Below, in pieces: positions 1-64,000 of a DNA stretch of 64,000 nucleotides. Both the position numbers and the translations under genes were made by a program. Source of the stretch: Clostridia bacterium (GTDB lineage: Bacteria > Bacillota > Clostridia > Christensenellales > Aristaeellaceae). How positions within the stretch are numbered: position 1 is the stretch's first letter; every line of letters starts with the position of its first letter. Under the pieces are notes generated by a model. The model ran no database searches. It was not told the origin of the DNA and saw nothing but the letters and a program-made list of their open reading frames with translations. The stretch covers positions 25,577 through 89,576 of the forward strand of contig JAFZPV010000043.1 of the NCBI GenBank assembly GCA_017552535.1. The letters are read 5' to 3'.

Positions 1-336
1 GGCATTGCGGCCCTTGAAAGCCTTTTCGGTGTGGGAGAGGGGGAAGGCCGCCAGCACCATCATCACGAAGTTGATGGAGCCGCCCAGAATCACGCGCTCC
101 ACGCTGATGGCGAAGGAGCGGAAGAACTGGCCTTCATCCACGATGGCTTTATACGCCGCCAGGGTGAACTGCTTGGGCCAGAACGACACCGTGCCGGAGG
201 CCGCCATGGTGCTGGAGGAGAAGGACAGCGCGAGGGTGTTGAGCAGCGGAAGCAGGCACAGAAGCGAAAAGAACGCCACCGTAAAATAGATGAGTCTTTC
301 CACGATGCGGGAACTGAGTTTTTTGGATTCAACCAT
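1..336 (-). CDS. Sugar ABC transporter permease, LplC type (partial)
   Basis: Inner-membrane permease of a carbohydrate ABC importer, cut by the left window edge so that only the first 112 residues are seen. The visible part has the N-terminal cytoplasmic stretch, a first membrane helix rich in Phe and Leu (about residues 12-35), and the extracellular segment typical of LplC/YtcP proteins, followed by the start of the core MetI-like domain. The ATG at 336-334 has a strong GGAGG eight bases upstream. It lies 18 bp after the LplB-type gene, so the two form the permease pair of one operon headed by the binding-protein gene. No ATPase gene is seen in the operon, as usual for this family, which borrows an MsmX-type ATPase. 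Substrate unknown. Confidence 0.9.
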   Translation of the reverse strand, partial: MVESKKLSSRIVERLIYFTVAFFSLLCLLPLLNTLALSFSSSTMAASGTVSFWPKQFTLAAYKAIVDEGQFFRSFAISVERVILGGSINFVMMVLAAFPLSHTEKAFKGRNA

Positions 337-354
337 TCTGCGCGCCTCCTTTCC

Positions 355-1245
355 TCAGAAGATCCGGTAGCCGGCGTACTTCCAGGCCAGCCGGTTGCTG
401 GTGAGGATCAGCACGATGCTGATCACGCTCTTCATAAAGCCTACCGCCGTGGACAGGGAGTAGTTCATGTCCAGAAGGCCGGCGCGGTACACGTAGGTGT
501 CTATGATGTCGCTGGTCTCGTACACGGCGGGGATGTACATATTGAAGATCTGGTCGAAGCCGGCGTTTAAAACGTTGCCCAGGCTGCGGGTTGCCAGGAG
601 CACGATGGTGGGCAGCATGCCGGGCAGCGTCACGTGCCACATGCGCTGGCCGCGGTTGGCGCCGTCGATCACGGCGGCTTCGTACAGCGCCGGATCGATG
701 CCGGTGATGGCGGCAAGGTACACGATGGTGCCGAAGCCGAACTCCTTCCATACGTCCGTGATGATCAGGATGGGTCTGAACCAGGTGTTGCTGGCCAGGA
801 ACATCACGGGCTCGCCGCCCAGCACTTTCACCAGGCCGTTCACCACGCCGTCGTAGGAAAAGATGTTCATGATCGGTATCGCCAGAACGACCCAGCTCAT
901 GAAGTGGGGAAGATATATGATGGTCTGGCTCAGGCGCTTGAACCAGGTGTGGGTGATTTCGTTGAGCAGGATGGAAAAGCAGATGGGCACCAGCAGGTTC
1001 ATGACGATCTTCCACACCGCTATGATCACGGTGTTGCGGAAGATGCGCCAGGAATTGGACATGGACAGCATCTGCTGGAAGAACTTCAGGCCCACCCACT
1101 CGGAACCGAAGATGCCTTTGGCGGGCATGAACTTTTCAAAGGCGATCACCGTGCCGAACACGGGAAAGATATGGAACACCAGCAAAAACGCCATGACAGG
1201 CAGAAGCATCAGGTGATACTGGTAGGCGTATTTTTTGTTTCTCAA
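355..1245 (-). CDS. Sugar ABC transporter permease, LplB type
   Basis: Integral membrane subunit of a type I carbohydrate importer (LplB/YteP family). Six predicted helices and the cytoplasmic EAA loop (EAAVIDGANRGQRMWHVTLP region) are seen, the latter being the contact for the ATPase. I chose the TTG at 1245-1243 because GGAGGG lies seven bases upstream; a longer frame with an ATG at 1302 has no ribosome binding site and would add 19 residues with no family resemblance. The gene follows the binding-protein gene after a stem-loop and precedes the LplC-type partner. The family transports complex oligosaccharides; which one cannot be read from the sequence. Confidence 0.9.
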   Translation of the reverse strand: MRNKKYAYQYHLMLLPVMAFLLVFHIFPVFGTVIAFEKFMPAKGIFGSEWVGLKFFQQMLSMSNSWRIFRNTVIIAVWKIVMNLLVPICFSILLNEITHTWFKRLSQTIIYLPHFMSWVVLAIPIMNIFSYDGVVNGLVKVLGGEPVMFLASNTWFRPILIITDVWKEFGFGTIVYLAAITGIDPALYEAAVIDGANRGQRMWHVTLPGMLPTIVLLATRSLGNVLNAGFDQIFNMYIPAVYETSDIIDTYVYRAGLLDMNYSLSTAVGFMKSVISIVLILTSNRLAWKYAGYRIF

Positions 1246-1336
1246 GCGCAGTCCCTCCTTCAAATACCGGCAAATATACTCAAACGAGGGACTGCCCCTC
1301 ATTCGGTGCGGGCACCGTGCCCGGTCTGATGTAAAG

Positions 1337-1366
1337 GTCTGCCAAGGGGCGACCCCCTTGGCAGAC
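1337..1366 (-). other. Intercistronic stem-loop between binding protein and permease genes
   Basis: A 13-bp inverted repeat (GTCTGCCAAGGGG and its complement) with a 3-4-base loop sits right after the binding-protein stop codon. There is no T-run, so it is probably a processing or mRNA-stabilising hairpin that keeps binding protein more abundant than permease, a common arrangement in ABC import operons. Confidence 0.65.
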
Positions 1367-1380
1367 GGCAGAAAGCTTTA

Positions 1381-2958
1381 TCAGGAACGGGCGTCCAGGT
1401 AGGCCTGTACTTCGTCAATGATGGTCTGTCCGCCTTCGGCGTACCACTTCTCGACGAATTCGTCAAAGGCCTCGATGCCCGCGTTGCCCAGCACGATGTT
1501 CATGAAGGTCTCGTCCTCCATGGCCTGCAGGTTGCTCCAGGCTTCGGTCATGGTGGCGGTGGTGCCCCAGAATACCGGGCTGGTGTACACGTTCTTCTCG
1601 TAGTTGGCTACGTTGCAGCCCAGGGCCATGCCTTTCCAGCGCAGCCAGCCGGTGAGGTAGGAAGGATCTTCCACCCACTTGAGGTAGGCGTTGTAGAAGC
1701 TCTGGTTCTCCAGGCTGATGCCGGTGCGGTCGCCGGTCTCGATCATGTGGGCCACGTCGATGCCGCGCTGCGCCACGATGTCGCCGTTCTCGATCTGGAT
1801 GTCGATGGGCATGATGCGCCAGTTGACGCCCTCGTTCTGATACTCGGTGCACTTGGCTTCCCATTCGGGATCGCCGGTCAGGAAACGGTGGAAGTCGTAC
1901 TCGGCGCCAACTGCCTGCACTACGGCTTCGGGATGCTCACAGGTCTTGGCCACCACGACGTACTCGTTGGAGGGTACGGGGAAGGTGGTGTAGAAGTAGC
2001 CCTCTTCGTCCACGGGGCCTACTACGGGCACCCAGTCGGCGCCGTCGAAGCCGTAGGAGTTCTGCAGGGGGCCGGCGCACCAGGCACCGAAGAAGATGCC
2101 GCACTTGCCGCCTACGACGACTTCCTTCTCGTCACGGGTGGCAAACTGGGGATCGAACACGCCGTCGGCGTAGAGCTCAGCCAGATACTCCAGGGCGTTG
2201 CGGGTCTCTTCGGTTACGGAACCGTAGGTGAGCTCGCCGTCCTTCAAGTACCAGATGCGGGCGTAGGAACCCATGAGGTTCGCGATGGGGCTGGCGATGT
2301 AGTCGGTCTGCGTCTGGCCGATGATGTACTTTTTGTCCAGGGGCAGGCCGATGGTGTCGTTTTCGCCGTTGCCGTCGGGATCTTCGTCGCGGAAGCGCTT
2401 GGCGATTTCGATCACTTCGTCAAGGGTGATCAGCTCGGGGATTTCGATGCCCAGCTTGTCCGCCCAGTCCTGCCTGATCCAGGTGAACACGTGCTGCTTC
2501 TTGACGCCGGTCTTCGGGATGGCGTACAATTCGCCCTTCACGGTGGCCGCGTCGTAGGACTCGATGTAGTAGATGTCGCGCGCGTTCTTCATGTAGGGCG
2601 TGGCGTACTCTTCGAACGCTTCGGTGATGGGCTGGATGAGGTCGTTCTCCAGCAGCGTGGTGAACTGCGCCTGGTCCACGATCATCACGTCCGGCAGCTC
2701 GCCCGTGGCGATGGCCGCGGAGTCTTTCTGATAGTCGTCGGTCTCGATCCAGGCGTACTCGAACTTGACCTTCCACTGGTCGTAGATGTAATCGAGGTAG
2801 TAGTTGTTCTCCAGGCTCTGGCCTTCCAGGAAGTGCTTGCCGTTGTAGTCGAATTCTTTGCCCATGGTGAGGGTGACTTCTTCCCTTTCCTCCGCGAAGG
2901 CGAAGGGGATGGTCAGAAGGAGCGCTGCCGCCAGCAGCAGGGAAAGTAACTTGCGCAT
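1381..2958 (-). CDS. Extracellular solute-binding protein (YtcQ/LplA-like)
   Basis: Secreted sugar-binding protein of 525 residues that feeds the two downstream permeases. The N-terminus has a clear signal peptide (basic MRK, Leu/Ala-rich core, AFA cleavage near residue 22). There is no lipobox cysteine, unlike most Gram-positive binding proteins, so how it stays at the cell surface is unclear. The mature protein has the family-1 binding-protein layout with a DxMIVDQAQF-type early motif, and the length fits the large LplA/YtcQ class. It is the promoter-proximal gene of the operon, with AGGAGG upstream of the ATG. Substrate unknown; the nearby glycosidases suggest a plant- or host-derived oligosaccharide. 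Confidence 0.9.
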   Translation of the reverse strand: MRKLLSLLLAAALLLTIPFAFAEEREEVTLTMGKEFDYNGKHFLEGQSLENNYYLDYIYDQWKVKFEYAWIETDDYQKDSAAIATGELPDVMIVDQAQFTTLLENDLIQPITEAFEEYATPYMKNARDIYYIESYDAATVKGELYAIPKTGVKKQHVFTWIRQDWADKLGIEIPELITLDEVIEIAKRFRDEDPDGNGENDTIGLPLDKKYIIGQTQTDYIASPIANLMGSYARIWYLKDGELTYGSVTEETRNALEYLAELYADGVFDPQFATRDEKEVVVGGKCGIFFGAWCAGPLQNSYGFDGADWVPVVGPVDEEGYFYTTFPVPSNEYVVVAKTCEHPEAVVQAVGAEYDFHRFLTGDPEWEAKCTEYQNEGVNWRIMPIDIQIENGDIVAQRGIDVAHMIETGDRTGISLENQSFYNAYLKWVEDPSYLTGWLRWKGMALGCNVANYEKNVYTSPVFWGTTATMTEAWSNLQAMEDETFMNIVLGNAGIEAFDEFVEKWYAEGGQTIIDEVQAYLDARS

Positions 2959-2986
2959 AGCTTAACCTCCTTTTTGAGATGGCCTT

Positions 2987-3015
2987 ATTATACTCTTAAC
3001 ATTTTGGCAATGCAA
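2987..3015 (-). promoter_or_regulatory. Promoter of the first sugar-import operon
   Basis: Read on the minus strand: TTGCAT, a 17-base spacer, then TATAAT, ending about 30 bases before the binding-protein start codon. The -10 is perfect; the -35 is the TTGCAT variant seen repeatedly in this window. Confidence 0.75.
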
Positions 3016-3071
3016 GGGTTTCGAAAGAATTTGTTTCACATTTCTCATTTCATTACCTGAAATTGATCGTT

Positions 3072-5549
3072 TTATGCCTTCGTGCACAGGCTGAGCTCTA
3101 CGGGCCCGTACAGGCCGCCTTTTGGAGCCCGAGCTTCAAAGGGCCGCACGCGCTCGTCGTACTGGCCGATATCCCGCGGGTCGAGATTGTCGCGCATGCT
3201 GAAGGCGGCAAAGGCGTTGGCGCCGGTATTGGCCGTGCGCAGCGTAAGCGTAAAAACGGCCTGTCCGCCGAACAGCCTGCCTTTAAGGCGGAGGACGGCG
3301 TTTTTCGTCCACGCTTCGCCGGCATACTGTTCGTTTATGTATACGGACGCAAAGCATTCGAGGGCTCGGACCGACAGCAGCACGGTCTCGTCTTCCCCTG
3401 GCGCGCGTGGCAGAACGCCCTGCGCCAGATAGTCCGCCTCGCCCGAAAACTCCCTGCCGAAATACTTTTCCCACGGGCCGAGCTCGCAGCGGAAGGGAGC
3501 GGAAGGTTCACACACGCTGTGTACGCCGTCCTTGTCCAGAAGGAGCCTGCGAACCTTCTGCAGGGTGAAGGTATCCGGCAGTACCGTGCCCGCCGGGTCG
3601 GCCCGGAGCGGCGCGGTGCCGGACGCGCTGTCCGAAACCACGAAGAAAGCTGCTTCGCCCGGCTCCAGGTTCACATATGTGTCGAGCGGGCAGCTTTCGG
3701 CGTGCCCGTCCTCCGGGTACAGCCGTACCGCACGTTTCCCGCCGTACAGGCGGATGACGTCGCTTACTCTTTCGCCCGCTTCGTTGAACATCATCCACAC
3801 CCTGCCGCCGTCCGGCAGCACGCGGCTTGACACGCGAAGGCTCGCGCTTTGGCAGACGGAGTGCCTTTCACCGGCGCTGAGGGACAGGAGCTTTGCTCTG
3901 ATCTCCTCCGGCACGCTCACGCCTTCCGGGATCACCACCCGGTCGTACCGGGCCAGGCCCGCGCGCAGGCAGCCGCCCGATACGGGAGAAGAAAGCAGGA
4001 TCTCCTCGTCTGCAATGTCGAATATCTCGTGGCTTCTTTCCAGTCTGCGACCGGCTTCGTCAAACGCGGCGATCGCCTTTTTCCGGCCTTCGCCGCCCGC
4101 CCAGATCTCCCTGGCGGGATAGTACAGGGCGGTCCTCGCGCCCGGCATGCCCAGCTGCATCAGCCAGCAGGCCCGGGCGGTATAATCGTTCACGCCGCCC
4201 AGATGGGGAAACTCCGGCATCTCCTTTACCAGGCTGGGCCGGGCCACCATGGCCAGCGCGCCGCTTCTGCCGTAGGAGGAGGACATCATGTTGAACAGGT
4301 TGATGCCGCGCACCAGCTGGAAGTTGATCACGTATCGCATCTCGTCGCCGGTGGTGCCCTGGCCGTGGATGGCGAAGCTCTCGCTCAGGGCATACTTGCG
4401 CCCCGCCTGTGCCGCCGCGGAGGAGGCGAAGCGCGGGAAAAAGCCGTTGCCTTCGGCGCAGGGGCCGCGGCCATCCTTCGGGATGTCGATCTGGCGCCAG
4501 ATCACGTCCACGCCAGGCACGTCCATTTCCCTGAGCAGGCTGAGCACGCTGCCGTAATTGTGGTACAGGCAGCCGTCGCTTATGTGGTCCATGTCCAGGT
4601 GCCCTCCGCTGAGCACGCCGTTCTTCCTGCACCAGTCGTGGATGGGCACAAAGTAGTTCTTTCTGAACAGCTCCGCGCAGTATATGCGGTAATCGATGCG
4701 CGCCTGAAGGGCGGGGCCTTCGGCCTCTTCGTCGTCGTGCAGGATGGAATGCACGTAGGGGGCGATGCCGTAGCCGAAGCACCTGAGAAAGCCCTCGCCG
4801 AAACCCCGCGGCCAGGGGAACCGCCCGGCGCCGGGCTCGTCCGTGAACATGATGTGGGCTTTCGAACTGCCCGGCACGAAACCGCCCGAGTGCTTCAAGG
4901 GAAAGAGATCGCCCAGCCATTTTTCGTACTTTTCATGGGTCAGGCGCATGAAGCAGGCGGTGGCCTCCGGGTCCAGGGGGTCCGTGGCATAGCCGCCCAG
5001 GGGCTTTGCGAAGTATTCGGTGAGCTGCGTCTCTTCGTCAAAGCGGCGCAGGGGAGGCACGTAGGCCGCGGTCCCGTCTTCGCTTACAAGGAAGGCGGAC
5101 ACGGCGTCCGGGCCGGGGCGGTATTCCCCGCGCACCGTTACAGAGCGGCTGGCGATGGTCTTCCGGCAGAAGTCCGGGTTTTCGGCGTTCACCCGGGTGC
5201 AGGCGCTGCCGGAGGGCCAGCCGCCCTCGTCGTACATCCACAGCGTCATGCCGCGCTTGAGCGCCGATTCAAACGCGTAGCGCACCATGCGGAAGAAACC
5301 GTCGCTCAGATAGTCAGGCTCCAGGAACGTGCGCATGGTGGCGGGGCGGAATTCCTTCGGCTCCGGCAGGATGTATACGGCCTTCGCGCCGCAGGAAAGC
5401 ATTTCGTCCAGCTGTTCGTCGATGCCCTCTTCGGTAACGGGCGCGTTCCACACCCAGGAGTATATGGGCTGAAACAGCGGATCGGGGGAAAGGAACTTCT
5501 CAGGCTCAAAGCCTTCGTTTTGCACGGAACGGGTGATCAGATCGCTCAT
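3072..5549 (-). CDS. GH106-like glycoside hydrolase, second of a tandem pair
   Basis: An 825-residue protein resembling the large TIM-barrel glycosidases grouped with GH106 alpha-L-rhamnosidases, but clearly divergent. Visible features are an N-terminal barrel region starting with the LFQPIYSWVW stretch, a YDEGGWPSG motif near residue 107, an FTDEPG motif with D237-E238, and a second conserved Glu in SESFAIHGQG. The C-terminal 150 residues look like a beta-sandwich sugar-binding domain. There is no signal peptide, so it acts in the cytoplasm on imported oligosaccharide. I chose the ATG at 5549 because GGGAGG lies just upstream and its ATGA overlaps the upstream stop by four bases, implying translational coupling. 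Rhamnosidase activity is an inference. Confidence 0.65.
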   Translation of the reverse strand: MSDLITRSVQNEGFEPEKFLSPDPLFQPIYSWVWNAPVTEEGIDEQLDEMLSCGAKAVYILPEPKEFRPATMRTFLEPDYLSDGFFRMVRYAFESALKRGMTLWMYDEGGWPSGSACTRVNAENPDFCRKTIASRSVTVRGEYRPGPDAVSAFLVSEDGTAAYVPPLRRFDEETQLTEYFAKPLGGYATDPLDPEATACFMRLTHEKYEKWLGDLFPLKHSGGFVPGSSKAHIMFTDEPGAGRFPWPRGFGEGFLRCFGYGIAPYVHSILHDDEEAEGPALQARIDYRIYCAELFRKNYFVPIHDWCRKNGVLSGGHLDMDHISDGCLYHNYGSVLSLLREMDVPGVDVIWRQIDIPKDGRGPCAEGNGFFPRFASSAAAQAGRKYALSESFAIHGQGTTGDEMRYVINFQLVRGINLFNMMSSSYGRSGALAMVARPSLVKEMPEFPHLGGVNDYTARACWLMQLGMPGARTALYYPAREIWAGGEGRKKAIAAFDEAGRRLERSHEIFDIADEEILLSSPVSGGCLRAGLARYDRVVIPEGVSVPEEIRAKLLSLSAGERHSVCQSASLRVSSRVLPDGGRVWMMFNEAGERVSDVIRLYGGKRAVRLYPEDGHAESCPLDTYVNLEPGEAAFFVVSDSASGTAPLRADPAGTVLPDTFTLQKVRRLLLDKDGVHSVCEPSAPFRCELGPWEKYFGREFSGEADYLAQGVLPRAPGEDETVLLSVRALECFASVYINEQYAGEAWTKNAVLRLKGRLFGGQAVFTLTLRTANTGANAFAAFSMRDNLDPRDIGQYDERVRPFEARAPKGGLYGPVELSLCTKA

Positions 5550-8116
5550 TTTGTACCTCCCAGCCATTCCACCGGTTCCAGGATGCCCGTGGGCTTGACA
5601 CAGGCAAAGAAGCTCAGACGGTCCCGGTGCATGAATACCGGCGTATTGCTCAGCTCTAATCTGAGGGTATGCTTTCCGGCTTTCAGGGGTTCAAACCGGA
5701 ACTCGTAAGGCGCGGCAACGCATTCCCCCGCGGGGACACCATCGATAAACGCCCTTACGCAGTAGCAGCATTCGCCAAGATCCAGCCCGGATACGCCTTC
5801 GGGCAGGTCTGCCCAGGTCTCGTAGCGTACCGTGCCGGTAAAGCGCGGCATGCGGCCGGGTGCGGTGATGTTGAACAGCTCTTCCGTTTCCGCGTAAAGA
5901 GTGTAGTTTTCTTCGGTAACGGGCTTCAGCGATATGCGCCACGGGCTATTGTGGCGAAGTATGGGCCTAAGCGGCTCTTCTGCTTCGGTGCACGCAAGCT
6001 CCCTTTGTGTGAACACTGCGATCTTCATCTGCGCGGGCTCAAGGCGCAGGCGTATGCTCGTCTGTCCGCCCTCCGTTTCGGAGTCCGCCCGCACGCAGGT
6101 CTCCTTTTCGGGATCGAGCACGTATGCGCTGCCGCCGTCCCGCACGGTAAAGCGGTAATCGGCTGCCTCCTTCGTGTCTTCGTTGAACAGCAGAAACAGC
6201 CTGTCGCCGTCCTTTTCGTAGGGATACATGTGCACGCGGAGGTCAACTGCATCTGAACGGTAGGGGAGGCGGGCCCATTCCCGGGCGGCCCGGGCCGCGC
6301 CGGACAGCGGGATCAGCTTCATGCCGGCAAGCAGCTCGTCCATATCGCCTTTCCCGGCGCTCAGGCGCGCGGGCAGGGCGTCGATAAAGAACACCTTTAC
6401 GCCTTTATCCATGAGTGCGCGGCACTTTACGAACAGCTTTTCCGGCCAGCTCTCGGCGCGGGGGATGAACAGCACGTCGTAACCGGGGTCCTCCAGGCGG
6501 TCGATGGGCAGCACGCTGCACTCGATCTGGCTCTGGTTCAGGGCCTTTACCACCGCCTGGGTCTTCATGCAGCCGGAAGTCCCGTTTGCCCACTCAGCTT
6601 CCGCGTAATACAATACCGCCGCGCGGCAGATGCGCTGCCCGCCTTCGATCATCTGGCCCACCTTCGCCATCTGCCTGAGCACGCCGCCAAGATACGGGAT
6701 CATCGGGTGATGGGTGAAGTCGAAGTGCGGCGGGCTGTCGGGGTCGGGGAATGCCTGCATGGTGAAAGCGTGTGGCGTAAAGTAATTGACGCCCCTGGAG
6801 AGCATCAGGCAGGCGAGATAGCGCATCTCGGCGATGTCCTCCTGCCAGCCGTAGGCGCCGAAGATCTCGCACATGGTGCGACCCTGCTTTTCCTTGTCCA
6901 GGTACGCGCAGGATACCGCCATCTGCGCCAGCATATAGCGGAAAAAGTCGTCGTCCGCCTCGTAATCCTGGCTCTGCCAGGCGTGGCTGACACCGTTGAA
7001 TTCAGGCCGCACCTCGTGCAGCACGATGTCGATGCCCGCCATCTGCTGGCCGCTCACCGCGCGGAAATAGTGGCCCGCGCCGGAGCCAAGCCGCGCGTGG
7101 GTGTTGTTCTGCTCGATCACATGGCCGATATAGCTCACGCCGTGCTCCCGGCACCAGGCGCCCAGGGGCATGGAGTAGTTTTCGCCGTACAGCCGGCTCA
7201 CCGTGTCCATCAGCGCATAGCGGATGCGCTTCGTCCCGGGGCCTATGTCGTACCACAGCCCCGGCAGCAGGGGCGCGGCGCTCTCGCCCAGCGCCTTGTC
7301 CAGGATGGACAGCATGTCGCTGCGCCAGGGTATGGGGATGAAGGGATACTCGCCCAGCACCCCGTGGTAGCCGCGTCCGGCTCTTAGCGCCGGCTCGTCG
7401 GAAAAAAAGCCCATGAAGGTCCTGCCGAACTCTTCCTTGAAGTGCTGATAGTGCGGCTCGTATACCGCCTCGATCATCAGACGGGAGCTGTCCGGCAGCA
7501 GGGGATTGGTAAAGCTCTTGGGCGGCGTGCGCTCGGTCACGTAGCGGGCGGTCAGAACGAACACGCGCCATATGCCTTCCGGTACGTCCCAGTATACCAT
7601 GCCGTCCGTGAGCGTCGGGGTGAGGTCCGCCGTTTCGCCCAGCTTCCAGCCGCCTTTGTCTGTGAAGGCGTCCTGCCGGTCGCTTTGGTCCAGCCTGCGC
7701 GCGGCGATCACCGCAGCCACGCCCTCGCCCTCGCGGAAGGGATGCTCGTCGTCCGCCGCCACGAAGGCGCCGTCCCGTATGGGGCCGATCACGTCCATGT
7801 GCCTTTCGGTCAGGAGCATGCGCTGGTATGGCGTTCCCGCCGCCTTTCCCGCCGCGTAGCCGGACGGGAAGTGCTCGTCGTCCAGGATCCACAGTTTCAT
7901 GCCCAGGCGTTTGCACTCGTCCAGGATGATGTCCAGGTCCCGCCACCAGCTGTCGCCCATAAAATCCGGGTGCGTGCGGCTCTCCACGCATACCGCGCCG
8001 CAGCCGGCATCGTGGACTTCGTTCACGCCGCGCCTCAGCGTCTGTTCGTCTTCGCCCTTCAGCCACAAAAACGGCAGAAGGCGGCTGCGGTCGTTCTCGG
8101 CAAAGTATCTGTTCAT
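5546..8116 (-). CDS. GH106-like glycoside hydrolase, first of a tandem pair
   Basis: An 856-residue predicted cytoplasmic glycosidase and distant paralogue of the gene it overlaps. Shared landmarks are an early barrel strand with LWILDDEHFPSG near residue 75, an FFSDEP motif (D240-E241) and a later Glu in MCEIFGAYGW, the likely carboxylate pair. A C-terminal beta-sandwich of about 150 residues follows. No signal peptide is present. The pair has its own promoter and lies behind a terminator that separates it from the dehydrogenase gene. Two different hydrolases in one coupled unit suggest that they remove different residues, or different linkages, of one glycan. The exact family is uncertain; GH106 or an unclassified relative is my best reading. 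Confidence 0.65.
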   Translation of the reverse strand: MNRYFAENDRSRLLPFLWLKGEDEQTLRRGVNEVHDAGCGAVCVESRTHPDFMGDSWWRDLDIILDECKRLGMKLWILDDEHFPSGYAAGKAAGTPYQRMLLTERHMDVIGPIRDGAFVAADDEHPFREGEGVAAVIAARRLDQSDRQDAFTDKGGWKLGETADLTPTLTDGMVYWDVPEGIWRVFVLTARYVTERTPPKSFTNPLLPDSSRLMIEAVYEPHYQHFKEEFGRTFMGFFSDEPALRAGRGYHGVLGEYPFIPIPWRSDMLSILDKALGESAAPLLPGLWYDIGPGTKRIRYALMDTVSRLYGENYSMPLGAWCREHGVSYIGHVIEQNNTHARLGSGAGHYFRAVSGQQMAGIDIVLHEVRPEFNGVSHAWQSQDYEADDDFFRYMLAQMAVSCAYLDKEKQGRTMCEIFGAYGWQEDIAEMRYLACLMLSRGVNYFTPHAFTMQAFPDPDSPPHFDFTHHPMIPYLGGVLRQMAKVGQMIEGGQRICRAAVLYYAEAEWANGTSGCMKTQAVVKALNQSQIECSVLPIDRLEDPGYDVLFIPRAESWPEKLFVKCRALMDKGVKVFFIDALPARLSAGKGDMDELLAGMKLIPLSGAARAAREWARLPYRSDAVDLRVHMYPYEKDGDRLFLLFNEDTKEAADYRFTVRDGGSAYVLDPEKETCVRADSETEGGQTSIRLRLEPAQMKIAVFTQRELACTEAEEPLRPILRHNSPWRISLKPVTEENYTLYAETEELFNITAPGRMPRFTGTVRYETWADLPEGVSGLDLGECCYCVRAFIDGVPAGECVAAPYEFRFEPLKAGKHTLRLELSNTPVFMHRDRLSFFACVKPTGILEPVEWLGGTK

Positions 8117-8176
8117 GCGCCACCTCGTTTCGAATATATCCTGGATCGCAGTGCGGCAGGGTGCCTCTGTGATTCC

Positions 8177-8205
8177 ATTTTACACTTGGCAGGCCCAAAA
8201 TTCAA
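8177..8205 (-). promoter_or_regulatory. Promoter of the glycosidase pair
   Basis: On the minus strand TTGAAT, 17 bases, TAAAAT. It lies 60 bases upstream of the first glycosidase start and just downstream of a terminator, so the pair is a separate transcription unit. Confidence 0.6.
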
Positions 8206-8228
8206 GCCGCACCGATACGGGCAGGAAC

Positions 8229-8257
8229 AAAAAACCTCCCCGCGCAGGGCGGGAAGG
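8229..8257 (-). terminator. Rho-independent terminator after the Gfo/Idh/MocA gene
   Basis: Minus strand: a GC-rich hairpin (CCTTCCCGC paired with GCGGGGAGG, one mismatch) followed directly by six T. It lies 24 bases past the dehydrogenase stop codon. Confidence 0.85.
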
Positions 8258-8280
8258 CTTGTGCCGGATGGATAAGAGCG

Positions 8281-9351
8281 TCAGTCGATCACCACTTCGT
8301 GGCCGGTCCGGGCGGACTCGTATATGCCGTCCAGGATCTTCATCAGCGCCACGCCGTCTTCGGCGGGGTTGCGGCAGGGCGCGCCGGTCTTCACGCAGTC
8401 AACGAAATGGTTGATCTCGTTGGCGAACAGGCCGTCGAAGCTCAGGGCGGTGGAATTGTTCAGGCGGACGTTGGTCATATAGTCGTTCATCTCGCTGTAG
8501 ATCTCCAGCTCCGGGTCCAGCCTCGCGCCGGCCTTTGTGCCGAAGAACTGGAGCACGCCTTCGTCCTTTTTGATGTTCAGGCTGAAGCTGGCCTCGATCT
8601 GCAGCACCGCGCCGTTGTCGAAGCGGATCATGGCCGTGGCCAGGTCTTCCACATTGAACACCTTTTCGATATCGGTGGACATGGAGGCGTAGCCGGAGCT
8701 CTTCTTCACGTTGGGCCTGTCGCCCAGCTTGCTGAAGGTGGCGCCGTATACGCTCACCGGCTTGGGGTTGCCCATCAGGTAGCGGCACAGGTCGATGATG
8801 TGCACGCCCAGGTCGATCAGGGGGCCGCCGCCGGAGAGCTGCTTGTTGCCGAACCAGCCGCCGGGCGCGCCGTTGCGCCTCAAGTAGGTGGCCTTGGCGT
8901 AGTAGATGTCGCCGAAATAGCCGTTGTCGATAAAGTCCTTCATGATGGCGCAGTCGTTGCCGAAGCGGCGCACGAAGCCGATCATCAGCAGCTTTCCGTT
9001 TTTGTCAGCCGCTTCCTTCATGCGCTGCGCCTGCTCGGCGTTCATGGCCATGGGCTTTTCGCACAGCACGTGCTTGCCTGCGTTCAGCGCCGCGATGGCG
9101 CACTCAGCGTGGGCGTTGTTCCACGTGCACACGCTCACCGCGTCCAGTTCGGGGCAGGCTGCCAGCATTTTTTCGGCGGACTGAAAGCGCCTCTCGGGGG
9201 GCACGCCGAATTCCTCGCCGCGCCTGTCGCAGCGTTCTTTGTTGATGTCGCAAAGCGCCCAGATCTCCGCGTCCGGGTTTTTGGAGTATCCGCGCAGATG
9301 CTCCCCGGAGATGCCGCCGTTTCCGATGACGCCGAATTTGAGCTTCGCCAT
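8281..9351 (-). CDS. Gfo/Idh/MocA-family NAD(P)-dependent oxidoreductase
   Basis: A 356-residue dehydrogenase of the Gfo/Idh/MocA family, which oxidises or reduces sugars, inositols or their derivatives. The N-terminal Rossmann fold shows GVIGNGGISGEH (residues 7-18). The EKPMAMN motif, whose lysine is catalytic in the family, lies near residue 98. The C-terminal alpha/beta domain has the usual GPLIDLGVHIIDLCRYL helix with the His often involved in catalysis. GGGAGG precedes the ATG. It forms a single-gene unit with its own terminator, divergent from a PfkB kinase, which suggests a role in processing a sugar released by the neighbouring glycosidases. The precise substrate cannot be inferred. 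Confidence 0.92.
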   Translation of the reverse strand: MAKLKFGVIGNGGISGEHLRGYSKNPDAEIWALCDINKERCDRRGEEFGVPPERRFQSAEKMLAACPELDAVSVCTWNNAHAECAIAALNAGKHVLCEKPMAMNAEQAQRMKEAADKNGKLLMIGFVRRFGNDCAIMKDFIDNGYFGDIYYAKATYLRRNGAPGGWFGNKQLSGGGPLIDLGVHIIDLCRYLMGNPKPVSVYGATFSKLGDRPNVKKSSGYASMSTDIEKVFNVEDLATAMIRFDNGAVLQIEASFSLNIKKDEGVLQFFGTKAGARLDPELEIYSEMNDYMTNVRLNNSTALSFDGLFANEINHFVDCVKTGAPCRNPAEDGVALMKILDGIYESARTGHEVVID

Positions 9352-9418
9352 GATGATATTCCTCCCTTGTTCGTGTTTCGCCTTTCGCTTGGGCGGCGCG
9401 GGCCGCCGTTTCGAAGAG

Positions 9419-9447
9419 AGTATACCACAGTTTCCGGATTTTATCCA
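9419..9447 (-). promoter_or_regulatory. Likely promoter of the Gfo/Idh/MocA gene
   Basis: Minus strand TGGATA, 17 bases, TATACT. The -35 is weak. A GC-rich inverted repeat (GGCGGC, four bases, GCCGCC) lies in the 5' untranslated region. Confidence 0.5.
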
Positions 9448-9500
9448 GTATCATTCGTGCGCCTGGGCAAATTTCCGCCCGGTGAGAACGCCAAAGCATG

Positions 9501-9529
9501 TTGCATACGGGACGCGGGCGTATTATAAT
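9501..9529 (+). promoter_or_regulatory. Promoter of the PfkB kinase gene
   Basis: TTGCAT, 17 bases, TATAAT, ending 29 bases before the chosen start codon. Same -35 variant as several other genes in the window. Confidence 0.75.
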
Positions 9530-9558
9530 ACACCCATCATATGCAGCGGAGGCGTTCT

Positions 9559-10476
9559 ATGCGCATATTGGTCATCGGCGTGGCGTTCAGCGACATCAAA
9601 GGCTTTCCCTTCGGCGCGTTCGATCCGAAGGGCACCAACAAGGGCAGCGTGACCGTTACCCACGGCGGCGTTGCGCGGAACGTGGCCGAGGACATGGCGA
9701 ACCTGGGCGCGGACGTGGCGTTTGAGACGCTTCTGGACGATACGCCCATCAGCCGTAGCATCGCCGAAAAACTGACCGGCCTGGGCGTGGACATATCCGG
9801 CGCAGTGTGTGTACAAAAAAACGGCGTGGGCATGTGGCTGGCGGTATTCGACGAAAACGGCGAGCTGGCGGGCTCCATATCCCAGATGCCCGACGTGGAA
9901 CCCCTCGAAAAGCGGCTGGACGCGGAGGGAGACGCGCTGTTTTCCGACGCGGACGCGGTGGTGGCGGAATACGATACCTCCGAGCGCATCGCCGAGAAGG
10001 CCTGCGCCCTGGCCAAAAAACACGGAAAGCCCCTGTATGCCATCGTGGGCAACATGAGCGTGATCCTGGCCCGGCCCGAGCTCATGGCCCGCACCCGCTG
10101 TGCGATCATGAACCACTTTGAGGCGGGCAAAATGTTCGGCTGCGCGCTGGACGGCCTTTCGCCTGACGACGCGCTTACCCTCATCTGGGCGGCTGGAAAG
10201 AGCATGGGGCTGCCCGGCGTGATCGTCACCCTGGGGCCCAAAGGCTGCGTGTGGGCAGACTTTATAAAAGGCACGTGCGGCGCGGTGCCTCCAAAGCGCT
10301 GCCGCGTGGCGGATACCACCGGCGCGGGCGACGCTTTCTTCTCCGCCGCGGTGATGTCGCTGACCCGCGGGGACGAACTGAAGCGCGCCTGCGAGATCGG
10401 CACCGAGCTGGCGGGCCGCGTGATCGAAAGCACCGAAAGCGCGTGCCCGCGGGAGTGCCGGGACATTTTTGATTAA
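9559..10476 (+). CDS. PfkB-family carbohydrate kinase
   Basis: A 305-residue ribokinase/PfkB kinase that phosphorylates a sugar, nucleoside or related alcohol with ATP. Signature 1 is seen as GGVARNVAEDMANLGADV near residues 35-52, and signature 2 as DTTGAGDAFFSAAV near residue 248, with the catalytic Asp of the GAGD loop. The ATG at 9559 has GGAGG six bases upstream; an in-frame ATG 18 bases earlier lacks one. The gene is divergent from the dehydrogenase and has its own TTGCAT promoter. In this family substrate cannot be told from the motifs; the N-terminal GGVARN pattern is shared with pseudouridine and sugar kinases. Confidence 0.88.
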   Translation: MRILVIGVAFSDIKGFPFGAFDPKGTNKGSVTVTHGGVARNVAEDMANLGADVAFETLLDDTPISRSIAEKLTGLGVDISGAVCVQKNGVGMWLAVFDENGELAGSISQMPDVEPLEKRLDAEGDALFSDADAVVAEYDTSERIAEKACALAKKHGKPLYAIVGNMSVILARPELMARTRCAIMNHFEAGKMFGCALDGLSPDDALTLIWAAGKSMGLPGVIVTLGPKGCVWADFIKGTCGAVPPKRCRVADTTGAGDAFFSAAVMSLTRGDELKRACEIGTELAGRVIESTESACPRECRDIFD

Positions 10477-10711
10477 GCGCCGCATCCATTACTCCTGGCG
10501 GCGGGGCACGCCCTGCCTTTCGATGACGATGCTTTTTTACGCACCGTTTCATGGCCTTACGGCAGAAAATTTATCCGCCGGGGCGCTGCGAAAGCACGCC
10601 GGCTTATGAGGCTTTCTGCGCCTGTGTTGGCTTTCAGACAAAACAAAGCAAGCGAAGACAGGACTTTTTGTGCCTGAGAGCGTATCATCATTGCCGGAAG
10701 GAGGGATAACG

Positions 10712-11560
10712 ATGGACTGGGTGAAGACGATCAACCGCGCCATTGAATACATGGAAGACCACCTGACGGAGGATATCGCGCTGAAGGACATCGCCGGCAG
10801 CATACACCTTTCGGCGTTCCATTTTCAGCGGGCCTTTTCCCTGCTCACGGGCATGTCCCCGGCGGAGTATCTTCGCAAGCGGCGGCTTTCGGAGGCTGGA
10901 GCGGTTTTGGCGGACGGGCGCGTGAAGGTCATAGACGCCGCGCTTAAGTACGGCTACGATACGCCGGAGAGCTTCGCCAAAGCGTTCACGAGGCACCACG
11001 GCGTCACGCCGACGCAGGTAAAGAACGGGAGTTCCATCCGGTTCATGAACCGTTATTCCGTCCAGATCACGATCGAGGGAGGCAGCGTTATGGAATACAG
11101 GATCGAAAAATGGAGCGCAATGGACCTGCTGGTGCACGCCAGGCGCTTTCACGCGGAAACCAGCGACAGGGAGATCCCGGCTTTCTGGGACGAGTACTAT
11201 GCAAGCGAGGACCTGAGGAAGATCCCCGGTTATCTCGGGATTTGCGCGCAGCCCAAAACGGACAGCGACGTATTCACCTACGGCATCGGCTGCAGGGCAT
11301 CGGACGCGGACGGCGTTCCGGAGGGCTTTGAGATCCTTCATATCCCGGAGCATACCTGGGCAGTCTTCAAATGCGTAGGGGCCATGCCCAAAGCCATTCA
11401 GGACATGTGGGAGAGGATATACAGGGAATGGCTGCCCGCGGCGGATTACGAGCTCGTTCCCGATTATGATATCGAAAACTATCTCCCCGGGGACCCGGCG
11501 TCGCCCAATTACGTCAGCGAGATCTGCTTCCCTGTGAAAAAGAAGGCGGAAGCCGAATAG
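10712..11560 (+). CDS. AraC-family regulator with GyrI-like effector domain
   Basis: A 282-residue transcription factor with two AraC-type helix-turn-helix motifs at the N-terminus (residues 1-105, ending in the YDTPESFAKAFTRHHG signature), followed by a GyrI-like small-molecule-binding domain (about 125-280). This is the Rob/SoxS-like arrangement with an added effector domain, in which GyrI-like folds bind drugs and other amphipathic compounds. The start at 10712 has GGAGGG six bases upstream. It is the first gene of a same-strand run of small accessory enzymes, which it may control in response to a toxic compound; that role is inference. I see no convincing promoter in the 235 bases before it. 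Confidence 0.88.
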   Translation: MDWVKTINRAIEYMEDHLTEDIALKDIAGSIHLSAFHFQRAFSLLTGMSPAEYLRKRRLSEAGAVLADGRVKVIDAALKYGYDTPESFAKAFTRHHGVTPTQVKNGSSIRFMNRYSVQITIEGGSVMEYRIEKWSAMDLLVHARRFHAETSDREIPAFWDEYYASEDLRKIPGYLGICAQPKTDSDVFTYGIGCRASDADGVPEGFEILHIPEHTWAVFKCVGAMPKAIQDMWERIYREWLPAADYELVPDYDIENYLPGDPASPNYVSEICFPVKKKAEAE

Positions 11561-11576
11561 ACCGGAGGCGAAAGAG

Positions 11577-12449
11577 ATGGACAGTTCGATCCTTGCATGG
11601 CTGCTGGAGGAAGAAACGCCGGAGGTGCGGCTGAGGACGCTCAGGGAGTTGCAAAAGTTGCCGGAAGACGATGAACGCGTGGCTGCATGCAAAAAACAGC
11701 TTCTGCTGAGCAAAGCATACGGGCGCGCTTTGAAAAAGCTCAGGACGGACAAGCCCTGGGCGAAGTACGACGTCATCCTGGCTTTTGCGGAGTGGGGGCT
11801 GACCCGGGCAGACATCGGGAAGGATATCGACCAAGAGGTGTTCGCCCTCATCGAAAGCACGGGTTTCAAAATGCTGTGCGGCGAGCCGCTTCTGCTCAGG
11901 AACCTGGTGAAATTGGGCTACGGTCAGGAAGAAATCGTGAATAACGAGATAGGCGCCGTGCTTGGCCTCGTCAAGGAAGACGGCGGTTTTGGCTGCATCA
12001 GCACCAACAAAAAGATCAACGATCCGAAAAAGCCCCACAAGAGCTGCGCGCGGCTGACCGTGGAATACCTGCTGCTGGCTGCCGAAATGCATCTGCAGGG
12101 CCTAAGGCCGGCGTGCGAAGAGGCGCTCAGACACTATTTTGCCAAACGGAACATTTTCTACCGGACGGACGATATGAAGACGCCCATGGTGGACGTGATG
12201 CTGGGCACGTTCTATCCGCCTGATCCCATCAAGATCGGAGCGCATATGATCGTTTACGCCCTGCGGGCGCTGGGCTGCGAGCCGGGATCGGAAGCCATGC
12301 AGGCCGGCTACAAAGTGCTTGATCAGCACAGGCTGAACAACGGAAGATATATCCTGACCGCCTCCAAAAGTGTGCCTGCATTCAAGGCGGGTGCTGTGGG
12401 GGAAGAGAACAAGTGGGTCACGCTGTACGCGTATATGGCGCAGGAGTGA
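11577..12449 (+). CDS. Conserved protein with terpene-cyclase-like helical repeats
   Basis: A 290-residue, probably soluble protein made almost entirely of helices. It resembles conserved bacterial proteins sometimes labelled prenyltransferase-like or, misleadingly, nitrogen fixation protein. The helix-hairpin spacing and segments such as EDGGFGCIS and LNNGRYIL look like the repeats of (alpha/alpha)6 squalene-cyclase/prenyltransferase folds. I see no DxDD or DDxxD catalytic motif, so an enzyme role is unsupported. It lies 16 bases after the AraC-type gene with GGAGG upstream, and is thus probably co-transcribed. Function unknown. Confidence 0.7.
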   Translation: MDSSILAWLLEEETPEVRLRTLRELQKLPEDDERVAACKKQLLLSKAYGRALKKLRTDKPWAKYDVILAFAEWGLTRADIGKDIDQEVFALIESTGFKMLCGEPLLLRNLVKLGYGQEEIVNNEIGAVLGLVKEDGGFGCISTNKKINDPKKPHKSCARLTVEYLLLAAEMHLQGLRPACEEALRHYFAKRNIFYRTDDMKTPMVDVMLGTFYPPDPIKIGAHMIVYALRALGCEPGSEAMQAGYKVLDQHRLNNGRYILTASKSVPAFKAGAVGEENKWVTLYAYMAQE

Positions 12450-12477
12450 TCAAACAGAAAGCGATGGGGGAATTGTT

Positions 12478-13149
12478 TTGAACGCAAGCTTACTGGGCCT
12501 GTTCAGCGGCTTTCCGGCGCACCGTTTTACCGACGGGATCGCGCAGGTGCTCAGGGAAAACCTTCCCCGGCGGGGAAGCCTGGTCTTTATCAGCGCCTGG
12601 CCGGAGGACTTTGATCGGAACGATGACGACAGCGACGGCATGCACGGCATGTTCCTGGAGCGAGGCATGGGCTTTGCCCGGCACCGCGTGATCGACCGGC
12701 GGACGAGCGCAGCGGACGCCGTTCGGCTTGTGCGGGAAGCGGACTGCGTTTTCCTGATGGGCGGGGACGCAACTCAGCAAATGGCGCTTCTGCGCGGCCT
12801 CGGGCTTGTGCCGGAGCTTCTTTCCAGCCGCGCCGTGATCCTGGGCGTCAGCGCGGGTTCCATGAACATGGGACGGTACGTCGCCGATGTTTGGGAAACG
12901 AAGGCGCTGTACGAAGGGATCGGCCTTACAGACTTTACCGTGAAGGGACACTATACCGAAGACGCATGGTTTGTTCCGGTTTTGAAAGAGATGTCCTTGA
13001 CGCGTCCAATCGCCGCTATGGAGGATGAAAGCGCGATCTTTATCCGGGACGACGCCGTCTGGAGCCTCGGAAAGATCCATTGGATGGATGAGGGCAGACT
13101 CACCGCGCTCACGGACGAGATGCTGAAGGCGATCGGGAACGACCTGTGA
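12478..13149 (+). CDS. S51-family peptidase (peptidase E-like)
   Basis: A 223-residue cytoplasmic serine hydrolase of the class I glutamine amidotransferase-like fold, related to alpha-aspartyl dipeptidase PepE. The nucleophile elbow GVSAGSMN is seen with Ser125, preceded by the strand VFLMGGDATQQ (the GG-D/N pattern of the family). A His in VKGHYTEDAW near residue 161 is the probable catalytic base. The best start is TTG at 12478 with GGGGGA seven bases upstream; no ATG is available at the family-typical N-terminus MNASLLGLFSG. It is 28 bases past the previous gene. Substrate, small Asp-peptide or otherwise, is not determinable. Confidence 0.82.
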   Translation: MNASLLGLFSGFPAHRFTDGIAQVLRENLPRRGSLVFISAWPEDFDRNDDDSDGMHGMFLERGMGFARHRVIDRRTSAADAVRLVREADCVFLMGGDATQQMALLRGLGLVPELLSSRAVILGVSAGSMNMGRYVADVWETKALYEGIGLTDFTVKGHYTEDAWFVPVLKEMSLTRPIAAMEDESAIFIRDDAVWSLGKIHWMDEGRLTALTDEMLKAIGNDL

Positions 13150-13176
13150 AATGGACCGCACGGAGAATTATGATCA

Positions 13177-13728
13177 ATGAAGCTTGAAAGAATGGACGAT
13201 TTCTTTGCCGCCCGGCTCGACGGCTACGACGAACACATGAAGCGCGATATCGAAGGCGCTTCCAGCTTCTATGCCTATACCGCTTCCTTGCTGCCGGCGC
13301 CGGCAGGAAGCCAGGTGCTGGATCTGGGCTGCGGCACCGGGCTTGAACTGGAAGAGTATTTTACGCTGAATCCTGGCGCTTTCGTCACGGGGATCGATCT
13401 GTCCGAAGCTATGCTGAATGTGCTGAAAGCCAAATTCCCTAAGAAGAACCTGACGCTGCTTCGAGCCTCCTATTTCGATGTGCCGCTTGGAAACGCCCTG
13501 TACGACGCCGCTGTATCGGTGGAATCGCTGCACCATTTTCCGGCGGAAATGAAGGCGTCTCTGTACGAAAAACTGCTGGCGGCGCTGAAAGAAAACGGCT
13601 TCTTCGTCCTCACGGACTATTTCGCGGAATCGGAAGAGGCAGAGAAAGCGTATTTCCAGAACCTGGCGTTTCTAAAAAAGAGCAGGGGCTTTCAGACGAT
13701 GTGTTCTATCACTGCGATACACCTTTGA
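13177..13728 (+). CDS. Class I SAM-dependent methyltransferase, C-terminally frameshifted
   Basis: A small-molecule methyltransferase: motif I is VLDLGCGTGLELEEY (about residues 46-60), followed by the acidic GIDLS loop, and motif IV/post-I segments ending in SVESLHHFP. As read, the frame stops after 183 residues. The missing C-terminus, about 51 residues ending in a STYTVLACKT strand, continues without stops in the -1 frame, giving a full 219-residue enzyme. The switch point is an A6 run in CTA-AAA-AAG at 13672-13680. Either one A has been lost (mutation or assembly error) or ribosomes slip there. The catalytic core is intact, but the C-terminal strands of the fold are lost without slippage. 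Confidence 0.85.
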   Translation: MKLERMDDFFAARLDGYDEHMKRDIEGASSFYAYTASLLPAPAGSQVLDLGCGTGLELEEYFTLNPGAFVTGIDLSEAMLNVLKAKFPKKNLTLLRASYFDVPLGNALYDAAVSVESLHHFPAEMKASLYEKLLAALKENGFFVLTDYFAESEEAEKAYFQNLAFLKKSRGFQTMCSITAIHL

Positions 13729-13835
13729 CTGTGGAACATGAAACGGACATCCTGCTTCAAGCAGGTTTCCGGGATGTGCGCGTCATGGAGCGGTGGGGCG
13801 AAAGTACATATACGGTGCTCGCGTGCAAAACCTGA
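13674..13835 (+). other. A_AAA_AAG slippery site and frame -1 tail of the methyltransferase
   Basis: The heptamer A-AAA-AAG at 13674-13680 is in the right phase to act like the dnaX-type -1 slip site. After a -1 shift the frame runs from GAG at 13680 to TGA at 13833-13835 and encodes a methyltransferase-like C-terminus (DVFYHCDTPLT, then HETDILLQAGF, then VMERWGESTY). No clear upstream Shine-Dalgarno stimulator is visible and only a weak GTGT/ACAC hairpin follows. A simple one-base deletion is therefore at least as likely. Confidence 0.75.
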
Positions 13836-13849
13836 ACAGGGGGATACCG

Positions 13850-14341
13850 ATGGATTATCAGACAGAGAACCTGATCCTTCATTTCGTGACCGAGGACGAC
13901 TTGCCCGAGGTCGCGCGCACGTGGCCTTCCGACCGTCATCCGCTTTCGGACGAGGAGGCGCGGGAGGCCATCGCCCATATGCGCGACAATTACGAAAGGA
14001 ACAAGAAAGGCCGTATCTATCATTTGTGCCTGGCTGTATGCCGCGCAGACGATCCTGGCACCATCATGGGCTGGTGCGGACTGGACGGCAGCAGGAACCG
14101 CGCGGAACCGGAGATATTCATCCTGCTGGATGAACCGTACCGCGGCAAAGGCTACGGCACGCTGTGCGTGAAGGAATTGCTGAGGATCGCTGCGGAAGAC
14201 TATGCGCTCAGCGGCGTGCACGGCGGCTGCGCCAAAGAAAACGTCGCTTCCGCCCGGGCCATGCAAAAGGGCGGCATGGTGCGGTACGGCGCGGAAGAAA
14301 ACGGTGATCCGCTGTTCAGATACCGGGCGCCAAGGGAATGA
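13850..14341 (+). CDS. GNAT-family N-acetyltransferase
   Basis: A 163-residue acyl-CoA-dependent acetyltransferase. Motif A is seen as LDEPYRGKGYGTLCVKELL (about residues 92-110), the pyrophosphate-binding loop for CoA, followed by the Asn/Ala-rich motif B (KENVASARAMQKGGM). The start at 13850 has GGGGG six bases upstream. It follows the methyltransferase tail by 14 bases and its stop abuts the next start codon. The RimJ/RimL-like look (TENLILHFVTEDD opening) suits amino-group acetylation of a protein, peptide or drug; the substrate is unknown. Confidence 0.88.
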   Translation: MDYQTENLILHFVTEDDLPEVARTWPSDRHPLSDEEAREAIAHMRDNYERNKKGRIYHLCLAVCRADDPGTIMGWCGLDGSRNRAEPEIFILLDEPYRGKGYGTLCVKELLRIAAEDYALSGVHGGCAKENVASARAMQKGGMVRYGAEENGDPLFRYRAPRE

Positions 14342-14875
14342 ATGATGAGAAAAGCAACACGGGAAGCACTGGCGAAAGCGGCAGGCGAAGCAGCTCAAAT
14401 CCCTTTCCATGGCTATATACAGGGCGAAGATTCCAATCTGGAGCCCATCATTCGGCCCTTCCCCAAATGGACCCTGAAGGAAGCCGACGGGCTGTGGTGC
14501 GCGGCGTTCGTTTACTATTGCTGCCGCAAAGCGGGATTCGATATCCCCATCAGGCCGAAGGAATGCACGACGTGCCATTTGGCAGGCTGCGTCGCCTGGG
14601 AGGAATTCGCGATGGGCGACAGCCGGATCGCATATCAACCGGGAGAGGATACCGGTTTTCCGAAAGCGGGTGATATCGTCCTTTATGACCGGGTTTTCTG
14701 CAATCAGCCCCATGACCATATGGGGATCATTGTGCAGAAAATGGATAAAATGCTGATCGTTGCGGAGGGTAACGTCCAGAATCAATCGGGAATCATCCAT
14801 CGGCCTCTGGATGCGCATATTCGGGCTTTTATCAGGCTCCCGGACGGGTATCGGTATGAACAAAGGACAATTTGA
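14342..14875 (+). CDS. CHAP-like cysteine amidase/peptidase domain protein
   Basis: A 177-residue protein resembling CHAP or NlpC/P60-like papain-fold enzymes. The expected nucleophile context is seen as LWCAAFVYYCC with Cys58 (the W-C-A-xF pattern). A downstream His in HDHMGIIVQK is preceded by the AGDIVLYDR strand characteristic of the fold. There is no signal peptide or membrane helix, so if it cuts cell wall material it would have to act on cytoplasmic muropeptides or be exported differently. It begins directly at the previous stop codon (TGAATGATG), so the two are coupled. The two adjacent ATG codons are equivalent candidates. Confidence 0.7.
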   Translation: MMRKATREALAKAAGEAAQIPFHGYIQGEDSNLEPIIRPFPKWTLKEADGLWCAAFVYYCCRKAGFDIPIRPKECTTCHLAGCVAWEEFAMGDSRIAYQPGEDTGFPKAGDIVLYDRVFCNQPHDHMGIIVQKMDKMLIVAEGNVQNQSGIIHRPLDAHIRAFIRLPDGYRYEQRTI

Positions 14876-14894
14876 TTTCAGGGAGGCAACGGCC

Positions 14895-15410
14895 ATGGAG
14901 AATCATGAAAAATATATGAAACGCTGCTATGAGCTGGCAATCAGCGCCGGGAAAAAGGGCCATGATACATTTGGTGCTGTGCTTGTGCATGACGGAGAAA
15001 TCCTGGAGGAAGCGGAGAATACGGCCGATTACGCCCGCCGGATTTTTGGTCATGCGGAATTCAATCTGGTGCATAAATGCGCCAACAAGTATTCTGATAA
15101 GATCCTGGAAAAGGCCGTCGTTTATACCAGCTGCGCACCTTGCGAACGGTGCCTGGCGGCCATCGCGTCCCTGGGCGTGCATCAAGTGGTTTGCGGCGTT
15201 TCGTACAAGGAGTTTTGCAAGCTGCTGCCCTTTGATTATCAGGCGGTGGATCGGGAAGGGCTGCTGAAGCAATTGGGCATCCAAATGATGCTCCAGGAAT
15301 CGGTACTCGAAGAGGAAGGGATGCGTGTGTTTGAATGGTGGGGCGGCGAGTACCATCCGCTGGAGGAACTCATTGCGGAAATGGATGAAGTGAAAAAGAA
15401 GCAGAAATAA
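14895..15410 (+). CDS. Nucleoside deaminase (CMP/dCMP deaminase-like)
   Basis: A 171-residue zinc-dependent deaminase. The zinc site is complete: HAE with His53 and proton-shuttling Glu55, and PCERC with Cys83 and Cys86. The overall form fits the tRNA-adenosine/guanine/cytosine deaminase group. It lacks features that would single out TadA, and its place in an accessory run argues for a salvage or modified-base role. The chosen ATG at 14895 has GGGAGG upstream. It lies 20 bases after the CHAP-like gene. Confidence 0.85.
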   Translation: MENHEKYMKRCYELAISAGKKGHDTFGAVLVHDGEILEEAENTADYARRIFGHAEFNLVHKCANKYSDKILEKAVVYTSCAPCERCLAAIASLGVHQVVCGVSYKEFCKLLPFDYQAVDREGLLKQLGIQMMLQESVLEEEGMRVFEWWGGEYHPLEELIAEMDEVKKKQK

Positions 15411-15422
15411 GGGGAAAACAGT

Positions 15423-15917
15423 ATGCGTAAAAAACTGATCCTCATTAGCGGCTCCCCCTGCGTGGGTAAGTCTGCCGTGGGCATAAGGCTCTTTGAAGGC
15501 TATGACAATAGCGCGTATCTGGACGGGGACTGGTGCTGGTGCGTGCATCCTTTTTCCGTCATGGACCCTCGTCTCCGCAACGGGGATAAAAGTATGTCCT
15601 TCGTCCTGTCCAATTATCTGGATTCAGATTTTGACCTCGTGTTCTTTACCTCGGTGGTGCTGACGGACGCGACGATCCGCGAAAGCATTCTGCGTGGGAT
15701 CAATGCCAAAGATTATGATGTGATCGGCTTTACGCTGACTTGCTCGGAAGAAACACTCAAAAAACGCCATGACAGGCGCGGCGACAAAGGCGAAACCAAC
15801 TATTACTGGCTGCATCTTCCGCCCTGCCCCGGCGATATTGTCATCGATACGGACGATAAGCGTGTCCGGGATGTGGTTCGGGAGATGAAGCGGCATATTG
15901 ACGCACTGTGTTCATAG
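15423..15917 (+). CDS. Small P-loop kinase-like protein
   Basis: A 164-residue nucleotide-binding protein with a Walker A motif GSPCVGKS at residues 10-17, directly after a beta-strand (KKLILIS). The size and the later KKRHDRRGD stretch, which resembles a lid with arginines, fit small-molecule kinases of the AAA_33/shikimate-kinase-like group, and distantly chloramphenicol or gluconate kinases. No specificity motif is recognised. It lies 12 bases after the deaminase and 12 bases before the APH-type gene, and is part of the same run. Phosphorylation of a small metabolite or drug is inference. Confidence 0.75.
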   Translation: MRKKLILISGSPCVGKSAVGIRLFEGYDNSAYLDGDWCWCVHPFSVMDPRLRNGDKSMSFVLSNYLDSDFDLVFFTSVVLTDATIRESILRGINAKDYDVIGFTLTCSEETLKKRHDRRGDKGETNYYWLHLPPCPGDIVIDTDDKRVRDVVREMKRHIDALCS

Positions 15918-15929
15918 GAGGGATTGCGA

Positions 15930-16925
15930 ATGAGCAGCATCCTGGAGCAAGCCAAACCCCTTTATGCCCTGAAAGATTGTTCCTTTACGCCTGTGGAAGG
16001 GCACGAAGGCGGAAGAAATGACATCTTCATCGTTCGCCGGAATGGGGAGAACCAATATGTTCTCCGCGTCTCCGCCCTCGGTGACCGAAGCGAGGAAGAA
16101 TATGTCGCCGAAACGGAACTTGTCCGTTACCTTGCGCAAAACGATGCGCCCGTGGCGGATGTGATCCCGTCCATCCGCGGCAATCTGGTGGAACGCATAA
16201 CAGCGGAAGGCAAAGCAGCGTATGTCAGCCTGTTTTCTTACGCCAAAGGGATGCTGATGTCAGAAAACGGCTACCGCTACCGGGAAGGCGCTCCGCTGGA
16301 GGAATACTTTCATAACATCGGCAAAGCCCTGGGCGCGATCCACAGGCTGTCCAAGGAATATGAGCCTGTCCATCGGCGCCCGGATTACTTCGACAAGTAC
16401 AACATGACGTACCTGGACCGCCTGTTCCCGGTTGAATACGGAGAACTGAAAAGGGCTATCGCAAATCGGTTGGAGGCGTTCCATGCGCTGCCCAAGGATA
16501 AGGATAGCTATGGCCTGGTCCACTTCGACTTCAGCGACGGCAATTATCACATCGACATGGCTACGGGCGCTGTTACGGTGTTCGATTTTGACAACTGCAT
16601 GAACTGCTGGTACATGTTCGACCTGGCGAATCTCTGGCTTCACAACGAGGGCTGGACGCGAAGCGAAACCGACCCGAAAAAGCGCTTCGATCTCATGCAG
16701 CGTTTCTTTGGTGTGATCCTGCAGGGATACAGGACGGAAACGGATGTATCCGAAGAAATGCTTGAAAAGCTGCCGCTGTTTATCGACATGGTGCTGATCG
16801 AGAACGTGGCGGATGAATTCGAATCGAGCGCCCGGGAGGGAGAGCTACCGGACGGCGAAGATATAAAAGCGCCGGCGAAATGCCTGGTCGGAAATATTCC
16901 GTTTGCCGGATTCGGAAAAGGATAA
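15930..16925 (+). CDS. Aminoglycoside phosphotransferase-fold (APH) protein
   Basis: A 331-residue kinase of the APH/choline-kinase/HipA-like superfamily. The catalytic loop is seen as GLVHFDFSDGNYH near residues 192-204 (Brenner motif HxDxxxxN), followed by the metal-binding VFDFDN (near 213). An N-lobe with EGGRNDIFIVRR precedes it. The start at 15930 has GGAGGG seven bases upstream; a TTG six bases earlier is too close to it. It is the last gene of the accessory run, before a strong bidirectional terminator. The family includes antibiotic, choline, homoserine and fructosamine kinases; no clue points to one. Confidence 0.85.
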   Translation: MSSILEQAKPLYALKDCSFTPVEGHEGGRNDIFIVRRNGENQYVLRVSALGDRSEEEYVAETELVRYLAQNDAPVADVIPSIRGNLVERITAEGKAAYVSLFSYAKGMLMSENGYRYREGAPLEEYFHNIGKALGAIHRLSKEYEPVHRRPDYFDKYNMTYLDRLFPVEYGELKRAIANRLEAFHALPKDKDSYGLVHFDFSDGNYHIDMATGAVTVFDFDNCMNCWYMFDLANLWLHNEGWTRSETDPKKRFDLMQRFFGVILQGYRTETDVSEEMLEKLPLFIDMVLIENVADEFESSAREGELPDGEDIKAPAKCLVGNIPFAGFGKG

Positions 16926-16957
16926 ATGAATAGGCAGACAGATTCTGACCAAAACAA

Positions 16958-16995
16958 CACAGGGGGATGCGCATGCGCATCCCCCTGTGCGGTTT
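16958..16995. terminator. Perfect bidirectional terminator
   Basis: A perfect 32-base palindrome (16958-16989; arm CACAGGGGGATGCGCA) flanked by AAAACAA on the left and CGGTTTTT on the right. It can end transcription of the plus-strand accessory run and of the minus-strand aconitase-isocitrate dehydrogenase operon. Confidence 0.9.
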
Positions 16996-17003
16996 TTACG
17001 TGC

Positions 17004-18203
17004 TTAGTTTTTGAGCCTTTCCGCGATGGCTTTCAGGAAGCCTTCGCTGTCCGTGACGTTGGCTTCGCCTTCGTACAGAAGCGCCATGTCGCCGGTCATC
17101 GTGCCGGAAGTGATGGTGTCGATGGAGGCCTTTTCCAGGCGGCGGGCAAAATCCGTAAGCGCCTGGTTGCCGGTCATCTCTCCGCTTTTGCCCAGCGCGC
17201 CCGTCCAGGCGAACAGCGTGGCCATGGGGTTGGTGGAGGTCTTTTCGCCCTTCAGGTAGCGGTAGTAGTGGCGCGTAACCGTGCCGTGGGCGGCTTCGTA
17301 TTCGTACTGGCCGCCGGGGCATACCAGCACGCTGGTCATCAGCGCCAGGGAGCCGAAGGCGGAAGAGATCATGTCGCTCAAAACGTCGCCGTCGTAGTTC
17401 TTCATCGCCCACACGAAGCCGCCCTCGGATTTGACTGCCCGGGCCACGGCGTCGTCGATGAGCGTATAGAAATAGCTGATGCCCGCCTGCCCGAAGCGCG
17501 TGCGATACTCAGCCTCGTACAGCTCTTCAAAGGTCTTGCGGAAGCACTCGTCGTAGGTCTTGGATATGGTATCCTTGGCGGAGAACCACAGGTTTTCCTT
17601 TACGCCCAATGCGTACTCGAAGCACACGCGGGCGAAGGACTCGATGGAGTCCCGCCGGTTGTGCATGCCCTGCACGATGCCGGGACCCGCGAAGTCGTAT
17701 ACCAGCTCCCGCTTTTCCTGTCCGTCCGCGCCGGTAAACACGATCTCCGCTTTTCCCGGTCCGGGAACTGCCATTTCGGCTGCCTTGTACACGTCGCCGT
17801 AGGCGTGCCTCGCCACGGTGATGGGCTTTTTCCAGCCGGGGATGTAGGTCTTCAGGCCCTTGACCGTGATGGGCCTGCGGAACACCGTGCCGTCCAGATA
17901 CGCCCGCAGGGTGCCGTTGGGAGACTTGTACATCCGCTTTAAGTTATACTCCGTCATGCGTCCGGCGTTGGGGGTGATGGTGGCGCACTTTACGCCCACG
18001 CCCAGGCGCTCTATGGCTTTGGCGGCCTCCAGGGTCACCTCATCGTCCGTGCGGTCCCTTTCCGGCAGGCCAAGGTCGTAATACTCGGTATTCAGCTCCA
18101 CGAAGGGCTCCAGCACGATCTGCTTGATCTGCTGCCAGAGGATGCGGGTCATCTCGTCGCCGTCCAGTTCGGCGATGGGTCTGGTCATCACGATGCGGTT
18201 CAT
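17004..18203 (-). CDS. icd: NADP-dependent isocitrate dehydrogenase
   Basis: A 399-residue enzyme converting isocitrate to 2-oxoglutarate and CO2 with NADP. The sequence is of the type II (eukaryote-like homodimer) class: an N-terminal MDGDEMTR-like ELDGDEMTRILW, the ITPNAGRMTEYNLKRMYKSPNGT substrate segment, and the NYDGDVLSDMISSAFGSL region with metal-binding Asp residues, then GTVTRHYY. Its ATG overlaps the aconitase stop by four bases (ATGA), so the two are translationally coupled. With the divergent citrate synthase it makes the 2-oxoglutarate and glutamate precursor branch of the TCA cycle; no other cycle genes are present here. Confidence 0.97.
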   Translation of the reverse strand: MNRIVMTRPIAELDGDEMTRILWQQIKQIVLEPFVELNTEYYDLGLPERDRTDDEVTLEAAKAIERLGVGVKCATITPNAGRMTEYNLKRMYKSPNGTLRAYLDGTVFRRPITVKGLKTYIPGWKKPITVARHAYGDVYKAAEMAVPGPGKAEIVFTGADGQEKRELVYDFAGPGIVQGMHNRRDSIESFARVCFEYALGVKENLWFSAKDTISKTYDECFRKTFEELYEAEYRTRFGQAGISYFYTLIDDAVARAVKSEGGFVWAMKNYDGDVLSDMISSAFGSLALMTSVLVCPGGQYEYEAAHGTVTRHYYRYLKGEKTSTNPMATLFAWTGALGKSGEMTGNQALTDFARRLEKASIDTITSGTMTGDMALLYEGEANVTDSEGFLKAIAERLKN

Positions 18204-20287
18204 GCGTTCGAAGCCCCCTTGCGGTAGTGATTGATGAGGCAGCCGTCGATGAGGATCTCCGCCTCGGCGTCAGTAAGCAGCGGAAGCGTGAGGGTCATTT
18301 CCTTTTGCCCGTTGACCAGCGCGGAAAATTCCCTCTGCCCGGCCATCAGCGCGGGCAGGAAGCCTTTGATCTCTACCGTGTCGCCAACGCTCAAGTCCAG
18401 CGCGTCCGTGCATACGAAGGGCACGATGCCCCAGTTGATCAGGTTGGCGCGGTAGCGCTTGGTGGCGTAGGATACCGCCACGTTGGCGATGCCGCCCAGT
18501 ACCCTCTGGCAGGATGCCGCCTGCTCCCGCGCGGAGCCGTCGCCGGGGCACACTGCCACCACGGCGCTGTATATGCCCTGATCCCGCAGGGCTTTGGAGC
18601 GCCCCACGTAGCCGGGATCGCGGCGGGACAAGGCAAACTCGCTCAGCCGCAGGGGATTGCTGCGGTAGGAGGAGGTCTCGCCGGAGGGGATCAGCTCGTC
18701 CGTGGTGGTCACGCTGTCGGTCAGGCGGGAGGCCACGGTAAAAGAGAGCGTTTCGTCCATGCCCCGGAATTCTGGCCAGTCCGCGATGTTGGGACCGAAT
18801 ATCAGATCTTCGTCCGGCAGGGGATGGCCTGTGCCGTCGTATACGCGGTTTTTGTAGGCCGTAAGGTCCGGCGCGTATGCGGCGTTGCGGACGTCTTCAT
18901 ATTGAACGGTGTCGGCGCCGGTCACATAGCCGCCGTTTAGCGCGCTGGCGGCGATGGAGCGGGCGTCCATCAGCGCTACGAACGCGCTCTGGCCTTCGCC
19001 GGGCTTTGCGCCTTCGCGGCAGGGGAAGTTGCGCGTGGCGTGCCGCAGGGACAGCGCGCCGATGGAGGGCACGTCTCCTGCGCCGAAGCACGGCCCGCAG
19101 AAGCAGGGCTTGAGCACCGCGCCGCTTGAAATCAGTTCGCCCAGGGCGCCGCTCTTCATCAGCGCCGCCTCCACGGGCACGGAGGAAGGATAGATGCTGG
19201 TGTTTCCGGCGCTTTGGCCCTTCAGGATGGCTGCGGCGTTCAAGATGTTTTCGTATCCGCCGCCGGCGCAGCCCGCGATCAGGAACTGGTCGGCCTTCAG
19301 GCCCTTGTCCGTCCATTTTTTGACCAGCTCGCCGTTTTTGAGCCCGGCGGCCTGCTCGGCTTTCGAAAGCACTTCCGTGGGATTTTCGTTCAGTTCCCGG
19401 ATGGGGAATGCGTTGCTGGGATGGAAGGGCAGCGCGATCATGGGCTCGATCCTGGAAAGATCCAGTATTATTGCCCGGTCGTACACGGCGCCGTCCGGCG
19501 CGCTCAAGGGAGCGTATTTGTCCCCGCGGCCATGGGCTTCATAATAAGAACGGGTCTTTTCGTCGGTCTCCCACACGGAGGAGAGGCAGGCGGTCTCGGT
19601 GGTCATCACGTCGATGCCGATGCGCTCGTCCATGCTCAGTTCATGCAGGCCGGGCCCGGCGAATTCCAGCACGCGGTTCTTCACAAAGCCGTTTGCGTAG
19701 GTGGCGGCGCACAGCGCCAGGGCAGCGTCGTGGGGGCCTACGCCGTGGGAGAGACGGCCGGTCAGGTATACCAGGACCGTCTCGGGCGGGGAGGGCAGGT
19801 CGTAGGTGTTGCCCAAAAGCTGCTTTACCAGCTCTCCGCCGCCTTCGCCTATGGCCAGCGTGCCCAGCGCGCCGTAGCGGGTGTGGGAATCGCTGCCCAG
19901 GATCATGCCGCCTGCAAAAGCCATCTGCTCCCTGGCGTACTGGTGGATCACGGCGAGGTTCGCCGGCACATATATGCCGCCGTATTTTCTGGCAGCGGAA
20001 AGCCCGAACACATGGTCGTCTTCGTTGATGGTGCCGCCCACGGCGCACAGGCTGTTGTGGCAGTTGGTGAAGGCGTAGGGCAGGGGAAAGCGCTTCATGC
20101 CGCTGGCGCGCGCGGTCTGGATGATGCCCACATAGGTGATGTCGTGGGAGATCAGCGCGTCAAAGCGGATGTGCGCGCCGCCGTGGGCCTGCAATATGCT
20201 TTGGGCCAGCGTTCCGCCGGGCACAAGGCCGGGCCTAACTTTCGGCGCGCCTTTTTCCAGTATAACGGGCGAGGAAATCAGCTCCAT
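18200..20287 (-). CDS. acnA: Aconitate hydratase
   Basis: A 695-residue iron-sulfur enzyme interconverting citrate and isocitrate. The cluster ligands are seen as Cys in the AGCAGGGYEN loop and the CFCGPCFGAG motif. GSDSHTRYGALGTLAIGEGG is the conserved Asp-His active-site segment. The C-terminal swivelling domain contains the KRYRANLINWGIVPF substrate-binding part. Its length is shorter than E. coli AcnA (about 890) and near that of mitochondrial and clostridial forms. It is the first gene of a two-gene operon with isocitrate dehydrogenase, divergent from citrate synthase across a 212-base promoter region. Confidence 0.95.
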   Translation of the reverse strand: MELISSPVILEKGAPKVRPGLVPGGTLAQSILQAHGGAHIRFDALISHDITYVGIIQTARASGMKRFPLPYAFTNCHNSLCAVGGTINEDDHVFGLSAARKYGGIYVPANLAVIHQYAREQMAFAGGMILGSDSHTRYGALGTLAIGEGGGELVKQLLGNTYDLPSPPETVLVYLTGRLSHGVGPHDAALALCAATYANGFVKNRVLEFAGPGLHELSMDERIGIDVMTTETACLSSVWETDEKTRSYYEAHGRGDKYAPLSAPDGAVYDRAIILDLSRIEPMIALPFHPSNAFPIRELNENPTEVLSKAEQAAGLKNGELVKKWTDKGLKADQFLIAGCAGGGYENILNAAAILKGQSAGNTSIYPSSVPVEAALMKSGALGELISSGAVLKPCFCGPCFGAGDVPSIGALSLRHATRNFPCREGAKPGEGQSAFVALMDARSIAASALNGGYVTGADTVQYEDVRNAAYAPDLTAYKNRVYDGTGHPLPDEDLIFGPNIADWPEFRGMDETLSFTVASRLTDSVTTTDELIPSGETSSYRSNPLRLSEFALSRRDPGYVGRSKALRDQGIYSAVVAVCPGDGSAREQAASCQRVLGGIANVAVSYATKRYRANLINWGIVPFVCTDALDLSVGDTVEIKGFLPALMAGQREFSALVNGQKEMTLTLPLLTDAEAEILIDGCLINHYRKGASNA

Positions 20288-20319
20288 GCAAAACCTCCAA
20301 AGTCGGTCAGTATGGTCCT

Positions 20320-20347
20320 ATTATAGCACATGCCGGGAAATATGCAA
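20320..20347 (-). promoter_or_regulatory. Promoter of the aconitase-isocitrate dehydrogenase operon
   Basis: Minus strand TTGCAT, 16 bases, TATAAT, 32 bases before the aconitase start codon. The shared intergenic region with citrate synthase holds four TTGCA pentamers on the two strands, possible parts of a shared operator. Confidence 0.7.
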
Positions 20348-20441
20348 GTTTAATTCACATAAAAATTCAAAAACATGGAGCATTACGGCGAAAATTTGCA
20401 AAAAAATAAATATATCAGCGCATATACTTGCAAATACGCTA

Positions 20442-20470
20442 TTGCATTTTGCTTTGGAAGGGGTTATAAT
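20442..20470 (+). promoter_or_regulatory. Promoter of citrate synthase
   Basis: TTGCAT, 17 bases, TATAAT; perfect -10 about 30 bases before the ATG. A second TTGCAA lies 14 bases upstream of the -35. Confidence 0.8.
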
Positions 20471-20499
20471 ACGCAATCATACCCTTCCGGAGGCGCACA

Positions 20500-21873
20500 A
20501 TGCAGTATATCGAAAAAGACACCTTCGCGGAAAACTACGTAAAAAACCTCAACCGGGATATCCGCACCAGCTATACCATCGACCCCAACCAGTTCAGGTC
20601 CCTGAACGTAAAGAGGGGCCTGAGGAACACGGACGGCACCGGCGTTCTGGCCGGCGTCACCAATATCGGCTCGGTGCAGGGCTATATGATGCTGGACGGC
20701 GACCCAATTCCCATGCCCGGCCGGCTGTATTACCGGGGCATCGAGATCAACGAGCTGGTGAACAACCACGTGCAAAGGCACATGTTCGGCTTTGAGGAGG
20801 TCTGCTACCTGCTTCTGCTGGGCAAGCTGCCCACCCAGAAGGAACTGGACGAATTCCGCGAGGCCCTGGCCGAGGCGCGGCACATGCCGGACGGCTACAA
20901 CGATTCCGTGCTGTTCAAGGCGCCCAACAAGAGCATCATGAACAAGCTGGCCAGCGGCGTGATGGCGCTGTACTCCTACGACGCCGACCCGGAAAACGTC
21001 TCCCCGGAAAACGTGCTCAGGCAGTCCATCCAGCTGATCGCCCGCCTGCCCATCATCATGTCCAACGCCTACAACGTGAAGCGCCACCTGTTCGACCGGG
21101 ATTCCCTCTACCTGCACGTGCCGATGGACGAGCTCACCATCGCCGAAAACCTTCTGCGCATGCTGCGGGACGATAAGAAGTATTCCGACGATGAAGCCCA
21201 CCTGCTGGACATCTGCCTTACGCTCCACGCGGAGCACGGCGGCGGCAACAACTCCACTTTCACCTGCCGCGCCCTGACCTCCACGGGCACCGACACCTAC
21301 GCCACCATCTGCGGCGCCATCAACGCCCTCAAGGGTCCGCTGCACGGCGGCGCCAACGCCAAGACCATGCAGATGTTTGACGACATCAAGGAAAACGTAT
21401 CCAACCTCTCCGACGACGGCGCGCTCACGGATTACTTAAAGCGCATCCTGGACGGCACCGCGGGGGATATGTCCGGCAAGATCTACGGCCTGGGCCACGC
21501 GGTATACACCGAGAGCGACCCCAGGGAGCTGCTGCTCAAAAAGTACGCCCGGGAGCTCAGCCCCCGCTTCGCCATGGACGACGATTTCGCGCTGATGGAG
21601 CGCATCGAGCGCATCGGCCTGCAGCTGGTGGCGGAAAAGCACAAAGACCACCGCACCATGTGCGCCAATATCGACATGTATTCCGGCCTGGTGTACCGCA
21701 TGCTGGGCATTCCGGACGAGATGTTCACGCCCCTGTTCGCGGTGGCGAGGGTATCCGGCTGGTGCGCCCACCGCCTGGAGGAGCTGATCTCCGGCGGCAA
21801 GCTCATGCGTCCCGGCTACAAGGCAGTCATGCCCAAGGGCGCGCACTACATCCCGATCGAGGAGCGCAACTGA
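20500..21873 (+). CDS. gltA: Citrate synthase
   Basis: A 457-residue enzyme condensing acetyl-CoA with oxaloacetate. Active-site segments are present: the HAEHGGGNNSTFTCR helix with the first catalytic His, the GPLHGGANAK loop with the second, and the GLGHAVY segment, with the catalytic Asp in the later ANIDMYSGLVYRMLG motif. The length and N-terminal extension match the clostridial and Gram-positive type with a long N-terminal part. It has CGGAGG before the ATG and its own promoter and terminator. The divergent aconitase-isocitrate dehydrogenase operon supplies the next two steps. Confidence 0.97.
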   Translation: MQYIEKDTFAENYVKNLNRDIRTSYTIDPNQFRSLNVKRGLRNTDGTGVLAGVTNIGSVQGYMMLDGDPIPMPGRLYYRGIEINELVNNHVQRHMFGFEEVCYLLLLGKLPTQKELDEFREALAEARHMPDGYNDSVLFKAPNKSIMNKLASGVMALYSYDADPENVSPENVLRQSIQLIARLPIIMSNAYNVKRHLFDRDSLYLHVPMDELTIAENLLRMLRDDKKYSDDEAHLLDICLTLHAEHGGGNNSTFTCRALTSTGTDTYATICGAINALKGPLHGGANAKTMQMFDDIKENVSNLSDDGALTDYLKRILDGTAGDMSGKIYGLGHAVYTESDPRELLLKKYARELSPRFAMDDDFALMERIERIGLQLVAEKHKDHRTMCANIDMYSGLVYRMLGIPDEMFTPLFAVARVSGWCAHRLEELISGGKLMRPGYKAVMPKGAHYIPIEERN

Positions 21874-21889
21874 AAGCAAGCGAAAATCG

Positions 21890-21917
21890 GGGGCTGTCCG
21901 ATACGCCGGACAGCCCC
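21890..21917 (+). terminator. Terminator after citrate synthase
   Basis: An 11-bp perfect stem (GGGGCTGTCCG with its complement) and a 6-base loop, 17 bases after the stop codon. The following sequence TCGTTATGTTTTG is only moderately T-rich. Confidence 0.65.
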
Positions 21918-22016
21918 TCGTTATGTTTTGCGAAACAGCACGCCGCATGGTACGATATGATCAAACACATATGAAGCAAGAAACCATACAAATCGATGTT
22001 TGGCGGAGGAAAAAAG

Positions 22017-22364
22017 ATGAACGATCATAATGAAGATTTTTGGGATGCATTGGATGAGTTGGTGAATACGTCCGAAATCGTGATTGACAGGCCGAAAGGA
22101 TCTGCCCATCCAAGGTTTCCGGATTTCATATATCGGGTTGACTACGGTTACCTGAGGGATACTTCCTCTATGGATGGAGCAGGAATTGACGTATGGGTCG
22201 GAAGCGGAAAGAAAACAGCCGATGCCATCATGTGCATTATCGATTTGATGAAACGAGATTCTGAGATCAAGATACTGATTGGCTGTACAGAAGAAGAAAA
22301 GATGGAAGTATACAAAACGCATAATGAAACGAAGTATATGAAAGGCATTTTGATACGGCGATAA
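22017..22364 (+). CDS. Short inorganic pyrophosphatase-like protein
   Basis: A 115-residue protein with the soluble type I pyrophosphatase pattern KGSAHPRFPDFIYRVDYGYL at residues 25-44 and the later GAGIDVWVGS that corresponds to the Asp-rich DGDPLDV motif. Here the motif is reduced: GAGIDVW keeps one Asp where true pyrophosphatases have three. The protein is also about 60 residues shorter than E. coli Ppa. A cluster of such short proteins is known in Clostridia and usually annotated as pyrophosphatase; catalytic activity is doubtful. GGAGG lies seven bases before the ATG. The gene is visibly richer in A and T than its neighbours, which hints at recent acquisition. Confidence 0.75.
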   Translation: MNDHNEDFWDALDELVNTSEIVIDRPKGSAHPRFPDFIYRVDYGYLRDTSSMDGAGIDVWVGSGKKTADAIMCIIDLMKRDSEIKILIGCTEEEKMEVYKTHNETKYMKGILIRR

Positions 22365-22482
22365 ATCCCATTTTACCGGATTGTTCTGTTTACCTGGACC
22401 TGACCATGCCTCCGGAACTCAGAAAGGCGCACCGGCTTCCCTGGTGGGGGGGCTGGCGCATTTTCGCTGAAGACGATCCGCT

Positions 22483-23247
22483 TTACTCTTCCGCCGTTCC
22501 GGCACCGTTCAGGGCCTCGAAGTAGGCGATCAGGCCTTCCGCCATGCCCAGCACCAGCAGGTCCTGATAGGCGGGATCGTTGAGCTTTTCGTCCTCCTCG
22601 GGGTTGGACATGTATCCGCACTCTGCCAGCACGCAGGGCACTTCGGACCAGTTGAGGCCCGTATAGGTATCGCGCTTGTATACGCTCTTTTTTGCCGCGC
22701 CGGTCCTTTCTGTCATGGCCGAGAGCAGGCAGCGGCCCAGCAGCGCGCTTTCCTCCGCCTTCGTCCCGGTCTTGCGCACGTACATGGCGATGCCGTGATG
22801 GGTATGGTCTGTGGAGCCGTCGCAGTGGATGCGCAGCACCGCGTCCGCGCCCCATTCGTTCATCATCACGGCACGCTCCACGTTGGATATGTCCACGTCC
22901 GCCGTTTCCCGCGTCATGAGCACCTCGGCACCCAGAAGCGCCAGCAGATCCCTGAGCTTCAGCGAGATCTGCAGATCCGTTACGTGTTCGGGTATGCCGG
23001 TGCTCACGCCTTTCGTGCCGGTAGCCACCTTGGCCTTGGTCTCGCGGCTGCCGGGTGCGATGGGCTCGCGCTGGCTGTTGCCTTTTGCCTGATGGCCAGG
23101 ATCGATGCCGATCTTATAGCCGGCCAGGGGAAGGGCTTTGTTTTCTTTGGTGTTTTCTTCTTCCACCACCACGCTGCCCCTGTCCGCTTCGGAGAGCGCG
23201 CAGAAGGCGATGCAGGCGATGAGCGTCCACAACAGGATTCGTTTCAT
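22483..23247 (-). CDS. N-acetylmuramoyl-L-alanine amidase (Amidase_3)
   Basis: A secreted 254-residue zinc amidase that cuts the bond between muramic acid and the stem peptide. A signal peptide is present (MKR, hydrophobic core, cleavage about residue 20). The zinc ligands are readable as His52 in GIDPGHQ, Glu87 and His141 in RIHCDG, with catalytic Glu209 in VLAECGYMSN. There is no separate wall-binding domain; the region between signal peptide and catalytic core is short. It is downstream of the sugar-importer operon on the same strand after a GC-rich hairpin and may be expressed separately. It is convergent with the pyrophosphatase-like gene. Confidence 0.93.
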   Translation of the reverse strand: MKRILLWTLIACIAFCALSEADRGSVVVEEENTKENKALPLAGYKIGIDPGHQAKGNSQREPIAPGSRETKAKVATGTKGVSTGIPEHVTDLQISLKLRDLLALLGAEVLMTRETADVDISNVERAVMMNEWGADAVLRIHCDGSTDHTHHGIAMYVRKTGTKAEESALLGRCLLSAMTERTGAAKKSVYKRDTYTGLNWSEVPCVLAECGYMSNPEEDEKLNDPAYQDLLVLGMAEGLIAYFEALNGAGTAEE

Positions 23248-23277
23248 TTGGTAGTAGATCCGTTTTTGTCATAAAGC

Positions 23278-23304
23278 GGGGCGGCAGCGTGTCGCCGCCG
23301 CCCC
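23278..23304 (-). terminator. Probable terminator or hairpin after the MsmX-type gene
   Basis: An 8-bp perfect GC stem (GGGGCGGC with its complement) lies in the short gap between the ATPase and amidase genes. On the minus strand it is followed by GCTTTATG, so the T-tract is poor and read-through into the amidase gene is possible. Confidence 0.5.
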
Positions 23305-23332
23305 GGGCGTTCTGCGTGTGCGATTAAAGCTG

Positions 23333-24496
23333 TCAGCGGTCGCCGGAGGATGTCGCGGTGCGCACGTTTTTGAGGTCCGTCAGCAGGTTGATCCCGTCCG
23401 GACCGAAGAAATGCATCACGCGGCTCTCGAAGCTGATGTACAGCTTGGCGCCCCTGGTGAGGGCGGCGCGCCTTTCGGCGGACAGGCTCAGCGTGGGCAC
23501 GCGCACGATCAGGCGGCTGCCGTCTTCGGTATACACATGCAGGTGCAGCTCGCTGCCCATCATTTCGTTCACTTCCAGCGTGCAGGGGATCGCGTCCGCA
23601 GCCGGGCCTTCGCGCAGCACGATGTGCTCGGGGCGCACGCCCAGCGTGATGTCCGTGCTGCCCGCATGATGCTCCAGCAGGGAAGCACACTTCTCTCCGT
23701 CCACGCGCATCGTGGCGCCGAAGGGAGACACGGTGTAGCTGTCGCCGTTCCGCTCCAGGCGGGTCTTCATCATGTTCATCTTGGGGGCGCCGATGAATTC
23801 CGCCACGAAGATGTTGGCGGGCATCTCGAACACCTCGGTGGGGGTGCCCACCTGCTCGATGTAGCCGTCCTGCATGATCACGATGCGGTCGCCCAGAGTC
23901 ATGGCCTCAGTCTGGTCGTGGGTGACGTATACGAAGGTGGTGTTCAGCTTCTGCCTGAGCAGGATGATCTCCGCGCGCATCTGGTTGCGCAGCTTGGCGT
24001 CCAGGTTGCTCAGCGGCTCATCCATCAGAAAGACGTTGGCGTTTCGCACCATGGCGCGGCCGATGGCCACGCGCTGCCTCTGTCCGCCGGACAGGGCGCG
24101 GGGCTTGCGCATCAGGTAATCCGTGATGCCCAGGATCTCCGCGGCGTTGGTGACCTTGGCGTACACCTCTTCTTCGGGGACCTTCTTGAGCCTCAGGGAG
24201 AAGGCGATGTTGTCGTACACCGTCATGTGGGGGTACAGCGCGTAGTTCTGGAACACCATGGCGATGTCCCTGTCCTTGGGCTGCAGGTCGTTTACCACGG
24301 TGCCGTCGATCTCCACCGTGCCTTCGGAGATGTCCTCCAGGCCCGCAATCATGCGCAGGGTGGTGGATTTGCCGCAGCCGGAGGGGCCGACGAACACCAC
24401 GAATTCCTTGTCCTTGATCTCCAGATCGAAGTCGTGCACGGCGACGACCTTGTTGTCATATATCTTTTTTACGCCTTTGAGTGTGACGCTTGCCAT
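23333..24496 (-). CDS. msmX: Sugar ABC transporter ATPase, MsmX/UgpC type
   Basis: A 387-residue ATPase that energises carbohydrate importers. Walker A GPSGCGKSTT is at about residues 37-46, the signature LSGGQRQRVAIGRA at about 135, and Walker B VFLMDEPLSNLDAKLR follows. The C-terminal 150 residues form the MalK/OB-fold regulatory domain (DITLGVRPEHIVLR). It follows the permeases by 15 bases. No other sugar ATPase gene lies in this window, although two further importers lacking one are present. In Bacillus a single MsmX serves several importers; the same may hold here. Whether it belongs only to the MalEFG system is not known. Confidence 0.93.
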   Translation of the reverse strand: MASVTLKGVKKIYDNKVVAVHDFDLEIKDKEFVVFVGPSGCGKSTTLRMIAGLEDISEGTVEIDGTVVNDLQPKDRDIAMVFQNYALYPHMTVYDNIAFSLRLKKVPEEEVYAKVTNAAEILGITDYLMRKPRALSGGQRQRVAIGRAMVRNANVFLMDEPLSNLDAKLRNQMRAEIILLRQKLNTTFVYVTHDQTEAMTLGDRIVIMQDGYIEQVGTPTEVFEMPANIFVAEFIGAPKMNMMKTRLERNGDSYTVSPFGATMRVDGEKCASLLEHHAGSTDITLGVRPEHIVLREGPAADAIPCTLEVNEMMGSELHLHVYTEDGSRLIVRVPTLSLSAERRAALTRGAKLYISFESRVMHFFGPDGINLLTDLKNVRTATSSGDR

Positions 24497-24511
24497 ACGG
24501 TTAACTCCTTT

Positions 24512-25387
24512 CTATCCCTTCACGGCGCCGCCCGTGACGCCCTCGACGTAGTACCTCTGCAGCATCAGGAACAGGATCGTTACCGGCAGCGCTACCAGCA
24601 CGCCGCCCGCGCAGAACATGGTGTAGCGCGAACCGATCTGGTCCTTGTTGAGCCAGTTGTACATGCCGACCGCCACGTTCATGCCCTTTGAAGTGCCCAT
24701 GGAGATGTAGCGGGCGAACACGAAATCGCCCCAGGGGGCCATGAACGCGGTGAGGATGGTGTATATCACGATGGGCTTGGACAGGGGCAGGATGATCTTC
24801 ACGAGCACCTTCAGGCGCGTGGCGCCGTCCACGCGCGCCGCCTCGTCCAGGGATTTGGAAATCGTGTCGAAGAAGCCCTTGGATACGTAGTAGCCCATGC
24901 CGGAGGAGGCGATGTACACCAGGATCAGGCCGGGCACGGCGTTTGCCTGGGTGAGGCCGATGTCGGCGAGCACCCGGTACAGGATGATCATGGTGAGCAT
25001 GCCGGGGAAGAGGCTGAGCACCAGCATGAGCTTCATGATGGGCTTGCGCATCTTAAAGCGGAAGCGGCTCAGGGTGTAGCTCATGCACAGCACGATCACG
25101 GTCTGGAAGACGGCGACGCATATGGCGATCACGAAGGTGTTGCGGTACCAGCGCCAGAAATCCGTCTTGGCAAGGTTCACGTAGTTGTCAAAGCCCCATA
25201 CGTGCGGCACCACGTAGCCCACTTCGTTGGTGGATTCCACGCGGAAGGACTGCAGCAGGATGCAGATGAAGGGGATCAGCCAGATGACGGATATCGCGAT
25301 GAGCACGACGTATATCGCGGTATTCGCGGCGCGGCGGGAGGCTCTCAGGCCCATATGCCGCTTCACAGGTGCAGCTGTATTCATCAC
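24512..25387 (-). CDS. Maltose/galactan-type ABC permease, MalG type
   Basis: A 291-residue inner-membrane permease with six helices and the EAA loop EAARVDGATRLKVLVKIILPL (residues 182 on) that contacts the ATPase. The reading frame begins at a GTG (25387) or at the ATG three bases later; AGGAGG lies seven and ten bases before these. The start overlaps the MalF-type stop, so the pair is translationally coupled. The opening residues with basic RASRR before the first helix match MalG/GanQ. Since the neighbouring extracellular enzyme is a galactanase, the imported sugar may be galacto-oligosaccharides rather than maltodextrin. Confidence 0.92.
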   Translation of the reverse strand: MMNTAAPVKRHMGLRASRRAANTAIYVVLIAISVIWLIPFICILLQSFRVESTNEVGYVVPHVWGFDNYVNLAKTDFWRWYRNTFVIAICVAVFQTVIVLCMSYTLSRFRFKMRKPIMKLMLVLSLFPGMLTMIILYRVLADIGLTQANAVPGLILVYIASSGMGYYVSKGFFDTISKSLDEAARVDGATRLKVLVKIILPLSKPIVIYTILTAFMAPWGDFVFARYISMGTSKGMNVAVGMYNWLNKDQIGSRYTMFCAGGVLVALPVTILFLMLQRYYVEGVTGGAVKG

Positions 25388-26934
25388 TGGAAATCCTCCT
25401 CATTTTTGATGGACGGCAGCGCGCTGTACACGATCAGCGTGATCAGCGCCACCACCACGAACACCATGATGCCCACCACGGAGGCCAGGTAGTACTGGCT
25501 CTGGGGGCCGGTGGTGATCTTGAACAGCCAGGTGATCAGCAGGTCCGTGTAGCCCACGTTGCCCGCCGCAGAGGATGCGGCAGAATTCGTGGGCGCGCCG
25601 CCCGTGAGCAGGAAGATGACGTTGAAGTTGTTCATGTTGCCGGTAAAACTGGTGAGCAGGTACGGGCCGGTGACGAACAGCATGTAGGGCAGCGTGATCT
25701 TGGAGTACTGCTGCCAGCCGCTGGCGCCGTCGATGCGCGCGGATTCGTACAGATCCTGCGGTATGTTCATCAGTATGCCGGTGGCCATCAGCATCAGGTA
25801 GGGGATGCCGATCCAGATGTTGATCACGATGACCGTGACGCGCGCAAGCCATGGCTTGCTGGCGTCACCGAAGAAGTCTATGGCCTGGTCGATCAGGCCA
25901 AGATCCATCAGAAAGCCGTTCATGATGCCGTTTTTGGCGAACATCTTGCTTACGTACAGCAGCGATATGAACTGCGGTATGGCGATGGTCATCACCAGGA
26001 TGGTGCGCCACATCTTCTTTAGGCGGATGCCTTTTTTGTTGATGGCCATGGCCACCAGCATGCCCAGGAAGTAGTTGGTGAAGGTGGCGAAGAAGGCCCA
26101 GATCAGCGTCCAGGTGAGCACCTCGCCGAAGGTGGCGGCGTAGGACTGGGTGCCGCCCCGGGTGTTGGCCGTCCAGGACAGCATGGTGTTGAAGTTGTCC
26201 AGCCCCACCCAGTGGAACAGGTTGTTGGAGTAGCCGTTGTGGGTGCCGTCGTAGTTGGTGAAGGCCACCAGCACCATGAAGATGATGGGCAAAACCGTAA
26301 ACACGATGATGCCGGTCATGGGCAGGGCCAGAAGCGTCTTGTGGAAGCTGTCATCCACCAGGGAATGCAGATCGTCCTTGCCGCTTTTGAGCTTTTTGCC
26401 GGAGGCCAGGATCTGCTCAGCAATCTTGTTCTGACGGATGTTCACGCGCCAGGTATAGATGAAGGCCACGATGAAGAAGATCGTCAGAACGCCGTACAGC
26501 AGGATCTTGAAGGAGTTGTCATGATACTCATAGGTATACGTGTCCAGCACCCAGTCGTATACCTCGGTGGGCCCCTGCTTGCCCAGGGAGGGCAGCATGC
26601 TCAGCCAGTGGCCGCCCGCCAGGATCATGTAGCCGATGAACACGATCTCAAACAGCAGGAACAGTATGCCTCTGAGCCACTGCCCGCGCGCCATGTTGCC
26701 GTAGCCCATGACCACGTATGAGATCTTCGTCGGCGCGGAGCCGTGCACGAAGGTGCTCACGATGTCGCTGATCTCGCGCCCGATGCCTGCGAACAAGCCG
26801 GCGATGGCCAGGCCGATCTTTTTGATCAGCCCCCACACCGCGCCGGGGATCGAGGCGAAGAACGACGCCACTTTGTAAGCCAACCGTTTATAGCGCGGCA
26901 GCTTCAGATATTCAAGGTCGGATATCCTTTTCAT
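25384..26934 (-). CDS. Maltose/galactan-type ABC permease, MalF type, long form
   Basis: A 516-residue permease, the larger partner of the MalG-type protein. The EAA loop (ESARIDGASGWQQYSKITLPYM) and the GVAL-rich helices are at the C-terminal end. The first 220 residues hold an amphipathic N-terminal helix and two further membrane segments, an extension not found in the shorter GanP/LacF permeases but present in many clostridial MalF proteins. It lies downstream of the binding-protein gene after a stem-loop. The conserved segments FTNYDGTHN and HWVGLDNF are the usual periplasm-facing hallmarks of the sugar-permease family. Confidence 0.92.
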   Translation of the reverse strand: MKRISDLEYLKLPRYKRLAYKVASFFASIPGAVWGLIKKIGLAIAGLFAGIGREISDIVSTFVHGSAPTKISYVVMGYGNMARGQWLRGILFLLFEIVFIGYMILAGGHWLSMLPSLGKQGPTEVYDWVLDTYTYEYHDNSFKILLYGVLTIFFIVAFIYTWRVNIRQNKIAEQILASGKKLKSGKDDLHSLVDDSFHKTLLALPMTGIIVFTVLPIIFMVLVAFTNYDGTHNGYSNNLFHWVGLDNFNTMLSWTANTRGGTQSYAATFGEVLTWTLIWAFFATFTNYFLGMLVAMAINKKGIRLKKMWRTILVMTIAIPQFISLLYVSKMFAKNGIMNGFLMDLGLIDQAIDFFGDASKPWLARVTVIVINIWIGIPYLMLMATGILMNIPQDLYESARIDGASGWQQYSKITLPYMLFVTGPYLLTSFTGNMNNFNVIFLLTGGAPTNSAASSAAGNVGYTDLLITWLFKITTGPQSQYYLASVVGIMVFVVVALITLIVYSALPSIKNEEDFQ

Positions 26935-26963
26935 ATTTGCGCCTCACTCCCTTGAAAAGGAAT

Positions 26964-26989
26964 GGCCGGAGCCGTTTCCGGTTCCGGCC
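26964..26989 (-). other. Intercistronic stem-loop between binding protein and MalF-type gene
   Basis: A 7-bp GC stem (GGCCGGA and complement) enclosing a smaller ACCG-GAAA-CGG hairpin. There is no T-run. It is probably an mRNA-processing or stabilising element that favours the upstream binding-protein message. Confidence 0.5.
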
Positions 26990-27028
26990 TTCTGGATCAT
27001 GCCGATGATACGCTTTGCGCGTGAGCCT

Positions 27029-28555
27029 TTATTCGGCGGCCTCGAGGGCTACTTCGCCGGTCGCTTCGTCGAACACGACCACGTATTTGCCCGCTTCGGC
27101 TACCTTGAAGTTGTCAGCCGGGAAATTGTTGTCCCAGCTGCGGCCCTGGCGCACTTTGAACTCGGTGCCCGCTTCCATCTCGTAGGCGGCGCTTCTCCAC
27201 AGGCCGTCATCGCCCTTGGTCATGGGGATGTCGTCGGTCCAGGTGGAGCGGCCGTCGGTGTAATCGGTGTAGAAGAAGCCGTCGGTCAGGTTGCAGGTGC
27301 CGATCACGGTCCAGCCGTACTTGACGTCGTCAGACAGGGTGAAGAGGCTGGCGATCTTGTTGTAGTAGTTGTCCAGCGCTTCCTGCAGGCCGTCTTCGTC
27401 AGCAGCGTTCTTTACGTCCTCGCCGATGACCTTGGCGATATCCCACCAGGAGCCGTGGATCTGGCCCTGAGGCACGGAGTAGGGAGCCTGGGCCAGCAGC
27501 GCGGCCAGGCCGGGGTTGGCCTGAACGGCTTCGGAGGCCTGAGCGGCGATGTTGGAGGGACCCCAGGCGCGCTTGTCAAAGCGCTCGAGCTGGCAGGCCT
27601 CGCCGGTCAGATACTGGGCCAGCTGATGCAGGGCAGCAGCCTTCACGGCGTCCTTCTGGGGACGTACGCCCATCAGTTTGCAGCCGTTGAAGGAGCCGAG
27701 GTGATAGCTTTCGCCGTCCACTTCGAAGGAAGGCAGATCGGCAACGCCCATGTTGTCGCCCAGGATGTTCTGAACGGTCACATAGTCCCAGGTGCCGGTC
27801 ACGACGATGGCGGCGTTCTTGGAGAACTCGCTGCCGCTGGAGGAAGACAGATGATAGGGGCTGTCTACCAGCTTCTTCATGCCCTTCACGGCGATCAGGC
27901 CGGCGGGGCTGTTGAAGGTGTCGTAGACGGATTCGAACTCGCCGTTGTCGGCGGTCTGCCACTCGCTCACGCAGCCGGTGGCAAAGAAGAAGGAGGCCAG
28001 ATACCAGGCGGAGGACTGCATCTCGAAGGCGAAGTACTTGCCGGCGTCTTCGCAGTCACGGATCAGGGCTTCCAGGGAGTCCACATCCTCTTCGGGGATG
28101 TAGGTCTTGTCGTAGTACATGAAGTAGCCGTTGTCGGCGGTCAGGGGGTAGGCGTAGATCTCTTCGCCGCTGGTGGCCGCGGCCACGACGCCGGCGGAGG
28201 TGTTGGCCTTTACCCACTCAGCCGCGCGCTGGCCCAGCTTGGCCAGGGCGCCGGCCTGCACGAGACGGGCAAACTGGTCCTGCGCAAAGCAGAACAGGTC
28301 GCCGCCCGCTTCCACGTCGGTGATCATGTTGGTGGCGGCGTCAGCTTCGCTCACGGGCTCAACCGTGGCGTTGAAGGTGATGCCGAACTCATTGGCGGCG
28401 TTGAAGTTGTCGATCTGGGTGCGGGTAAGATCGGCGATCTCCTCGGCGACCCAGACGGTGATGTCGTAGGTGCCCGCGAGCTGGCTGGCGGAAGCAAAAT
28501 TGGCGCAGCCCAGCAGCATCACGACAGACAGTAGGATAGCAAGAAGCTTTTTCAT
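27029..28555 (-). CDS. Sugar-binding protein (MalE type) fused to a SusE/X25-like C-terminal domain
   Basis: A 508-residue extracellular binding protein. Residues 1-24 are a signal peptide; LLGC (Cys17) is a usable lipobox, so it may be a lipoprotein. Residues 30-410 are the usual MalE/cyclodextrin-binding two-lobe fold (ITVWVAEEI opening, GGDLFCFAQDQ). The last 96 residues (413-508) are extra: a beta-rich WTVIG...IPMTKGDDGLW...FKVRQGRSWDNNFP pattern typical of small SusE/SusF- or X25-like starch-binding modules. That domain could add polysaccharide binding at the cell surface. It heads the importer operon with a strong promoter. The substrate, alpha-glucan or galactan, is unsettled. Confidence 0.88.
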   Translation of the reverse strand: MKKLLAILLSVVMLLGCANFASASQLAGTYDITVWVAEEIADLTRTQIDNFNAANEFGITFNATVEPVSEADAATNMITDVEAGGDLFCFAQDQFARLVQAGALAKLGQRAAEWVKANTSAGVVAAATSGEEIYAYPLTADNGYFMYYDKTYIPEEDVDSLEALIRDCEDAGKYFAFEMQSSAWYLASFFFATGCVSEWQTADNGEFESVYDTFNSPAGLIAVKGMKKLVDSPYHLSSSSGSEFSKNAAIVVTGTWDYVTVQNILGDNMGVADLPSFEVDGESYHLGSFNGCKLMGVRPQKDAVKAAALHQLAQYLTGEACQLERFDKRAWGPSNIAAQASEAVQANPGLAALLAQAPYSVPQGQIHGSWWDIAKVIGEDVKNAADEDGLQEALDNYYNKIASLFTLSDDVKYGWTVIGTCNLTDGFFYTDYTDGRSTWTDDIPMTKGDDGLWRSAAYEMEAGTEFKVRQGRSWDNNFPADNFKVAEAGKYVVVFDEATGEVALEAAE

Positions 28556-28608
28556 ACAGTGTCATCCTTTCTCATTTTCGGGGATTAACCCCCTTTTCTT
28601 GCACCTAT

Positions 28609-28637
28609 ATTTTAACGCGCACGGCAGGCTTTGTCAA
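28609..28637 (-). promoter_or_regulatory. Promoter of the MalE-F-G-MsmX operon
   Basis: Minus strand TTGACA, 17 bases, TAAAAT. A GGGG-TTAA-CCCC inverted repeat lies about 30 bases downstream of the -10 in the untranslated leader and could be an operator or leader hairpin. Confidence 0.75.
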
Positions 28638-28703
28638 TACGCGCAGAAGGCGGGAAGCAAATTTGGAAAGCTGCGCAGACCCCGTAATATGTCCATATAA
28701 CAA

Positions 28704-28734
28704 GCCGCCGCGGCTTCAGAACGGCCTCGGCGGC
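28704..28734 (-). terminator. Possible terminator after the GH53 gene
   Basis: A 7-bp GC stem (GCCGCCG and complement) around a long loop, followed on the minus strand by TTGTTATATGG. Weak, with no real T-run. Confidence 0.4.
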
Positions 28735-28749
28735 AGGAGGAATCCTGTT

Positions 28750-30678
28750 TTATGGCATGGAATTGAGCATCGCGTCGTCTATCTTGCCCCAGGCGCCGCT
28801 GCCGGAGCCCTGGCACTTCACGTACATGCCTACCGTAACGGTGTCGCCTGCCTTTACCTCAAAGCCGGGCACGGCGCCCGTGTCCCAGCAGTTGTAATAC
28901 GTTACGGTCATCGGGCAGGTGCCGGCGGTCTCGCCGTTGATCAGGACATAGGCGTAGATATCGGTATTCCCGCAGTCGCCGCCCATGATGGAGATGCTGA
29001 ACCTGTACTTTCCTTCCGGCAGGCCGCTTACGTCCTGCTCCGCGGTAAAGCACACGCTGCCCGCAGCCTTCGACCAGAAGTGCAGGTGCTTGGTGCCGGT
29101 GAGGGAGTCGCTCTTTTTGTCTTCCACGTACAGTTCGTCGGCTTTGCCCAGGTCGGTCACGCGCCAGGCGGCGCCGTCCTCCTCAAAGCTCCAGTCGGAA
29201 AGGTAATTGTATTCGATCAGCGTAAGGTAGCACCTGGCCGGCATGCCGCCTGCCTCCCCGTCCACGGGGTAGGTGCCGACGCCCTGGGCCTTCAGGCGCT
29301 CAAGCCCGGCTTCGTCCATGTTCCATGTGACTGAAACCGGCGCGCGTGAGTTGTCGTTCATCACGGCGTTCACGCTTTGGGGCAGCTCGACGGGGCCGTT
29401 GATGTCGCAGGTGACGAAGGCGTTTTCCAGGGCGTCGGGCCGTATGTGGGTTTCGTTCCCGCTTCGCATGAGGCCGAACACCTTCAGGGAGGGCAGGGGC
29501 GTGCCGTCGGGAGCGAACATCGCCTGGTTGTCCACGGCGCAGCCGCCGTAATACTTGCCCGCGTCAGCCGGGTCGTACTGGGCGGCAAAGCTCGTAGCCC
29601 AGCCGGAGCCGTACTTCTCCCACAGCGCCTTGTTTTCTTCCCAGGAGGAGGTGCCCACGCTGATCCACGTGCCTTCCCAGTACACCACGCCGATGCCGCC
29701 CCGGGCGCGGTTCACCACGGTGTCGGTGAGGTCCCGCACCAGGTTCGCCTGTCCCTGGGGCGTAAAGGGATAGTCGCTTAAGGCGCCATCGCCTATTGTG
29801 TTGCCGAAAAAGTCGCTGTCCTGGTCGGTATAGGCGTAGGAGGTCTCCATTACCATGACCTTCTTTCCGTAGGCGTCGCTTACTTTATTGAGCTCATTCG
29901 CCAGATTTTCCAGCGTGCCGTGCCAGTAGGGATACCAGCTGGTGGCGAACACGTCGTAGTCGATCTCGTAATAGTCCAGCTTTTTCGCAAAGCCCAAAAG
30001 CGCGTCCGCTTTTTCGGGATTGGTGAAGTGCACCGCCACCAGCGCTTCGGGGAACACCTCGCGCACTGCCCGCGAGCCGGCCTCCATGATGTAGGTGATG
30101 TTGAACCAGGTCTTTTCGCCGCACAGCGCGCCGTTGGTCTCGTTGCCCAGCTGCACCATGCCCACGTCCGCGCCTTCGTCCCGCAGAATAAGCAGGCAGT
30201 CGCGGGTATACTCGTAGGCGGCCTGGGTCTTTTCCTCGATGCTCAAACCCTTCCAGGCTTTGGGAACCATCTGCTTGGAGGGATCGGCCCAGAAATCGGA
30301 ATAGTGAAAGTCCACGATCAGCTTCATGCCGTACTGCGCGGCGCGCCTTCCGATGGCGATGGCTGTTCCGATGTCGCAGTTGCCGCCGCCGTAGCCGTTG
30401 CCCCGGCTGTCGAAGGGGTCGTTCCACACGCGCACGCGGATGTGGGTCACGCCGCTTTCCGAAAGGGTTTTGAATACGTCCTGTTCCTGTCCGTCAAAGC
30501 CAAAGTACTTTACGCCGCTGTTTTCCTCGGCGATCACGCTGGAAGCGTCCATGCCGAAAATAAAACCGTCCGGCAGGTTCTCAACGGCCTTTACGTAGAT
30601 GCCGCCTTCGCCCTCGGAAAGGCAAGCGCTCATAAGCGCGAGCGCCAGAATCACGAGACACAGTATGATACGGTTCAT
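28750..30678 (-). CDS. GH53 endo-beta-1,4-galactanase with added C-terminal domains
   Basis: A 642-residue secreted enzyme that cuts beta-1,4-galactan, as found in pectin side chains. The signal sequence ends at MSAC (Cys19), so it may be lipid-anchored. The GH53 barrel spans about residues 30-415, with acid/base Glu180 in QLGNETNG and nucleophile Glu278 in MVMETSYA. A bacterial Ig-like segment (about 430-495, VSVTWNMDEAGL) and a C-terminal beta-sandwich (about 500-642) probably bind carbohydrate. It lies directly upstream of the MalE-type importer and 48 bases after the RpiR operon. That is the setting of Bacillus ganSPQAB, where a MalFG-like importer takes up galacto-oligosaccharide. Confidence 0.9.
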   Translation of the reverse strand: MNRIILCLVILALALMSACLSEGEGGIYVKAVENLPDGFIFGMDASSVIAEENSGVKYFGFDGQEQDVFKTLSESGVTHIRVRVWNDPFDSRGNGYGGGNCDIGTAIAIGRRAAQYGMKLIVDFHYSDFWADPSKQMVPKAWKGLSIEEKTQAAYEYTRDCLLILRDEGADVGMVQLGNETNGALCGEKTWFNITYIMEAGSRAVREVFPEALVAVHFTNPEKADALLGFAKKLDYYEIDYDVFATSWYPYWHGTLENLANELNKVSDAYGKKVMVMETSYAYTDQDSDFFGNTIGDGALSDYPFTPQGQANLVRDLTDTVVNRARGGIGVVYWEGTWISVGTSSWEENKALWEKYGSGWATSFAAQYDPADAGKYYGGCAVDNQAMFAPDGTPLPSLKVFGLMRSGNETHIRPDALENAFVTCDINGPVELPQSVNAVMNDNSRAPVSVTWNMDEAGLERLKAQGVGTYPVDGEAGGMPARCYLTLIEYNYLSDWSFEEDGAAWRVTDLGKADELYVEDKKSDSLTGTKHLHFWSKAAGSVCFTAEQDVSGLPEGKYRFSISIMGGDCGNTDIYAYVLINGETAGTCPMTVTYYNCWDTGAVPGFEVKAGDTVTVGMYVKCQGSGSGAWGKIDDAMLNSMP

Positions 30679-30726
30679 TCCATCATCCCTCCAGACGCCG
30701 TTTATGCGTTTTCGTTCTCCGCAGAG

Positions 30727-31320
30727 TCATTCATGCCCTTCCGCGGGCAGGAGCAGCAGCTTCATCAGCGCGAAGGCCGCGCCGTCCTGTATGTGCTTTG
30801 AGCCGCTGCCGGCAAAGATAAAATAGCTCTCGTCCGGGTCAAACCCGATGTCTCCGCCTGCCAGCAGGCCCTTTGCGCCGTCCGCGCGCACGCCGCAGGC
30901 ACGGCCTGCGACGTACCATATTTCCCACCCGTCTTCAAACGCCTGCTTTGCTTCCGGGGGCAGGGCTGCCAGGTGGTTGGTGTACTGGTCCACGGCGGAG
31001 GAAGGCAGGATGAACAGATCGCCGCCGTTAAAGGGGCTTTGGCCCATCATGGCGTAGCTGAGTTCCCGCACCTGAATCAGGCGGATGTCCGCGTCCGGCC
31101 CCAGCGGGCCTTCTTCTCCATTTTTTGCCAGGCAGGCCTTTTCCAGCAACCCGGCAAAGCGGTCCTGCGCCGGCACAGAGGCGTCTATGTAGAGCTGCAG
31201 CTTGTGCTCGGGCGCGGTGTCCGCCAGACGGTCGAACACCAGGCCCCATGCGAGCCAGCATAAAAACAGCCACGCCAAAAGCATGGGCAGCAGGCGCAGC
31301 GTACGTTTAACGGTCTTCAT
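30727..31320 (-). CDS. Hypothetical protein with N-terminal membrane anchor
   Basis: A 197-residue protein I do not recognise. After a basic start (MKTVKRTLR) there is one strong membrane helix (about residues 10-30, Leu/Trp-rich), and the rest is hydrophilic and predicted extracellular. Fragments such as YIDASVPAQDRFAGLLEKA and a GGDLFILP loop recall a periplasmic-binding-like fold, but nothing conclusive. The start at 31320 lies inside the end of the upstream gene (14-base overlap), suggesting coupled translation with the other membrane protein. It is the last small gene before the galactanase and may work with it; that is only positional. Confidence 0.6.
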   Translation of the reverse strand: MKTVKRTLRLLPMLLAWLFLCWLAWGLVFDRLADTAPEHKLQLYIDASVPAQDRFAGLLEKACLAKNGEEGPLGPDADIRLIQVRELSYAMMGQSPFNGGDLFILPSSAVDQYTNHLAALPPEAKQAFEDGWEIWYVAGRACGVRADGAKGLLAGGDIGFDPDESYFIFAGSGSKHIQDGAAFALMKLLLLPAEGHE

Positions 31321-31795
31321 CTTCTGCCTCGAAGTCCCGGATGAAACTGCCGGCGCAGTAAAGCGTTGCGCGCCTGTCGGAGGGCAGGCGGGCGGCAAAG
31401 CGCTCGTTTACAAAAAAGCTTTCTTCCTTATCGCCCATGTCCAGGCGGACACGGCGCGCCTTTATGGAGCCGGGGATGCTGTGCGCCTCCGGGTCCGGAC
31501 GGATCACGCCCGTATAGGCGGCGGGCGTCTGGGAGAACACGCTTTCAAAATGCAGGCATTCGGCTTTGAGCCCGCGGACCCAGGGCCTGAGCCAGATCAG
31601 GTACGCCCAACCCGCCAGCGCGGAAAGGGCGATGGCCAGGTTCCTGTGCTGCATGGCGTTGCCGGTAGTTACGTGAAGGCACAAAAGAACGCACAGCGAA
31701 AGCGCTGCGGCCCATACGGCTGCACTCACCAGGCGCGCGCGCCTTAAGCGCAGGGCGAAGGCGTGCGCTTCTCTTTCTTCATATAAATGTGTCAT
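31307..31795 (-). CDS. Hypothetical two-helix membrane protein
   Basis: A 162-residue protein with a charged N-terminus, two hydrophobic helices (about residues 23-43 and 52-70), then a soluble cytoplasmic-looking tail with a mixed beta pattern (GVIRPDPEAHSI, RRATLYCAG). I do not recognise the family. It starts in a four-base ATGA overlap with the upstream oxidoreductase gene and overlaps the next hypothetical gene by 14 bases, so all three appear translationally linked. Nothing indicates a specific function. Confidence 0.6.
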   Translation of the reverse strand: MTHLYEEREAHAFALRLRRARLVSAAVWAAALSLCVLLCLHVTTGNAMQHRNLAIALSALAGWAYLIWLRPWVRGLKAECLHFESVFSQTPAAYTGVIRPDPEAHSIPGSIKARRVRLDMGDKEESFFVNERFAARLPSDRRATLYCAGSFIRDFEAEDEDR

Positions 31796-33036
31796 GATCC
31801 AAGCGCGGCGCTTTTGCCTGCCAGCGCGCCGGTGGAAAAGGCGATGGTGATGTTGAAGCCGCCGGTCAGGGCGTCCGCGTCCAGCAGTTCGCCCGCAGCG
31901 TACAGGTTTTTGACCAGTTTGCTCTCCATCGTGGAAGGATCGATCTCCTTCACGTTCACGCCGCCGCGGGTGATGATGGCTTCCTCAAAGCCGCGCAGGC
32001 GCTTGACCGTGAGAGGCACGGCTTTCATCAGGCGCACCAGGCGTGCGCGCTCCTGAGCGGTCACGGCGTTTACGGGCTTTCCCGGCGGGATCTGGCAGTT
32101 TTCCAGAAGCACCTCGCCCAGCGCGTGCGGCTCCAGCGTATCCATAACGCTTGCGATCTGCCGGTTGGGCATGGCGGAAAACTCCCTGAGCACCCGCGCG
32201 TCCAGCGTCTTTTCGTCCAGCGCGGGCTTTAAATCGATCAACAGTTCCGTGCCCCGGCAGTCGTCCGGCAGCAGGCTCGACAGGCTCAAAACCAGCGGGC
32301 CGGACACGCCGAAGTGGGTAAACAGCATTTCGCCCATGTCGGAATATATCGCCTTGCGCTTGCCCTTCACGTCGGCGTACGCACTAAGCCGCACGTTTTT
32401 GAGGCTCAGCCCCATCAGCCGGGCACACCATGCCTCGCTGGTCTCGATGGGCGTGAGGGCAGGGCGGCAGGGGACGATGGAATGGCCCGCGGCTTTCATG
32501 AAGGCGTGGCCTTCTCCATCGGAGCCGGTGCTGGGATAGCTCATGCCGCCCGTGGCCAGGATGCAGGCGTCGGACGCGATGGGGCCTTTGTCGGTCTGGG
32601 CCCCCAGGCAGACGCCGTTTTCGACGATGAGCGCCTTCACAGCCGTATTCAGCAGAATGCGGGCGCCTTTTGAGCGGATGAAGCGCTCCAGCGCGGATGT
32701 AATGTCGCTGGCGTGATCGCTCTGGGGAAACACGCGCTCTCCGCGCTCCACCTTGAGGGGCACGCCAAGGCTCTCGAGGACATCCATGATCCCGAGGTTG
32801 TCCAGGCAAGCCAGAGACGCATACAGGAAACGGGGATTGCGCACGATATTTTTCATCAGCCCGTCGCGGTCGCAGGCGTTGGTCACGTTGCAGCGCCCCT
32901 TGCCTGTGATGTACAGCTTTTTGCCCAGCTTTTCGTTTTTTTCGACCAGCGTCACGCGGGCGCCGGCGTCCAGGGCGTATTTTGCGGCCATCAGGCCCGC
33001 CGCGCCGCCGCCGATGATCAGAATATGCTTGCTCAT
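31792..33036 (-). CDS. HI0933-family FAD-dependent oxidoreductase (BaiN/YhiN)
   Basis: A 414-residue flavoprotein of the HI0933-like family. The N-terminal FAD-binding Rossmann fold is clear (IIGGGAAGLMAAKYALDAGARVTLVEKNEKLGKK), the GKGRCNVTN motif follows, and the C-terminal AGELLDADALTGGFNITIAFSTG segment closes the FAD site. Members reduce diverse substrates; BaiN acts in bile-acid dehydroxylation, but most are uncharacterised, so a bile-acid role should not be assumed. It starts nine bases after the RpiR gene and overlaps the following membrane-protein gene by four bases. Confidence 0.9.
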   Translation of the reverse strand: MSKHILIIGGGAAGLMAAKYALDAGARVTLVEKNEKLGKKLYITGKGRCNVTNACDRDGLMKNIVRNPRFLYASLACLDNLGIMDVLESLGVPLKVERGERVFPQSDHASDITSALERFIRSKGARILLNTAVKALIVENGVCLGAQTDKGPIASDACILATGGMSYPSTGSDGEGHAFMKAAGHSIVPCRPALTPIETSEAWCARLMGLSLKNVRLSAYADVKGKRKAIYSDMGEMLFTHFGVSGPLVLSLSSLLPDDCRGTELLIDLKPALDEKTLDARVLREFSAMPNRQIASVMDTLEPHALGEVLLENCQIPPGKPVNAVTAQERARLVRLMKAVPLTVKRLRGFEEAIITRGGVNVKEIDPSTMESKLVKNLYAAGELLDADALTGGFNITIAFSTGALAGKSAALGS

Positions 33037-33045
33037 GGGGTGACC

Positions 33046-33915
33046 TCAGTCGGCGCTTTTGTTCAGATACACCTGGTATTCGTTCCAGATGCTTTCCACT
33101 TCTTCGAAATATTCCGCCGTCTGGTGGCGCCGCCTCTGGGACAGGGCCACGATGAGGGCGTTGAGCAGGCTGATGGGCGCGGCCAGGGAGTCCACGAAGG
33201 AAGCCATGTCGCTTTTGGCAGTCAGGCAGTAATTGCTCTCGGTGTGCAGGGGAGACAGCGGCCCGTCCGTAATGCCGATCAGCGTGGCGCCGCGGGAACG
33301 GGCGAACTTCATGGCCTTCACGGTGTGGTTCGTATAGCGGGGGAAGGAGATGCCCACCAGCACGTCCTCCTCGCCGATGCGGGCGATCTGCTCGAAAACG
33401 TCGCTTACGCCGCTGGTGACGATGGACACGTTGGGAAAGATGAAGTTGAGGTAGTGGCCGAAAAATTCCGCCAGCGGCGCGCTGGCGCGCAGGCCCAGCA
33501 CGTAGATGCGCCGCGCCCTGAGCAGCGAGTCGATGGCCGCGTCGAACACGTCCAGGTCCAGTTCGTCCAGTGTGGAGCGGATGTTCTGGATGTCGGTCTT
33601 GAGCACCTTGCTGAGCACCTGGGCGCTTCCCATCTCGCCGGTCATCTCCAGACGCTGGCTGGCGGTCAGGCGGTGGCGCACCAGCTCCTGCAGGGCTTTC
33701 TGCAGTTGCGGGAAGCCGTCGTAGCCCAGCGCTGAGGCGAAGCGCACCACCGTGGATTCGCTCACGCCCACGTATTCGCCAAGCTTGCTGGCGGTCATGA
33801 AGGCGGCCTTGTCGTAGTGGTTCACGATGCACTCCGCGATGCGCCGATGGCTCTTGGAAAGCCGTTTGCCGCCGTGGTTCAAACGCTGAAGCAGCTCCTG
33901 CGTGTTGGTTTCCAT
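33046..33915 (-). CDS. RpiR/MurR-family transcription regulator
   Basis: A 289-residue regulator with an N-terminal helix-turn-helix (about residues 1-77, including TASKLGEYVGVSESTVVRFASALGY) and a C-terminal SIS sugar-phosphate-sensing domain (about 110-240, with RIYVLGLRASAPLAEFFGHYL). The SIS domain binds phosphorylated sugars such as MurNAc-6-P or ribose-5-P in known members. It is the first gene of a minus-strand operon with its own TTGCAT promoter, and an inverted repeat downstream of the promoter looks like a self-binding site. It may control the galactanase further down the unit; the ligand is unknown. Confidence 0.9.
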   Translation of the reverse strand: METNTQELLQRLNHGGKRLSKSHRRIAECIVNHYDKAAFMTASKLGEYVGVSESTVVRFASALGYDGFPQLQKALQELVRHRLTASQRLEMTGEMGSAQVLSKVLKTDIQNIRSTLDELDLDVFDAAIDSLLRARRIYVLGLRASAPLAEFFGHYLNFIFPNVSIVTSGVSDVFEQIARIGEEDVLVGISFPRYTNHTVKAMKFARSRGATLIGITDGPLSPLHTESNYCLTAKSDMASFVDSLAAPISLLNALIVALSQRRRHQTAEYFEEVESIWNEYQVYLNKSAD

Positions 33916-33939
33916 GTGAATACCGTCCTGTTCGATATT

Positions 33940-33964
33940 TGCAGGATGAAAAATCTATCCTGCA
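33940..33964 (-). promoter_or_regulatory. Inverted repeat, probable autoregulatory operator of the RpiR gene
   Basis: An 8-bp perfect inverted repeat (TGCAGGAT, nine bases, ATCCTGCA) lies between the promoter and the start codon, 13 bases downstream of the -10. The spacing suits a dimeric repressor. Confidence 0.6.
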
Positions 33965-33976
33965 CCATTTGGCTCC

Positions 33977-34005
33977 ATTATAGCCTATAAGCGCCGAAAA
34001 TGCAA
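33977..34005 (-). promoter_or_regulatory. Promoter of the RpiR operon
   Basis: Minus strand TTGCAT, 17 bases, TATAAT, followed by the inverted repeat at 33940-33964. The operon it starts may run through the oxidoreductase, two membrane proteins and the galactanase. Confidence 0.75.
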
Positions 34006-34159
34006 TATGAGAAAAGAAAATAACCATTTTCATGCATTTGAATCGTTCAGAGACTGCCCGCGGCGGCCGCGTTCGGCTCACGGGCTGGAAAAACACCCGG
34101 TTTTGTGATATGATACCCGTACGGATCGCTTTAAACGAACTGCAAAGGCGGGTGTGCTT

Positions 34160-35644
34160 ATGTCAAAACGGCAGATGGTATGGATCATGACCGATTCCAC
34201 CGCGTATTCCATGGTGGGCTGCTACGGTTCGCCCGTGCGCACGCCCTGCGCGGACGAAATGGCTGAAAAGGGCCTGCGCTTCGATAGGGCGTACACCTGC
34301 CAGCCCGTGTGCGGGCCCGCCAGGAGCGCGCTGTTCACCGGGCTGTATCCCCATTCCAACGGCAGCTGGGGCAACTGCATGCCCCTCTATGCCGACGTTA
34401 AGACGCTGGGCCAGCGGCTCACGGCTTCCGGGTTTCACTGCGCCTACATAGGCAAATGGCACCTGGACGGGGGAGATTACTTCGGCTACGGCGTCTGTCC
34501 GGAGGGCTGGGACCCGGAATACTGGTACGATATGAAGTGCTACCTGGACGAGCTTACGCCCGAAGAGCGCGTTTTGTCCAGGGACCCGCAAAAGGCGAAG
34601 GACATCGGGCCGGATTTTATCTACGGCCACCGGGTCACCGAGAAGGCGCTCGCCTTCATGCGCGACCACCGGGATGAGGATTACTTCCTCGTGGTGTCCT
34701 ACGACGAGCCCCATGGCCCGTCGCTGGTGCCCAAAGAGTTCGGGGACATGTACAGCCGGACGCTGTGCATGAACCCCGCCGCGGCGGCGGACGATCTGAA
34801 CGGCAAGCCCGCCCTGCAGCGCCTGTGGGCCGCGGAGGCCGGGGGACTGGACCCCCAAAAACGCACGCCGGGCGCGTGGCCGCGCTTTGCCGCCTGCCAG
34901 ACCTACATCGATTCAGAGATCGGCCGCATCCTGCGCCTGGCCCGCGAGATCGCGCCTGAAGCCCTTCGGCTGTATACCTCCGACCACGGTGACGCGGGCC
35001 ACCTGCACGGCCTGTACGCCAAGGGTCCCGCCGTGTACGACGAGATCGCGCGGGTGCCGCTGATATTCGAAGGCCCCGGCGTGCCCGCGGGAGGGTGTTA
35101 TAAACACGCAGTATCCCAGATCGACCTGCCCGCCACGGTGCTGGACTGGTTCGGCCTAGCCCGCCCGGTGATGCTGGAAGGATTAAGCCTCATGGACCAG
35201 CTTAAAGACCCGTCGCTGCCCACGCACCGTCCCGCTTTCGTGGAGTTCGGCCGGTACGAACAGGACCACGACGGCTTTGGCGGCTTTCAGCCCATGCGCG
35301 CGGCGATCACGGACGAATACAAGCTCGCCCTGCACCTTACGGATACGGACGAGATGTACGACACGCGCCGGGACCCGAACGACATGGTGAACGTGATAAA
35401 CGATCCCGCATACGCTGAGGCGCGGGACCGCCTTCACGATGAGCTGCTGGATTGGATGAATCGTACCCGCGACCCCTTCCGCGGCTACCAGTGGTCCTGC
35501 CGCCCCTGGCGGAAGGACAAAACTCCTTCCTGGGCGGTGGACGGATATACCCGCCAGCGGGAAAACGATCCGGGAGAGCCCAGGCAGCTGGACTACGCCA
35601 CCGGCCTGCCCATGGAGGAGGCCGTGCGGAAAAAGCCGACGTAG
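34160..35644 (+). CDS. Sulfatase family protein, Cys type
   Basis: A 494-residue arylsulfatase-fold enzyme hydrolysing a sulfate ester of a sugar or aromatic compound. The formylglycine site is CGPAR with Cys51, which an anaerobic maturase (anSME) would oxidise; no maturase gene is present in this window. The metal-binding DHGDAGHLHGL motif is near residue 276. The first metal motif is unusual: TDSTAYSMVGCYG keeps one Asp where sulfatases usually have DD. There is no signal peptide, so it is cytoplasmic. The ATG at 34160 has AAGGCGGG upstream; a GTG six bases earlier is an alternative. Its neighbour on the same strand is the second LplBC importer. Confidence 0.85.
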   Translation: MSKRQMVWIMTDSTAYSMVGCYGSPVRTPCADEMAEKGLRFDRAYTCQPVCGPARSALFTGLYPHSNGSWGNCMPLYADVKTLGQRLTASGFHCAYIGKWHLDGGDYFGYGVCPEGWDPEYWYDMKCYLDELTPEERVLSRDPQKAKDIGPDFIYGHRVTEKALAFMRDHRDEDYFLVVSYDEPHGPSLVPKEFGDMYSRTLCMNPAAAADDLNGKPALQRLWAAEAGGLDPQKRTPGAWPRFAACQTYIDSEIGRILRLAREIAPEALRLYTSDHGDAGHLHGLYAKGPAVYDEIARVPLIFEGPGVPAGGCYKHAVSQIDLPATVLDWFGLARPVMLEGLSLMDQLKDPSLPTHRPAFVEFGRYEQDHDGFGGFQPMRAAITDEYKLALHLTDTDEMYDTRRDPNDMVNVINDPAYAEARDRLHDELLDWMNRTRDPFRGYQWSCRPWRKDKTPSWAVDGYTRQRENDPGEPRQLDYATGLPMEEAVRKKPT

Positions 35645-35679
35645 ACACGCCGTCCGCCCGAAACGTCTTCCTCGTAAGG

Positions 35680-35705
35680 CTGTCAATTTGTGTGCGGCTT
35701 GACAG
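35680..35705 (+). promoter_or_regulatory. Inverted repeat overlapping the -35 element
   Basis: CTGTCAA, twelve bases, TTGACAG. The right arm contains the -35 hexamer of the consensus promoter, so a dimeric repressor bound here would block RNA polymerase. Confidence 0.5.
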
Positions 35706-35727
35706 AATGTGTGCCTGTATGTATAAT
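35699..35727 (+). promoter_or_regulatory. Consensus promoter of the second LplBC importer operon
   Basis: TTGACA, 17 bases, TATAAT: a perfect housekeeping-type promoter, 32 bases upstream of the first start codon. Such strength normally comes with a repressor, in line with the overlapping inverted repeat. Confidence 0.85.
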
Positions 35728-35759
35728 CTAAGTTACAAAGTTAAAAGAGGGTGATGGGC

Positions 35760-36722
35760 ATGACCGAAGCGGTACGTCCGCCGGCACGGAAGACAGCCAA
35801 AGGCAACCAGCTCATGAACGGCCGCAGGCGCGCGGGCAGAATACTGTTCGCGATGTCGGCCCCGTTCCTGATCGCCACGCTCCTGTTCTGCTATGTTCCC
35901 ATGTTCGGCTGGCTGTACTCCTTCGTGAATTACAAGGCGGGCTTCAGCCTGTTCAGCAGCCGATGGGTGGGCCTCAAGTATTTCGCGATGCCCTTCAGCA
36001 ATTTCGTGCTGCGCGACGAGTTCCTCAGGGTCATGCGCAACACCCTCATCACCAGCGGCTACCATCTGCTTGGTTCTCCGCTTCCCCTGTTCTTTGCGAT
36101 CTTCCTGTCCGAAATCAAATTCGTTCGCTACCGCAAAAGCGTACAGATCCTCACCACCGTGCCCAACTTCGTCAGCTGGGTCATCGTGTATTCGGTGGTG
36201 CACTCGCTTCTGTCGCTGGACGGTTTCGTGAATCACTTTCTGCAAATGCTGGGGCTTACTGCCGATCCCATCAACTTTATGGCCACCAGCAAGGGCGTGT
36301 GGATCACCCAGTGGGGCTACGGCACCTGGAAGGGCCTGGGCTGGGCGTCCATCATGTACATGTCCGCCATCGCCGGCATAGACCAGGAACTGTACGAGGC
36401 CGCCTCCATAGACGGCGCCGACCGCTTCCAGAAGATGTGGCACATCACGGTGCCGGGACTGCTGGGCACGTACTTCGTGCTTTTGATGATAGACATCGGC
36501 CATATCCTGTCCAACGGCATGGAGCAGTACTACGTGTTTGAAAACGCCATGAACCACGACAAGATCGAGGTGCTGGATCTGTTCGTGTACAACCAGGGCA
36601 TCAGCGGCAACAACATATCCTACGCCACCGCCGTGGGCATGTTCAAAAGCGTGGTGAGCCTGGGCCTGCTGTTCTTCGCCAACAACCTGTCCAAGGCCGT
36701 GCGCGGCGACAGCATATTCTGA
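35760..36722 (+). CDS. Sugar ABC transporter permease, LplB type
   Basis: A 320-residue inner-membrane permease of a second oligosaccharide importer. It has a longer basic N-terminal tail (about 30 residues) than the other LplB protein in this window, then six predicted helices with the EAA loop ELYEAASIDGADRFQKMWHITVPGL. I chose the ATG at 35760 because GAGG lies nine bases upstream; nearer ATG and GTG codons are too close to it. It is the first gene after the consensus promoter, 14 bases ahead of the LplC-type partner, in an operon without its own ATPase. Which sugar it carries is not known; the upstream sulfatase hints at a sulfated glycan. Confidence 0.9.
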   Translation: MTEAVRPPARKTAKGNQLMNGRRRAGRILFAMSAPFLIATLLFCYVPMFGWLYSFVNYKAGFSLFSSRWVGLKYFAMPFSNFVLRDEFLRVMRNTLITSGYHLLGSPLPLFFAIFLSEIKFVRYRKSVQILTTVPNFVSWVIVYSVVHSLLSLDGFVNHFLQMLGLTADPINFMATSKGVWITQWGYGTWKGLGWASIMYMSAIAGIDQELYEAASIDGADRFQKMWHITVPGLLGTYFVLLMIDIGHILSNGMEQYYVFENAMNHDKIEVLDLFVYNQGISGNNISYATAVGMFKSVVSLGLLFFANNLSKAVRGDSIF

Positions 36723-36736
36723 GGGGAGGTGAAGAC

Positions 36737-37642
36737 ATGGCGCTGAAAGAAAAAAAGACGGTCAAGGATATTCTGTTCGAGATCGCGATCTACTCGTTCT
36801 TTACCCTGTTCACGCTGCTTTGCATCTTCCCCTTCTATTATATCTTCATAAGCTCCATCTCCTCCAACGCGCTGGTGGACAGGGGTGCGATATTCTTCTA
36901 CCCCCGCAGCATCCACCTGAGCAATTACGTATCCGTGTTCAAGATCAAGACCCTGCCGCAGGCGGCCTTCATCTCCGTGGCCCGCACGGTGATCGGCACG
37001 GGGCTGTCCATCATCGCCGCATCGTTCATGGGCTACTGCATGAGCAAGCCCGAATACTGGCACCGCAAGCTCGTGTACCGCTTTATCATCGCCACCATGT
37101 ACTTTAACGCCGGCGTGGTGCCGCTGTACCTCACCTACAGGATGCTGGGCCTGATCGACAACTTCCTGGTGTACGTGCTGCCCTGCCTCAACCAGTCCTT
37201 CAACATGGTTCTTTGCAAGACCTACATGGAATCCATACCGGGTTCGCTGGAAGAATCGGCGGAGATCGACGGCGCGGGCTACTTTATGCGCTACATGCGC
37301 ATCATCCTGCCACTCTCCATGCCGATCCTGGCTACCATCGCCATCTTCGCCGCGGTGGGGCAGTGGAACGCCTTCATGGACACCGTGCTGTACATGACCT
37401 CCACGAAATATTTCACGCTGCAGTACACCCTGAACCTGTACCTCAAAAAAGCTACGGCTCTTGCGGACATCCTGAAGACAGACTCCGCCGCCGCCCAGAA
37501 CATGAACCTGGACACCATGCTCACCGCGGAATCCACCCGCTACACCATCACCATGGTCACCATCATCCCGGTGCTCATGATTTATCCCTTCTTCCAGCGC
37601 TACTTCATCAAGGGCATCATGATCGGCGCGGTGAAGGGCTGA
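36737..37642 (+). CDS. Sugar ABC transporter permease, LplC type
   Basis: A 301-residue partner permease of the second LplB/LplC system. After a basic, Lys-rich start it has six helices and the EAA loop ESAEIDGAGYFMRYMRIILPLSMP near residue 172, the ATPase contact. The family-typical periplasmic loop (VDRGAIFFYPRSIHLSNYVSVFK) precedes the core domain. GAGGGGAGG lies upstream of the ATG. Binding-protein and permease genes are separated by 53 bases, with no hairpin in the gap. Confidence 0.92.
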   Translation: MALKEKKTVKDILFEIAIYSFFTLFTLLCIFPFYYIFISSISSNALVDRGAIFFYPRSIHLSNYVSVFKIKTLPQAAFISVARTVIGTGLSIIAASFMGYCMSKPEYWHRKLVYRFIIATMYFNAGVVPLYLTYRMLGLIDNFLVYVLPCLNQSFNMVLCKTYMESIPGSLEESAEIDGAGYFMRYMRIILPLSMPILATIAIFAAVGQWNAFMDTVLYMTSTKYFTLQYTLNLYLKKATALADILKTDSAAAQNMNLDTMLTAESTRYTITMVTIIPVLMIYPFFQRYFIKGIMIGAVKG

Positions 37643-37695
37643 CAAACCGATTGACGCGCGCAAGCGTTTCAATAGATCAACAAGGAGGAAAACCA

Positions 37696-39408
37696 ATGAA
37701 AAGACTCATCAGTCTGCTCCTGTGCCTGATGCTGGCGCTGGGAGTGTGCTCCTTCGGCACCGCCGAGGAAGCGCCCGTCACCCTCACGGCCTTCGTTATG
37801 CAGTCCGTGTGCACGGAATTCGGCATCATCGACGACTGGTCCGGCAAGGTGATGCTGGACGAGCTCAACATCCAGATCGAGTTCCTGCCCGCCGGCGACA
37901 ACGTGCTGGACAAGCTGCAGAGCTACATGGCCAGCGGCAAGCTGCCCGACATCGTAGGCTTCAAAGAGCAGCAGTACACCCAGCAGGCCATCAACGCGGG
38001 CCTTCTGGAGTGCCTGGACGACCACCAGGACGAGCTGCCCAACATCTTTGAGGACAAGGGCAACACCAACGCCATCAACTACTGGCGCGACAAGTACTCC
38101 ATGAAGGGCGACGGCAAGCTCTACGCGCTGCCCACCGCCATCAATTCTCCCTCTTCCACCAAGGACACCAACTGGCAGACCCGCTTCAGGTGGAATCTGT
38201 ACAAGGAGCTGGGCATGCCCGAGGTAGGCACCCTGGAAGACATCCTGGACATCTGCGAGGAAATGGTCGCCCTGGAGCCCGAGACTCCTGACGGCAAAAA
38301 GACCTACGGCATGGGCCTGTTCTCCGACTGGGACACCCATACCGCCCTGGAGATCTCCACCCTGTCCTTCCTGTACGGCATCGATACCGAGTACGTTTCT
38401 CCCCTGATGGAGACTGAAGTCACCGGCCAGTGGATCCGCTCCATCCTGGACGACGAAGCCTTCTACAAGAGGGCGCTGCACTTCTACTTCGACGCCAACC
38501 AGAGGGGCCTGCTGGATCCCGACTCCATCAGCATGACCTTCAACGACGTGCAGAGCAAGTACACCAACGGCCAGTATATGTTCAGCTGGTTCAGCTGGAT
38601 GCACGGCAACTACAACTCCCGCGGCGAAGGCCACACCACGGCGGAGAACCCTGACGGATTCATCTACATCCCCGTAACGGACAGCGTGATCTACGACAAG
38701 GCCACCCAGACCGTGGGCCGCAACTGGTGCTACGGCATCAGCGCCGCCTGCGAGAACATGGAAGCGGCCATGAAGTGGTTCAACTGGTTCTATGCGCCCT
38801 ACACCTCCTTCATCCTTTCCAACGGCCCCGAAGGCGTCCGCTGGGAGTGGAACGAGGACGGTGTGCCGGAAATGACCGAGGACGGCTACAAGATCGTGCG
38901 CGGCAACCTGTACTGGTACTTCAATGAAGACGGCACCTACACGATCACCGACGAAGTGGCTCCCGGCAGGGACTACTGGAACACCAAACCCATCGGTGCC
39001 CATGAGGACTATCCCTTCGGCTTCAGCTATTCCGAATGGCCGACCTACGATGACGATCCCACCAACCTCACCAAGGAGTGGCGCGAGTGGATCGGCTACA
39101 AGACCCAGGTCGAGTACGGCAAAGCCACCGGCCACATCAAGGTAGCCACCGGCGCTCTGGACGCCACCGTGATCGAGGATGCCGAGCTCAAGGACGAGCT
39201 GGACATCATCTCCGGCCAGGTCGGCTCCATCATCCGCACCAACTCCTGGAAGATGGTGTTCGCCGCCGACGAGGACGAGTTCGAGGCCCTGTGGAAGGAT
39301 ATGCAGGACAAGGCCGCTGAGCTCGGCTTCGACAAGTACGTGGACGCCTACACCGAGGCTTTCGCGAAGGCTCTCGAAGAGATCTCCCAGTACGAGGTAG
39401 AGTACTGA
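37696..39408 (+). CDS. Extracellular solute-binding protein of the second LplBC system
   Basis: A 570-residue secreted sugar-binding protein, distinct from the one near the left edge. The signal peptide covers about residues 1-24 (MKRLISLLLCLMLALGVCSFGTA). The LGVC sequence is a poor lipobox because of Val at -1, so standard cleavage before EEAP is likely and anchoring is unclear. The mature part has the large LplA/YtcQ pattern with a KLPDIVGF strand and Trp/Tyr-rich segments suited to stacking on sugar rings. AAGGAGG precedes the ATG. It is the last gene of the operon, unlike the first system where it leads. Confidence 0.92.
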   Translation: MKRLISLLLCLMLALGVCSFGTAEEAPVTLTAFVMQSVCTEFGIIDDWSGKVMLDELNIQIEFLPAGDNVLDKLQSYMASGKLPDIVGFKEQQYTQQAINAGLLECLDDHQDELPNIFEDKGNTNAINYWRDKYSMKGDGKLYALPTAINSPSSTKDTNWQTRFRWNLYKELGMPEVGTLEDILDICEEMVALEPETPDGKKTYGMGLFSDWDTHTALEISTLSFLYGIDTEYVSPLMETEVTGQWIRSILDDEAFYKRALHFYFDANQRGLLDPDSISMTFNDVQSKYTNGQYMFSWFSWMHGNYNSRGEGHTTAENPDGFIYIPVTDSVIYDKATQTVGRNWCYGISAACENMEAAMKWFNWFYAPYTSFILSNGPEGVRWEWNEDGVPEMTEDGYKIVRGNLYWYFNEDGTYTITDEVAPGRDYWNTKPIGAHEDYPFGFSYSEWPTYDDDPTNLTKEWREWIGYKTQVEYGKATGHIKVATGALDATVIEDAELKDELDIISGQVGSIIRTNSWKMVFAADEDEFEALWKDMQDKAAELGFDKYVDAYTEAFAKALEEISQYEVEY

Positions 39409-39440
39409 TAAAACCTCTGTGCCCCGGCACAGACACTATG

Positions 39441-39471
39441 GCATCCGCTCCTCACGGGGCGGATGCTTTTT
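39441..39471 (+). terminator. Terminator of the second LplBC operon
   Basis: An 8-bp stem GCATCCGC/GCGGATGC with a 10-base loop, then five T. It follows a smaller hairpin at 39417-39432. Confidence 0.9.
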
Positions 39472-39568
39472 ATGTTTAATTGACACCGAAACACAATTGG
39501 AACACGGTAGACTTTTAACAATCGGTGCGCTATGATACGATTACTGCTTACGAAAGCCGGGATCGAAT

Positions 39569-40804
39569 ATGCGAAAAGATTGGAAAAAAGCCCTTGGCGC
39601 CGCGCTGTGGACGCTCAAATGGCTTCTGCTCGCCGCGCTCGTGGGGCTGGTCTGCGGGTTTGCGGGCACCGGCTTTCACCTGGCCCTGGAAAAGGCCGGG
39701 GAACTGTTCGGAAAGCACGGGTGGCTTCTGTACCTGATGCCCGCTGCCGGTGCCGCGATCGTGCTTTTGTACCGCCTGGGCTGCATGCCCCTGAACGTGG
39801 GCACGGACAGGGTGTTCGAGTCCACCCGGGGAGAGGAAGGCGTCCCCGCGCAGATGGCGCCGCTCATCTTCGCCGGAACGTTTTTGACGCACCTGACCGG
39901 CGGCTCCGCCGGCAGGGAGGGCGCCGCGCTGCAGCTGGGCGGAAGCCTTGCCTGCCTGATCGGGCGCGGCCTCAGACTGAACGAAAAAGAGATGCGCGTG
40001 ATCGGCATGTGCGGCATGGCCGCGCTGTTCAGCGCGCTGTTCGGCACGCCCGTGGCCGCGGCGTTCTTCGCCATTGAGGTGGTGGACGTGGGGCGGGTGC
40101 ATTACCGGGCGCTGTTTCCTTGCGCGCTGTCTTCCCTGTGCGCCTGGGAACTGAGCCGGGAGCTGGGAGCCTCCGCCACGCGCTTTGCCCTGGAGGACGG
40201 GCTGATGGCGGCGGGCCCCTGGTCGCTCGCCAGGCTGATCGTCTTGGCGGCCGCCTGCGGGCTGATGGCCATACTGTTCTGCAAGGTCATGCATGTTTCG
40301 TCGGACGCGGCAAAGAAGCTGCTGGCCAACGACTACCTGCGCACTGCCGCATGCGCCCTCATCGTGATCGCGCTTACCCTCATCCTGGGGACAAGGGATT
40401 ACAACGGCGCGGGCATGGGCGTGATCCGGCGGGCGCTCGCGGGGGACGCAAAGCCCTTCGCCTGGGCGCTCAAGCTGGTATTTACCGCCGTCACGCTGGC
40501 GGGCGGGTTCCGGGGCGGCGAGATCGTGCCCACGTTTTTCGTGGGGTCCACCTTCGGCTGCGCGCTAGGCCCGCTGCTGGGCCTTGATCCGTGCCTGAGC
40601 GCGGCGGTAAGCATGGCGGCACTGTTCGCGGGCGTAACGAACGCCCCTGTGGCATCCGTGCTGATCGCAGCGGAAATGTTCGGCGGCAAATACCTGGCCC
40701 TGTTCGCGCTGGCCTGCGCCGTGAGCTATCTGGTGAGCGGCAAGTGCAGCCTGTATCACTCCCAGCGCTTCTGGGAGGAAAAATACATCTCGGATAAGGA
40801 GTAA
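39569..40804 (+). CDS. ClC-family chloride channel/antiporter
   Basis: A 411-residue membrane protein of the ClC family, which moves chloride, fluoride or nitrate, often in exchange for protons. Recognisable are GSAGREGAALQLGG near residue 111, holding the gating Glu (residue 116), with Ala where most members have Pro, and the GMAALFSALFGTPVAAAFFAIEV helix. It has ten or more hydrophobic segments and lacks C-terminal CBS domains. The start codon has a weak ribosome binding site. The gene ends six bases before the first Mrp-type gene, whose own SD lies inside this stop region, so the ClC protein is probably co-expressed with the antiporter complex. Confidence 0.88.
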   Translation: MRKDWKKALGAALWTLKWLLLAALVGLVCGFAGTGFHLALEKAGELFGKHGWLLYLMPAAGAAIVLLYRLGCMPLNVGTDRVFESTRGEEGVPAQMAPLIFAGTFLTHLTGGSAGREGAALQLGGSLACLIGRGLRLNEKEMRVIGMCGMAALFSALFGTPVAAAFFAIEVVDVGRVHYRALFPCALSSLCAWELSRELGASATRFALEDGLMAAGPWSLARLIVLAAACGLMAILFCKVMHVSSDAAKKLLANDYLRTAACALIVIALTLILGTRDYNGAGMGVIRRALAGDAKPFAWALKLVFTAVTLAGGFRGGEIVPTFFVGSTFGCALGPLLGLDPCLSAAVSMAALFAGVTNAPVASVLIAAEMFGGKYLALFALACAVSYLVSGKCSLYHSQRFWEEKYISDKE

Positions 40805-40809
40805 GCCGT

Positions 40810-41283
40810 ATGGCGCTTTTGCTCATGGCGTTCTGGCTCATGCTGAACGGGCGCGTGGCGGCGGATACGCTCATTACGGGCGCCTTCGTCACCTGCCTGA
40901 TCCTGGCGTTTGGCTGGTTTTTCGGCGGCTGGACCTTCAAAAAGGAAATGAACGCATATCGCCTGCTGCCGCAGGGCGCATGCTACGCGGGCCTTTTGCT
41001 GAAGGAGATATTTCTGGCAAACCTCAGGGTGATCGGCCTCGTTTTTACCAGGCGCGAACAGCCCTGCATCCGCAATTACGTCACCACCCTCAAAAGCCGC
41101 GCCGCCCGGGCGGTGCTGGCCAATTCCATCACCCTGACGCCCGGCACTGTAACGGTGCAGCTGGTGGACAACGTGCTGACCGTGCACTGCCTGACGCCCG
41201 GCATGGCGGAAGGGCTCACGGATTCCGCTTTTGAAAAACGGCTTCTGGCCATGGAGGACATCGCCTATGGAAAGCATGTATGA
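40810..41283 (+). CDS. mrpE: Mrp/Mbh antiporter subunit E-like (MbhA position)
   Basis: A 157-residue integral membrane protein of the MnhE/MrpE family, a small subunit of multi-subunit Na+/H+ antiporters (first membrane region about residues 1-30, second around 60-80). The first half has the FWLMLNGRVAADTLITGAFVT pattern and the second the soluble VQLVDNVLTVHCLTPGMAEG segment found in MrpE. It is the first of a nine-gene tightly packed operon following the ClC gene. The equivalent position in the archaeal Mbh operon is mbhA. Confidence 0.9.
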   Translation: MALLLMAFWLMLNGRVAADTLITGAFVTCLILAFGWFFGGWTFKKEMNAYRLLPQGACYAGLLLKEIFLANLRVIGLVFTRREQPCIRNYVTTLKSRAARAVLANSITLTPGTVTVQLVDNVLTVHCLTPGMAEGLTDSAFEKRLLAMEDIAYGKHV

Positions 41284-41569
41284 CGCGGCGCTGACCGCGG
41301 CGCTGGTCATCGTGGGCCTCGGCATTTTCGTGCTGCTTTTCCGCGCGGTAAAGGGGCCGTCCACCGCAGACAGGATCATATCCATCAACATGACGGGCAC
41401 GGCCACGATCACCCTGATCCTGCTGCTCACGCTGCTTCTGAAGGAATCGTACCTAGCGGACATCGCCCTGATATACGCCCTGCTCAGCTTTCTGGCGGTG
41501 GTGCTGCTGGTGCGCATATTCGTGGCGCTCAACCGCAAGCGCGGAGGGGAGGACGGACGCGATGCCTGA
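41267..41569 (+). CDS. mrpF: Mrp/Mbh antiporter subunit F
   Basis: A 100-residue protein with three membrane helices of the MrpF/MnhF family, which supports ion transport in the antiporter complex. The conserved central VKGPSTADRIISINMTGT stretch (around residue 31) includes the Asp that is critical in studied MrpF proteins. It overlaps the previous gene by 17 bases, and its own GGAGG lies within that gene. The basic C-terminus (LNRKRGGED) points to the cytoplasm. Colinear with mbhB. Confidence 0.9.
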   Translation: MESMYDAALTAALVIVGLGIFVLLFRAVKGPSTADRIISINMTGTATITLILLLTLLLKESYLADIALIYALLSFLAVVLLVRIFVALNRKRGGEDGRDA

Positions 41570-41885
41570 GGTGATCAGATTCATCCTTTTCTGCGCCCTG
41601 CTCGCCCTGGGCCTGGGCTTCATGCTCTCGGCGCTGATCGGCGTGAACCGCTTCGGCTTTTCGCTCAACCGCCTGCACGCGGCCTCTGTCGGGGATACGA
41701 TGGGGCTTGGGTGCATCGTGCTGGCCTGCGCGGTCAAAGCGGGCCTTGACGCCGTGACCCTCAAGTTTTTGCTGGTGTACGCGTTCATGCTGCTCACCAG
41801 CCCCATGAGCGGGCATCTGATCGGGCTGCTGGTGTACCGCACGGACAGAAGCATCAGCCGGGAGGCCGGAATATGGAAGCCGTAA
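41562..41885 (+). CDS. mrpG: Mrp/Mbh antiporter subunit G
   Basis: A 107-residue three-helix membrane protein of the MnhG/MrpG family. The characteristic NRFGFSLNRLHAASVGDTMGLG segment (residues 30-50) lies after the first helix. The start overlaps the mrpF stop by eight bases and its stop overlaps the next start, so the E-F-G genes are translationally linked. Function is structural or regulatory in the known complex. Colinear with mbhC. Confidence 0.88.
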   Translation: MPEVIRFILFCALLALGLGFMLSALIGVNRFGFSLNRLHAASVGDTMGLGCIVLACAVKAGLDAVTLKFLLVYAFMLLTSPMSGHLIGLLVYRTDRSISREAGIWKP

Positions 41886-42142
41886 ACGCGCTGCTTTTGA
41901 TCTTCATCCTGGCCTGCGCCGTAAGCGTGAGCCTGACCAAAAGCCTGCTCAGCGCCGTGATCATCTTTATGGTGCAGAGCCTGGCTATGAGCGTGGTGTG
42001 GATACTTCTGCGCGCGCCGGACCTGGCCATCACCGAGGCGGCGGTGGGCGCGGGCGTTACGAGCCTGCTGATGTTCGTGGCGCTCAAAAAGATCCACGCG
42101 GTAAGGACGGTAAAGCATGAAAAATCCGATAAACAGCCTTAA
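41873..42142 (+). CDS. MbhD-like subunit (DUF4040, MrpA C-terminal-domain equivalent)
   Basis: An 89-residue protein with three membrane helices and the RAPDLAITEAAVGAGVTSLL signature near residue 48, which is the DUF4040/MbhD domain. In bacterial Mrp complexes this domain is the C-terminal part of the large MrpA protein, while in archaeal Mbh complexes it is a separate gene, as here. The conserved Asp and Glu in the signature are thought to form part of an ion path. It overlaps mrpG by 13 bases and the next gene by 26, with GGGAGG seven bases before the ATG. Confidence 0.85.
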   Translation: MEAVNALLLIFILACAVSVSLTKSLLSAVIIFMVQSLAMSVVWILLRAPDLAITEAAVGAGVTSLLMFVALKKIHAVRTVKHEKSDKQP

Positions 42143-43037
42143 GCGCTTTATCGAACAGGGCTCGGACCCACTGGGGGAGGAGATGCTCAGCGAGCTGGAG
42201 CTGAACCGTCCCGACGCGGACGGCGAAGCACTGGCGGCGCCCCGGCGGAGCCTTTTCAGTGAAAAGCCCCGCCGCCCGCGCCTGATCCATGCGCTGTACG
42301 CCGCATCCTCGGTGGCGCTGTGCCTGGCGCTGATCGGCATACTGCTGTATACCGTTTCGGGCCTTCCGTCCTTTGGCGGCGCGGACACGCTTGCGGACAG
42401 CGAGGTATCCGCCTTCTACATCGAAAACGGCCTGAAGGACACCGGAGCCGGGAACATCATCGCGCCCATCATCCTGTCCTACCGGGGCTTCGACACCCTG
42501 GGGGAATCCCACGTGCTGTTCATCGCGGCGGTGGCGGTGATGCTGCTTCTGCGCCCGGCGCCCAGCGACAAAAGCGCGCTGCTCAGGGCATACGAATACG
42601 GCGACGACAAGGAAGAGCCCCACGACGACCTGATCCTCATGGCCGGCGGACGGGTGATCGTGCCGCTGATCCTGATGTTCGGCGTGTACATCATTTTGAA
42701 CGGCAACATATCCCCCGGCGGCGGCTTTTCCGGCGGCGCGGTGATCGGTGCTGGGCTCATCATGTATCTGAGCATTTACGGCTACGGCCCTGCTTCCCGC
42801 TTTATGACCCTGCGCGTGTACCGCGCGGTGAGCGCCTGTGCACTGGGCCTGTACAGCCTGTTCAAGACCTACCATTTCGTTACCGGCTTTAACGGCATCG
42901 AAAGCGTTTTCTCTGCCGGCATACCGGGAACGATATTCTCCGGCGGCATGCTTCTGTACCTGAATATCTTTGTCGGCACGGTGGTGGCGCTGACCATGTA
43001 CGCCCTGTTCACGCTGTTCAGGAAGGGAGACTTCTGA
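42117..43037 (+). CDS. mrpB: MbhE-MrpB fusion subunit
   Basis: A 306-residue membrane protein that joins two parts. After a 50-residue hydrophilic N-terminus and a first helix comes an MbhE-like segment ending in LSYRGFDTLGESHVLFIAA (near residue 121), which in bacterial Mrp systems belongs to the end of MrpA. The second half (from about residue 165) is MrpB/MnhB, with the hallmark GNISPGGGFSGGAVIGAG at 196-213. This corresponds to archaeal mbhE plus mbhF. Four predicted helices in the MrpB part follow family practice. The stop overlaps the mrpC start (TGATG). Confidence 0.85.
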   Translation: MKNPINSLKRFIEQGSDPLGEEMLSELELNRPDADGEALAAPRRSLFSEKPRRPRLIHALYAASSVALCLALIGILLYTVSGLPSFGGADTLADSEVSAFYIENGLKDTGAGNIIAPIILSYRGFDTLGESHVLFIAAVAVMLLLRPAPSDKSALLRAYEYGDDKEEPHDDLILMAGGRVIVPLILMFGVYIILNGNISPGGGFSGGAVIGAGLIMYLSIYGYGPASRFMTLRVYRAVSACALGLYSLFKTYHFVTGFNGIESVFSAGIPGTIFSGGMLLYLNIFVGTVVALTMYALFTLFRKGDF

Positions 43038-43411
43038 TGAAAACGCTGCTTGTGGACCATATGCACGAAACAGCCGTCGTGGCCCTGTTCTGCATCGGCT
43101 TTACCACGCTGCTGCTCAACAAGAACCTGATCAAAAAGATCATCGGCTTCAGCATGATGGACAACGCCATATACCTGTTTCTGGCGTCCTACGGCTATAT
43201 CCGAGGCAGGCTCGCGCCGATCTACCAGGGCGGCGAGACGGACCCGGCCCTGTACGTCAACCCCCTGCCGGCGGGCCTGGTGCTTACGGGCATCGTGGTG
43301 AGCGTAAGCGTGAGCGCCATCATGCTGGCCCTCACCGTGCGCCTGTACCGGCACTACCATACCCTGAACATAGACGAGATCGCCGAGATCGTGCGGGAGG
43401 AAGGCAGGTAG
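43037..43411 (+). CDS. mrpC: Mrp/Mbh antiporter subunit C (NuoK-like)
   Basis: A 124-residue protein with three membrane helices, homologous to NuoK and MrpC. The GFTTLLLNKNLIKKIIGFSMMDNAIYLFL segment (residues 20-48) is typical. Glutamates in the membrane, expected in NuoK, are less clear here; the later helix has LVLTGIVVSVSVSAIMLAL. It lies at the archaeal mbhG position, between the MrpB and MrpD genes, and its start overlaps the stop of the gene before it. Confidence 0.9.
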   Translation: MKTLLVDHMHETAVVALFCIGFTTLLLNKNLIKKIIGFSMMDNAIYLFLASYGYIRGRLAPIYQGGETDPALYVNPLPAGLVLTGIVVSVSVSAIMLALTVRLYRHYHTLNIDEIAEIVREEGR

Positions 43412-43413
43412 TC

Positions 43414-44904
43414 ATGCTCTGGCAGAACATTCCCATCCTTCTGATCGTGCTGCCGCTGGGCCTGTCGTCGCTGATCGCGCTTCTGCGCCCCCGGGCGGCG
43501 AAGCTGGCGGTGCTCGGCGTCATTTCCCTTTGCACAGCTGCCGCGCTGTACCTGCTGATCCGGGTTAACGCGCTGGGGGAGGCGTTCACCGTAAAGATGG
43601 GCGAGGTGGGCGCGCCGTTTGGAAACGAACTGTACGTTTCCCACACCGAGGCGCTTTTGTGCCTGGCCTTTGACGCCATCATGCTTCTGTCGCTCCTGGC
43701 GGGCATGAGGCGCGCGGACGAAGAGATCCCGGAGGACCGCAAAAGCCTGTTCTTCACGGTATGCTCCCTGCTTTTGGCGGCGCTCAACGCCATCACCCTC
43801 ACCAACGACATCTTCTCCGGCTACGTGTTCCTGGAGATTGCCACCATTGCCGCTGCCGCGCTGATCTTCGTGCGCCGGGGCGAAGGCGCGCTGTTTGCCT
43901 CCATGCGCTATATGCTCATGAACCTGCTGGGCAGCGGCCTGTTCCTGCTGGGCCTGTCCATGATGTACAGCCTGACGGGAGAGCTTCTGTTTCCGCAGAT
44001 GCTCAGACGCTCCAAAGCCATCCTGGCGGACGGACGATATATGGGCGCGCTTTCGGCCTGCCTGATCCTTCTGTCCCTGGGGCTTGCGGTCAAGAGCGCG
44101 CTGTATCCGTTTCACACCTGGCTGCCCAACGCCTATTCGCTGTCCACGCCCGCGGCGAGCTCGCTGCTCAGCTCCCTGGTGAGCAAGGCGTACATCTTTC
44201 TGTTTATCAAGATCATGCTGCGCGGCGCGGGCCTTGAGGCGTTTTCTGAAAGCGGCGCGGCCAACGTGATACTGGTCTACGCGGTGCTTGCCATCGTGAT
44301 CGGCAGCGTGGACGCCATCCAGCAGCACAACATCCGGCGCATGGTGAGCTATTCGTCTGTGGCCCAGATCGGCTACATCTTTATGGCGGCTGCCCTCGGC
44401 ACCAAAGAGGGCTGTGCGGCGGCGGTGTTCCAGATCCTGGCCCATTCCTTCGCCAAGGCCATGCTGTTCCCCGCGGTGGACAGGCTGGTGGAGGTGAGCG
44501 GAGGAGAAGAGAACTTCCGCGACCTGCGCGGCAGCGGCTACCGCGCGCCCCTGGCCGGGGCCGCCTTCGCCATAGGCGCGTTTTCGATCACCGGCATCCC
44601 GCTGCTGGGAGGGTTTTCCGCCAAGGTGTTCATCTCAGAAGCGGCCTGGGCCGCGGGCGGCCTGCGCATGTACCTGGCGCTGGCGGCGCTGGCGGTGAGC
44701 ACGGTGCTCAACGTGATATACTTTCTGCGCACCATGATCACGGTATACCGCAGGGGCGAAAGGTTCGAGCTGAAGCCGGCGGGCAACAGGCCCTTTTCTT
44801 TCACGCTGGGCGTTGGCTTTTTCGCGCTGGTCAATCTGTATCTGGGCATGGGCGCGGGAAACGTGATGGACATCATCCTGCGCGGCATCAATATTTGGAA
44901 TTGA
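43414..44904 (+). CDS. mrpD: Mrp/Mbh antiporter subunit D (proton/cation pump subunit)
   Basis: A 496-residue protein of the NuoL/M/N-MrpD family with about 14 helices. The pumping residues are present: Glu141 (VFLEIAT, helix 5), Lys227 (AVKSALYPFHTW, helix 7), Lys258 (LVSKAYIF, helix 8) and Lys404 (FSAKVFI, helix 12). So it looks competent for proton or Na+ translocation. It is the last gene matching the archaeal mbhA-H set (mbhH) before three further subunits of the same family. GGAAGG precedes the ATG; the gap to the previous gene is two bases. Confidence 0.93.
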   Translation: MLWQNIPILLIVLPLGLSSLIALLRPRAAKLAVLGVISLCTAAALYLLIRVNALGEAFTVKMGEVGAPFGNELYVSHTEALLCLAFDAIMLLSLLAGMRRADEEIPEDRKSLFFTVCSLLLAALNAITLTNDIFSGYVFLEIATIAAAALIFVRRGEGALFASMRYMLMNLLGSGLFLLGLSMMYSLTGELLFPQMLRRSKAILADGRYMGALSACLILLSLGLAVKSALYPFHTWLPNAYSLSTPAASSLLSSLVSKAYIFLFIKIMLRGAGLEAFSESGAANVILVYAVLAIVIGSVDAIQQHNIRRMVSYSSVAQIGYIFMAAALGTKEGCAAAVFQILAHSFAKAMLFPAVDRLVEVSGGEENFRDLRGSGYRAPLAGAAFAIGAFSITGIPLLGGFSAKVFISEAAWAAGGLRMYLALAALAVSTVLNVIYFLRTMITVYRRGERFELKPAGNRPFSFTLGVGFFALVNLYLGMGAGNVMDIILRGINIWN

Positions 44905-44914
44905 GGATAACCGT

Positions 44915-46384
44915 ATGTTTGCTACTCTGATACTGCTTGCGATATTCATTCCCGCCCTGGGAGGCGTGCTGATCAGGCGCCTCAGCGCGGACCCAAAGAC
45001 GCAGGGAAAGCTGAGCCTGGCGTTTCTGGCATTTGGCGCGGCCTGCGCCCTGATGAGCCTGCTCACTTCGCCGGACGCTCCCTTCGTGCTTCTGACGCTG
45101 GGGGACAGCGTGCGGGTGGAGTTCGCGCTGGACGCGATGAACCGCTTCTACCTGGCCTTCGTGCCCCTGGTGTGGCTGGGCGTGGGGGTGTACGCGCTGG
45201 AGTATGTGGAGCACGACGAGAATCCCGCGCTGTTCTGGCGGTATTACCTTTTGTCGTTTGCAGCGCTGGCGGGGCTGTCCGCCTCCGCCAATCTCATTAC
45301 CCTGTACATGTTCTACGAGATGATGACGCTCTGCACGGTGCCTCTGGTGGCCTATAACCGGGACGGGCAGGCGGTGGCCGCCGCGGTCAAGTATCTGCTG
45401 TATTCGGTGTTCGGCGCCTCCGCCGCGCTGCTGGGCATCTTCTTCGTGGGCGCGTACGCGGGCGGCTTCGGCTTCGTTGCGGGCGGCGTGTTCAGCGCTG
45501 AAGCCATGGCGCAGCACGGCGGTGCCCTGAAGATCGTCTTTCTGGTGATGATCCTGGGCTTCGGCGTGAAGGCCGGCATGTTTCCCGCCCACAGCTGGCT
45601 GCCCACGGCCCATCCCGTGGCGCCCGCGCCCGCCAGCGCCGTGCTGTCCGGCGTGATCACCAAGATGGGCGTATTGGGCATCATCCGTACCGTGTTCTAC
45701 ATCGCGGGCGCGCAGAACCTGAAGGGCACCTACGTGCAGTATACCTTCATGACCCTGTCCCTGATCACCGTGGTGATGGGGTCCACCCTGGCCTTTAAGG
45801 AAAAGCTGTTCAAAAAGCGCCTGGCGTACTCCACGGTGAGCCAGGTATCCTACGTGCTGTTCGGCCTGTCCACCATGACGCATGCGGGCTTTGTCGGCGC
45901 CTGTTTGCATATTGTGTTCCATTCCCTTATCAAAAACACCCTCTTCATGTCCGCCGGCGCGGTGATCCACAAGACCGGCCTTACCAAGGTGGAAGGGCTC
46001 AAGGGCATCGGAAAGCGCATGCCCGTCACGATGACCTTGTTCACAGTGGTGTCGCTGGGGCTGATCGGCATACCGCCCACCGGCGGCTTCGTGAGCAAAT
46101 GGAACCTGGCCCAGGGCGCGCTGTCCGCCGGCATGAAAGGCGCGTGGATCGGACCAGCCTGCCTGCTTTTGAGCGCGATCCTCACGGCGGCGTATCTGCT
46201 GGGCATTTCCATCAAAGCGTTCTTTACGGGCGAAGACGACCGGGAGCTTGTCAAATGCGATCCGACCTGGCGCATGCTTGCGCCCATGGCGGTCTTTGCC
46301 GTATTGAGCGTGGCGCTGGGCGTGCTGCCGGGAGGCCTCATCGCCTTCTTCAGCCGCATCGCAACAGCGCTTTTGCAGGAGTAA
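44915..46384 (+). CDS. Additional antiporter-like subunit, NuoM type (first extra)
   Basis: A 489-residue NuoL/M/N-family protein. It has Glu135 (MFYEMMTL), Lys219 (GVKAGMFPAHSWL), Lys250 (VITKMGV) and Lys395 (FVSKWNL), all four pump positions. A conserved HPVAPAPASAVLSGV stretch sits in front of helix 8. It is more NuoM/Mbh-like than the MrpD copy. It lies ten bases after mrpD with GAGG upstream. A second antiporter-like subunit is normal in complex I or Mrp (MrpA plus MrpD), but here it is followed by two more. Confidence 0.9.
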   Translation: MFATLILLAIFIPALGGVLIRRLSADPKTQGKLSLAFLAFGAACALMSLLTSPDAPFVLLTLGDSVRVEFALDAMNRFYLAFVPLVWLGVGVYALEYVEHDENPALFWRYYLLSFAALAGLSASANLITLYMFYEMMTLCTVPLVAYNRDGQAVAAAVKYLLYSVFGASAALLGIFFVGAYAGGFGFVAGGVFSAEAMAQHGGALKIVFLVMILGFGVKAGMFPAHSWLPTAHPVAPAPASAVLSGVITKMGVLGIIRTVFYIAGAQNLKGTYVQYTFMTLSLITVVMGSTLAFKEKLFKKRLAYSTVSQVSYVLFGLSTMTHAGFVGACLHIVFHSLIKNTLFMSAGAVIHKTGLTKVEGLKGIGKRMPVTMTLFTVVSLGLIGIPPTGGFVSKWNLAQGALSAGMKGAWIGPACLLLSAILTAAYLLGISIKAFFTGEDDRELVKCDPTWRMLAPMAVFAVLSVALGVLPGGLIAFFSRIATALLQE

Positions 46385-46388
46385 AAGC

Positions 46389-47822
46389 ATGTATATCGCG
46401 TTGACCGCGCTTTTGCCGCTGCTGGGCGGGGCGCTGATGCCGGTGATCGGGCTGAAGACCGAGAGGGCCAGGGACATCTATACCGAGGCTGTAACGGTGC
46501 TTGCGTCCATCGGCGTTTTTGCCGTGCTGCTTTTTGCGCCCGCAAAGGAGCTTACGCTGTTCAAACTGAACCAAAACTTCGCCTGCGTGTTCCGCATGGA
46601 CGGAATGGGCAGGCTGTTCGCCCTGCTGGTGGCGGCGCTGTGGCCGTTTGCGTCGCTGTACGCCTTCGAATACATGCGCCACGCCGAGAGGACGGGCAAC
46701 TTTTTTGCCTTTTATACCATCGCCTACGGCGTGACGCTCCTCATCGCCTGCGCGGGGAACCTGTTTACCCTGTATATCTTTTACGAATGCCTTACGGTGG
46801 TCACGCTGCCGCTGGTGGAGCACGAGTGGAACAAGGAGGCCTTCCGCGCGGGCCGCGCCTACCTTATGTACCTGATCGGCGGCGCCACGCTGGGATTTGC
46901 CGCCATGATCATCACCTCCTGTGCGTCGGGCGGTGCCGCGTTTACGCCGGGCGGCGCCGTGCCAGGCGGAGCGGATGCGGGCCTTATGCGCCTGGCCTTC
47001 GTGCTGGCGTTTATGGGCTTCGGGGCGAAGGCGGCGCTGTTCCCGCTGTGCGGCTGGCTGCCCAAAGCCTCCGTGGCCCCCACGCCGGTCACGGCGCTTC
47101 TGCACGCCGTGGCGGTGGTGAACGCGGGCGTGTTCAGCGTCGCCCGCTGCGCCGGGTACGTTTTCGGCTTTGAACTGGCGCAGGGCACCTGGGCCCAGTG
47201 CGTGCCCATGGCGCTCTCAGCCTTCACGGTGCTTTACGGCGCGGTGCGCGCCGTTCGGGAGATACACTTAAAGCGGCGGCTGGCCTGGTCCACCGTGAGC
47301 AATTTGAGCTACATGCTTTTTGCTTTGAGCCTGCTGACCAAAGACGGCTTCGCGGCGGGGATCACCCACATGGTGTTCCACAGCCTGATGAAGATCGTTC
47401 TGTTCTTCTGCGCCGGCGCCATCATGGTCAAGACCGGCAAAAAGGACATCCACGAGATGCGCGGCCTGGCAAAGCGCATGCCCTTCACCCTGGCGGCGTT
47501 CGCCGTTGCGGGACTTGCGCTTACGGGCGTGCCGCCCCTGGCGGGCTTTACCAGCAAATACCTGATCATCACCGCCGCCCTGCAGCGGGGCGGCCTCTGG
47601 GCGGTCGCCGGCTGCGTGAGCCTGATTATCTCTGCCGTGCTCACCGCCGTATACATCTTTACCTTCCTGGTGCCCGCGTTTTACGCGCCGGAAACGGGCG
47701 GGGGAGAGGAACGGGCGGACATGGGCATGCCCATGAAGATATCCACGGCGGCGATATGCCTTATGCTTATCGCCGTGAGCCTTTTGAGCGGAGACGCCGT
47801 TCGCCTGATACGGGGGCTGTAA
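46389..47822 (+). CDS. Additional antiporter-like subunit, NuoL/MrpA type (second extra)
   Basis: A 477-residue member of the NuoL/M/N family. Helix 5 has Glu133 (IFYECLTV), helix 7 Lys214 (GAKAALFPLCGWL). Helix 8 differs: ALLHAVAVVNAG carries His239 and Asn245 where the relatives have Lys. NuoL and MrpA also have His in this region, so this is the copy closest to them. Helix 12 has Lys in FTSKYLII. It starts four bases after the previous gene, behind AGGAG. The loss of the helix-8 Lys suggests a different proton route from its neighbours. Confidence 0.9.
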   Translation: MYIALTALLPLLGGALMPVIGLKTERARDIYTEAVTVLASIGVFAVLLFAPAKELTLFKLNQNFACVFRMDGMGRLFALLVAALWPFASLYAFEYMRHAERTGNFFAFYTIAYGVTLLIACAGNLFTLYIFYECLTVVTLPLVEHEWNKEAFRAGRAYLMYLIGGATLGFAAMIITSCASGGAAFTPGGAVPGGADAGLMRLAFVLAFMGFGAKAALFPLCGWLPKASVAPTPVTALLHAVAVVNAGVFSVARCAGYVFGFELAQGTWAQCVPMALSAFTVLYGAVRAVREIHLKRRLAWSTVSNLSYMLFALSLLTKDGFAAGITHMVFHSLMKIVLFFCAGAIMVKTGKKDIHEMRGLAKRMPFTLAAFAVAGLALTGVPPLAGFTSKYLIITAALQRGGLWAVAGCVSLIISAVLTAVYIFTFLVPAFYAPETGGGEERADMGMPMKISTAAICLMLIAVSLLSGDAVRLIRGL

Positions 47823-47831
47823 GGAAGGAAT

Positions 47832-49973
47832 ATGATATACGCTTTGATCCTTTGGCCGCTCATGGTGAGCCTTGCCGTGAAGCTGGCGGGGAAGCAGCAT
47901 AAAACTGCGCGGGACGCCTGCGTATTGGCAGGCTGCCTTGTCCAGACCTTATTAAGCGCCTGGACGCTTTGGCGCGCGTATAATGGGGAGCCCGTCGTTT
48001 CGTCATTGCCCGGCATCTGCGGCATGACCCTCACGTTCCGGGCGGACGGCTTCAGAAGCCTGTACGTTTTCGTGGCTTCGTTCATGTGGCTGGAAACGGC
48101 GCTTCTCTCCAGACAGTATTTCGCGCATTACCACAACCGCACGCGCTACTATTTCTTCAACCTCCTCACCCTCTGCGGCGTAACGGGCATGTTCCTGGCG
48201 GACGACCTGTTCACGGCGTTCATCTTTTTCGAAATCATGTCCATGGCTTCGTACCCCTGGGTAGCCCACGAGGAGACGCCCGAAGCCATGCGCGCGGCGG
48301 CCACGTATCTGGGCGTGGCGGTGCTGGGCGGCATGGTGACGCTGATGGGCATGCTGCTTTTGTACCGGCAGACAGGCTCGCTTGCCTATGAGGCCCTTGG
48401 CGGCGCGCCGCATTCGCTCAAAGTGTATACGGCGGGCGGGCTGATCCTGTTTGGCTTTTTCGCCAAGGCCGGTGCGTTCCCGCTGCATATATGGCTGCCA
48501 AAGGCCCATCCGGTGGCCCCGGCTCCGGCCAGCGCGCTGCTCAGCGGCATGCTCACCAAGGCGGGCGTGCTGGGGATACTCGCCGTTTCCTTCGGGATCT
48601 TCCGCGGCAGCTATGTCTACGGCTGCATCCTGCTGTTCATCGCCCTGGTCACGATGCTTTTAGGCGCGGTGCTGGGCGTGTTCTCGGGTAACCTGAAGCG
48701 CACGCTGGCCTGCTCGTCCATGTCCCAGATCGGCTATATCCTTACGGGCGTCGCCGCAGCTGTGCTGCTCAAGGACGAAGGCGCGCTTCCGGCTGCCGGC
48801 GCCGTAACCCATATGCTGAACCACTCCGTGCTCAAGCTCCTTCTGTTCATGACGGCGGGAGCGGTGTACATGAACGCCCACACGCTGGACCTGAACCGCC
48901 TTCGGGGCTACGGGCGCAAAAAGCCCTTCCTGCACGCCTGCTGGCTGCTAGGCGCGCTGGGCCTGGCGGGCGTGCCGGGCTTTAACGGCTACGCATCCAA
49001 GACCATGATCCACGAGGGACTCGTGGAATGGGTGAATGAAAGCGGATCGTTCGCCTTCCGGCTGTGCGAATGGGTGTTCCTCTTTGCCGCCGGCCTGACC
49101 GCTGCGTATATGCTCAAGACCTATATCTGCCTGTTCTGGCAGAAGAACCCGGACGAAACGCTCAGCCAAAAATATGATTCCGAGGGCAGGGGATACCTGT
49201 CTGTACGGTCGCGGATCGCCCTTGCAGTGTCGGCCCTGCCCATTCCCGCCCTGGGCTTGTGGCCGGACCGTTTTCTGGGCAGGGCCGCCCGGATGAGCCT
49301 GCCGTTTTTAGGCCTTGAAGGCTTTCACGGCATCGAGCTTTTCAGCCTTGAAAACCTGAAGGGCGGGCTGATCACCCTGACGATCGGAACGCTGGTGTAT
49401 CTGCTCTTCGTAAGGAAGAAGCTGTACAAAACCCCGGAGGGCTATCTGGACCGATGGCCGGCAAAGCTGGACCTGGAGGAGAGCCTGTACCGGCCCCTGT
49501 TCTGCCGCCTGCTTCCGGACATGCTTTACGCCGTCTGCGCGTTCCTTGCGCCCCTCGGCGACTGCGCGGCGAAGGCGTTTGCCCGGGCGCTTCAGGCAGC
49601 GGCGGGATTTATCGAGGGGCTGGGCGATCTGGCCGCCCGCGCCGGAGCCGCACTGCTGGCGCTGGCAAGCCGCCTGCTGGACGGCGTCACGGACGGGCTG
49701 GTGCTTATCGTGAAGGAGAGCGCCTTCGTGGATCATGCTTCGGATATGCGCGGCGAGGACGCGGGCGGAGCGGACATGCGCCTGCGCAAGATCGGCCTGA
49801 GGCACCAGCGCAGGCTGTCAAGGCTCAGGCCGCACGTGCGCCCCGACCCCCGCGAGGTGACGGACCTGCGCTACGGCTCTTACTTTACCAACACCGTCAC
49901 CTTCGGCCTGATCGTGTGCACGCTGGGCATCGTTTTCGCCTTCGTATACGTGTTTCTGCGGATGGAAATGTAG
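47832..49973 (+). CDS. Additional antiporter-like subunit with long C-terminal extension (third extra)
   Basis: A 713-residue protein. Residues 1-490 are a NuoL/M/N-type core with Glu134 (IFFEIMSM), Lys212 (FAKAGAFPLHIW), Lys243 (MLTKAGV) and a helix-12 Lys in YASKTMI. About 220 residues follow: a helix-rich, partly amphipathic part with many Ala/Leu/Arg (about 540-640), a basic cytoplasmic segment, and a final membrane helix near 690-708. This layout resembles the lateral helix plus last helix of NuoL, though sequence support is weak. It is the last gene of the operon, after GGAAGG; a 111-base gap with a likely promoter precedes the XpaC-like gene. Confidence 0.88.
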   Translation: MIYALILWPLMVSLAVKLAGKQHKTARDACVLAGCLVQTLLSAWTLWRAYNGEPVVSSLPGICGMTLTFRADGFRSLYVFVASFMWLETALLSRQYFAHYHNRTRYYFFNLLTLCGVTGMFLADDLFTAFIFFEIMSMASYPWVAHEETPEAMRAAATYLGVAVLGGMVTLMGMLLLYRQTGSLAYEALGGAPHSLKVYTAGGLILFGFFAKAGAFPLHIWLPKAHPVAPAPASALLSGMLTKAGVLGILAVSFGIFRGSYVYGCILLFIALVTMLLGAVLGVFSGNLKRTLACSSMSQIGYILTGVAAAVLLKDEGALPAAGAVTHMLNHSVLKLLLFMTAGAVYMNAHTLDLNRLRGYGRKKPFLHACWLLGALGLAGVPGFNGYASKTMIHEGLVEWVNESGSFAFRLCEWVFLFAAGLTAAYMLKTYICLFWQKNPDETLSQKYDSEGRGYLSVRSRIALAVSALPIPALGLWPDRFLGRAARMSLPFLGLEGFHGIELFSLENLKGGLITLTIGTLVYLLFVRKKLYKTPEGYLDRWPAKLDLEESLYRPLFCRLLPDMLYAVCAFLAPLGDCAAKAFARALQAAAGFIEGLGDLAARAGAALLALASRLLDGVTDGLVLIVKESAFVDHASDMRGEDAGGADMRLRKIGLRHQRRLSRLRPHVRPDPREVTDLRYGSYFTNTVTFGLIVCTLGIVFAFVYVFLRMEM

Positions 49974-50084
49974 CCCTGCAAAACCGCGCCGCAAGGGATG
50001 AGAGATAATTAACGCATAATTCACATATACCAAATGCAAATATGGTATGATATACGACAATGCGAATTTGGGAGGTGTGCGCCG

Positions 50085-51071
50085 GTGAATGAAAACAAGG
50101 GCCGCGAGGGCAAGGATTTCAACATCGACACGGGCCTGATCATCAACCTGATCATGCTCATGATACCCGGTCTGCGCTTTCCGGGCGCGATCTGGCTGTT
50201 CAGCCGCATCCGCAAGCAGTACAACTTCCGCATGCCGGGCAGGATGCTGCTTCTGGTGGCGGCCGCCATGTTCATCGTAGGTTCGTTTTTTGAGGTCACG
50301 GAAGGCGTCGTGTGGCCCATCGCCGTTTTTGCCATACTGATCGCCGCAGCTTTCCTGGTGACCAATACGATCAGGGGACGCAAGCAGTCCGATACCCGCA
50401 GCGCCCAGACGCAGCAGGAGATCCTCAAGGACGACCTGCTGGCGTACCTGCAGGGCAGCAGCGATATCTTTTTCATAGACGACATCATCAAGCGCATGGG
50501 CCCCGGCGTGACCGAGGAGCAGATCAAGACCGCTTTCCGCCAGCTTCGCCGCGAAGGCAAGCTGCCCCGCGAGGCCGTGATCGACAACGAAAAGCGCATC
50601 ATCATCATGACCAGCGCCGCGCGCTATACTTCCCAAAGAACGGAAGAAGCGCCGGGCGGCATGAGCGCCTACGACCGGATACTGCAGAGCATCCGCGATC
50701 TCAACGACCAGATCCCCGATACGGTGATGACCCAGAAGATCCACCGCATCGAATCCCTGACCGCCAACATCTTCCACCTGGTGGAGCAGAAGCCGGAGCG
50801 CACGAAGGACATCCAACCCTTCATGGAGTATTATCTGCCCACAACGCTCAGGCTGCTGTCCCAGTACGCCCAGCTCGAGCGCCAGGGGGACGTGAGGGGC
50901 GAAAACATCACCACCGCCAAGCGCCGCATCGAGGGCATCATGGACAAGGTGGTGGAGGGATACGAGACCCAGCTGGACCGGCTGTTCAAGAGCGACGCCA
51001 TCGACATCACCAACGACATCAAGGTGCTGGAAAAGATGATGCGCATGGACGGCTTAAGCTCCAGGCAATAA
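50085..51071 (+). CDS. XpaC-like protein (5-bromo-4-chloroindolyl phosphate hydrolysis family)
   Basis: A 328-residue protein with two or three N-terminal membrane helices (residues 13-35, 45-65 and 72-90) and a long helical cytoplasmic part. It fits the XpaC family, which is often found beside TelA-type toxic-anion-resistance genes and has a poorly known role; no TelA gene is here. Signature stretches are ITTAKRRIEGIMDKV and LERQGDVRG. The start is GTG at 50085, with GGGAGG upstream. The 110-base gap before it holds a TATGAT -10-like box and the inverted repeat ATACCA/TGGTAT near 50027-50047. Confidence 0.8.
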   Translation: MNENKGREGKDFNIDTGLIINLIMLMIPGLRFPGAIWLFSRIRKQYNFRMPGRMLLLVAAAMFIVGSFFEVTEGVVWPIAVFAILIAAAFLVTNTIRGRKQSDTRSAQTQQEILKDDLLAYLQGSSDIFFIDDIIKRMGPGVTEEQIKTAFRQLRREGKLPREAVIDNEKRIIIMTSAARYTSQRTEEAPGGMSAYDRILQSIRDLNDQIPDTVMTQKIHRIESLTANIFHLVEQKPERTKDIQPFMEYYLPTTLRLLSQYAQLERQGDVRGENITTAKRRIEGIMDKVVEGYETQLDRLFKSDAIDITNDIKVLEKMMRMDGLSSRQ

Positions 51072-51088
51072 CCAGACCAGTTTTATTT

Positions 51089-51114
51089 CCGGACGCCTGC
51101 GCGTCCGGTTTTTT
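51089..51114 (+). terminator. Terminator after the XpaC-like gene
   Basis: An 8-bp stem CCGGACGC/GCGTCCGG with a 4-base loop and six T. The ribosome binding site of the next gene begins right after the T-run. Confidence 0.9.
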
Positions 51115-51124
51115 GGAGGGACGA

Positions 51125-51739
51125 ATGCGGCACATTCCGTCAAGGGACACGCGCACGTATGAGGACGTTTCTTTTGAAGCTGCGCTGAAGCGAGCCATAA
51201 AGCCAAATGACAGCTACGACGTGGAAAAGTGGCTGTTCGTTCCCTGCGCCTACGAGGAATACCGCTACATCCTGGGCACGCGCGGCAAAAACCCGCTCAT
51301 ATGCATCGGCATCAATCCCTCCACCGCCGCCCCGGACAGGCTGGATCCTACGCTTAAAAGCGCCCAGCGCATCGCCCTTTCCAACGGCTACGACAGCTTC
51401 ATGATGATGAACGTGTGCGCCCAGCGGGCTACCTCGCCGGGAGACATGGACGTGCGCGCGGACGAGAGGCTGCACGCGGAAAACCTGCGGGCCTTCGATT
51501 ATCTGCTTTCCCTCAGGCCCCGGCCTGCGGTGTGGGCGGCCTGGGGCAACCTGGTGGAAACGCGGCCCTACCTGCTCGCCTTCGCAAAGGACATGATTCG
51601 GCTGGGCAATGAGCGGGGCGCCGAGTGGTACTGCTGCGGCCCGGTCTCCAGGAAGGGGCACCCGCACCACCCGCTGTATCTGAAGGCAAACGAGCCGCTG
51701 GTCCCCTTTGGCGCCGAAGCATATCTGCAAAACGCCTGA
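51125..51739 (+). CDS. DUF1643-family protein
   Basis: A 204-residue protein of the DUF1643 family, about 160 residues of which form the domain. The conserved ICIGINPSTAAPDRLDPTLKS stretch near residue 59 and a later AWGN segment are hallmarks. The biochemical role is unknown. It uses an ATG at 51125 with GGAGGG four bases upstream, immediately after the terminator hairpin of the previous gene, so transcripts may start between them. The N-terminal 40 residues are not obviously part of the domain. Confidence 0.8.
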   Translation: MRHIPSRDTRTYEDVSFEAALKRAIKPNDSYDVEKWLFVPCAYEEYRYILGTRGKNPLICIGINPSTAAPDRLDPTLKSAQRIALSNGYDSFMMMNVCAQRATSPGDMDVRADERLHAENLRAFDYLLSLRPRPAVWAAWGNLVETRPYLLAFAKDMIRLGNERGAEWYCCGPVSRKGHPHHPLYLKANEPLVPFGAEAYLQNA

Positions 51740-51768
51740 ATTCTTCCTGAAATCCACTATGGTAACGC

Positions 51769-51801
51769 ACAGCCCCGGAGTTCACGCTTCCGGGCTGTTT
51801 T
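51769..51801 (+). terminator. Terminator after the DUF1643 gene
   Basis: An ACAGCCC/GGGCTGT stem with one bulged C, extended by CGGA/TTCC pairing, followed by TTTT. Confidence 0.7.
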
Positions 51802-51843
51802 GGCCTTTCACGGAAAGACAGGGAATGTTTGTACGACATTCCG

Positions 51844-51941
51844 CCTCATCACCGCCTCCGGCGGAGCTTTCCCTCACAGGGAAAGCCTTTTTTTGCCTTC
51901 TCCTCGAGGAGAAGGTGGGCTGCGAAGCGGCTCGGATGAGG
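51844..51941. repeat. Modular palindromic intergenic element
   Basis: About 100 bases bounded by 7-bp inverted ends (CCTCATC and GATGAGG). Inside are three hairpins: CCGC-CTCCG-GCGG (51852-51864), a perfect 9-bp stem GCTTTCCCT/AGGGAAAGC followed by seven T (51866-51894), and the perfect 20-base palindrome at 51896-51915 (CCTTCTCCTC and its mirror). This is the only gene-free stretch above 300 bases (51740-52082). Its look, nested palindromes with defined ends, fits a dispersed REP/MITE-like element of Clostridia; I cannot see other copies in this window. Confidence 0.6.
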
Positions 51942-52014
51942 TGTCGGTTTCATAGAATCCCTGTGCTTCCGGGGAAACCTTTTTTGATGTGCTGCCCGCT
52001 GGAGCTTTTTACTG

Positions 52015-52043
52015 TTGACAACTGTAGTCTCGGGTGCTATAAT
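52015..52043 (+). promoter_or_regulatory. Consensus promoter of the BlaI-M56 operon
   Basis: TTGACA, 17 bases, TATAAT, 39 bases before the blaI-like start codon. Two BlaI-type operator cores flank or overlap it. Confidence 0.85.
52017..52026 (+). promoter_or_regulatory. BlaI-type operator half-site pair within the promoter
   Basis: GACAACTGTA matches the TACA-NN-TGTA core recognised by BlaI/MecI with one mismatch; it overlaps the -35 and spacer. Confidence 0.55.
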
Positions 52044-52054
52044 GCCCTTGCAGA

Positions 52055-52066
52055 CTACAATTGTAG
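52055..52066 (+). promoter_or_regulatory. BlaI-type operator downstream of the promoter
   Basis: CTACAATTGTAG is a perfect 12-base dyad containing the TACA-NN-TGTA core, located 12 bases past the -10 and just before the ribosome binding site (AAAGGAGG). Confidence 0.75.
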
Positions 52067-52082
52067 CAAAGGAGGCGGCGCC

Positions 52083-52466
52083 ATGTCGGACGAATCCGCG
52101 CGCAGGATCTCGGACGCAGAGCTGGAGGTCATGAAGGTGCTGTGGGAGGCGGGGGAGGCCCTGCCGGTCACGGCGATCCGCGCCCGGTTAAGCCGCAGCC
52201 GGGGCTGGGAGGCTACCACGGTAAAAACGCTGGTGACGAGGCTGTGCAAAAAAGGCGCCCTGACGCAGGAAAAAAAGGGCGTGTTCTACTACCAGCCGCT
52301 GATCACCCGGGCGGAATACGATGCGTGGGCGACGAAAGACCTGATCAGCCGCCTGTACGGCGGCAGTGCCAGGGCGCTCGTTTCCGCGCTGGTCACCTCG
52401 GACGGCCTTACAAAAGAGGACATCGAGGAGCTTAGGCGCATGCTGGACGGAGGAAACAAAGAATGA
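52083..52466 (+). CDS. blaI: BlaI/MecI-family transcriptional repressor
   Basis: A 127-residue winged-helix repressor. The ISDAELEVMKVLWEAGE opening is the classic BlaI start, followed by the recognition segment (WEATTVKTLVTRLCKKGAL) and the dimerisation helices at the C-terminus. In known systems the partner M56 protease triggers cleavage of such a repressor and so induces the operon. Self-repression is supported by two operator-like sites at its own promoter. Its stop codon overlaps the start of the M56 gene by four bases (ATGA). The symbol indicates the family; a link to beta-lactam response is not implied. Confidence 0.92.
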   Translation: MSDESARRISDAELEVMKVLWEAGEALPVTAIRARLSRSRGWEATTVKTLVTRLCKKGALTQEKKGVFYYQPLITRAEYDAWATKDLISRLYGGSARALVSALVTSDGLTKEDIEELRRMLDGGNKE

Positions 52467-55093
52467 AAACGCTCATGTGGCTTACGCTGGGCGGCAGCGC
52501 GCTTTCGCTCGTATTGCTTTTCACCAGAAAGCTCCTGGGCAAGCGCCTGCCGGCTGCGGTGTATTACTACGCCTGGCTGCTGGTGCTGATCCGCTTCTGC
52601 CTGCCCGTGCCGGGCTTCATTCCGGAGACGGGCGTAAAGGCGGCTGTGCCTCAGACGATATACGACGCCCGGCCTTCAGCGTATACGGCTGAAACGGAAC
52701 CGGTTTTGCCCCTGGGCTTCCGGGAGGTCGAGACGGTGCCTGAGGTCCATTTGCCCAAGGCCGCGGAAAGCAGCGCGGATGAAGCGCCTGCATCCGCCGG
52801 GGCGCGTTTCTCCGGAGCGGAGGCGGCGGTTCTCGTGATCTGGGCGGCGGGCAGCATCGGCCTTGCAGCCTGGCGGATCTGGGCGTACCTGGGATTCAGG
52901 CGGAAACTTCGTAAGGGGCTGCGCGGGCCGAAAGCGGACGTGACGGAGATATACAGCCGCATTCCCGGAAGAAAGCCGAAGCTGTATGAAAGCGAAACCG
53001 TCCCGGGCCCGCTCACCCTGGGCGTGCTTTCGCCCGTGATCGTTCTGCCTCATCTGGAAGCCGGAAAGGCGGATCTAAAGCAGATCCTTGCGCACGAGCT
53101 CGTGCATTACCGGCGGATGGACGCGCTGTACAAGCTGATCGCCATGCTGGCGCTCTCCACTCAGTGGTTCAATCCTATCGCGTATATCGCGCTGAAGGAG
53201 ATCGGCTTCGCCTGCGAACTGAGCTGCGACGCCTTGCTGCTCAGGCGCATGAACGGCAGACAGAAGCGTGCTTACGGCGATATCCTGCTGCGTACCGCGG
53301 AAAACATGCTGCCCGGTGCGGCGGCGCCGTTTTACTCCCCGAAACGTACACTCAAAAACAGACTGGAGCGTATTATGGACCATAAAGAGAAGCGAAACCG
53401 CGTCGCGGCGGCGTTTCTGCTGCCGATCCTGGCGCTTGCGTTCCTGGCCGCGGGGCCGGCTGCGAGACAGGCGGGAGCTGCGCCTGATATGCGCACCGTA
53501 CGCGTTGCGACTGTCGACGAGCTGCTGGCCGCCATCGCCCCGGATACGGTGATAGAGCTGGCTCCCGGTGACTATGACCTGAGCGCCGCCTCGGATTACG
53601 GAAATGAGACGGAGGGCGGCTGGTATTCCTGGCTGAGGGCCATCGACTGGAACGAAGGGCAGGCGGTACTCGCGTGGGCGGAGCTGCAGCTGAGGAATGT
53701 AAACAATCTTACGATCCGCGCTTCGGGCGCAGGGGAGACCCGCATCCTGGCCGTGCCGCGGTTTGCAAACGTGCTGTACCTGGAAAACTGCCGTAACGTG
53801 ACCCTCGAAGGGCTTTTGATCGGCCATACGCAGATGCCCGGAGAGTGCAGCGGCGGCGTGGTGCGCCTGATCGCCTGCGAAGACGTCGCGATCAATGCCT
53901 GCGGGCTGTTTGGCTGCGGCACCATCGGCGTACAGGCGCTGGACTGCGCCCGCGTGGCGATAACGGATTCCAGGATATACGAGTGCAGCGTCGCAGCGGT
54001 CGACACCTTCTCCTGCCGCGACGTAAGCGTCAGCGGCTGCGAGATCGATTCCATCCAGGCTTCCGGCGTGCCGGCTGCCGCCCTGTTCTCCGCGCAGCAG
54101 GGGGACGGCTTCACGGTGTACAACTGCCGCATCCGCGACAACTACGCCGTGCACCTGTGCCGGATGGAAAGGATCACCAACGTCATGTTCCTTTCCAACC
54201 GTGTGGACATGAACATTTTTTCCGGCCCGGCGTTTCTGTGCACCGTATACCCGGCCCGGGTGGCGGGCTGCGCCTTTGACGGCAACGCGTCCGGTGAGGG
54301 CTGGTTCAGCGGGGACACCGCGTCCCCGATCGGGCTGAGCGGAGCGAAACTGGACGAATCGCGGCTGGAAGGCATGAGCTACGAGGACATCCCGCCCGAA
54401 ATGGCTTTGCAGGCGATCCGGGATGCGTACGCCGCTTCGGATGGCACAGAAGAGCTCCCTGCCGGCGGAGAGATACACGTTAACGACATCGAAGGCCTGA
54501 TCAGGGCTATCGGCCCTGAGCGCACCGTGGTGCTCGCGGACGGCGAATACGATGTTTCGAAGGCAAAAGCGCCGCTCAAAACAGATTGGTGCAGCCTCGG
54601 CGCGGACGGCCTCGTGATCCGCGACGCTGAGGGGCTCACCCTCAGAAGCGAGTCGGGCGCCCCGCTGACCGTAAGCATCTTTTCTTCCGCCGGAACGGAC
54701 GTGATGCGCTTCGAATCCTGTGCGGGGCTGAATCTGATCGGTCTGTGCTTCGGAAAAGAGAACACAGGCGGGGAAGGCACCGCGCTCAGCTTTGAGCAGA
54801 GCTACGAAATCGAATTGCTCGACTGCCTCGTGAGGAACGTGAAAAGCGGCATACGCATAAACCTGTGCGCCACCATCCGCTTAAGCAGGCTGGAATGGAG
54901 TTCCTGCTCCGGTACGGCGTTCGAGGCGCAGTATACCGACGGCATCAGCTTTGTAAACTGTCTCGCCCGCGATACCGCATCTCCGGCCATACGCTTTTCA
55001 GGCGCTGCGGACAAGACCTGGAACGGCGAGGCGTTCACGGGGGACGGAACGTTCGACATAGGCCCGGACGGCAGGCTTCGGGAAGTTAAATAA
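52463..55093 (+). CDS. BlaR1-like M56 metalloprotease with two extracellular beta-helix domains
   Basis: An 876-residue membrane protein. Residues 1-330 are the BlaR1/MecR1 M56 module: helices near 3-20, 32-50 and 118-145, zinc motif HELVH (His211, Glu212, His215) with third ligand Glu252 in ELSCD, and a last helix near 314-332. Instead of the C-terminal penicillin-binding domain there are two repeats of a right-handed beta-helix type: 345-640 and 670-876. Each starts with a similar unit (TVDELLAAIAPDTVIELAPGDYDLS and NDIEGLIRAIGPERTVVLADGEYDVS). Many short Cys/Asn-rich turns follow, as in NosD- and pectate-lyase-like folds. The outer domains probably sense a glycan or surface polymer; no catalytic pectate-lyase residues are recognised. 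Coupled to the BlaI-type gene. Confidence 0.9.
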   Translation: MKTLMWLTLGGSALSLVLLFTRKLLGKRLPAAVYYYAWLLVLIRFCLPVPGFIPETGVKAAVPQTIYDARPSAYTAETEPVLPLGFREVETVPEVHLPKAAESSADEAPASAGARFSGAEAAVLVIWAAGSIGLAAWRIWAYLGFRRKLRKGLRGPKADVTEIYSRIPGRKPKLYESETVPGPLTLGVLSPVIVLPHLEAGKADLKQILAHELVHYRRMDALYKLIAMLALSTQWFNPIAYIALKEIGFACELSCDALLLRRMNGRQKRAYGDILLRTAENMLPGAAAPFYSPKRTLKNRLERIMDHKEKRNRVAAAFLLPILALAFLAAGPAARQAGAAPDMRTVRVATVDELLAAIAPDTVIELAPGDYDLSAASDYGNETEGGWYSWLRAIDWNEGQAVLAWAELQLRNVNNLTIRASGAGETRILAVPRFANVLYLENCRNVTLEGLLIGHTQMPGECSGGVVRLIACEDVAINACGLFGCGTIGVQALDCARVAITDSRIYECSVAAVDTFSCRDVSVSGCEIDSIQASGVPAAALFSAQQGDGFTVYNCRIRDNYAVHLCRMERITNVMFLSNRVDMNIFSGPAFLCTVYPARVAGCAFDGNASGEGWFSGDTASPIGLSGAKLDESRLEGMSYEDIPPEMALQAIRDAYAASDGTEELPAGGEIHVNDIEGLIRAIGPERTVVLADGEYDVSKAKAPLKTDWCSLGADGLVIRDAEGLTLRSESGAPLTVSIFSSAGTDVMRFESCAGLNLIGLCFGKENTGGEGTALSFEQSYEIELLDCLVRNVKSGIRINLCATIRLSRLEWSSCSGTAFEAQYTDGISFVNCLARDTASPAIRFSGAADKTWNGEAFTGDGTFDIGPDGRLREVK

Positions 55094-55126
55094 CGCCTGA
55101 GTGCCCGTTCAGAGGGTGCGGGCGTG

Positions 55127-55155
55127 TTGCGTCCAAGCCACCTGGGTGATATAAT
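55127..55155 (+). promoter_or_regulatory. Promoter of the DMT exporter gene
   Basis: TTGCGT, 17 bases, TATAAT, about 80 bases before the GTG start; a variant of the common TTGCAT -35. Confidence 0.65.
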
Positions 55156-55232
55156 GGAACCGCGCAAAGGAACTGCTGCGTTTGCGTACAGAACGTGCGC
55201 AGGCGCGGCAGCCCGTCAAGGGAGGTTTCATC

Positions 55233-56117
55233 GTGACGCTGACGCTCCTGGTGGCGCTGCTCGTGGCGCTGTATTCGTTCCAGTCTCTGTTTACCAGGCT
55301 GTATACCCGCCAATATCAGGGAAATAATGCCGAAATGGCCGCGCCGGTCTTTTCCGTGTGCTACGGCTCATTCATCGCGCTGGTCTCCCTGATTGCCGGC
55401 GGGTTTTCTTTTTCGCCGTCCTGGCGCACCTGGCTGTTCGGCCTGGCGGGCGGCGCGGTGCTTTTGCTGTACAACGTTTCGATGATCGAATCCGGCAAGC
55501 GGGGGTCCTATTCGTTTCTCATGATCTCCAGCATGTTCGGCGGCATCCTGATCCCGCTGGCGGCGGGCGTGCTCTTCATGGGCGAAAGGCTGTCGGCGCT
55601 CCAGATCTGTGCCGTGGCGCTGATGCTTCTGGCGCTGGCGGTGATGAACAGCCGGGGCCTTTCCGTGCGCGGCGCCGCGCCGAAATACCTGCTGTGGTGC
55701 GCACTTCTGTTTGCGGCCAACGGCCTGTACGGCACCCTCATGAACGCCCAGGCTACGCTTTTGAACGGCGCGGAGAGCGCCGAGATGCTGGTGATCCTGT
55801 ACGGTTCTTCTGTGCTTTTGGCCGTAGGCCGGGAGCATGCACTGGGCCGCAGGAAGGAGCTTCGTGACGGCTTTCATATGGGCAAAGGCGCTGTGTGGAT
55901 GCTTTTGATCTGCTGCGCTTCGGCCACGGCGGCGGCCCGGCTGCTTTTGTGGGTGCTTGCGCGCATGGACTCCGGCATCCTGTATACGGTGGAAAACGGA
56001 GGCGTGCTCACGCTGTCCATCCTGTATTCCGTGCTGCTCTTTAAGGAAAGGCCGTCTGCCTGGCAGGCGCTGGGCATGCTGATGGCCCTGGTCAGCGTCG
56101 TGATGATCGGGCTGTGA
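55233..56117 (+). CDS. DMT-family (EamA-like) transporter
   Basis: A 294-residue membrane protein with about ten hydrophobic helices in the two-repeat EamA layout; the second repeat ends with the family-typical ENGGVLTLSILYSVLLFKERPSAWQALGMLM. The start chosen is GTG at 55233, seven bases after GGGAGG; an upstream in-frame TTG at 55182 lacks a binding site. Such proteins export or exchange metabolites, amino acids or drugs. It lies 139 bases after the M56 gene on the same strand but has its own promoter. Confidence 0.85.
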   Translation: MTLTLLVALLVALYSFQSLFTRLYTRQYQGNNAEMAAPVFSVCYGSFIALVSLIAGGFSFSPSWRTWLFGLAGGAVLLLYNVSMIESGKRGSYSFLMISSMFGGILIPLAAGVLFMGERLSALQICAVALMLLALAVMNSRGLSVRGAAPKYLLWCALLFAANGLYGTLMNAQATLLNGAESAEMLVILYGSSVLLAVGREHALGRRKELRDGFHMGKGAVWMLLICCASATAAARLLLWVLARMDSGILYTVENGGVLTLSILYSVLLFKERPSAWQALGMLMALVSVVMIGL

Positions 56118-56166
56118 CGTCTTTAAAGCCTGCAAGTAATATGTTGCCCCGGCGGGAGGAAAACCA

Positions 56167-57951
56167 ATGATCCGAAAACTTGTAAAACAGATGCTCGCCG
56201 CGCAGGTGCTTTCCGCCCTCACAGTGTCTGTATGCCTGCTGATCGACAGCATCATGATCGGCCAGTTTCAGGGCGTCACGTCCATCGCGGCGTACGGGCT
56301 TGCCAATCCGCTGCTTCTGATCATCGGAGCCGTGGGCAGCATGTTGTCCGCCGGCGCGCAGGTGGTGTGCAGCCGATCACTGGGCAGGGGCTCTCAGGAA
56401 GAAACGAACATCGGCTTTTCTTCCGCCCTGGCGGTGGGCACCTGTTTTTCTGCCGTATTCGTGATCGCGGTCGCCCTTCTGCTCAGTCCTCTCGCCCGGG
56501 CTCTGGGCGCCGGCAAAGACGCGAAGCTCCTGAGCGATACGAAGGACTACATTTCCGGATTCATCATCGGCGTGCCGGCCACGATGGCTTCACTGATCCT
56601 CGTTCCGTTCCTGCAGATGGCGGGCAAAAGCGGCCTGCTGGTGGCGGCGGTGCTCAGCATGACGGTCACGGACGTGGCCTTCGACCTGCTCAGCGTGCTG
56701 GTGTTCGACGGCGGCATGTTCGGCATGGGCCTGGCTTCGTCCCTCAGCTACTATGCCGCCATGCTGGTGGGCGGGGGATACCTGCTGTCGAAAAAATGCG
56801 TGTTCCGCTTTTCTGTGCGGCGCGTGCGCCTGGAAAAGATCCGCGATATGCTCCTGGGCGGCGTGCCTACCGTATTCAACATGGCGTCGTCGGTGGTGCT
56901 GGTGTACCTGATGAACAAGATCCTGCTTTCTGCCGGCGGCAGCGCCGCGGTGGCGGCTTTTGCCGTGATTACTTCCATCGGCAACGCAAGCAACTGCGTA
57001 AGCACGGGCCTGCGCGGCGTTTCGCTCACCATGTGCGGCATCCTGTTCGGCGAAGAAGACCGGACGGGCCTGAAAGAGCTGGTGCGCCTGCTTGCGCGGT
57101 ACGGCCTGATGCTGGGCAGGGGCGCCATGGTCCTGCTGCTGGTGATCGCTCCGTGGGCCGTAAAGCTGTTCATCCCCGAGGCGGGCGACAGCCGGACGTT
57201 TGCCGTATGGGGCTTACGTCTGTATTCGCTGGGGCTGATCCCCTGCTGCCTGAACAGTGCTTTGAAAAACGGATACCAGGGCGTTGAAAAAGCCCGCATG
57301 ACGGAGATGATCTCCGTCGTGCAAAACGCGATTTTGCCGGTCCTGGCGGGATACCTGCTAAGCCTCGCGGGCATGAAGGCGGTATGGCTGTACAATTTTG
57401 CCGGCGAGGCGGGCGCGCTGGCGCTGATCCTTCTGTATCTGCAAAGGAAAGGCTGCCTTTCCTTCCGGGAAGCGGAAAGCGTACTGTTGCTCCCGCCTTC
57501 CTTCGGCGTGCCGCCTGAAGACAGGATGGAGGCCGATATCAAGAACCTGGACGACGTGGTCAAAGCGTCCCGCGGAGCGCACGGTTTCTGCATCGCCCAC
57601 AGCTGCGGCGGCCGGCTGGCGAATCATCTGTCGCTGTGCGTCGAAGAGATGGGTTCAAACGTGATCGAGCACGGCTTTGCACCCAAAGGGCAGAACCATC
57701 TGTCCATCCGCCTGCAGTACAGAAACGGCAAATACACCATCCGCTTCCGGGACGACTGCGGCGCCTTCGACCCCGTGCACTATGTGACGGGCGAGGAAAG
57801 CGGGCACAAGGTGGGCATACGCCTGGCCATGCACGTGGCGGAGGAAGCGCGCTACACCTACTCCATGAACCTGAACAACCTTACATTGGTGCTCAGCGAA
57901 CACGAAGCCGGGAGCGAGGCCCCGGACGCCTTTGCCGGGCAGGAAGGCTGA
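56167..57951 (+). CDS. MATE-family transporter fused to an RsbW-like ATPase domain
   Basis: A 594-residue protein. Residues 1-435 are a MATE-type exporter with twelve predicted helices (Na+- or H+-driven drug or metabolite export). Residues 455-594 are a GHKL/HATPase domain like the anti-sigma kinase RsbW: the N-box is CVEEMGSNVIEHGF with Glu494 and Asn498, the G1 box RDDCGAFDP (Asp529-Gly532), and the G2 region GHKVGIRLAMHVA. The linker is short. Ordinary MATE proteins have no ATP-binding domain, so the extra part is likely a regulatory kinase or sensor. AGGAAAACC precedes the ATG; it is 49 bases past the DMT gene. Confidence 0.88.
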   Translation: MIRKLVKQMLAAQVLSALTVSVCLLIDSIMIGQFQGVTSIAAYGLANPLLLIIGAVGSMLSAGAQVVCSRSLGRGSQEETNIGFSSALAVGTCFSAVFVIAVALLLSPLARALGAGKDAKLLSDTKDYISGFIIGVPATMASLILVPFLQMAGKSGLLVAAVLSMTVTDVAFDLLSVLVFDGGMFGMGLASSLSYYAAMLVGGGYLLSKKCVFRFSVRRVRLEKIRDMLLGGVPTVFNMASSVVLVYLMNKILLSAGGSAAVAAFAVITSIGNASNCVSTGLRGVSLTMCGILFGEEDRTGLKELVRLLARYGLMLGRGAMVLLLVIAPWAVKLFIPEAGDSRTFAVWGLRLYSLGLIPCCLNSALKNGYQGVEKARMTEMISVVQNAILPVLAGYLLSLAGMKAVWLYNFAGEAGALALILLYLQRKGCLSFREAESVLLLPPSFGVPPEDRMEADIKNLDDVVKASRGAHGFCIAHSCGGRLANHLSLCVEEMGSNVIEHGFAPKGQNHLSIRLQYRNGKYTIRFRDDCGAFDPVHYVTGEESGHKVGIRLAMHVAEEARYTYSMNLNNLTLVLSEHEAGSEAPDAFAGQEG

Positions 57952-57977
57952 AGGCAGGACTGGTTTTGAATGAATGC

Positions 57978-58006
57978 TTGTAAACCGGACTGCTTAGAGA
58001 TATAAT
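57978..58006 (+). promoter_or_regulatory. Promoter of the MetH-reactivation-like gene
   Basis: TTGTAA, 17 bases, TATAAT, followed by a second A/T-rich TATACATAAT stretch. Confidence 0.65.
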
Positions 58007-58075
58007 TATACATAATGCGGAATGTGCCCGGCGGAATGCCGGGAAGTGAAACAGAACGGGCTGCGGGGTGAAAAC

Positions 58076-58765
58076 ATGGGGGAGCGTTGGCTGTTCGACC
58101 AGCTGGAATGGAACGTGGATTTTGACGCCGCGTGCAAAAAACTGCACGTGATGGAAGACGATCTGGATGATTTTGAGGAAATATACGGCGAAACGGTCAA
58201 ACGCATGAAGCCGGTGTTCTATGCGGGCCGGGAAAAGATCCTGTCCAACGACGGGCACTCGATCGTGCTGGGCGGCGAGCACTTTGAAAGCCGCGTGATC
58301 AGCGTGAACCTGAAGGACAGTGACACCGTGTACCCCTTCGTGGGCACCAGCGGCCGCGCCGCTTACGAATACGCGCTGTCCATATCGGACGAGCTGTTCC
58401 GCTACTGGGCGGACTCGGTTTGCGAGCTTGCTTTGCGCAGCGCGTCCGTATCCTTCCGCAAGGCCATGCGCGGGGTGATCGGCTCGGACAACATCAATTC
58501 CCTGGCGCCAGGCTCCGTGATCGACTGGCCCATCAGCCAGCAGAAGCCCCTGTTCGCGCTGCTGGGGAACGTGCTGGAAAAAACCGGCATTTACCTGGAA
58601 CCCAGCTTCCTGATGCGCCCGGTAAAATCGGGCTCCGGTATCCTGTACGCCTCCGAAAAGCACTTTGAAAGCTGTTCGCTCTGCCCTAGGCAGGACTGCC
58701 CCAACCGCCGCGCGCCTTTCGACTCCGAAAAGTTCGGCCGCGACTACGGCGAAAAGAACGAATAA
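58076..58765 (+). CDS. Stand-alone MetH reactivation-domain-like protein
   Basis: A 229-residue soluble protein resembling the AdoMet-binding reactivation domain of B12-dependent methionine synthase, as stand-alone forms found in Clostridia. The APGSVIDWPISQQKPLFALLG segment near residue 145 is the hallmark, followed by FLMRPVKSGSGIL. The C-terminus has three cysteines in CSLCPRQDCP, absent from MetH and possibly a metal or Fe-S site. No methionine synthase gene is nearby. The ATG at 58076 has only GGGGTG upstream. It may serve a corrinoid methyltransferase reactivation role elsewhere in the cell. Confidence 0.75.
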   Translation: MGERWLFDQLEWNVDFDAACKKLHVMEDDLDDFEEIYGETVKRMKPVFYAGREKILSNDGHSIVLGGEHFESRVISVNLKDSDTVYPFVGTSGRAAYEYALSISDELFRYWADSVCELALRSASVSFRKAMRGVIGSDNINSLAPGSVIDWPISQQKPLFALLGNVLEKTGIYLEPSFLMRPVKSGSGILYASEKHFESCSLCPRQDCPNRRAPFDSEKFGRDYGEKNE

Positions 58766-58778
58766 CGTCTGGATACAA

Positions 58779-58811
58779 CAAAATCCTCCGCCGAAAAAGC
58801 GGAGGATTTTG
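58779..58811. terminator. Bidirectional terminator between the MetH-like gene and rplA
   Basis: A 13-bp stem (CAAAATCCTCCGC and complement) with a 7-base loop, with A and T tracts on both arms. It can end transcripts from either side, including the rplKA unit on the minus strand. Confidence 0.9.
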
Positions 58812-58825
58812 TATGCGGGTTTACA

Positions 58826-59512
58826 TCAGAACTTCAGGCTGTTGAGCTTGATGCCGGGGCCCATGGTCGAAGAGATCACGGCGCTCTTGATGTAAGTGCC
58901 CTTGGCGGCAGCGGGCTTCGCCTTGATGATCGCCTCCATCAGGGTACGGAGGTTCTCGGTGAGCTTTTCCTCGCTGAAAGACGCTTTGCCCAGGGGGCAG
59001 TGGATGATGGCGGTCTTGTCCAGACGGTACTCCACCTTGCCGGCCTTGGTCTCGGAGATGGCCTTGGTGAGGTCGTTGGTCACGGTGCCGGTCTTGGGGT
59101 TGGGCATCAGGCCCTTGGGGCCCAGAACCTTACCGAGACGGCCTACCAGACCCATCATGTCGGGGGTGGCGATACAAACGTCAAAGCCGAACCAGCCGCC
59201 CTGGATCTTGGCGATCATGTCCTCGGCGCCAACGAAATCCGCGCCGGCGGCAGCGGCTTCGTCCGCCTTGGGGCCCTTGGCGATAACGAGAACGCTCTTG
59301 GTTTTGCCGGTGCCGTTGGGCAGCACGACCGTGCCGCGCACCTGCTGATCCGCGTGGCGGGGGTCTACGCCCAGGCGCACGGAGATCTCGATGGTCTCGT
59401 CAAACTTCGCCTTGGAGGTCTGCTTTACCAGAGCGATGGCCTCTTCGGGGTCATATTGCTTGCTGCGATCGATCAGCTTGAAGCTGTCGGAGTATTTCTT
59501 ACCGGTCTTCAT
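58826..59512 (-). CDS. rplA: Ribosomal protein L1
   Basis: A 228-residue large-subunit protein that forms the L1 stalk and autoregulates its operon by binding its own mRNA in other bacteria. The opening [26 protein letters not shown], the [26 protein letters not shown] stretch, and the C-terminal [13 protein letters not shown] are diagnostic. GGGAGG precedes the ATG, inside a leader-like element. It is the last gene of the rpmG-secE-nusG-rplK-rplA group; the usual rplJ-rplL-rpoBC genes do not follow. Confidence 0.98.
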
Positions 59513-59528
59513 GTTTCAAATTCCTCCC

Positions 59529-59558
59529 TGTGGTACAAACGGCGCTGTGTCCTCCCAC
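59529..59558 (-). promoter_or_regulatory. Candidate L1-binding leader between rplK and rplA
   Basis: On the minus strand GTGGGAGG, about 16 bases, then ACCACA just before the rplA ribosome binding site. The same GTGGGAGG/ACCACA frame recurs ahead of rplK, as expected for an RNA mimic of the L1 site of 23S rRNA. Confidence 0.5.
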
Positions 59559-59574
59559 GGTTTTGGTGATGTGC

Positions 59575-60000
59575 TCAGTCGTCAACTACGACGCCCATGC
59601 TGCGGGCGGTGCCGGCCACCATGCTCATGGCGGCTTCGACGGAGGCGGCGTTCAGGTCGGGCATTTTCAGCTCGGCGATCTCTTTGACCTGGGCCTTGGA
59701 GATGTGCGCAACCTTGTCTTTATTCGGACGGCCGGAAGCGTGCTCGATGCCGCAGGCCTTCTTGATGAGAACGGCGGCAGGGGGCGTTTTGCAGATGAAG
59801 GTGAAGGAACGATCCTGATAAACGGTAATCACTACCGGGATCACCAGGCCCACCTGCTTCGCGGTGCGGTCGTTGAATTCCTTGCAGAATCCGGGGATGT
59901 TCACGCCGTGCTGACCGAGAGCCGGGCCGATAGGCGGCGCGGGGGTAGCTTTGCCGGCGTTGACCTGCAGCTTGATCAGCGCAGTAACTTTCTTCGCCAT
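59575..60000 (-). CDS. rplK: Ribosomal protein L11
   Basis: A 141-residue protein of the GTPase-associated centre. The [32 protein letters not shown] opening and the C-terminal [18 protein letters not shown] are diagnostic. AAGGAGG precedes the ATG. The upstream gap to nusG (108 bases) holds two features: a hairpin near 60092-60108 right after the nusG stop, and the leader element at 60023-60058. Confidence 0.98.
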
Positions 60001-60022
60001 GGGGTTATCCTCCTTAAACTAA

Positions 60023-60058
60023 TGTGGTGTGTAGCGGAGCTCTTTCGGCTCCTCCCAC
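60023..60058 (-). promoter_or_regulatory. Candidate L1-binding leader upstream of rplK
   Basis: Minus strand GTGGGAGG, an inner GGAGC/GCTCC hairpin, and ACCACA, a layout known from Firmicute rplK leaders. Two copies (see 59529-59558) in one operon support translational control by L1. Confidence 0.55.
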
Positions 60059-60108
60059 TTCCTGAAAGCCCGTAGGCTTGCAAGCGGATCGTAAAGCGCT
60101 GAGCGCTT

Positions 60109-60642
60109 TTACAGCCCGACGCGGACGACTTCGTCCAGCGCGAGCTCCACGTTGGTGGCGCGGTTGAGCATTTCCACCACCACCGTCACACGCTTGGCGA
60201 CGGAATCGATGGCGGACACGCGGCCCGTGAAGTTCTCAAACACGCCGGTCAATATGCGCACGTCGTCGCCGACCTCTACGTCAAGGCGGGTCACAGGCGC
60301 GCTGGCCATGAGGTTGGCGTAGTCTTCATCGGAGAGAGGAGAGGGCTTGCTGCCCGTGCCCACGAAACCGGTGACGCCGCGGGTGTTGCGCACGCGGTAC
60401 CAGGATTCGTTGGTCATCACCATGTGCACCAGCACATAGCCGGGCATGCGCTTGCGCTGGACGATATGGCTTTTGCCGTTTTTGATCTCCAGCACTTCCT
60501 CCTGCGGGATCTCCACCGAACCGATCAGACCCTGCATACTGGTGGTGTTCTCGACAGTTTTTTCGATGTTGGCCTTCACCTTATTCTCATATCCGGAATA
60601 GGTGTGCACAACATACCATTTCATTTCGGCAGTATCTGCCAT
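60109..60642 (-). CDS. nusG: Transcription termination/antitermination factor NusG
   Basis: A 177-residue protein that links RNA polymerase with the ribosome or Rho. The N-terminal NGN domain has KWYVVHTYSGYENKVKANIEK (residues 8-28) and RKRMPGYVLVHMVM; the C-terminal KOW domain has VEVGDDVRILTGVFENFTGRVSAID. The gene lies 15 bases after secE, in the usual order, with a ribosome binding site in the gap. Confidence 0.98.
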   Translation of the reverse strand: MADTAEMKWYVVHTYSGYENKVKANIEKTVENTTSMQGLIGSVEIPQEEVLEIKNGKSHIVQRKRMPGYVLVHMVMTNESWYRVRNTRGVTGFVGTGSKPSPLSDEDYANLMASAPVTRLDVEVGDDVRILTGVFENFTGRVSAIDSVAKRVTVVVEMLNRATNVELALDEVVRVGL

Positions 60643-60657
60643 GCTGCTGTCCTCGCT

Positions 60658-60912
60658 TTAGCCCGTGATCAGCCTGACCAGAGCGCTGGCGCCCATGTCG
60701 AATACGCCGATGATCACGCCCATGATGACCAGGAAGATCAGAACCACCAGAGAGTAGTTGATCAGCGCGCTCTTGGTAGGCCAGGTGACCTTCTTGAGCT
60801 CGTGATACATATTGTAGAAAGCCTTGCCGATCTTCTGGAAGAAACGGGTCAGAAAGTTGCCTTCCTTCTTCTCGTCCTTCTTGACCTGCTTGACATCCTT
60901 TTCAGCTGCCAT
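60658..60912 (-). CDS. secE: Preprotein translocase subunit SecE
   Basis: An 84-residue membrane protein of the SecYEG translocon. It has a basic N-terminus, an amphipathic segment with the conserved ELKKVTWPTKSALINYS, and one transmembrane helix (about residues 54-75), as usual for the short single-helix SecE of Gram-positive bacteria. I start at the ATG at 60912, preceded by AAGGA; a longer reading frame upstream has no family similarity. Confidence 0.95.
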   Translation of the reverse strand: MAAEKDVKQVKKDEKKEGNFLTRFFQKIGKAFYNMYHELKKVTWPTKSALINYSLVVLIFLVIMGVIIGVFDMGASALVRLITG

Positions 60913-61005
60913 GCAATTCACATCCTTATCAAGAGTCTGGGGTGCGCGCCAAAGACCCTTCCGCATTTTCCAACGCGGGGGCACCCTTGATCGCGCTCAG
61001 GGGGA

Positions 61006-61167
61006 TTACTTCGCTTCTTTATGGGCGGTGTGCTTCCTGCAGAAGCGGCAGTACTTGTTCATCTCGAGACGGTCGGGATCGTTCTTTTTGTTCTTGATGG
61101 TGTTGTAGTTGCGCTGCTTGCACTCAGAGCAGGCCAGCACTACCTTTACTCTCTTATCCGATGCCAT
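61006..61167 (-). CDS. rpmG: Ribosomal protein L33, zinc-ribbon form
   Basis: A 53-residue large-subunit protein. Two CxxC pairs (Cys13/Cys16 in ACSEC and Cys40/Cys43 in YCRFC) make this the zinc-binding C+ form. Other hallmarks are [23 protein letters not shown] near the start. AGGAGG is upstream of the ATG. It is the first gene of the group ending with rplA, 93 bases upstream of secE; the gap is structured (TCAAGGGTGC pairing with GCAC/CTTGA parts and an inner CCGC/GCGG hairpin). Confidence 0.97.
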
Positions 61168-61192
61168 GGTGACACCTCCTGTTTATAGTCAT

Positions 61193-61218
61193 AGCGCCCG
61201 CATCATGCGAAGGGCGCT
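61193..61218 (-). promoter_or_regulatory. Leader hairpin of rpmG
   Basis: AGCGCCC/GGGCGCT with an inner GCAT/ATGC pair, in the 5' leader of rpmG. On the minus strand an A-run precedes it and no T-run follows, so it is not a terminator of the ribosomal operon; on the plus strand five T follow, so it could stop antisense transcripts. Confidence 0.5.
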
Positions 61219-61266
61219 TTTTGTGTCCACAACAAAAGCAACCCATACGGTTGGGCAGACTTTGAT

Positions 61267-61295
61267 ATTATATATGATGATCGGGGAGATTGCAA
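61267..61295 (-). promoter_or_regulatory. Promoter of the rpmG-secE-nusG-rplK-rplA group
   Basis: Minus strand TTGCAA, 17 bases, TATAAT, about 100 bases before the rpmG start codon. Confidence 0.75.
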
Positions 61296-61345
61296 GATGC
61301 AACGAGAAAGTTTACATGCATTTAGTGTTCTGCTTCAAAAGTTCA

Positions 61346-62404
61346 TTACAGGCAGCTATAAAGCGCGTCCCGCAGGCCTGCATACAGGTATACTTCGTCC
61401 GCACCCAGCACGTTCGTGAAAAAGCACATGCTCACCCCGCGCCCAATGTCCATCAGCGCGTAGGCGCCCGCCGCGCCGCCCCAGCCCACGTCCGTGAATT
61501 GACTGCCCTCAAGCGGCACGCGCAGCCCAAGCCCGTAGCCGTAGCCGGCCAGCTGGGGCCAGCAGAAGTCCCGGCGGGCGGCGGGCGTGAGGGTATCCTG
61601 ACACATGAGGGCAAGGGAGGAAGCCGATATCAGGCGGCCCGTGCACAGCGCGTCCAGAAAGCGGATGAAGTCCCCGGCGGAGGTCACCAGCCCCGCCCCG
61701 CCGCTGTCGTAGAGAGGGGAGGGGGCATAGGTCATGTCGAAGGGAATGGATGCATAGCCGCCGTTTACCGCCCTGTACAGCGGCGTGAGCGCGCTCAGGT
61801 CTTCCACCTCGGAAAGGAAGCAGCTGTGCCTTAGGCCCAGGGGCCCGAAAAGCTTCTGCCTGAAAACATCCCGGAGCTTCATGCCGTATACCGTCTCCAG
61901 CAGCGCGCCCAGCACGTCGTGGCTGAGTCCGTACACCCAGTGCTCGCCGGGATCGCACAGAAGCGGCTGATCGGCCAGGGCGTTTACGGCGAAGTGCGTA
62001 TCGCCCGCGGGCAGAAGGCGGATGTCGGGGCCAAAGCCCGCGCTCATAGACATGAGGGTGCGCACCGTCACAGGGCGAACCGCGTCCCGTATGCGTTTTC
62101 CGCCGGGCAGCGCCTCCGCGACGCGCATGCGGCTGAACGCGGGCAGGTAGGTTCCAAGCGGCTCGTCCAGCCCCAGCCGCCCTTCTTCCCGTGCCATCAT
62201 GGCGCAGGCGCAGGTCATGAGCTTGGTGAGGGAGTAGGCGGGCCAGACCTCGGTGCCGTCCGTTTCGATTTCGTTTTCCGCGTCCGAAAAGCCGGTTCGG
62301 TATTCAAACAGCGCCTGCCCCCGGGCCCGGACGCGCACGTCCGCGCCTGGCAGGCGCACAAGGCAGGCTTCGTCCACAAACGATTTGAGAGGTGAAAAGT
62401 TCAT
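61346..62404 (-). CDS. Serine hydrolase of the class C beta-lactamase family
   Basis: A 352-residue protein of the beta-lactamase/D-alanyl-D-alanine peptidase/esterase superfamily. The catalytic SxxK is SLTK (Ser58, Lys61). Where most relatives have YxN, the corresponding site reads YGLS, so hydrolysis of beta-lactams is not supported; DVGWGGAAGAY is near the third (HxG-like) motif. There is no signal peptide, hence a cytoplasmic esterase or peptidase is more likely. It begins two bases from the PHP gene stop on the same strand (TAATATG), so the two are probably co-translated. Confidence 0.85.
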   Translation of the reverse strand: MNFSPLKSFVDEACLVRLPGADVRVRARGQALFEYRTGFSDAENEIETDGTEVWPAYSLTKLMTCACAMMAREEGRLGLDEPLGTYLPAFSRMRVAEALPGGKRIRDAVRPVTVRTLMSMSAGFGPDIRLLPAGDTHFAVNALADQPLLCDPGEHWVYGLSHDVLGALLETVYGMKLRDVFRQKLFGPLGLRHSCFLSEVEDLSALTPLYRAVNGGYASIPFDMTYAPSPLYDSGGAGLVTSAGDFIRFLDALCTGRLISASSLALMCQDTLTPAARRDFCWPQLAGYGYGLGLRVPLEGSQFTDVGWGGAAGAYALMDIGRGVSMCFFTNVLGADEVYLYAGLRDALYSCL

Positions 62405-62405
62405 A

Positions 62406-63236
62406 TTACATAAGGCTCACGGTCTCAAACAGCCTGTCGCCCTTGCCCAGAGCGAGGCATTCCGTAAATCCGGCCGCGCGCATATACTCCGGGGCGATAT
62501 CAAAGAACGCGTCCAGCTGGTGGGCCCGGTGGCAGTCCGAAGAGGGGATCACCTGCCCGCCCAGTTCGCGCCAGAAGGCAAGCAGCGGCTGCACCGGATA
62601 AGGGCAGGGCTGGCCTGAGCGCGCCATGCCGCCGGTATTCACCTCCAGCACGCGGCAAGAACGGATCATGAGCCGCATGGCCTCTTTTCCGCAGTCGATC
62701 AGCGCGCCGTCCTCTTTGAACCAGTGCCGCTTGCGGTTGCTTTTGCAGATCAGGTCGAAGTGGGCGATGATGGCGGGAGGCTTTTTCTCCACAAAGTCGG
62801 CATAGTCTTTGAAATACCTCTCGATCGCCCTGTCCCAGGAGCCGTCGAATGCCCGGGCGACGTAGGCCTCCAGCAGGTCAGCATCCCCGTCCACGGCGGC
62901 AAAATCGCCGTTTCGCGAGGTAAGATAGTGGTTCGCGCCGATAAAGTAATCCAGCCCTTCGCCGCTTTCGGGGGACATGCGGTCGATCTCAAGCCCCAGC
63001 CAGATGCGGATGCGGCCTTCGTATTCCCTGCGCAGAGACAGGATTTCGTTTATGTAGCGCTTGCGGTTCGGGTCGGTCAGGCCGTACAGGGGCTCGATGT
63101 CCGGCTGGTAGGCGTGCTCGGAAAAGCCAAGCGACGTAAAGCCCAATTCCAGCGCGCGCTTGATCATGTCCCGTGCGGGGCTCTTGCCGTCGACGTAATC
63201 CGTATGGGTGTGGGGATTCGATCTGATCATATACAT
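62406..63236 (-). CDS. PHP-domain phosphatase, histidinol-phosphatase (HisK) like
   Basis: A 276-residue metal-dependent phosphoesterase of the PHP superfamily. The metal motifs are visible: NPHTHTDY (residues 7-14), SEHAY near 39, GLEID near 80, the ANHYL loop, AHFDLI, and SSDCHRA near the end. This fits the class with L-histidinol phosphatase, but no other histidine-biosynthesis gene is nearby, so another phosphate ester is possible. It is followed directly by the serine hydrolase gene and separated from the next minus-strand gene by a terminator. Confidence 0.85.
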   Translation of the reverse strand: MYMIRSNPHTHTDYVDGKSPARDMIKRALELGFTSLGFSEHAYQPDIEPLYGLTDPNRKRYINEILSLRREYEGRIRIWLGLEIDRMSPESGEGLDYFIGANHYLTSRNGDFAAVDGDADLLEAYVARAFDGSWDRAIERYFKDYADFVEKKPPAIIAHFDLICKSNRKRHWFKEDGALIDCGKEAMRLMIRSCRVLEVNTGGMARSGQPCPYPVQPLLAFWRELGGQVIPSSDCHRAHQLDAFFDIAPEYMRAAGFTECLALGKGDRLFETVSLM

Positions 63237-63239
63237 ACC

Positions 63240-63267
63240 AAAAACCCGGCGGCCGACAGACCGCCGG
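63240..63267 (-). terminator. Terminator after the small P-loop gene
   Basis: Minus strand: CCGGCGG/CCGCCGG stem, 8-base loop, then G and five T. Confidence 0.85.
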
Positions 63268-63289
63268 AATACTTCCTTTCCGGAAAAGT

Positions 63290-63712
63290 TCAGATCACGT
63301 ACCGGGCCACGTAGGGCGGCAGGGCGTCCAGGCTGCAGGATACGTTAAAGATGAAATTGCAGTGGCTGTGCTCGCTCAGCGCGTCCAGGCGCGAAAAGAA
63401 GCTCTCCGTTTCTTCCAGGGACGTGGACTTGATCAGTTTTAAAAACGCGTCCACGCACACCAGCGTGATGTCGTAATTGACCGCCAGCATGCCGCTCAAA
63501 AAGCCCAGGAACACGTCTGCCGTGCCGCCGCGCACGCCTTCGTATTCGCCCGCGTCCACAAAGCGGATCTCGTGGCGAAGGTCGTACATATAGCGCTTGT
63601 CGTCGTCGATGAACACCACCAGCCCGTGCTCGCTTTTGAGGGCGTCGTTGGCGATGTCGATCAGGCGCTTGGTCTTTCCGGTGCCTTTGTTGCCGGCGAT
63701 AACCTGAATCAT
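63290..63712 (-). CDS. Small P-loop ATPase-like protein
   Basis: A 140-residue conserved clostridial protein with Walker A GNKGTGKT at residues 7-14 right after the first strand, and a probable Walker B strand (YDITLVCVDAFL). Similar proteins are sometimes labelled PilT-like, but the pilus-retraction hallmarks are missing. The length is too short for a full AAA+ protein. It has its own promoter and terminator. Function unknown. Confidence 0.75.
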   Translation of the reverse strand: MIQVIAGNKGTGKTKRLIDIANDALKSEHGLVVFIDDDKRYMYDLRHEIRFVDAGEYEGVRGGTADVFLGFLSGMLAVNYDITLVCVDAFLKLIKSTSLEETESFFSRLDALSEHSHCNFIFNVSCSLDALPPYVARYVI

Positions 63713-63755
63713 ATCAAATCACTCCGATCCATGATGATTTGGTCCTTCTGCCTTT

Positions 63756-63784
63756 ATTATACTCCACACTCCGGCAAAATGCAA
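63756..63784 (-). promoter_or_regulatory. Promoter of the small P-loop gene
   Basis: Minus strand TTGCAT, 17 bases, TATAAT, about 44 bases before the start codon. Another member of the TTGCAT group. Confidence 0.75.
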
Positions 63785-63918
63785 GAACTTGTTCCGCTTC
63801 GCCGCCGGCAGGGGAAAACCGGCTGCGCACAGGGGCGAAAACGCATATCAGCTGAACTGTTGTCAATAATGCTGTCAATAGCGCAAAACCAAGGCATTTG
63901 ACCCCAGGTAAAAACATG

Positions 63919-63956
63919 AAAAACCCCTCGATTTCTGCATGAAATCAGGGGTTTTT
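63919..63956 (-). terminator. Terminator after the tRNA
   Basis: A long hairpin (AAAAACCCC and ATTTC arms pairing with GAAAT and GGGGTTTTT) begins two bases after the tRNA 3' end and ends in five T on the minus strand. Confidence 0.9.
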
Positions 63957-63958
63957 GC

Positions 63959-64000
63959 TCGAGGTGACGGGATTTGAACCCACGGCCTTTTGGTCCCGAA
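63959..64000 (-). tRNA. tRNA-Pro, 3' portion (anticodon CGG)
   Basis: The last 42 bases are the 3' end of a tRNA on the minus strand: anticodon loop TTCGGGA (anticodon CGG followed by G, as in proline tRNAs), variable loop AGGCC, T arm with TTCAAAT, acceptor strand CACCTCG and discriminator A. The CCA is not encoded. The 5' half lies beyond the window edge, so identity rests on the loop and the likeness to tRNA-Pro. Confidence 0.78.

Follow-up and report, generated by a model that had tools for sequence, protein, structure and literature searches.

The repressor-receptor operon and its operators

Within the window (here the whole 64,000-nucleotide stretch of DNA analysed), a gene for a BlaI/MecI-type repressor is followed by a gene for a receptor that joins an M56 protease module to an ectodomain of two beta-helices (Table 1). 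The receptor ATG overlaps the blaI stop codon by 4 bp (ATGA). The repressor matched Penicillinase_R (E 1.1e-31; 110 bits against a cut-off of 22.6), and its residues 3-122 aligned with MecI (1okr; E 6e-16), while its best NCBIfam match, CopY_TcrY, lay below the cut-off (86 against 121.95 bits). The domain match and the gene overlap bear out the coupled BlaI-type repressor of a preliminary description of this DNA, which had also proposed dyads at the receptor's own promoter; two are indeed present, the first overlapping the -35 box and the second following the -10 box. MecI is cleaved at the N101-F102 bond, as given in the available text of PMC3305447; the repressor has A-L at the aligned position, so that its cleavage at this bond is an assumption.

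Table 1. Features of the repressor-receptor operon (positions are those of the window).
Feature	Position	Strand	Basis
Sigma-A-type promoter: TTGACA 52015-52020, spacer 17 bp, TATAAT 52038-52043	52015..52043	+	Read from the sequence
Operator O1, GACAACTGTAGTC, overlapping the -35 box	52017..52029	.	Read from the sequence and 44 family promoters
Operator O2, GACTACAATTGTAGC, directly after the -10 box	52053..52067	.	Read from the sequence and family promoters
BlaI/MecI-type repressor, 127 aa	52083..52466	+	Penicillinase_R; alignment with MecI 1okr
Receptor, 876 aa: M56 protease module and double beta-helix ectodomain	52463..55093	+	
M56 module, residues 1-339, with membrane helices	52463..53479	+	Pfam; alignment with BlaR1 8exp
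Beta-helix 1, residues ~342-639, with R433, H455, C462, C485 and C508	53486..54379	+	
Beta-helix 2, residues ~671-876, without R-H-C-C-C	54473..55090	+	Predicted strands, alignment and profile match

We compared the promoter with those of 43 relatives (44 promoters in total, including that of the window). O1, written as TTGACA-NN-TGT, was present in 41 of the 44 and O2, in the strict form CTACA-NN-TGTA, in 30; both occurred together in 29, and in 23 of these 29 their centres were 41 bp apart. The best -10 box at a spacer of 17, allowing at most 2 mismatches, was found in 36 of the 41 O1-bearing upstream regions of relatives. By the strict pattern 15 of the 44 promoters lacked at least one operator, several of them missing it by one or two bases, and two (L107 and L123) had neither operator by the patterns used. 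Across the whole DNA of the 80 loci of the family described below (both strands, 1,757,742 bases), TTGACA-NN-TGTA occurred 42 times and CTACA-NN-TGTA 36 times.

The host genome, a 2.39-Mb assembly estimated as 76.7% complete, contains three M56 genes: the window receptor, a paralogue with two beta-helices on contig C20 and a gene without a beta-helix on contig C8 (L034 and L045). The paralogue belongs to a second operon of blaI and an M56 double beta-helix receptor (L034:5041-8251), retains an H-C type site in both helices and has a different operator: together with its kin in the genus it carries TTGACA-NN-TGTCA and CAGATGACGCGCGTCATCTG, each exactly or in a close variant. Given this difference between their operators, the two circuits look insulated from each other.

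An M56 protease module followed by a double beta-helix

The protease part of the receptor was identified by Peptidase_M56 (Pfam), with 130.4 bits against a cut-off of 31 (E 9.8e-38) over residues 3-302 and profile positions 2-294 of 296, and BlaR1 (8exp) aligned to residues 173-318 (E 1.3e-5). According to the available text of PMC9834060, the key residues of BlaR1 are the HExxH motif, Glu242, Asp210, Asp246, Tyr261, Arg294 and the P1' residue Phe284. In the receptor, the catalytic motif HELVH forms residues 211-215 and goes together with E252 and D256, whereas Y271, F290 and R300 are the equivalents of Tyr261, Phe284 and Arg294. In the family alignment H211, E212, H215, D220, E252, D256 and Y271 were kept in 45 of 45 rows, F290 in 45 of 46 and R300 in 46 of 46. 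With the Pfam score above its cut-off and these residues kept family-wide, the complete M56 module with BlaR1 catalytic residues, as previously proposed, is confirmed. The EL1 region, which has a gating role in BlaR1, was modelled with low confidence and shares little within the family besides a proline (P63 in 43/45 rows, P83 in 34/38). Against NCBIfam blaR1_generic the receptor scored 98.5 bits, compared with the 400 required, and the match stopped at residue 316; the protein thus belongs to M56, yet by this family test it is no beta-lactam receptor.

For the extracellular part, the AlphaFold2 model contained two beta-helices, with a mean pLDDT of 91 over residues 341-876. This agrees with the expectation that a double beta-helix takes the place of the penicillin sensor. 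The C-terminal part matched the generic Beta_helix profile (E 2e-12), and residues 671-838 matched the beta-helix profile. We also considered a penicillin-binding sensor in this part of the protein and rejected it: at E 0.001 all 79 ectodomain rows matched Beta_helix, 55 matched NosD (itself a match to a generic beta-helix model) and one matched GH28, with nothing else found. The fold of helix 1 is that of right-handed beta-helix enzymes acting on polysaccharides; sequence profiles of such enzymes matched weakly and over part of their length, the best at E 1.2e-4 across 67 profile positions. The preliminary description had suggested that the ligand is perhaps a polysaccharide; the nearest folds belong to polysaccharide-active proteins, but a shared fold by itself proves no function. 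Many relatives (L048-L107) carry 140-417 extra residues past helix 2; in four receptor C-termini (L048, L058, L100 and L107) and one free form (L064), these extensions reached no Pfam cut-off.

A conserved set of residues, R-H-C-C-C, marks the beta-helix domains. After removal of 7 rows with gaps at key places from 205 domain rows, 190 of the remaining 198 domains had the full set. Singly, H455 was kept in 196, C462 in 196, C508 in 196, R433 in 191 and W390 in 189; C485 was kept in 195, a count partly selected for, as are residues 351-353, because the patterns used to find the loci include LFGCGT and VDE. R433, H455, C462 and C508 are absent from these patterns. By the register of the sequence, R433, H455, C485 and C508 would recur at one position from coil to coil, and C462 would lie in an intervening loop. 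In the window protein, as in its two closest kin (L046 and L047), helix 2 has lost the set. One further domain (L211) retains R, H and the first C but has lost its last two cysteines jointly.

Fused and free forms of the beta-helix protein

Scanning named genomes gave 146 confirmed relatives, and we kept 80 of them for analysis. All 80 are titled as uncultured Clostridia, except two titled simply 'bacterium', and 27 of the titles name a ruminant. M56 and beta-helix were fused at 46 of the 80 loci, and in each of the 44 whose contig extends far enough, blaI immediately precedes the receptor (42 called by rule, L117 by position and L046 because its contig opens inside a blaI frame); in the other two, L067 and L108, the contig ends within the receptor. 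The L117 receptor consists of two open reading frames in different frames and was scored as fused by position and excluded from the alignments. At the 34 other loci, and at one place in L064, we found beta-helix open reading frames without an M56 match, three of these 35 being cut at one contig end and therefore less surely classified (L096, L113, L120 and L116 are the loci named, with L113 and L120 cut at the 5' end). No dyad was found within 300 bp upstream of any of 34 open reading frames scored as free beta-helix genes, one of which is the L117 fragment. Beyond blaI there was no conserved neighbour among the open reading frames of the flanks: the next cluster occurred in just 12 of the 80 loci, at scattered distances and on either strand. 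At two loci (L072:2028-7635 and L111:5875-10663) free beta-helix genes adjoin pairs of blaI and M56 genes whose M56 proteins have no beta-helix match; the L111 ectodomain carries Big_14.

Two helices are present in nearly all complete proteins of the 80-locus set; relatives elsewhere in Clostridia often have one helix and varied partner regions, as judged by eye. In a class-wide survey the beta-helix was found in 30 of 391 genomes (E 1e-10), and one of the 16 places examined (G216) was a receptor operon. In proteins of other architectures, H455 and C462 were kept in 16/16, C485 in 14/16, C508 in 15/18 and R433 in 10/15. Surface or secreted proteins of other Clostridia (L205-L220) carry the H-C-C-C beta-helix with quite different partner regions, including what by eye are RCC1-like and S-layer-like regions.

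Fused and free forms have interchanged repeatedly. A tree of 79 ectodomains (77 labelled), obtained by a quick, short search and with some long branches, implied 12 changes between the two states, at least 7 of them forced by well-supported branches. The last membrane helix of the receptors is closed by a cysteine in 41 of 46 rows (the window protein lacks it), and a lipobox was found there in strict form in 21 rows, in loose form in 9 and in neither form in 16. Among full free forms tested, all 31 had a hydrophobic N-terminal stretch and 13 had a lipobox, and several of their N-termini closely resemble the last helix of the receptors. In most receptors this helix thus looks like a lipoprotein signal peptide. 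Taken together, the interchange and the signal-peptide-like helix suggest that the receptor arose when an M56 module was placed before a surface protein that had its own signal peptide.

Consensus operators in related genomes

The preliminary description had proposed a search for further operators to learn the regulon; consensus sites mark essentially only operons of the blaI-receptor type. In 38 genomes we found 38 exact O1 sites (in 35 genomes), compared with 5 for a backward control. Thirty of them were reread, and all 30 precede a blaI gene that starts at most 200 bp away; G128 and G130 each contribute a second operon to these 30, and in G119 the blaI sits where a contig ends. Seven of the rest match already-read operons with a fitting O1, and one (G101) precedes a free beta-helix gene, contrary to the 34 free genes without a dyad. 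The loose O2 pattern was not enriched (41 places, whereas the backward control gave 105), so that only position is telling; the eight places away from blaI operons (L221-L228) were all inside long open frames. Within the host genome, ACTACA-NN-TGTAGT with at most 2 mismatches had 7 places, all of them seen in both orientations and one of them the window's own O2; the backward control had 63 per strand. Seven genomes of the genus contained 11 places matching O1 with at most one mismatch, 3 of them exact, against 35 for the control. Since O1 sites precede blaI and off-operon O2 sites lie inside frames, the module itself makes up the consensus regulon; this result covers consensus sites, as deviating sites would escape the search. 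The circuit thus seems to act mainly on itself.

A proposed mechanism and its alternatives

We interpret the operon as encoding a proteolytic receptor of the BlaR1 type that carries another kind of sensor, a reading to which we assign a probability of roughly 0.7. At rest, a BlaI-type repressor bound to O1 and O2 would close the single promoter, as the placing of the operators suggests. An extracellular ligand would then bind the ectodomain, most likely at the conserved R-H-C-C-C site of beta-helix 1, and the signal would pass via the membrane helices to the zinc protease facing the cytoplasm. This protease, given its conserved catalytic residues, may cut the repressor in the fashion of BlaR1, and the operon induced would mainly be its own, so that induction would raise the amounts of repressor and of surface beta-helix. 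The weakest step is the nature of the ligand, probably a glycan, a cell-wall component or another extracellular component.

The self-directed regulon also fits a somewhat unlikely alternative, in which the effector is the receptor itself: its last helix would also serve as a signal peptide, and the ectodomain, freed or lipidated, would work outside the cell as an enzyme or binder, with induction just raising its amount. The exact O1 sites, which mark blaI operons plus one free beta-helix gene, are in line with this, as are the closing cysteine and lipoboxes of the last helix, the hydrophobic N-termini of the free forms and the repeated changes between fused and free states; in the available text of PMC9834060, signal peptidase likewise cleaves BlaR1 behind its last helix. 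The window protein, however, has no such cysteine, and 16 of the 46 rows fit no lipobox pattern. A self-only regulon also needs no special function, small self-regulating BlaI regulons being known (BlaI_1845; available text of PMC8457756), and non-consensus sites would have been missed: 8 of the 11 O1 places in the genus are one-mismatch sites, the control giving 35 places. Rather doubtful is a polyprotein receptor in which M56 fronts a secreted or lipidated beta-helix protein whose signal peptide is kept as the last helix and may be split by signal peptidase. One chain would then yield the sensor, the protease and a surface effector of which it controls the supply, and the R-H-C-C-C helix would be a new ligand-binding or catalytic module common to receptors and free surface proteins of Clostridia.

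Two further readings concern what the ectodomain does. It is unlikely that the receptor senses metal or redox state, with H455 and the cysteines binding a metal or forming a disulfide and the repressor acting like its CopY relatives. The near-invariance of these four residues, which extends to other protein contexts, and the sub-threshold CopY_TcrY match speak for it; on the other hand, R433 and W390 are conserved as well, a pattern that would equally fit a glycan site, and the NosD matches reflect a generic beta-helix model. With residues placed one per coil by the sequence register, a single metal could hardly reach them all. More improbable still is a reading in which the ectodomain acts on carbohydrates as a lyase, epimerase or hydrolase and its catalysis, not binding, gives the signal: helix 1 has the fold of such enzymes, but the profile matches are weak and partial.

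Relation to known systems

BlaR1 and MecR1 are familiar as antibiotic sensors. The BlaR1-BlaI and MecR1-MecI systems of Staphylococcus aureus and Bacillus licheniformis resemble the circuit proposed here in their M56 catalytic set, C-terminal extracellular sensor, coupled repressor and dyad operators at their own promoter, the bla/mec operator consensus being TACA-NN-TGTA. They differ in that the sensor here is a double beta-helix with no penicillin-binding domain, no adjacent target gene recurs and A-L stands at the aligned repressor bond. BlaI_1845 and BlaI_0696 of Clostridium thermocellum, in the available text of PMC8457756, are clostridial BlaI proteins whose regulons are very small and self-regulated and whose sites are arranged in order for four protomers; their dyad is different (GTCTAT/GACTAT), they were interpreted as beta-lactam systems, and that text mentions no beta-helix. 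This clostridial precedent of tiny paired-site BlaI regulons makes the self-regulon part less novel; what is new is the beta-helix sensor, the residue set and the switching between receptors and free proteins. Right-handed beta-helix enzymes (alginate lyase 6kfn, PL6 lyases, AlgE epimerases and GH110) share the fold of helix 1 with no clear sequence kinship, whereas here the helix is tethered to a protease and marked by R-H-C-C-C. In the searchable literature (titles and the openings of abstracts, with few subscription journals) we found no M56 receptor with a beta-helix.

In the BlaR1-type reading, this is probably a circuit by which gut Clostridia sense an outside signal and cut their own repressor in response. 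Across many uncultured gut Clostridia, the family couples the protease and repressor known from BlaR1 systems to an unrelated sensor, and its operator is clean; it offers a defined route towards a new ligand, and the conserved residues mark a beta-helix module found well beyond receptors. Further along the window, positions 56167-57951 (+) encode a 594-aa MATE transporter whose chain ends in a HATPase_c_2 domain, a pairing that is, to our knowledge, uncommon.
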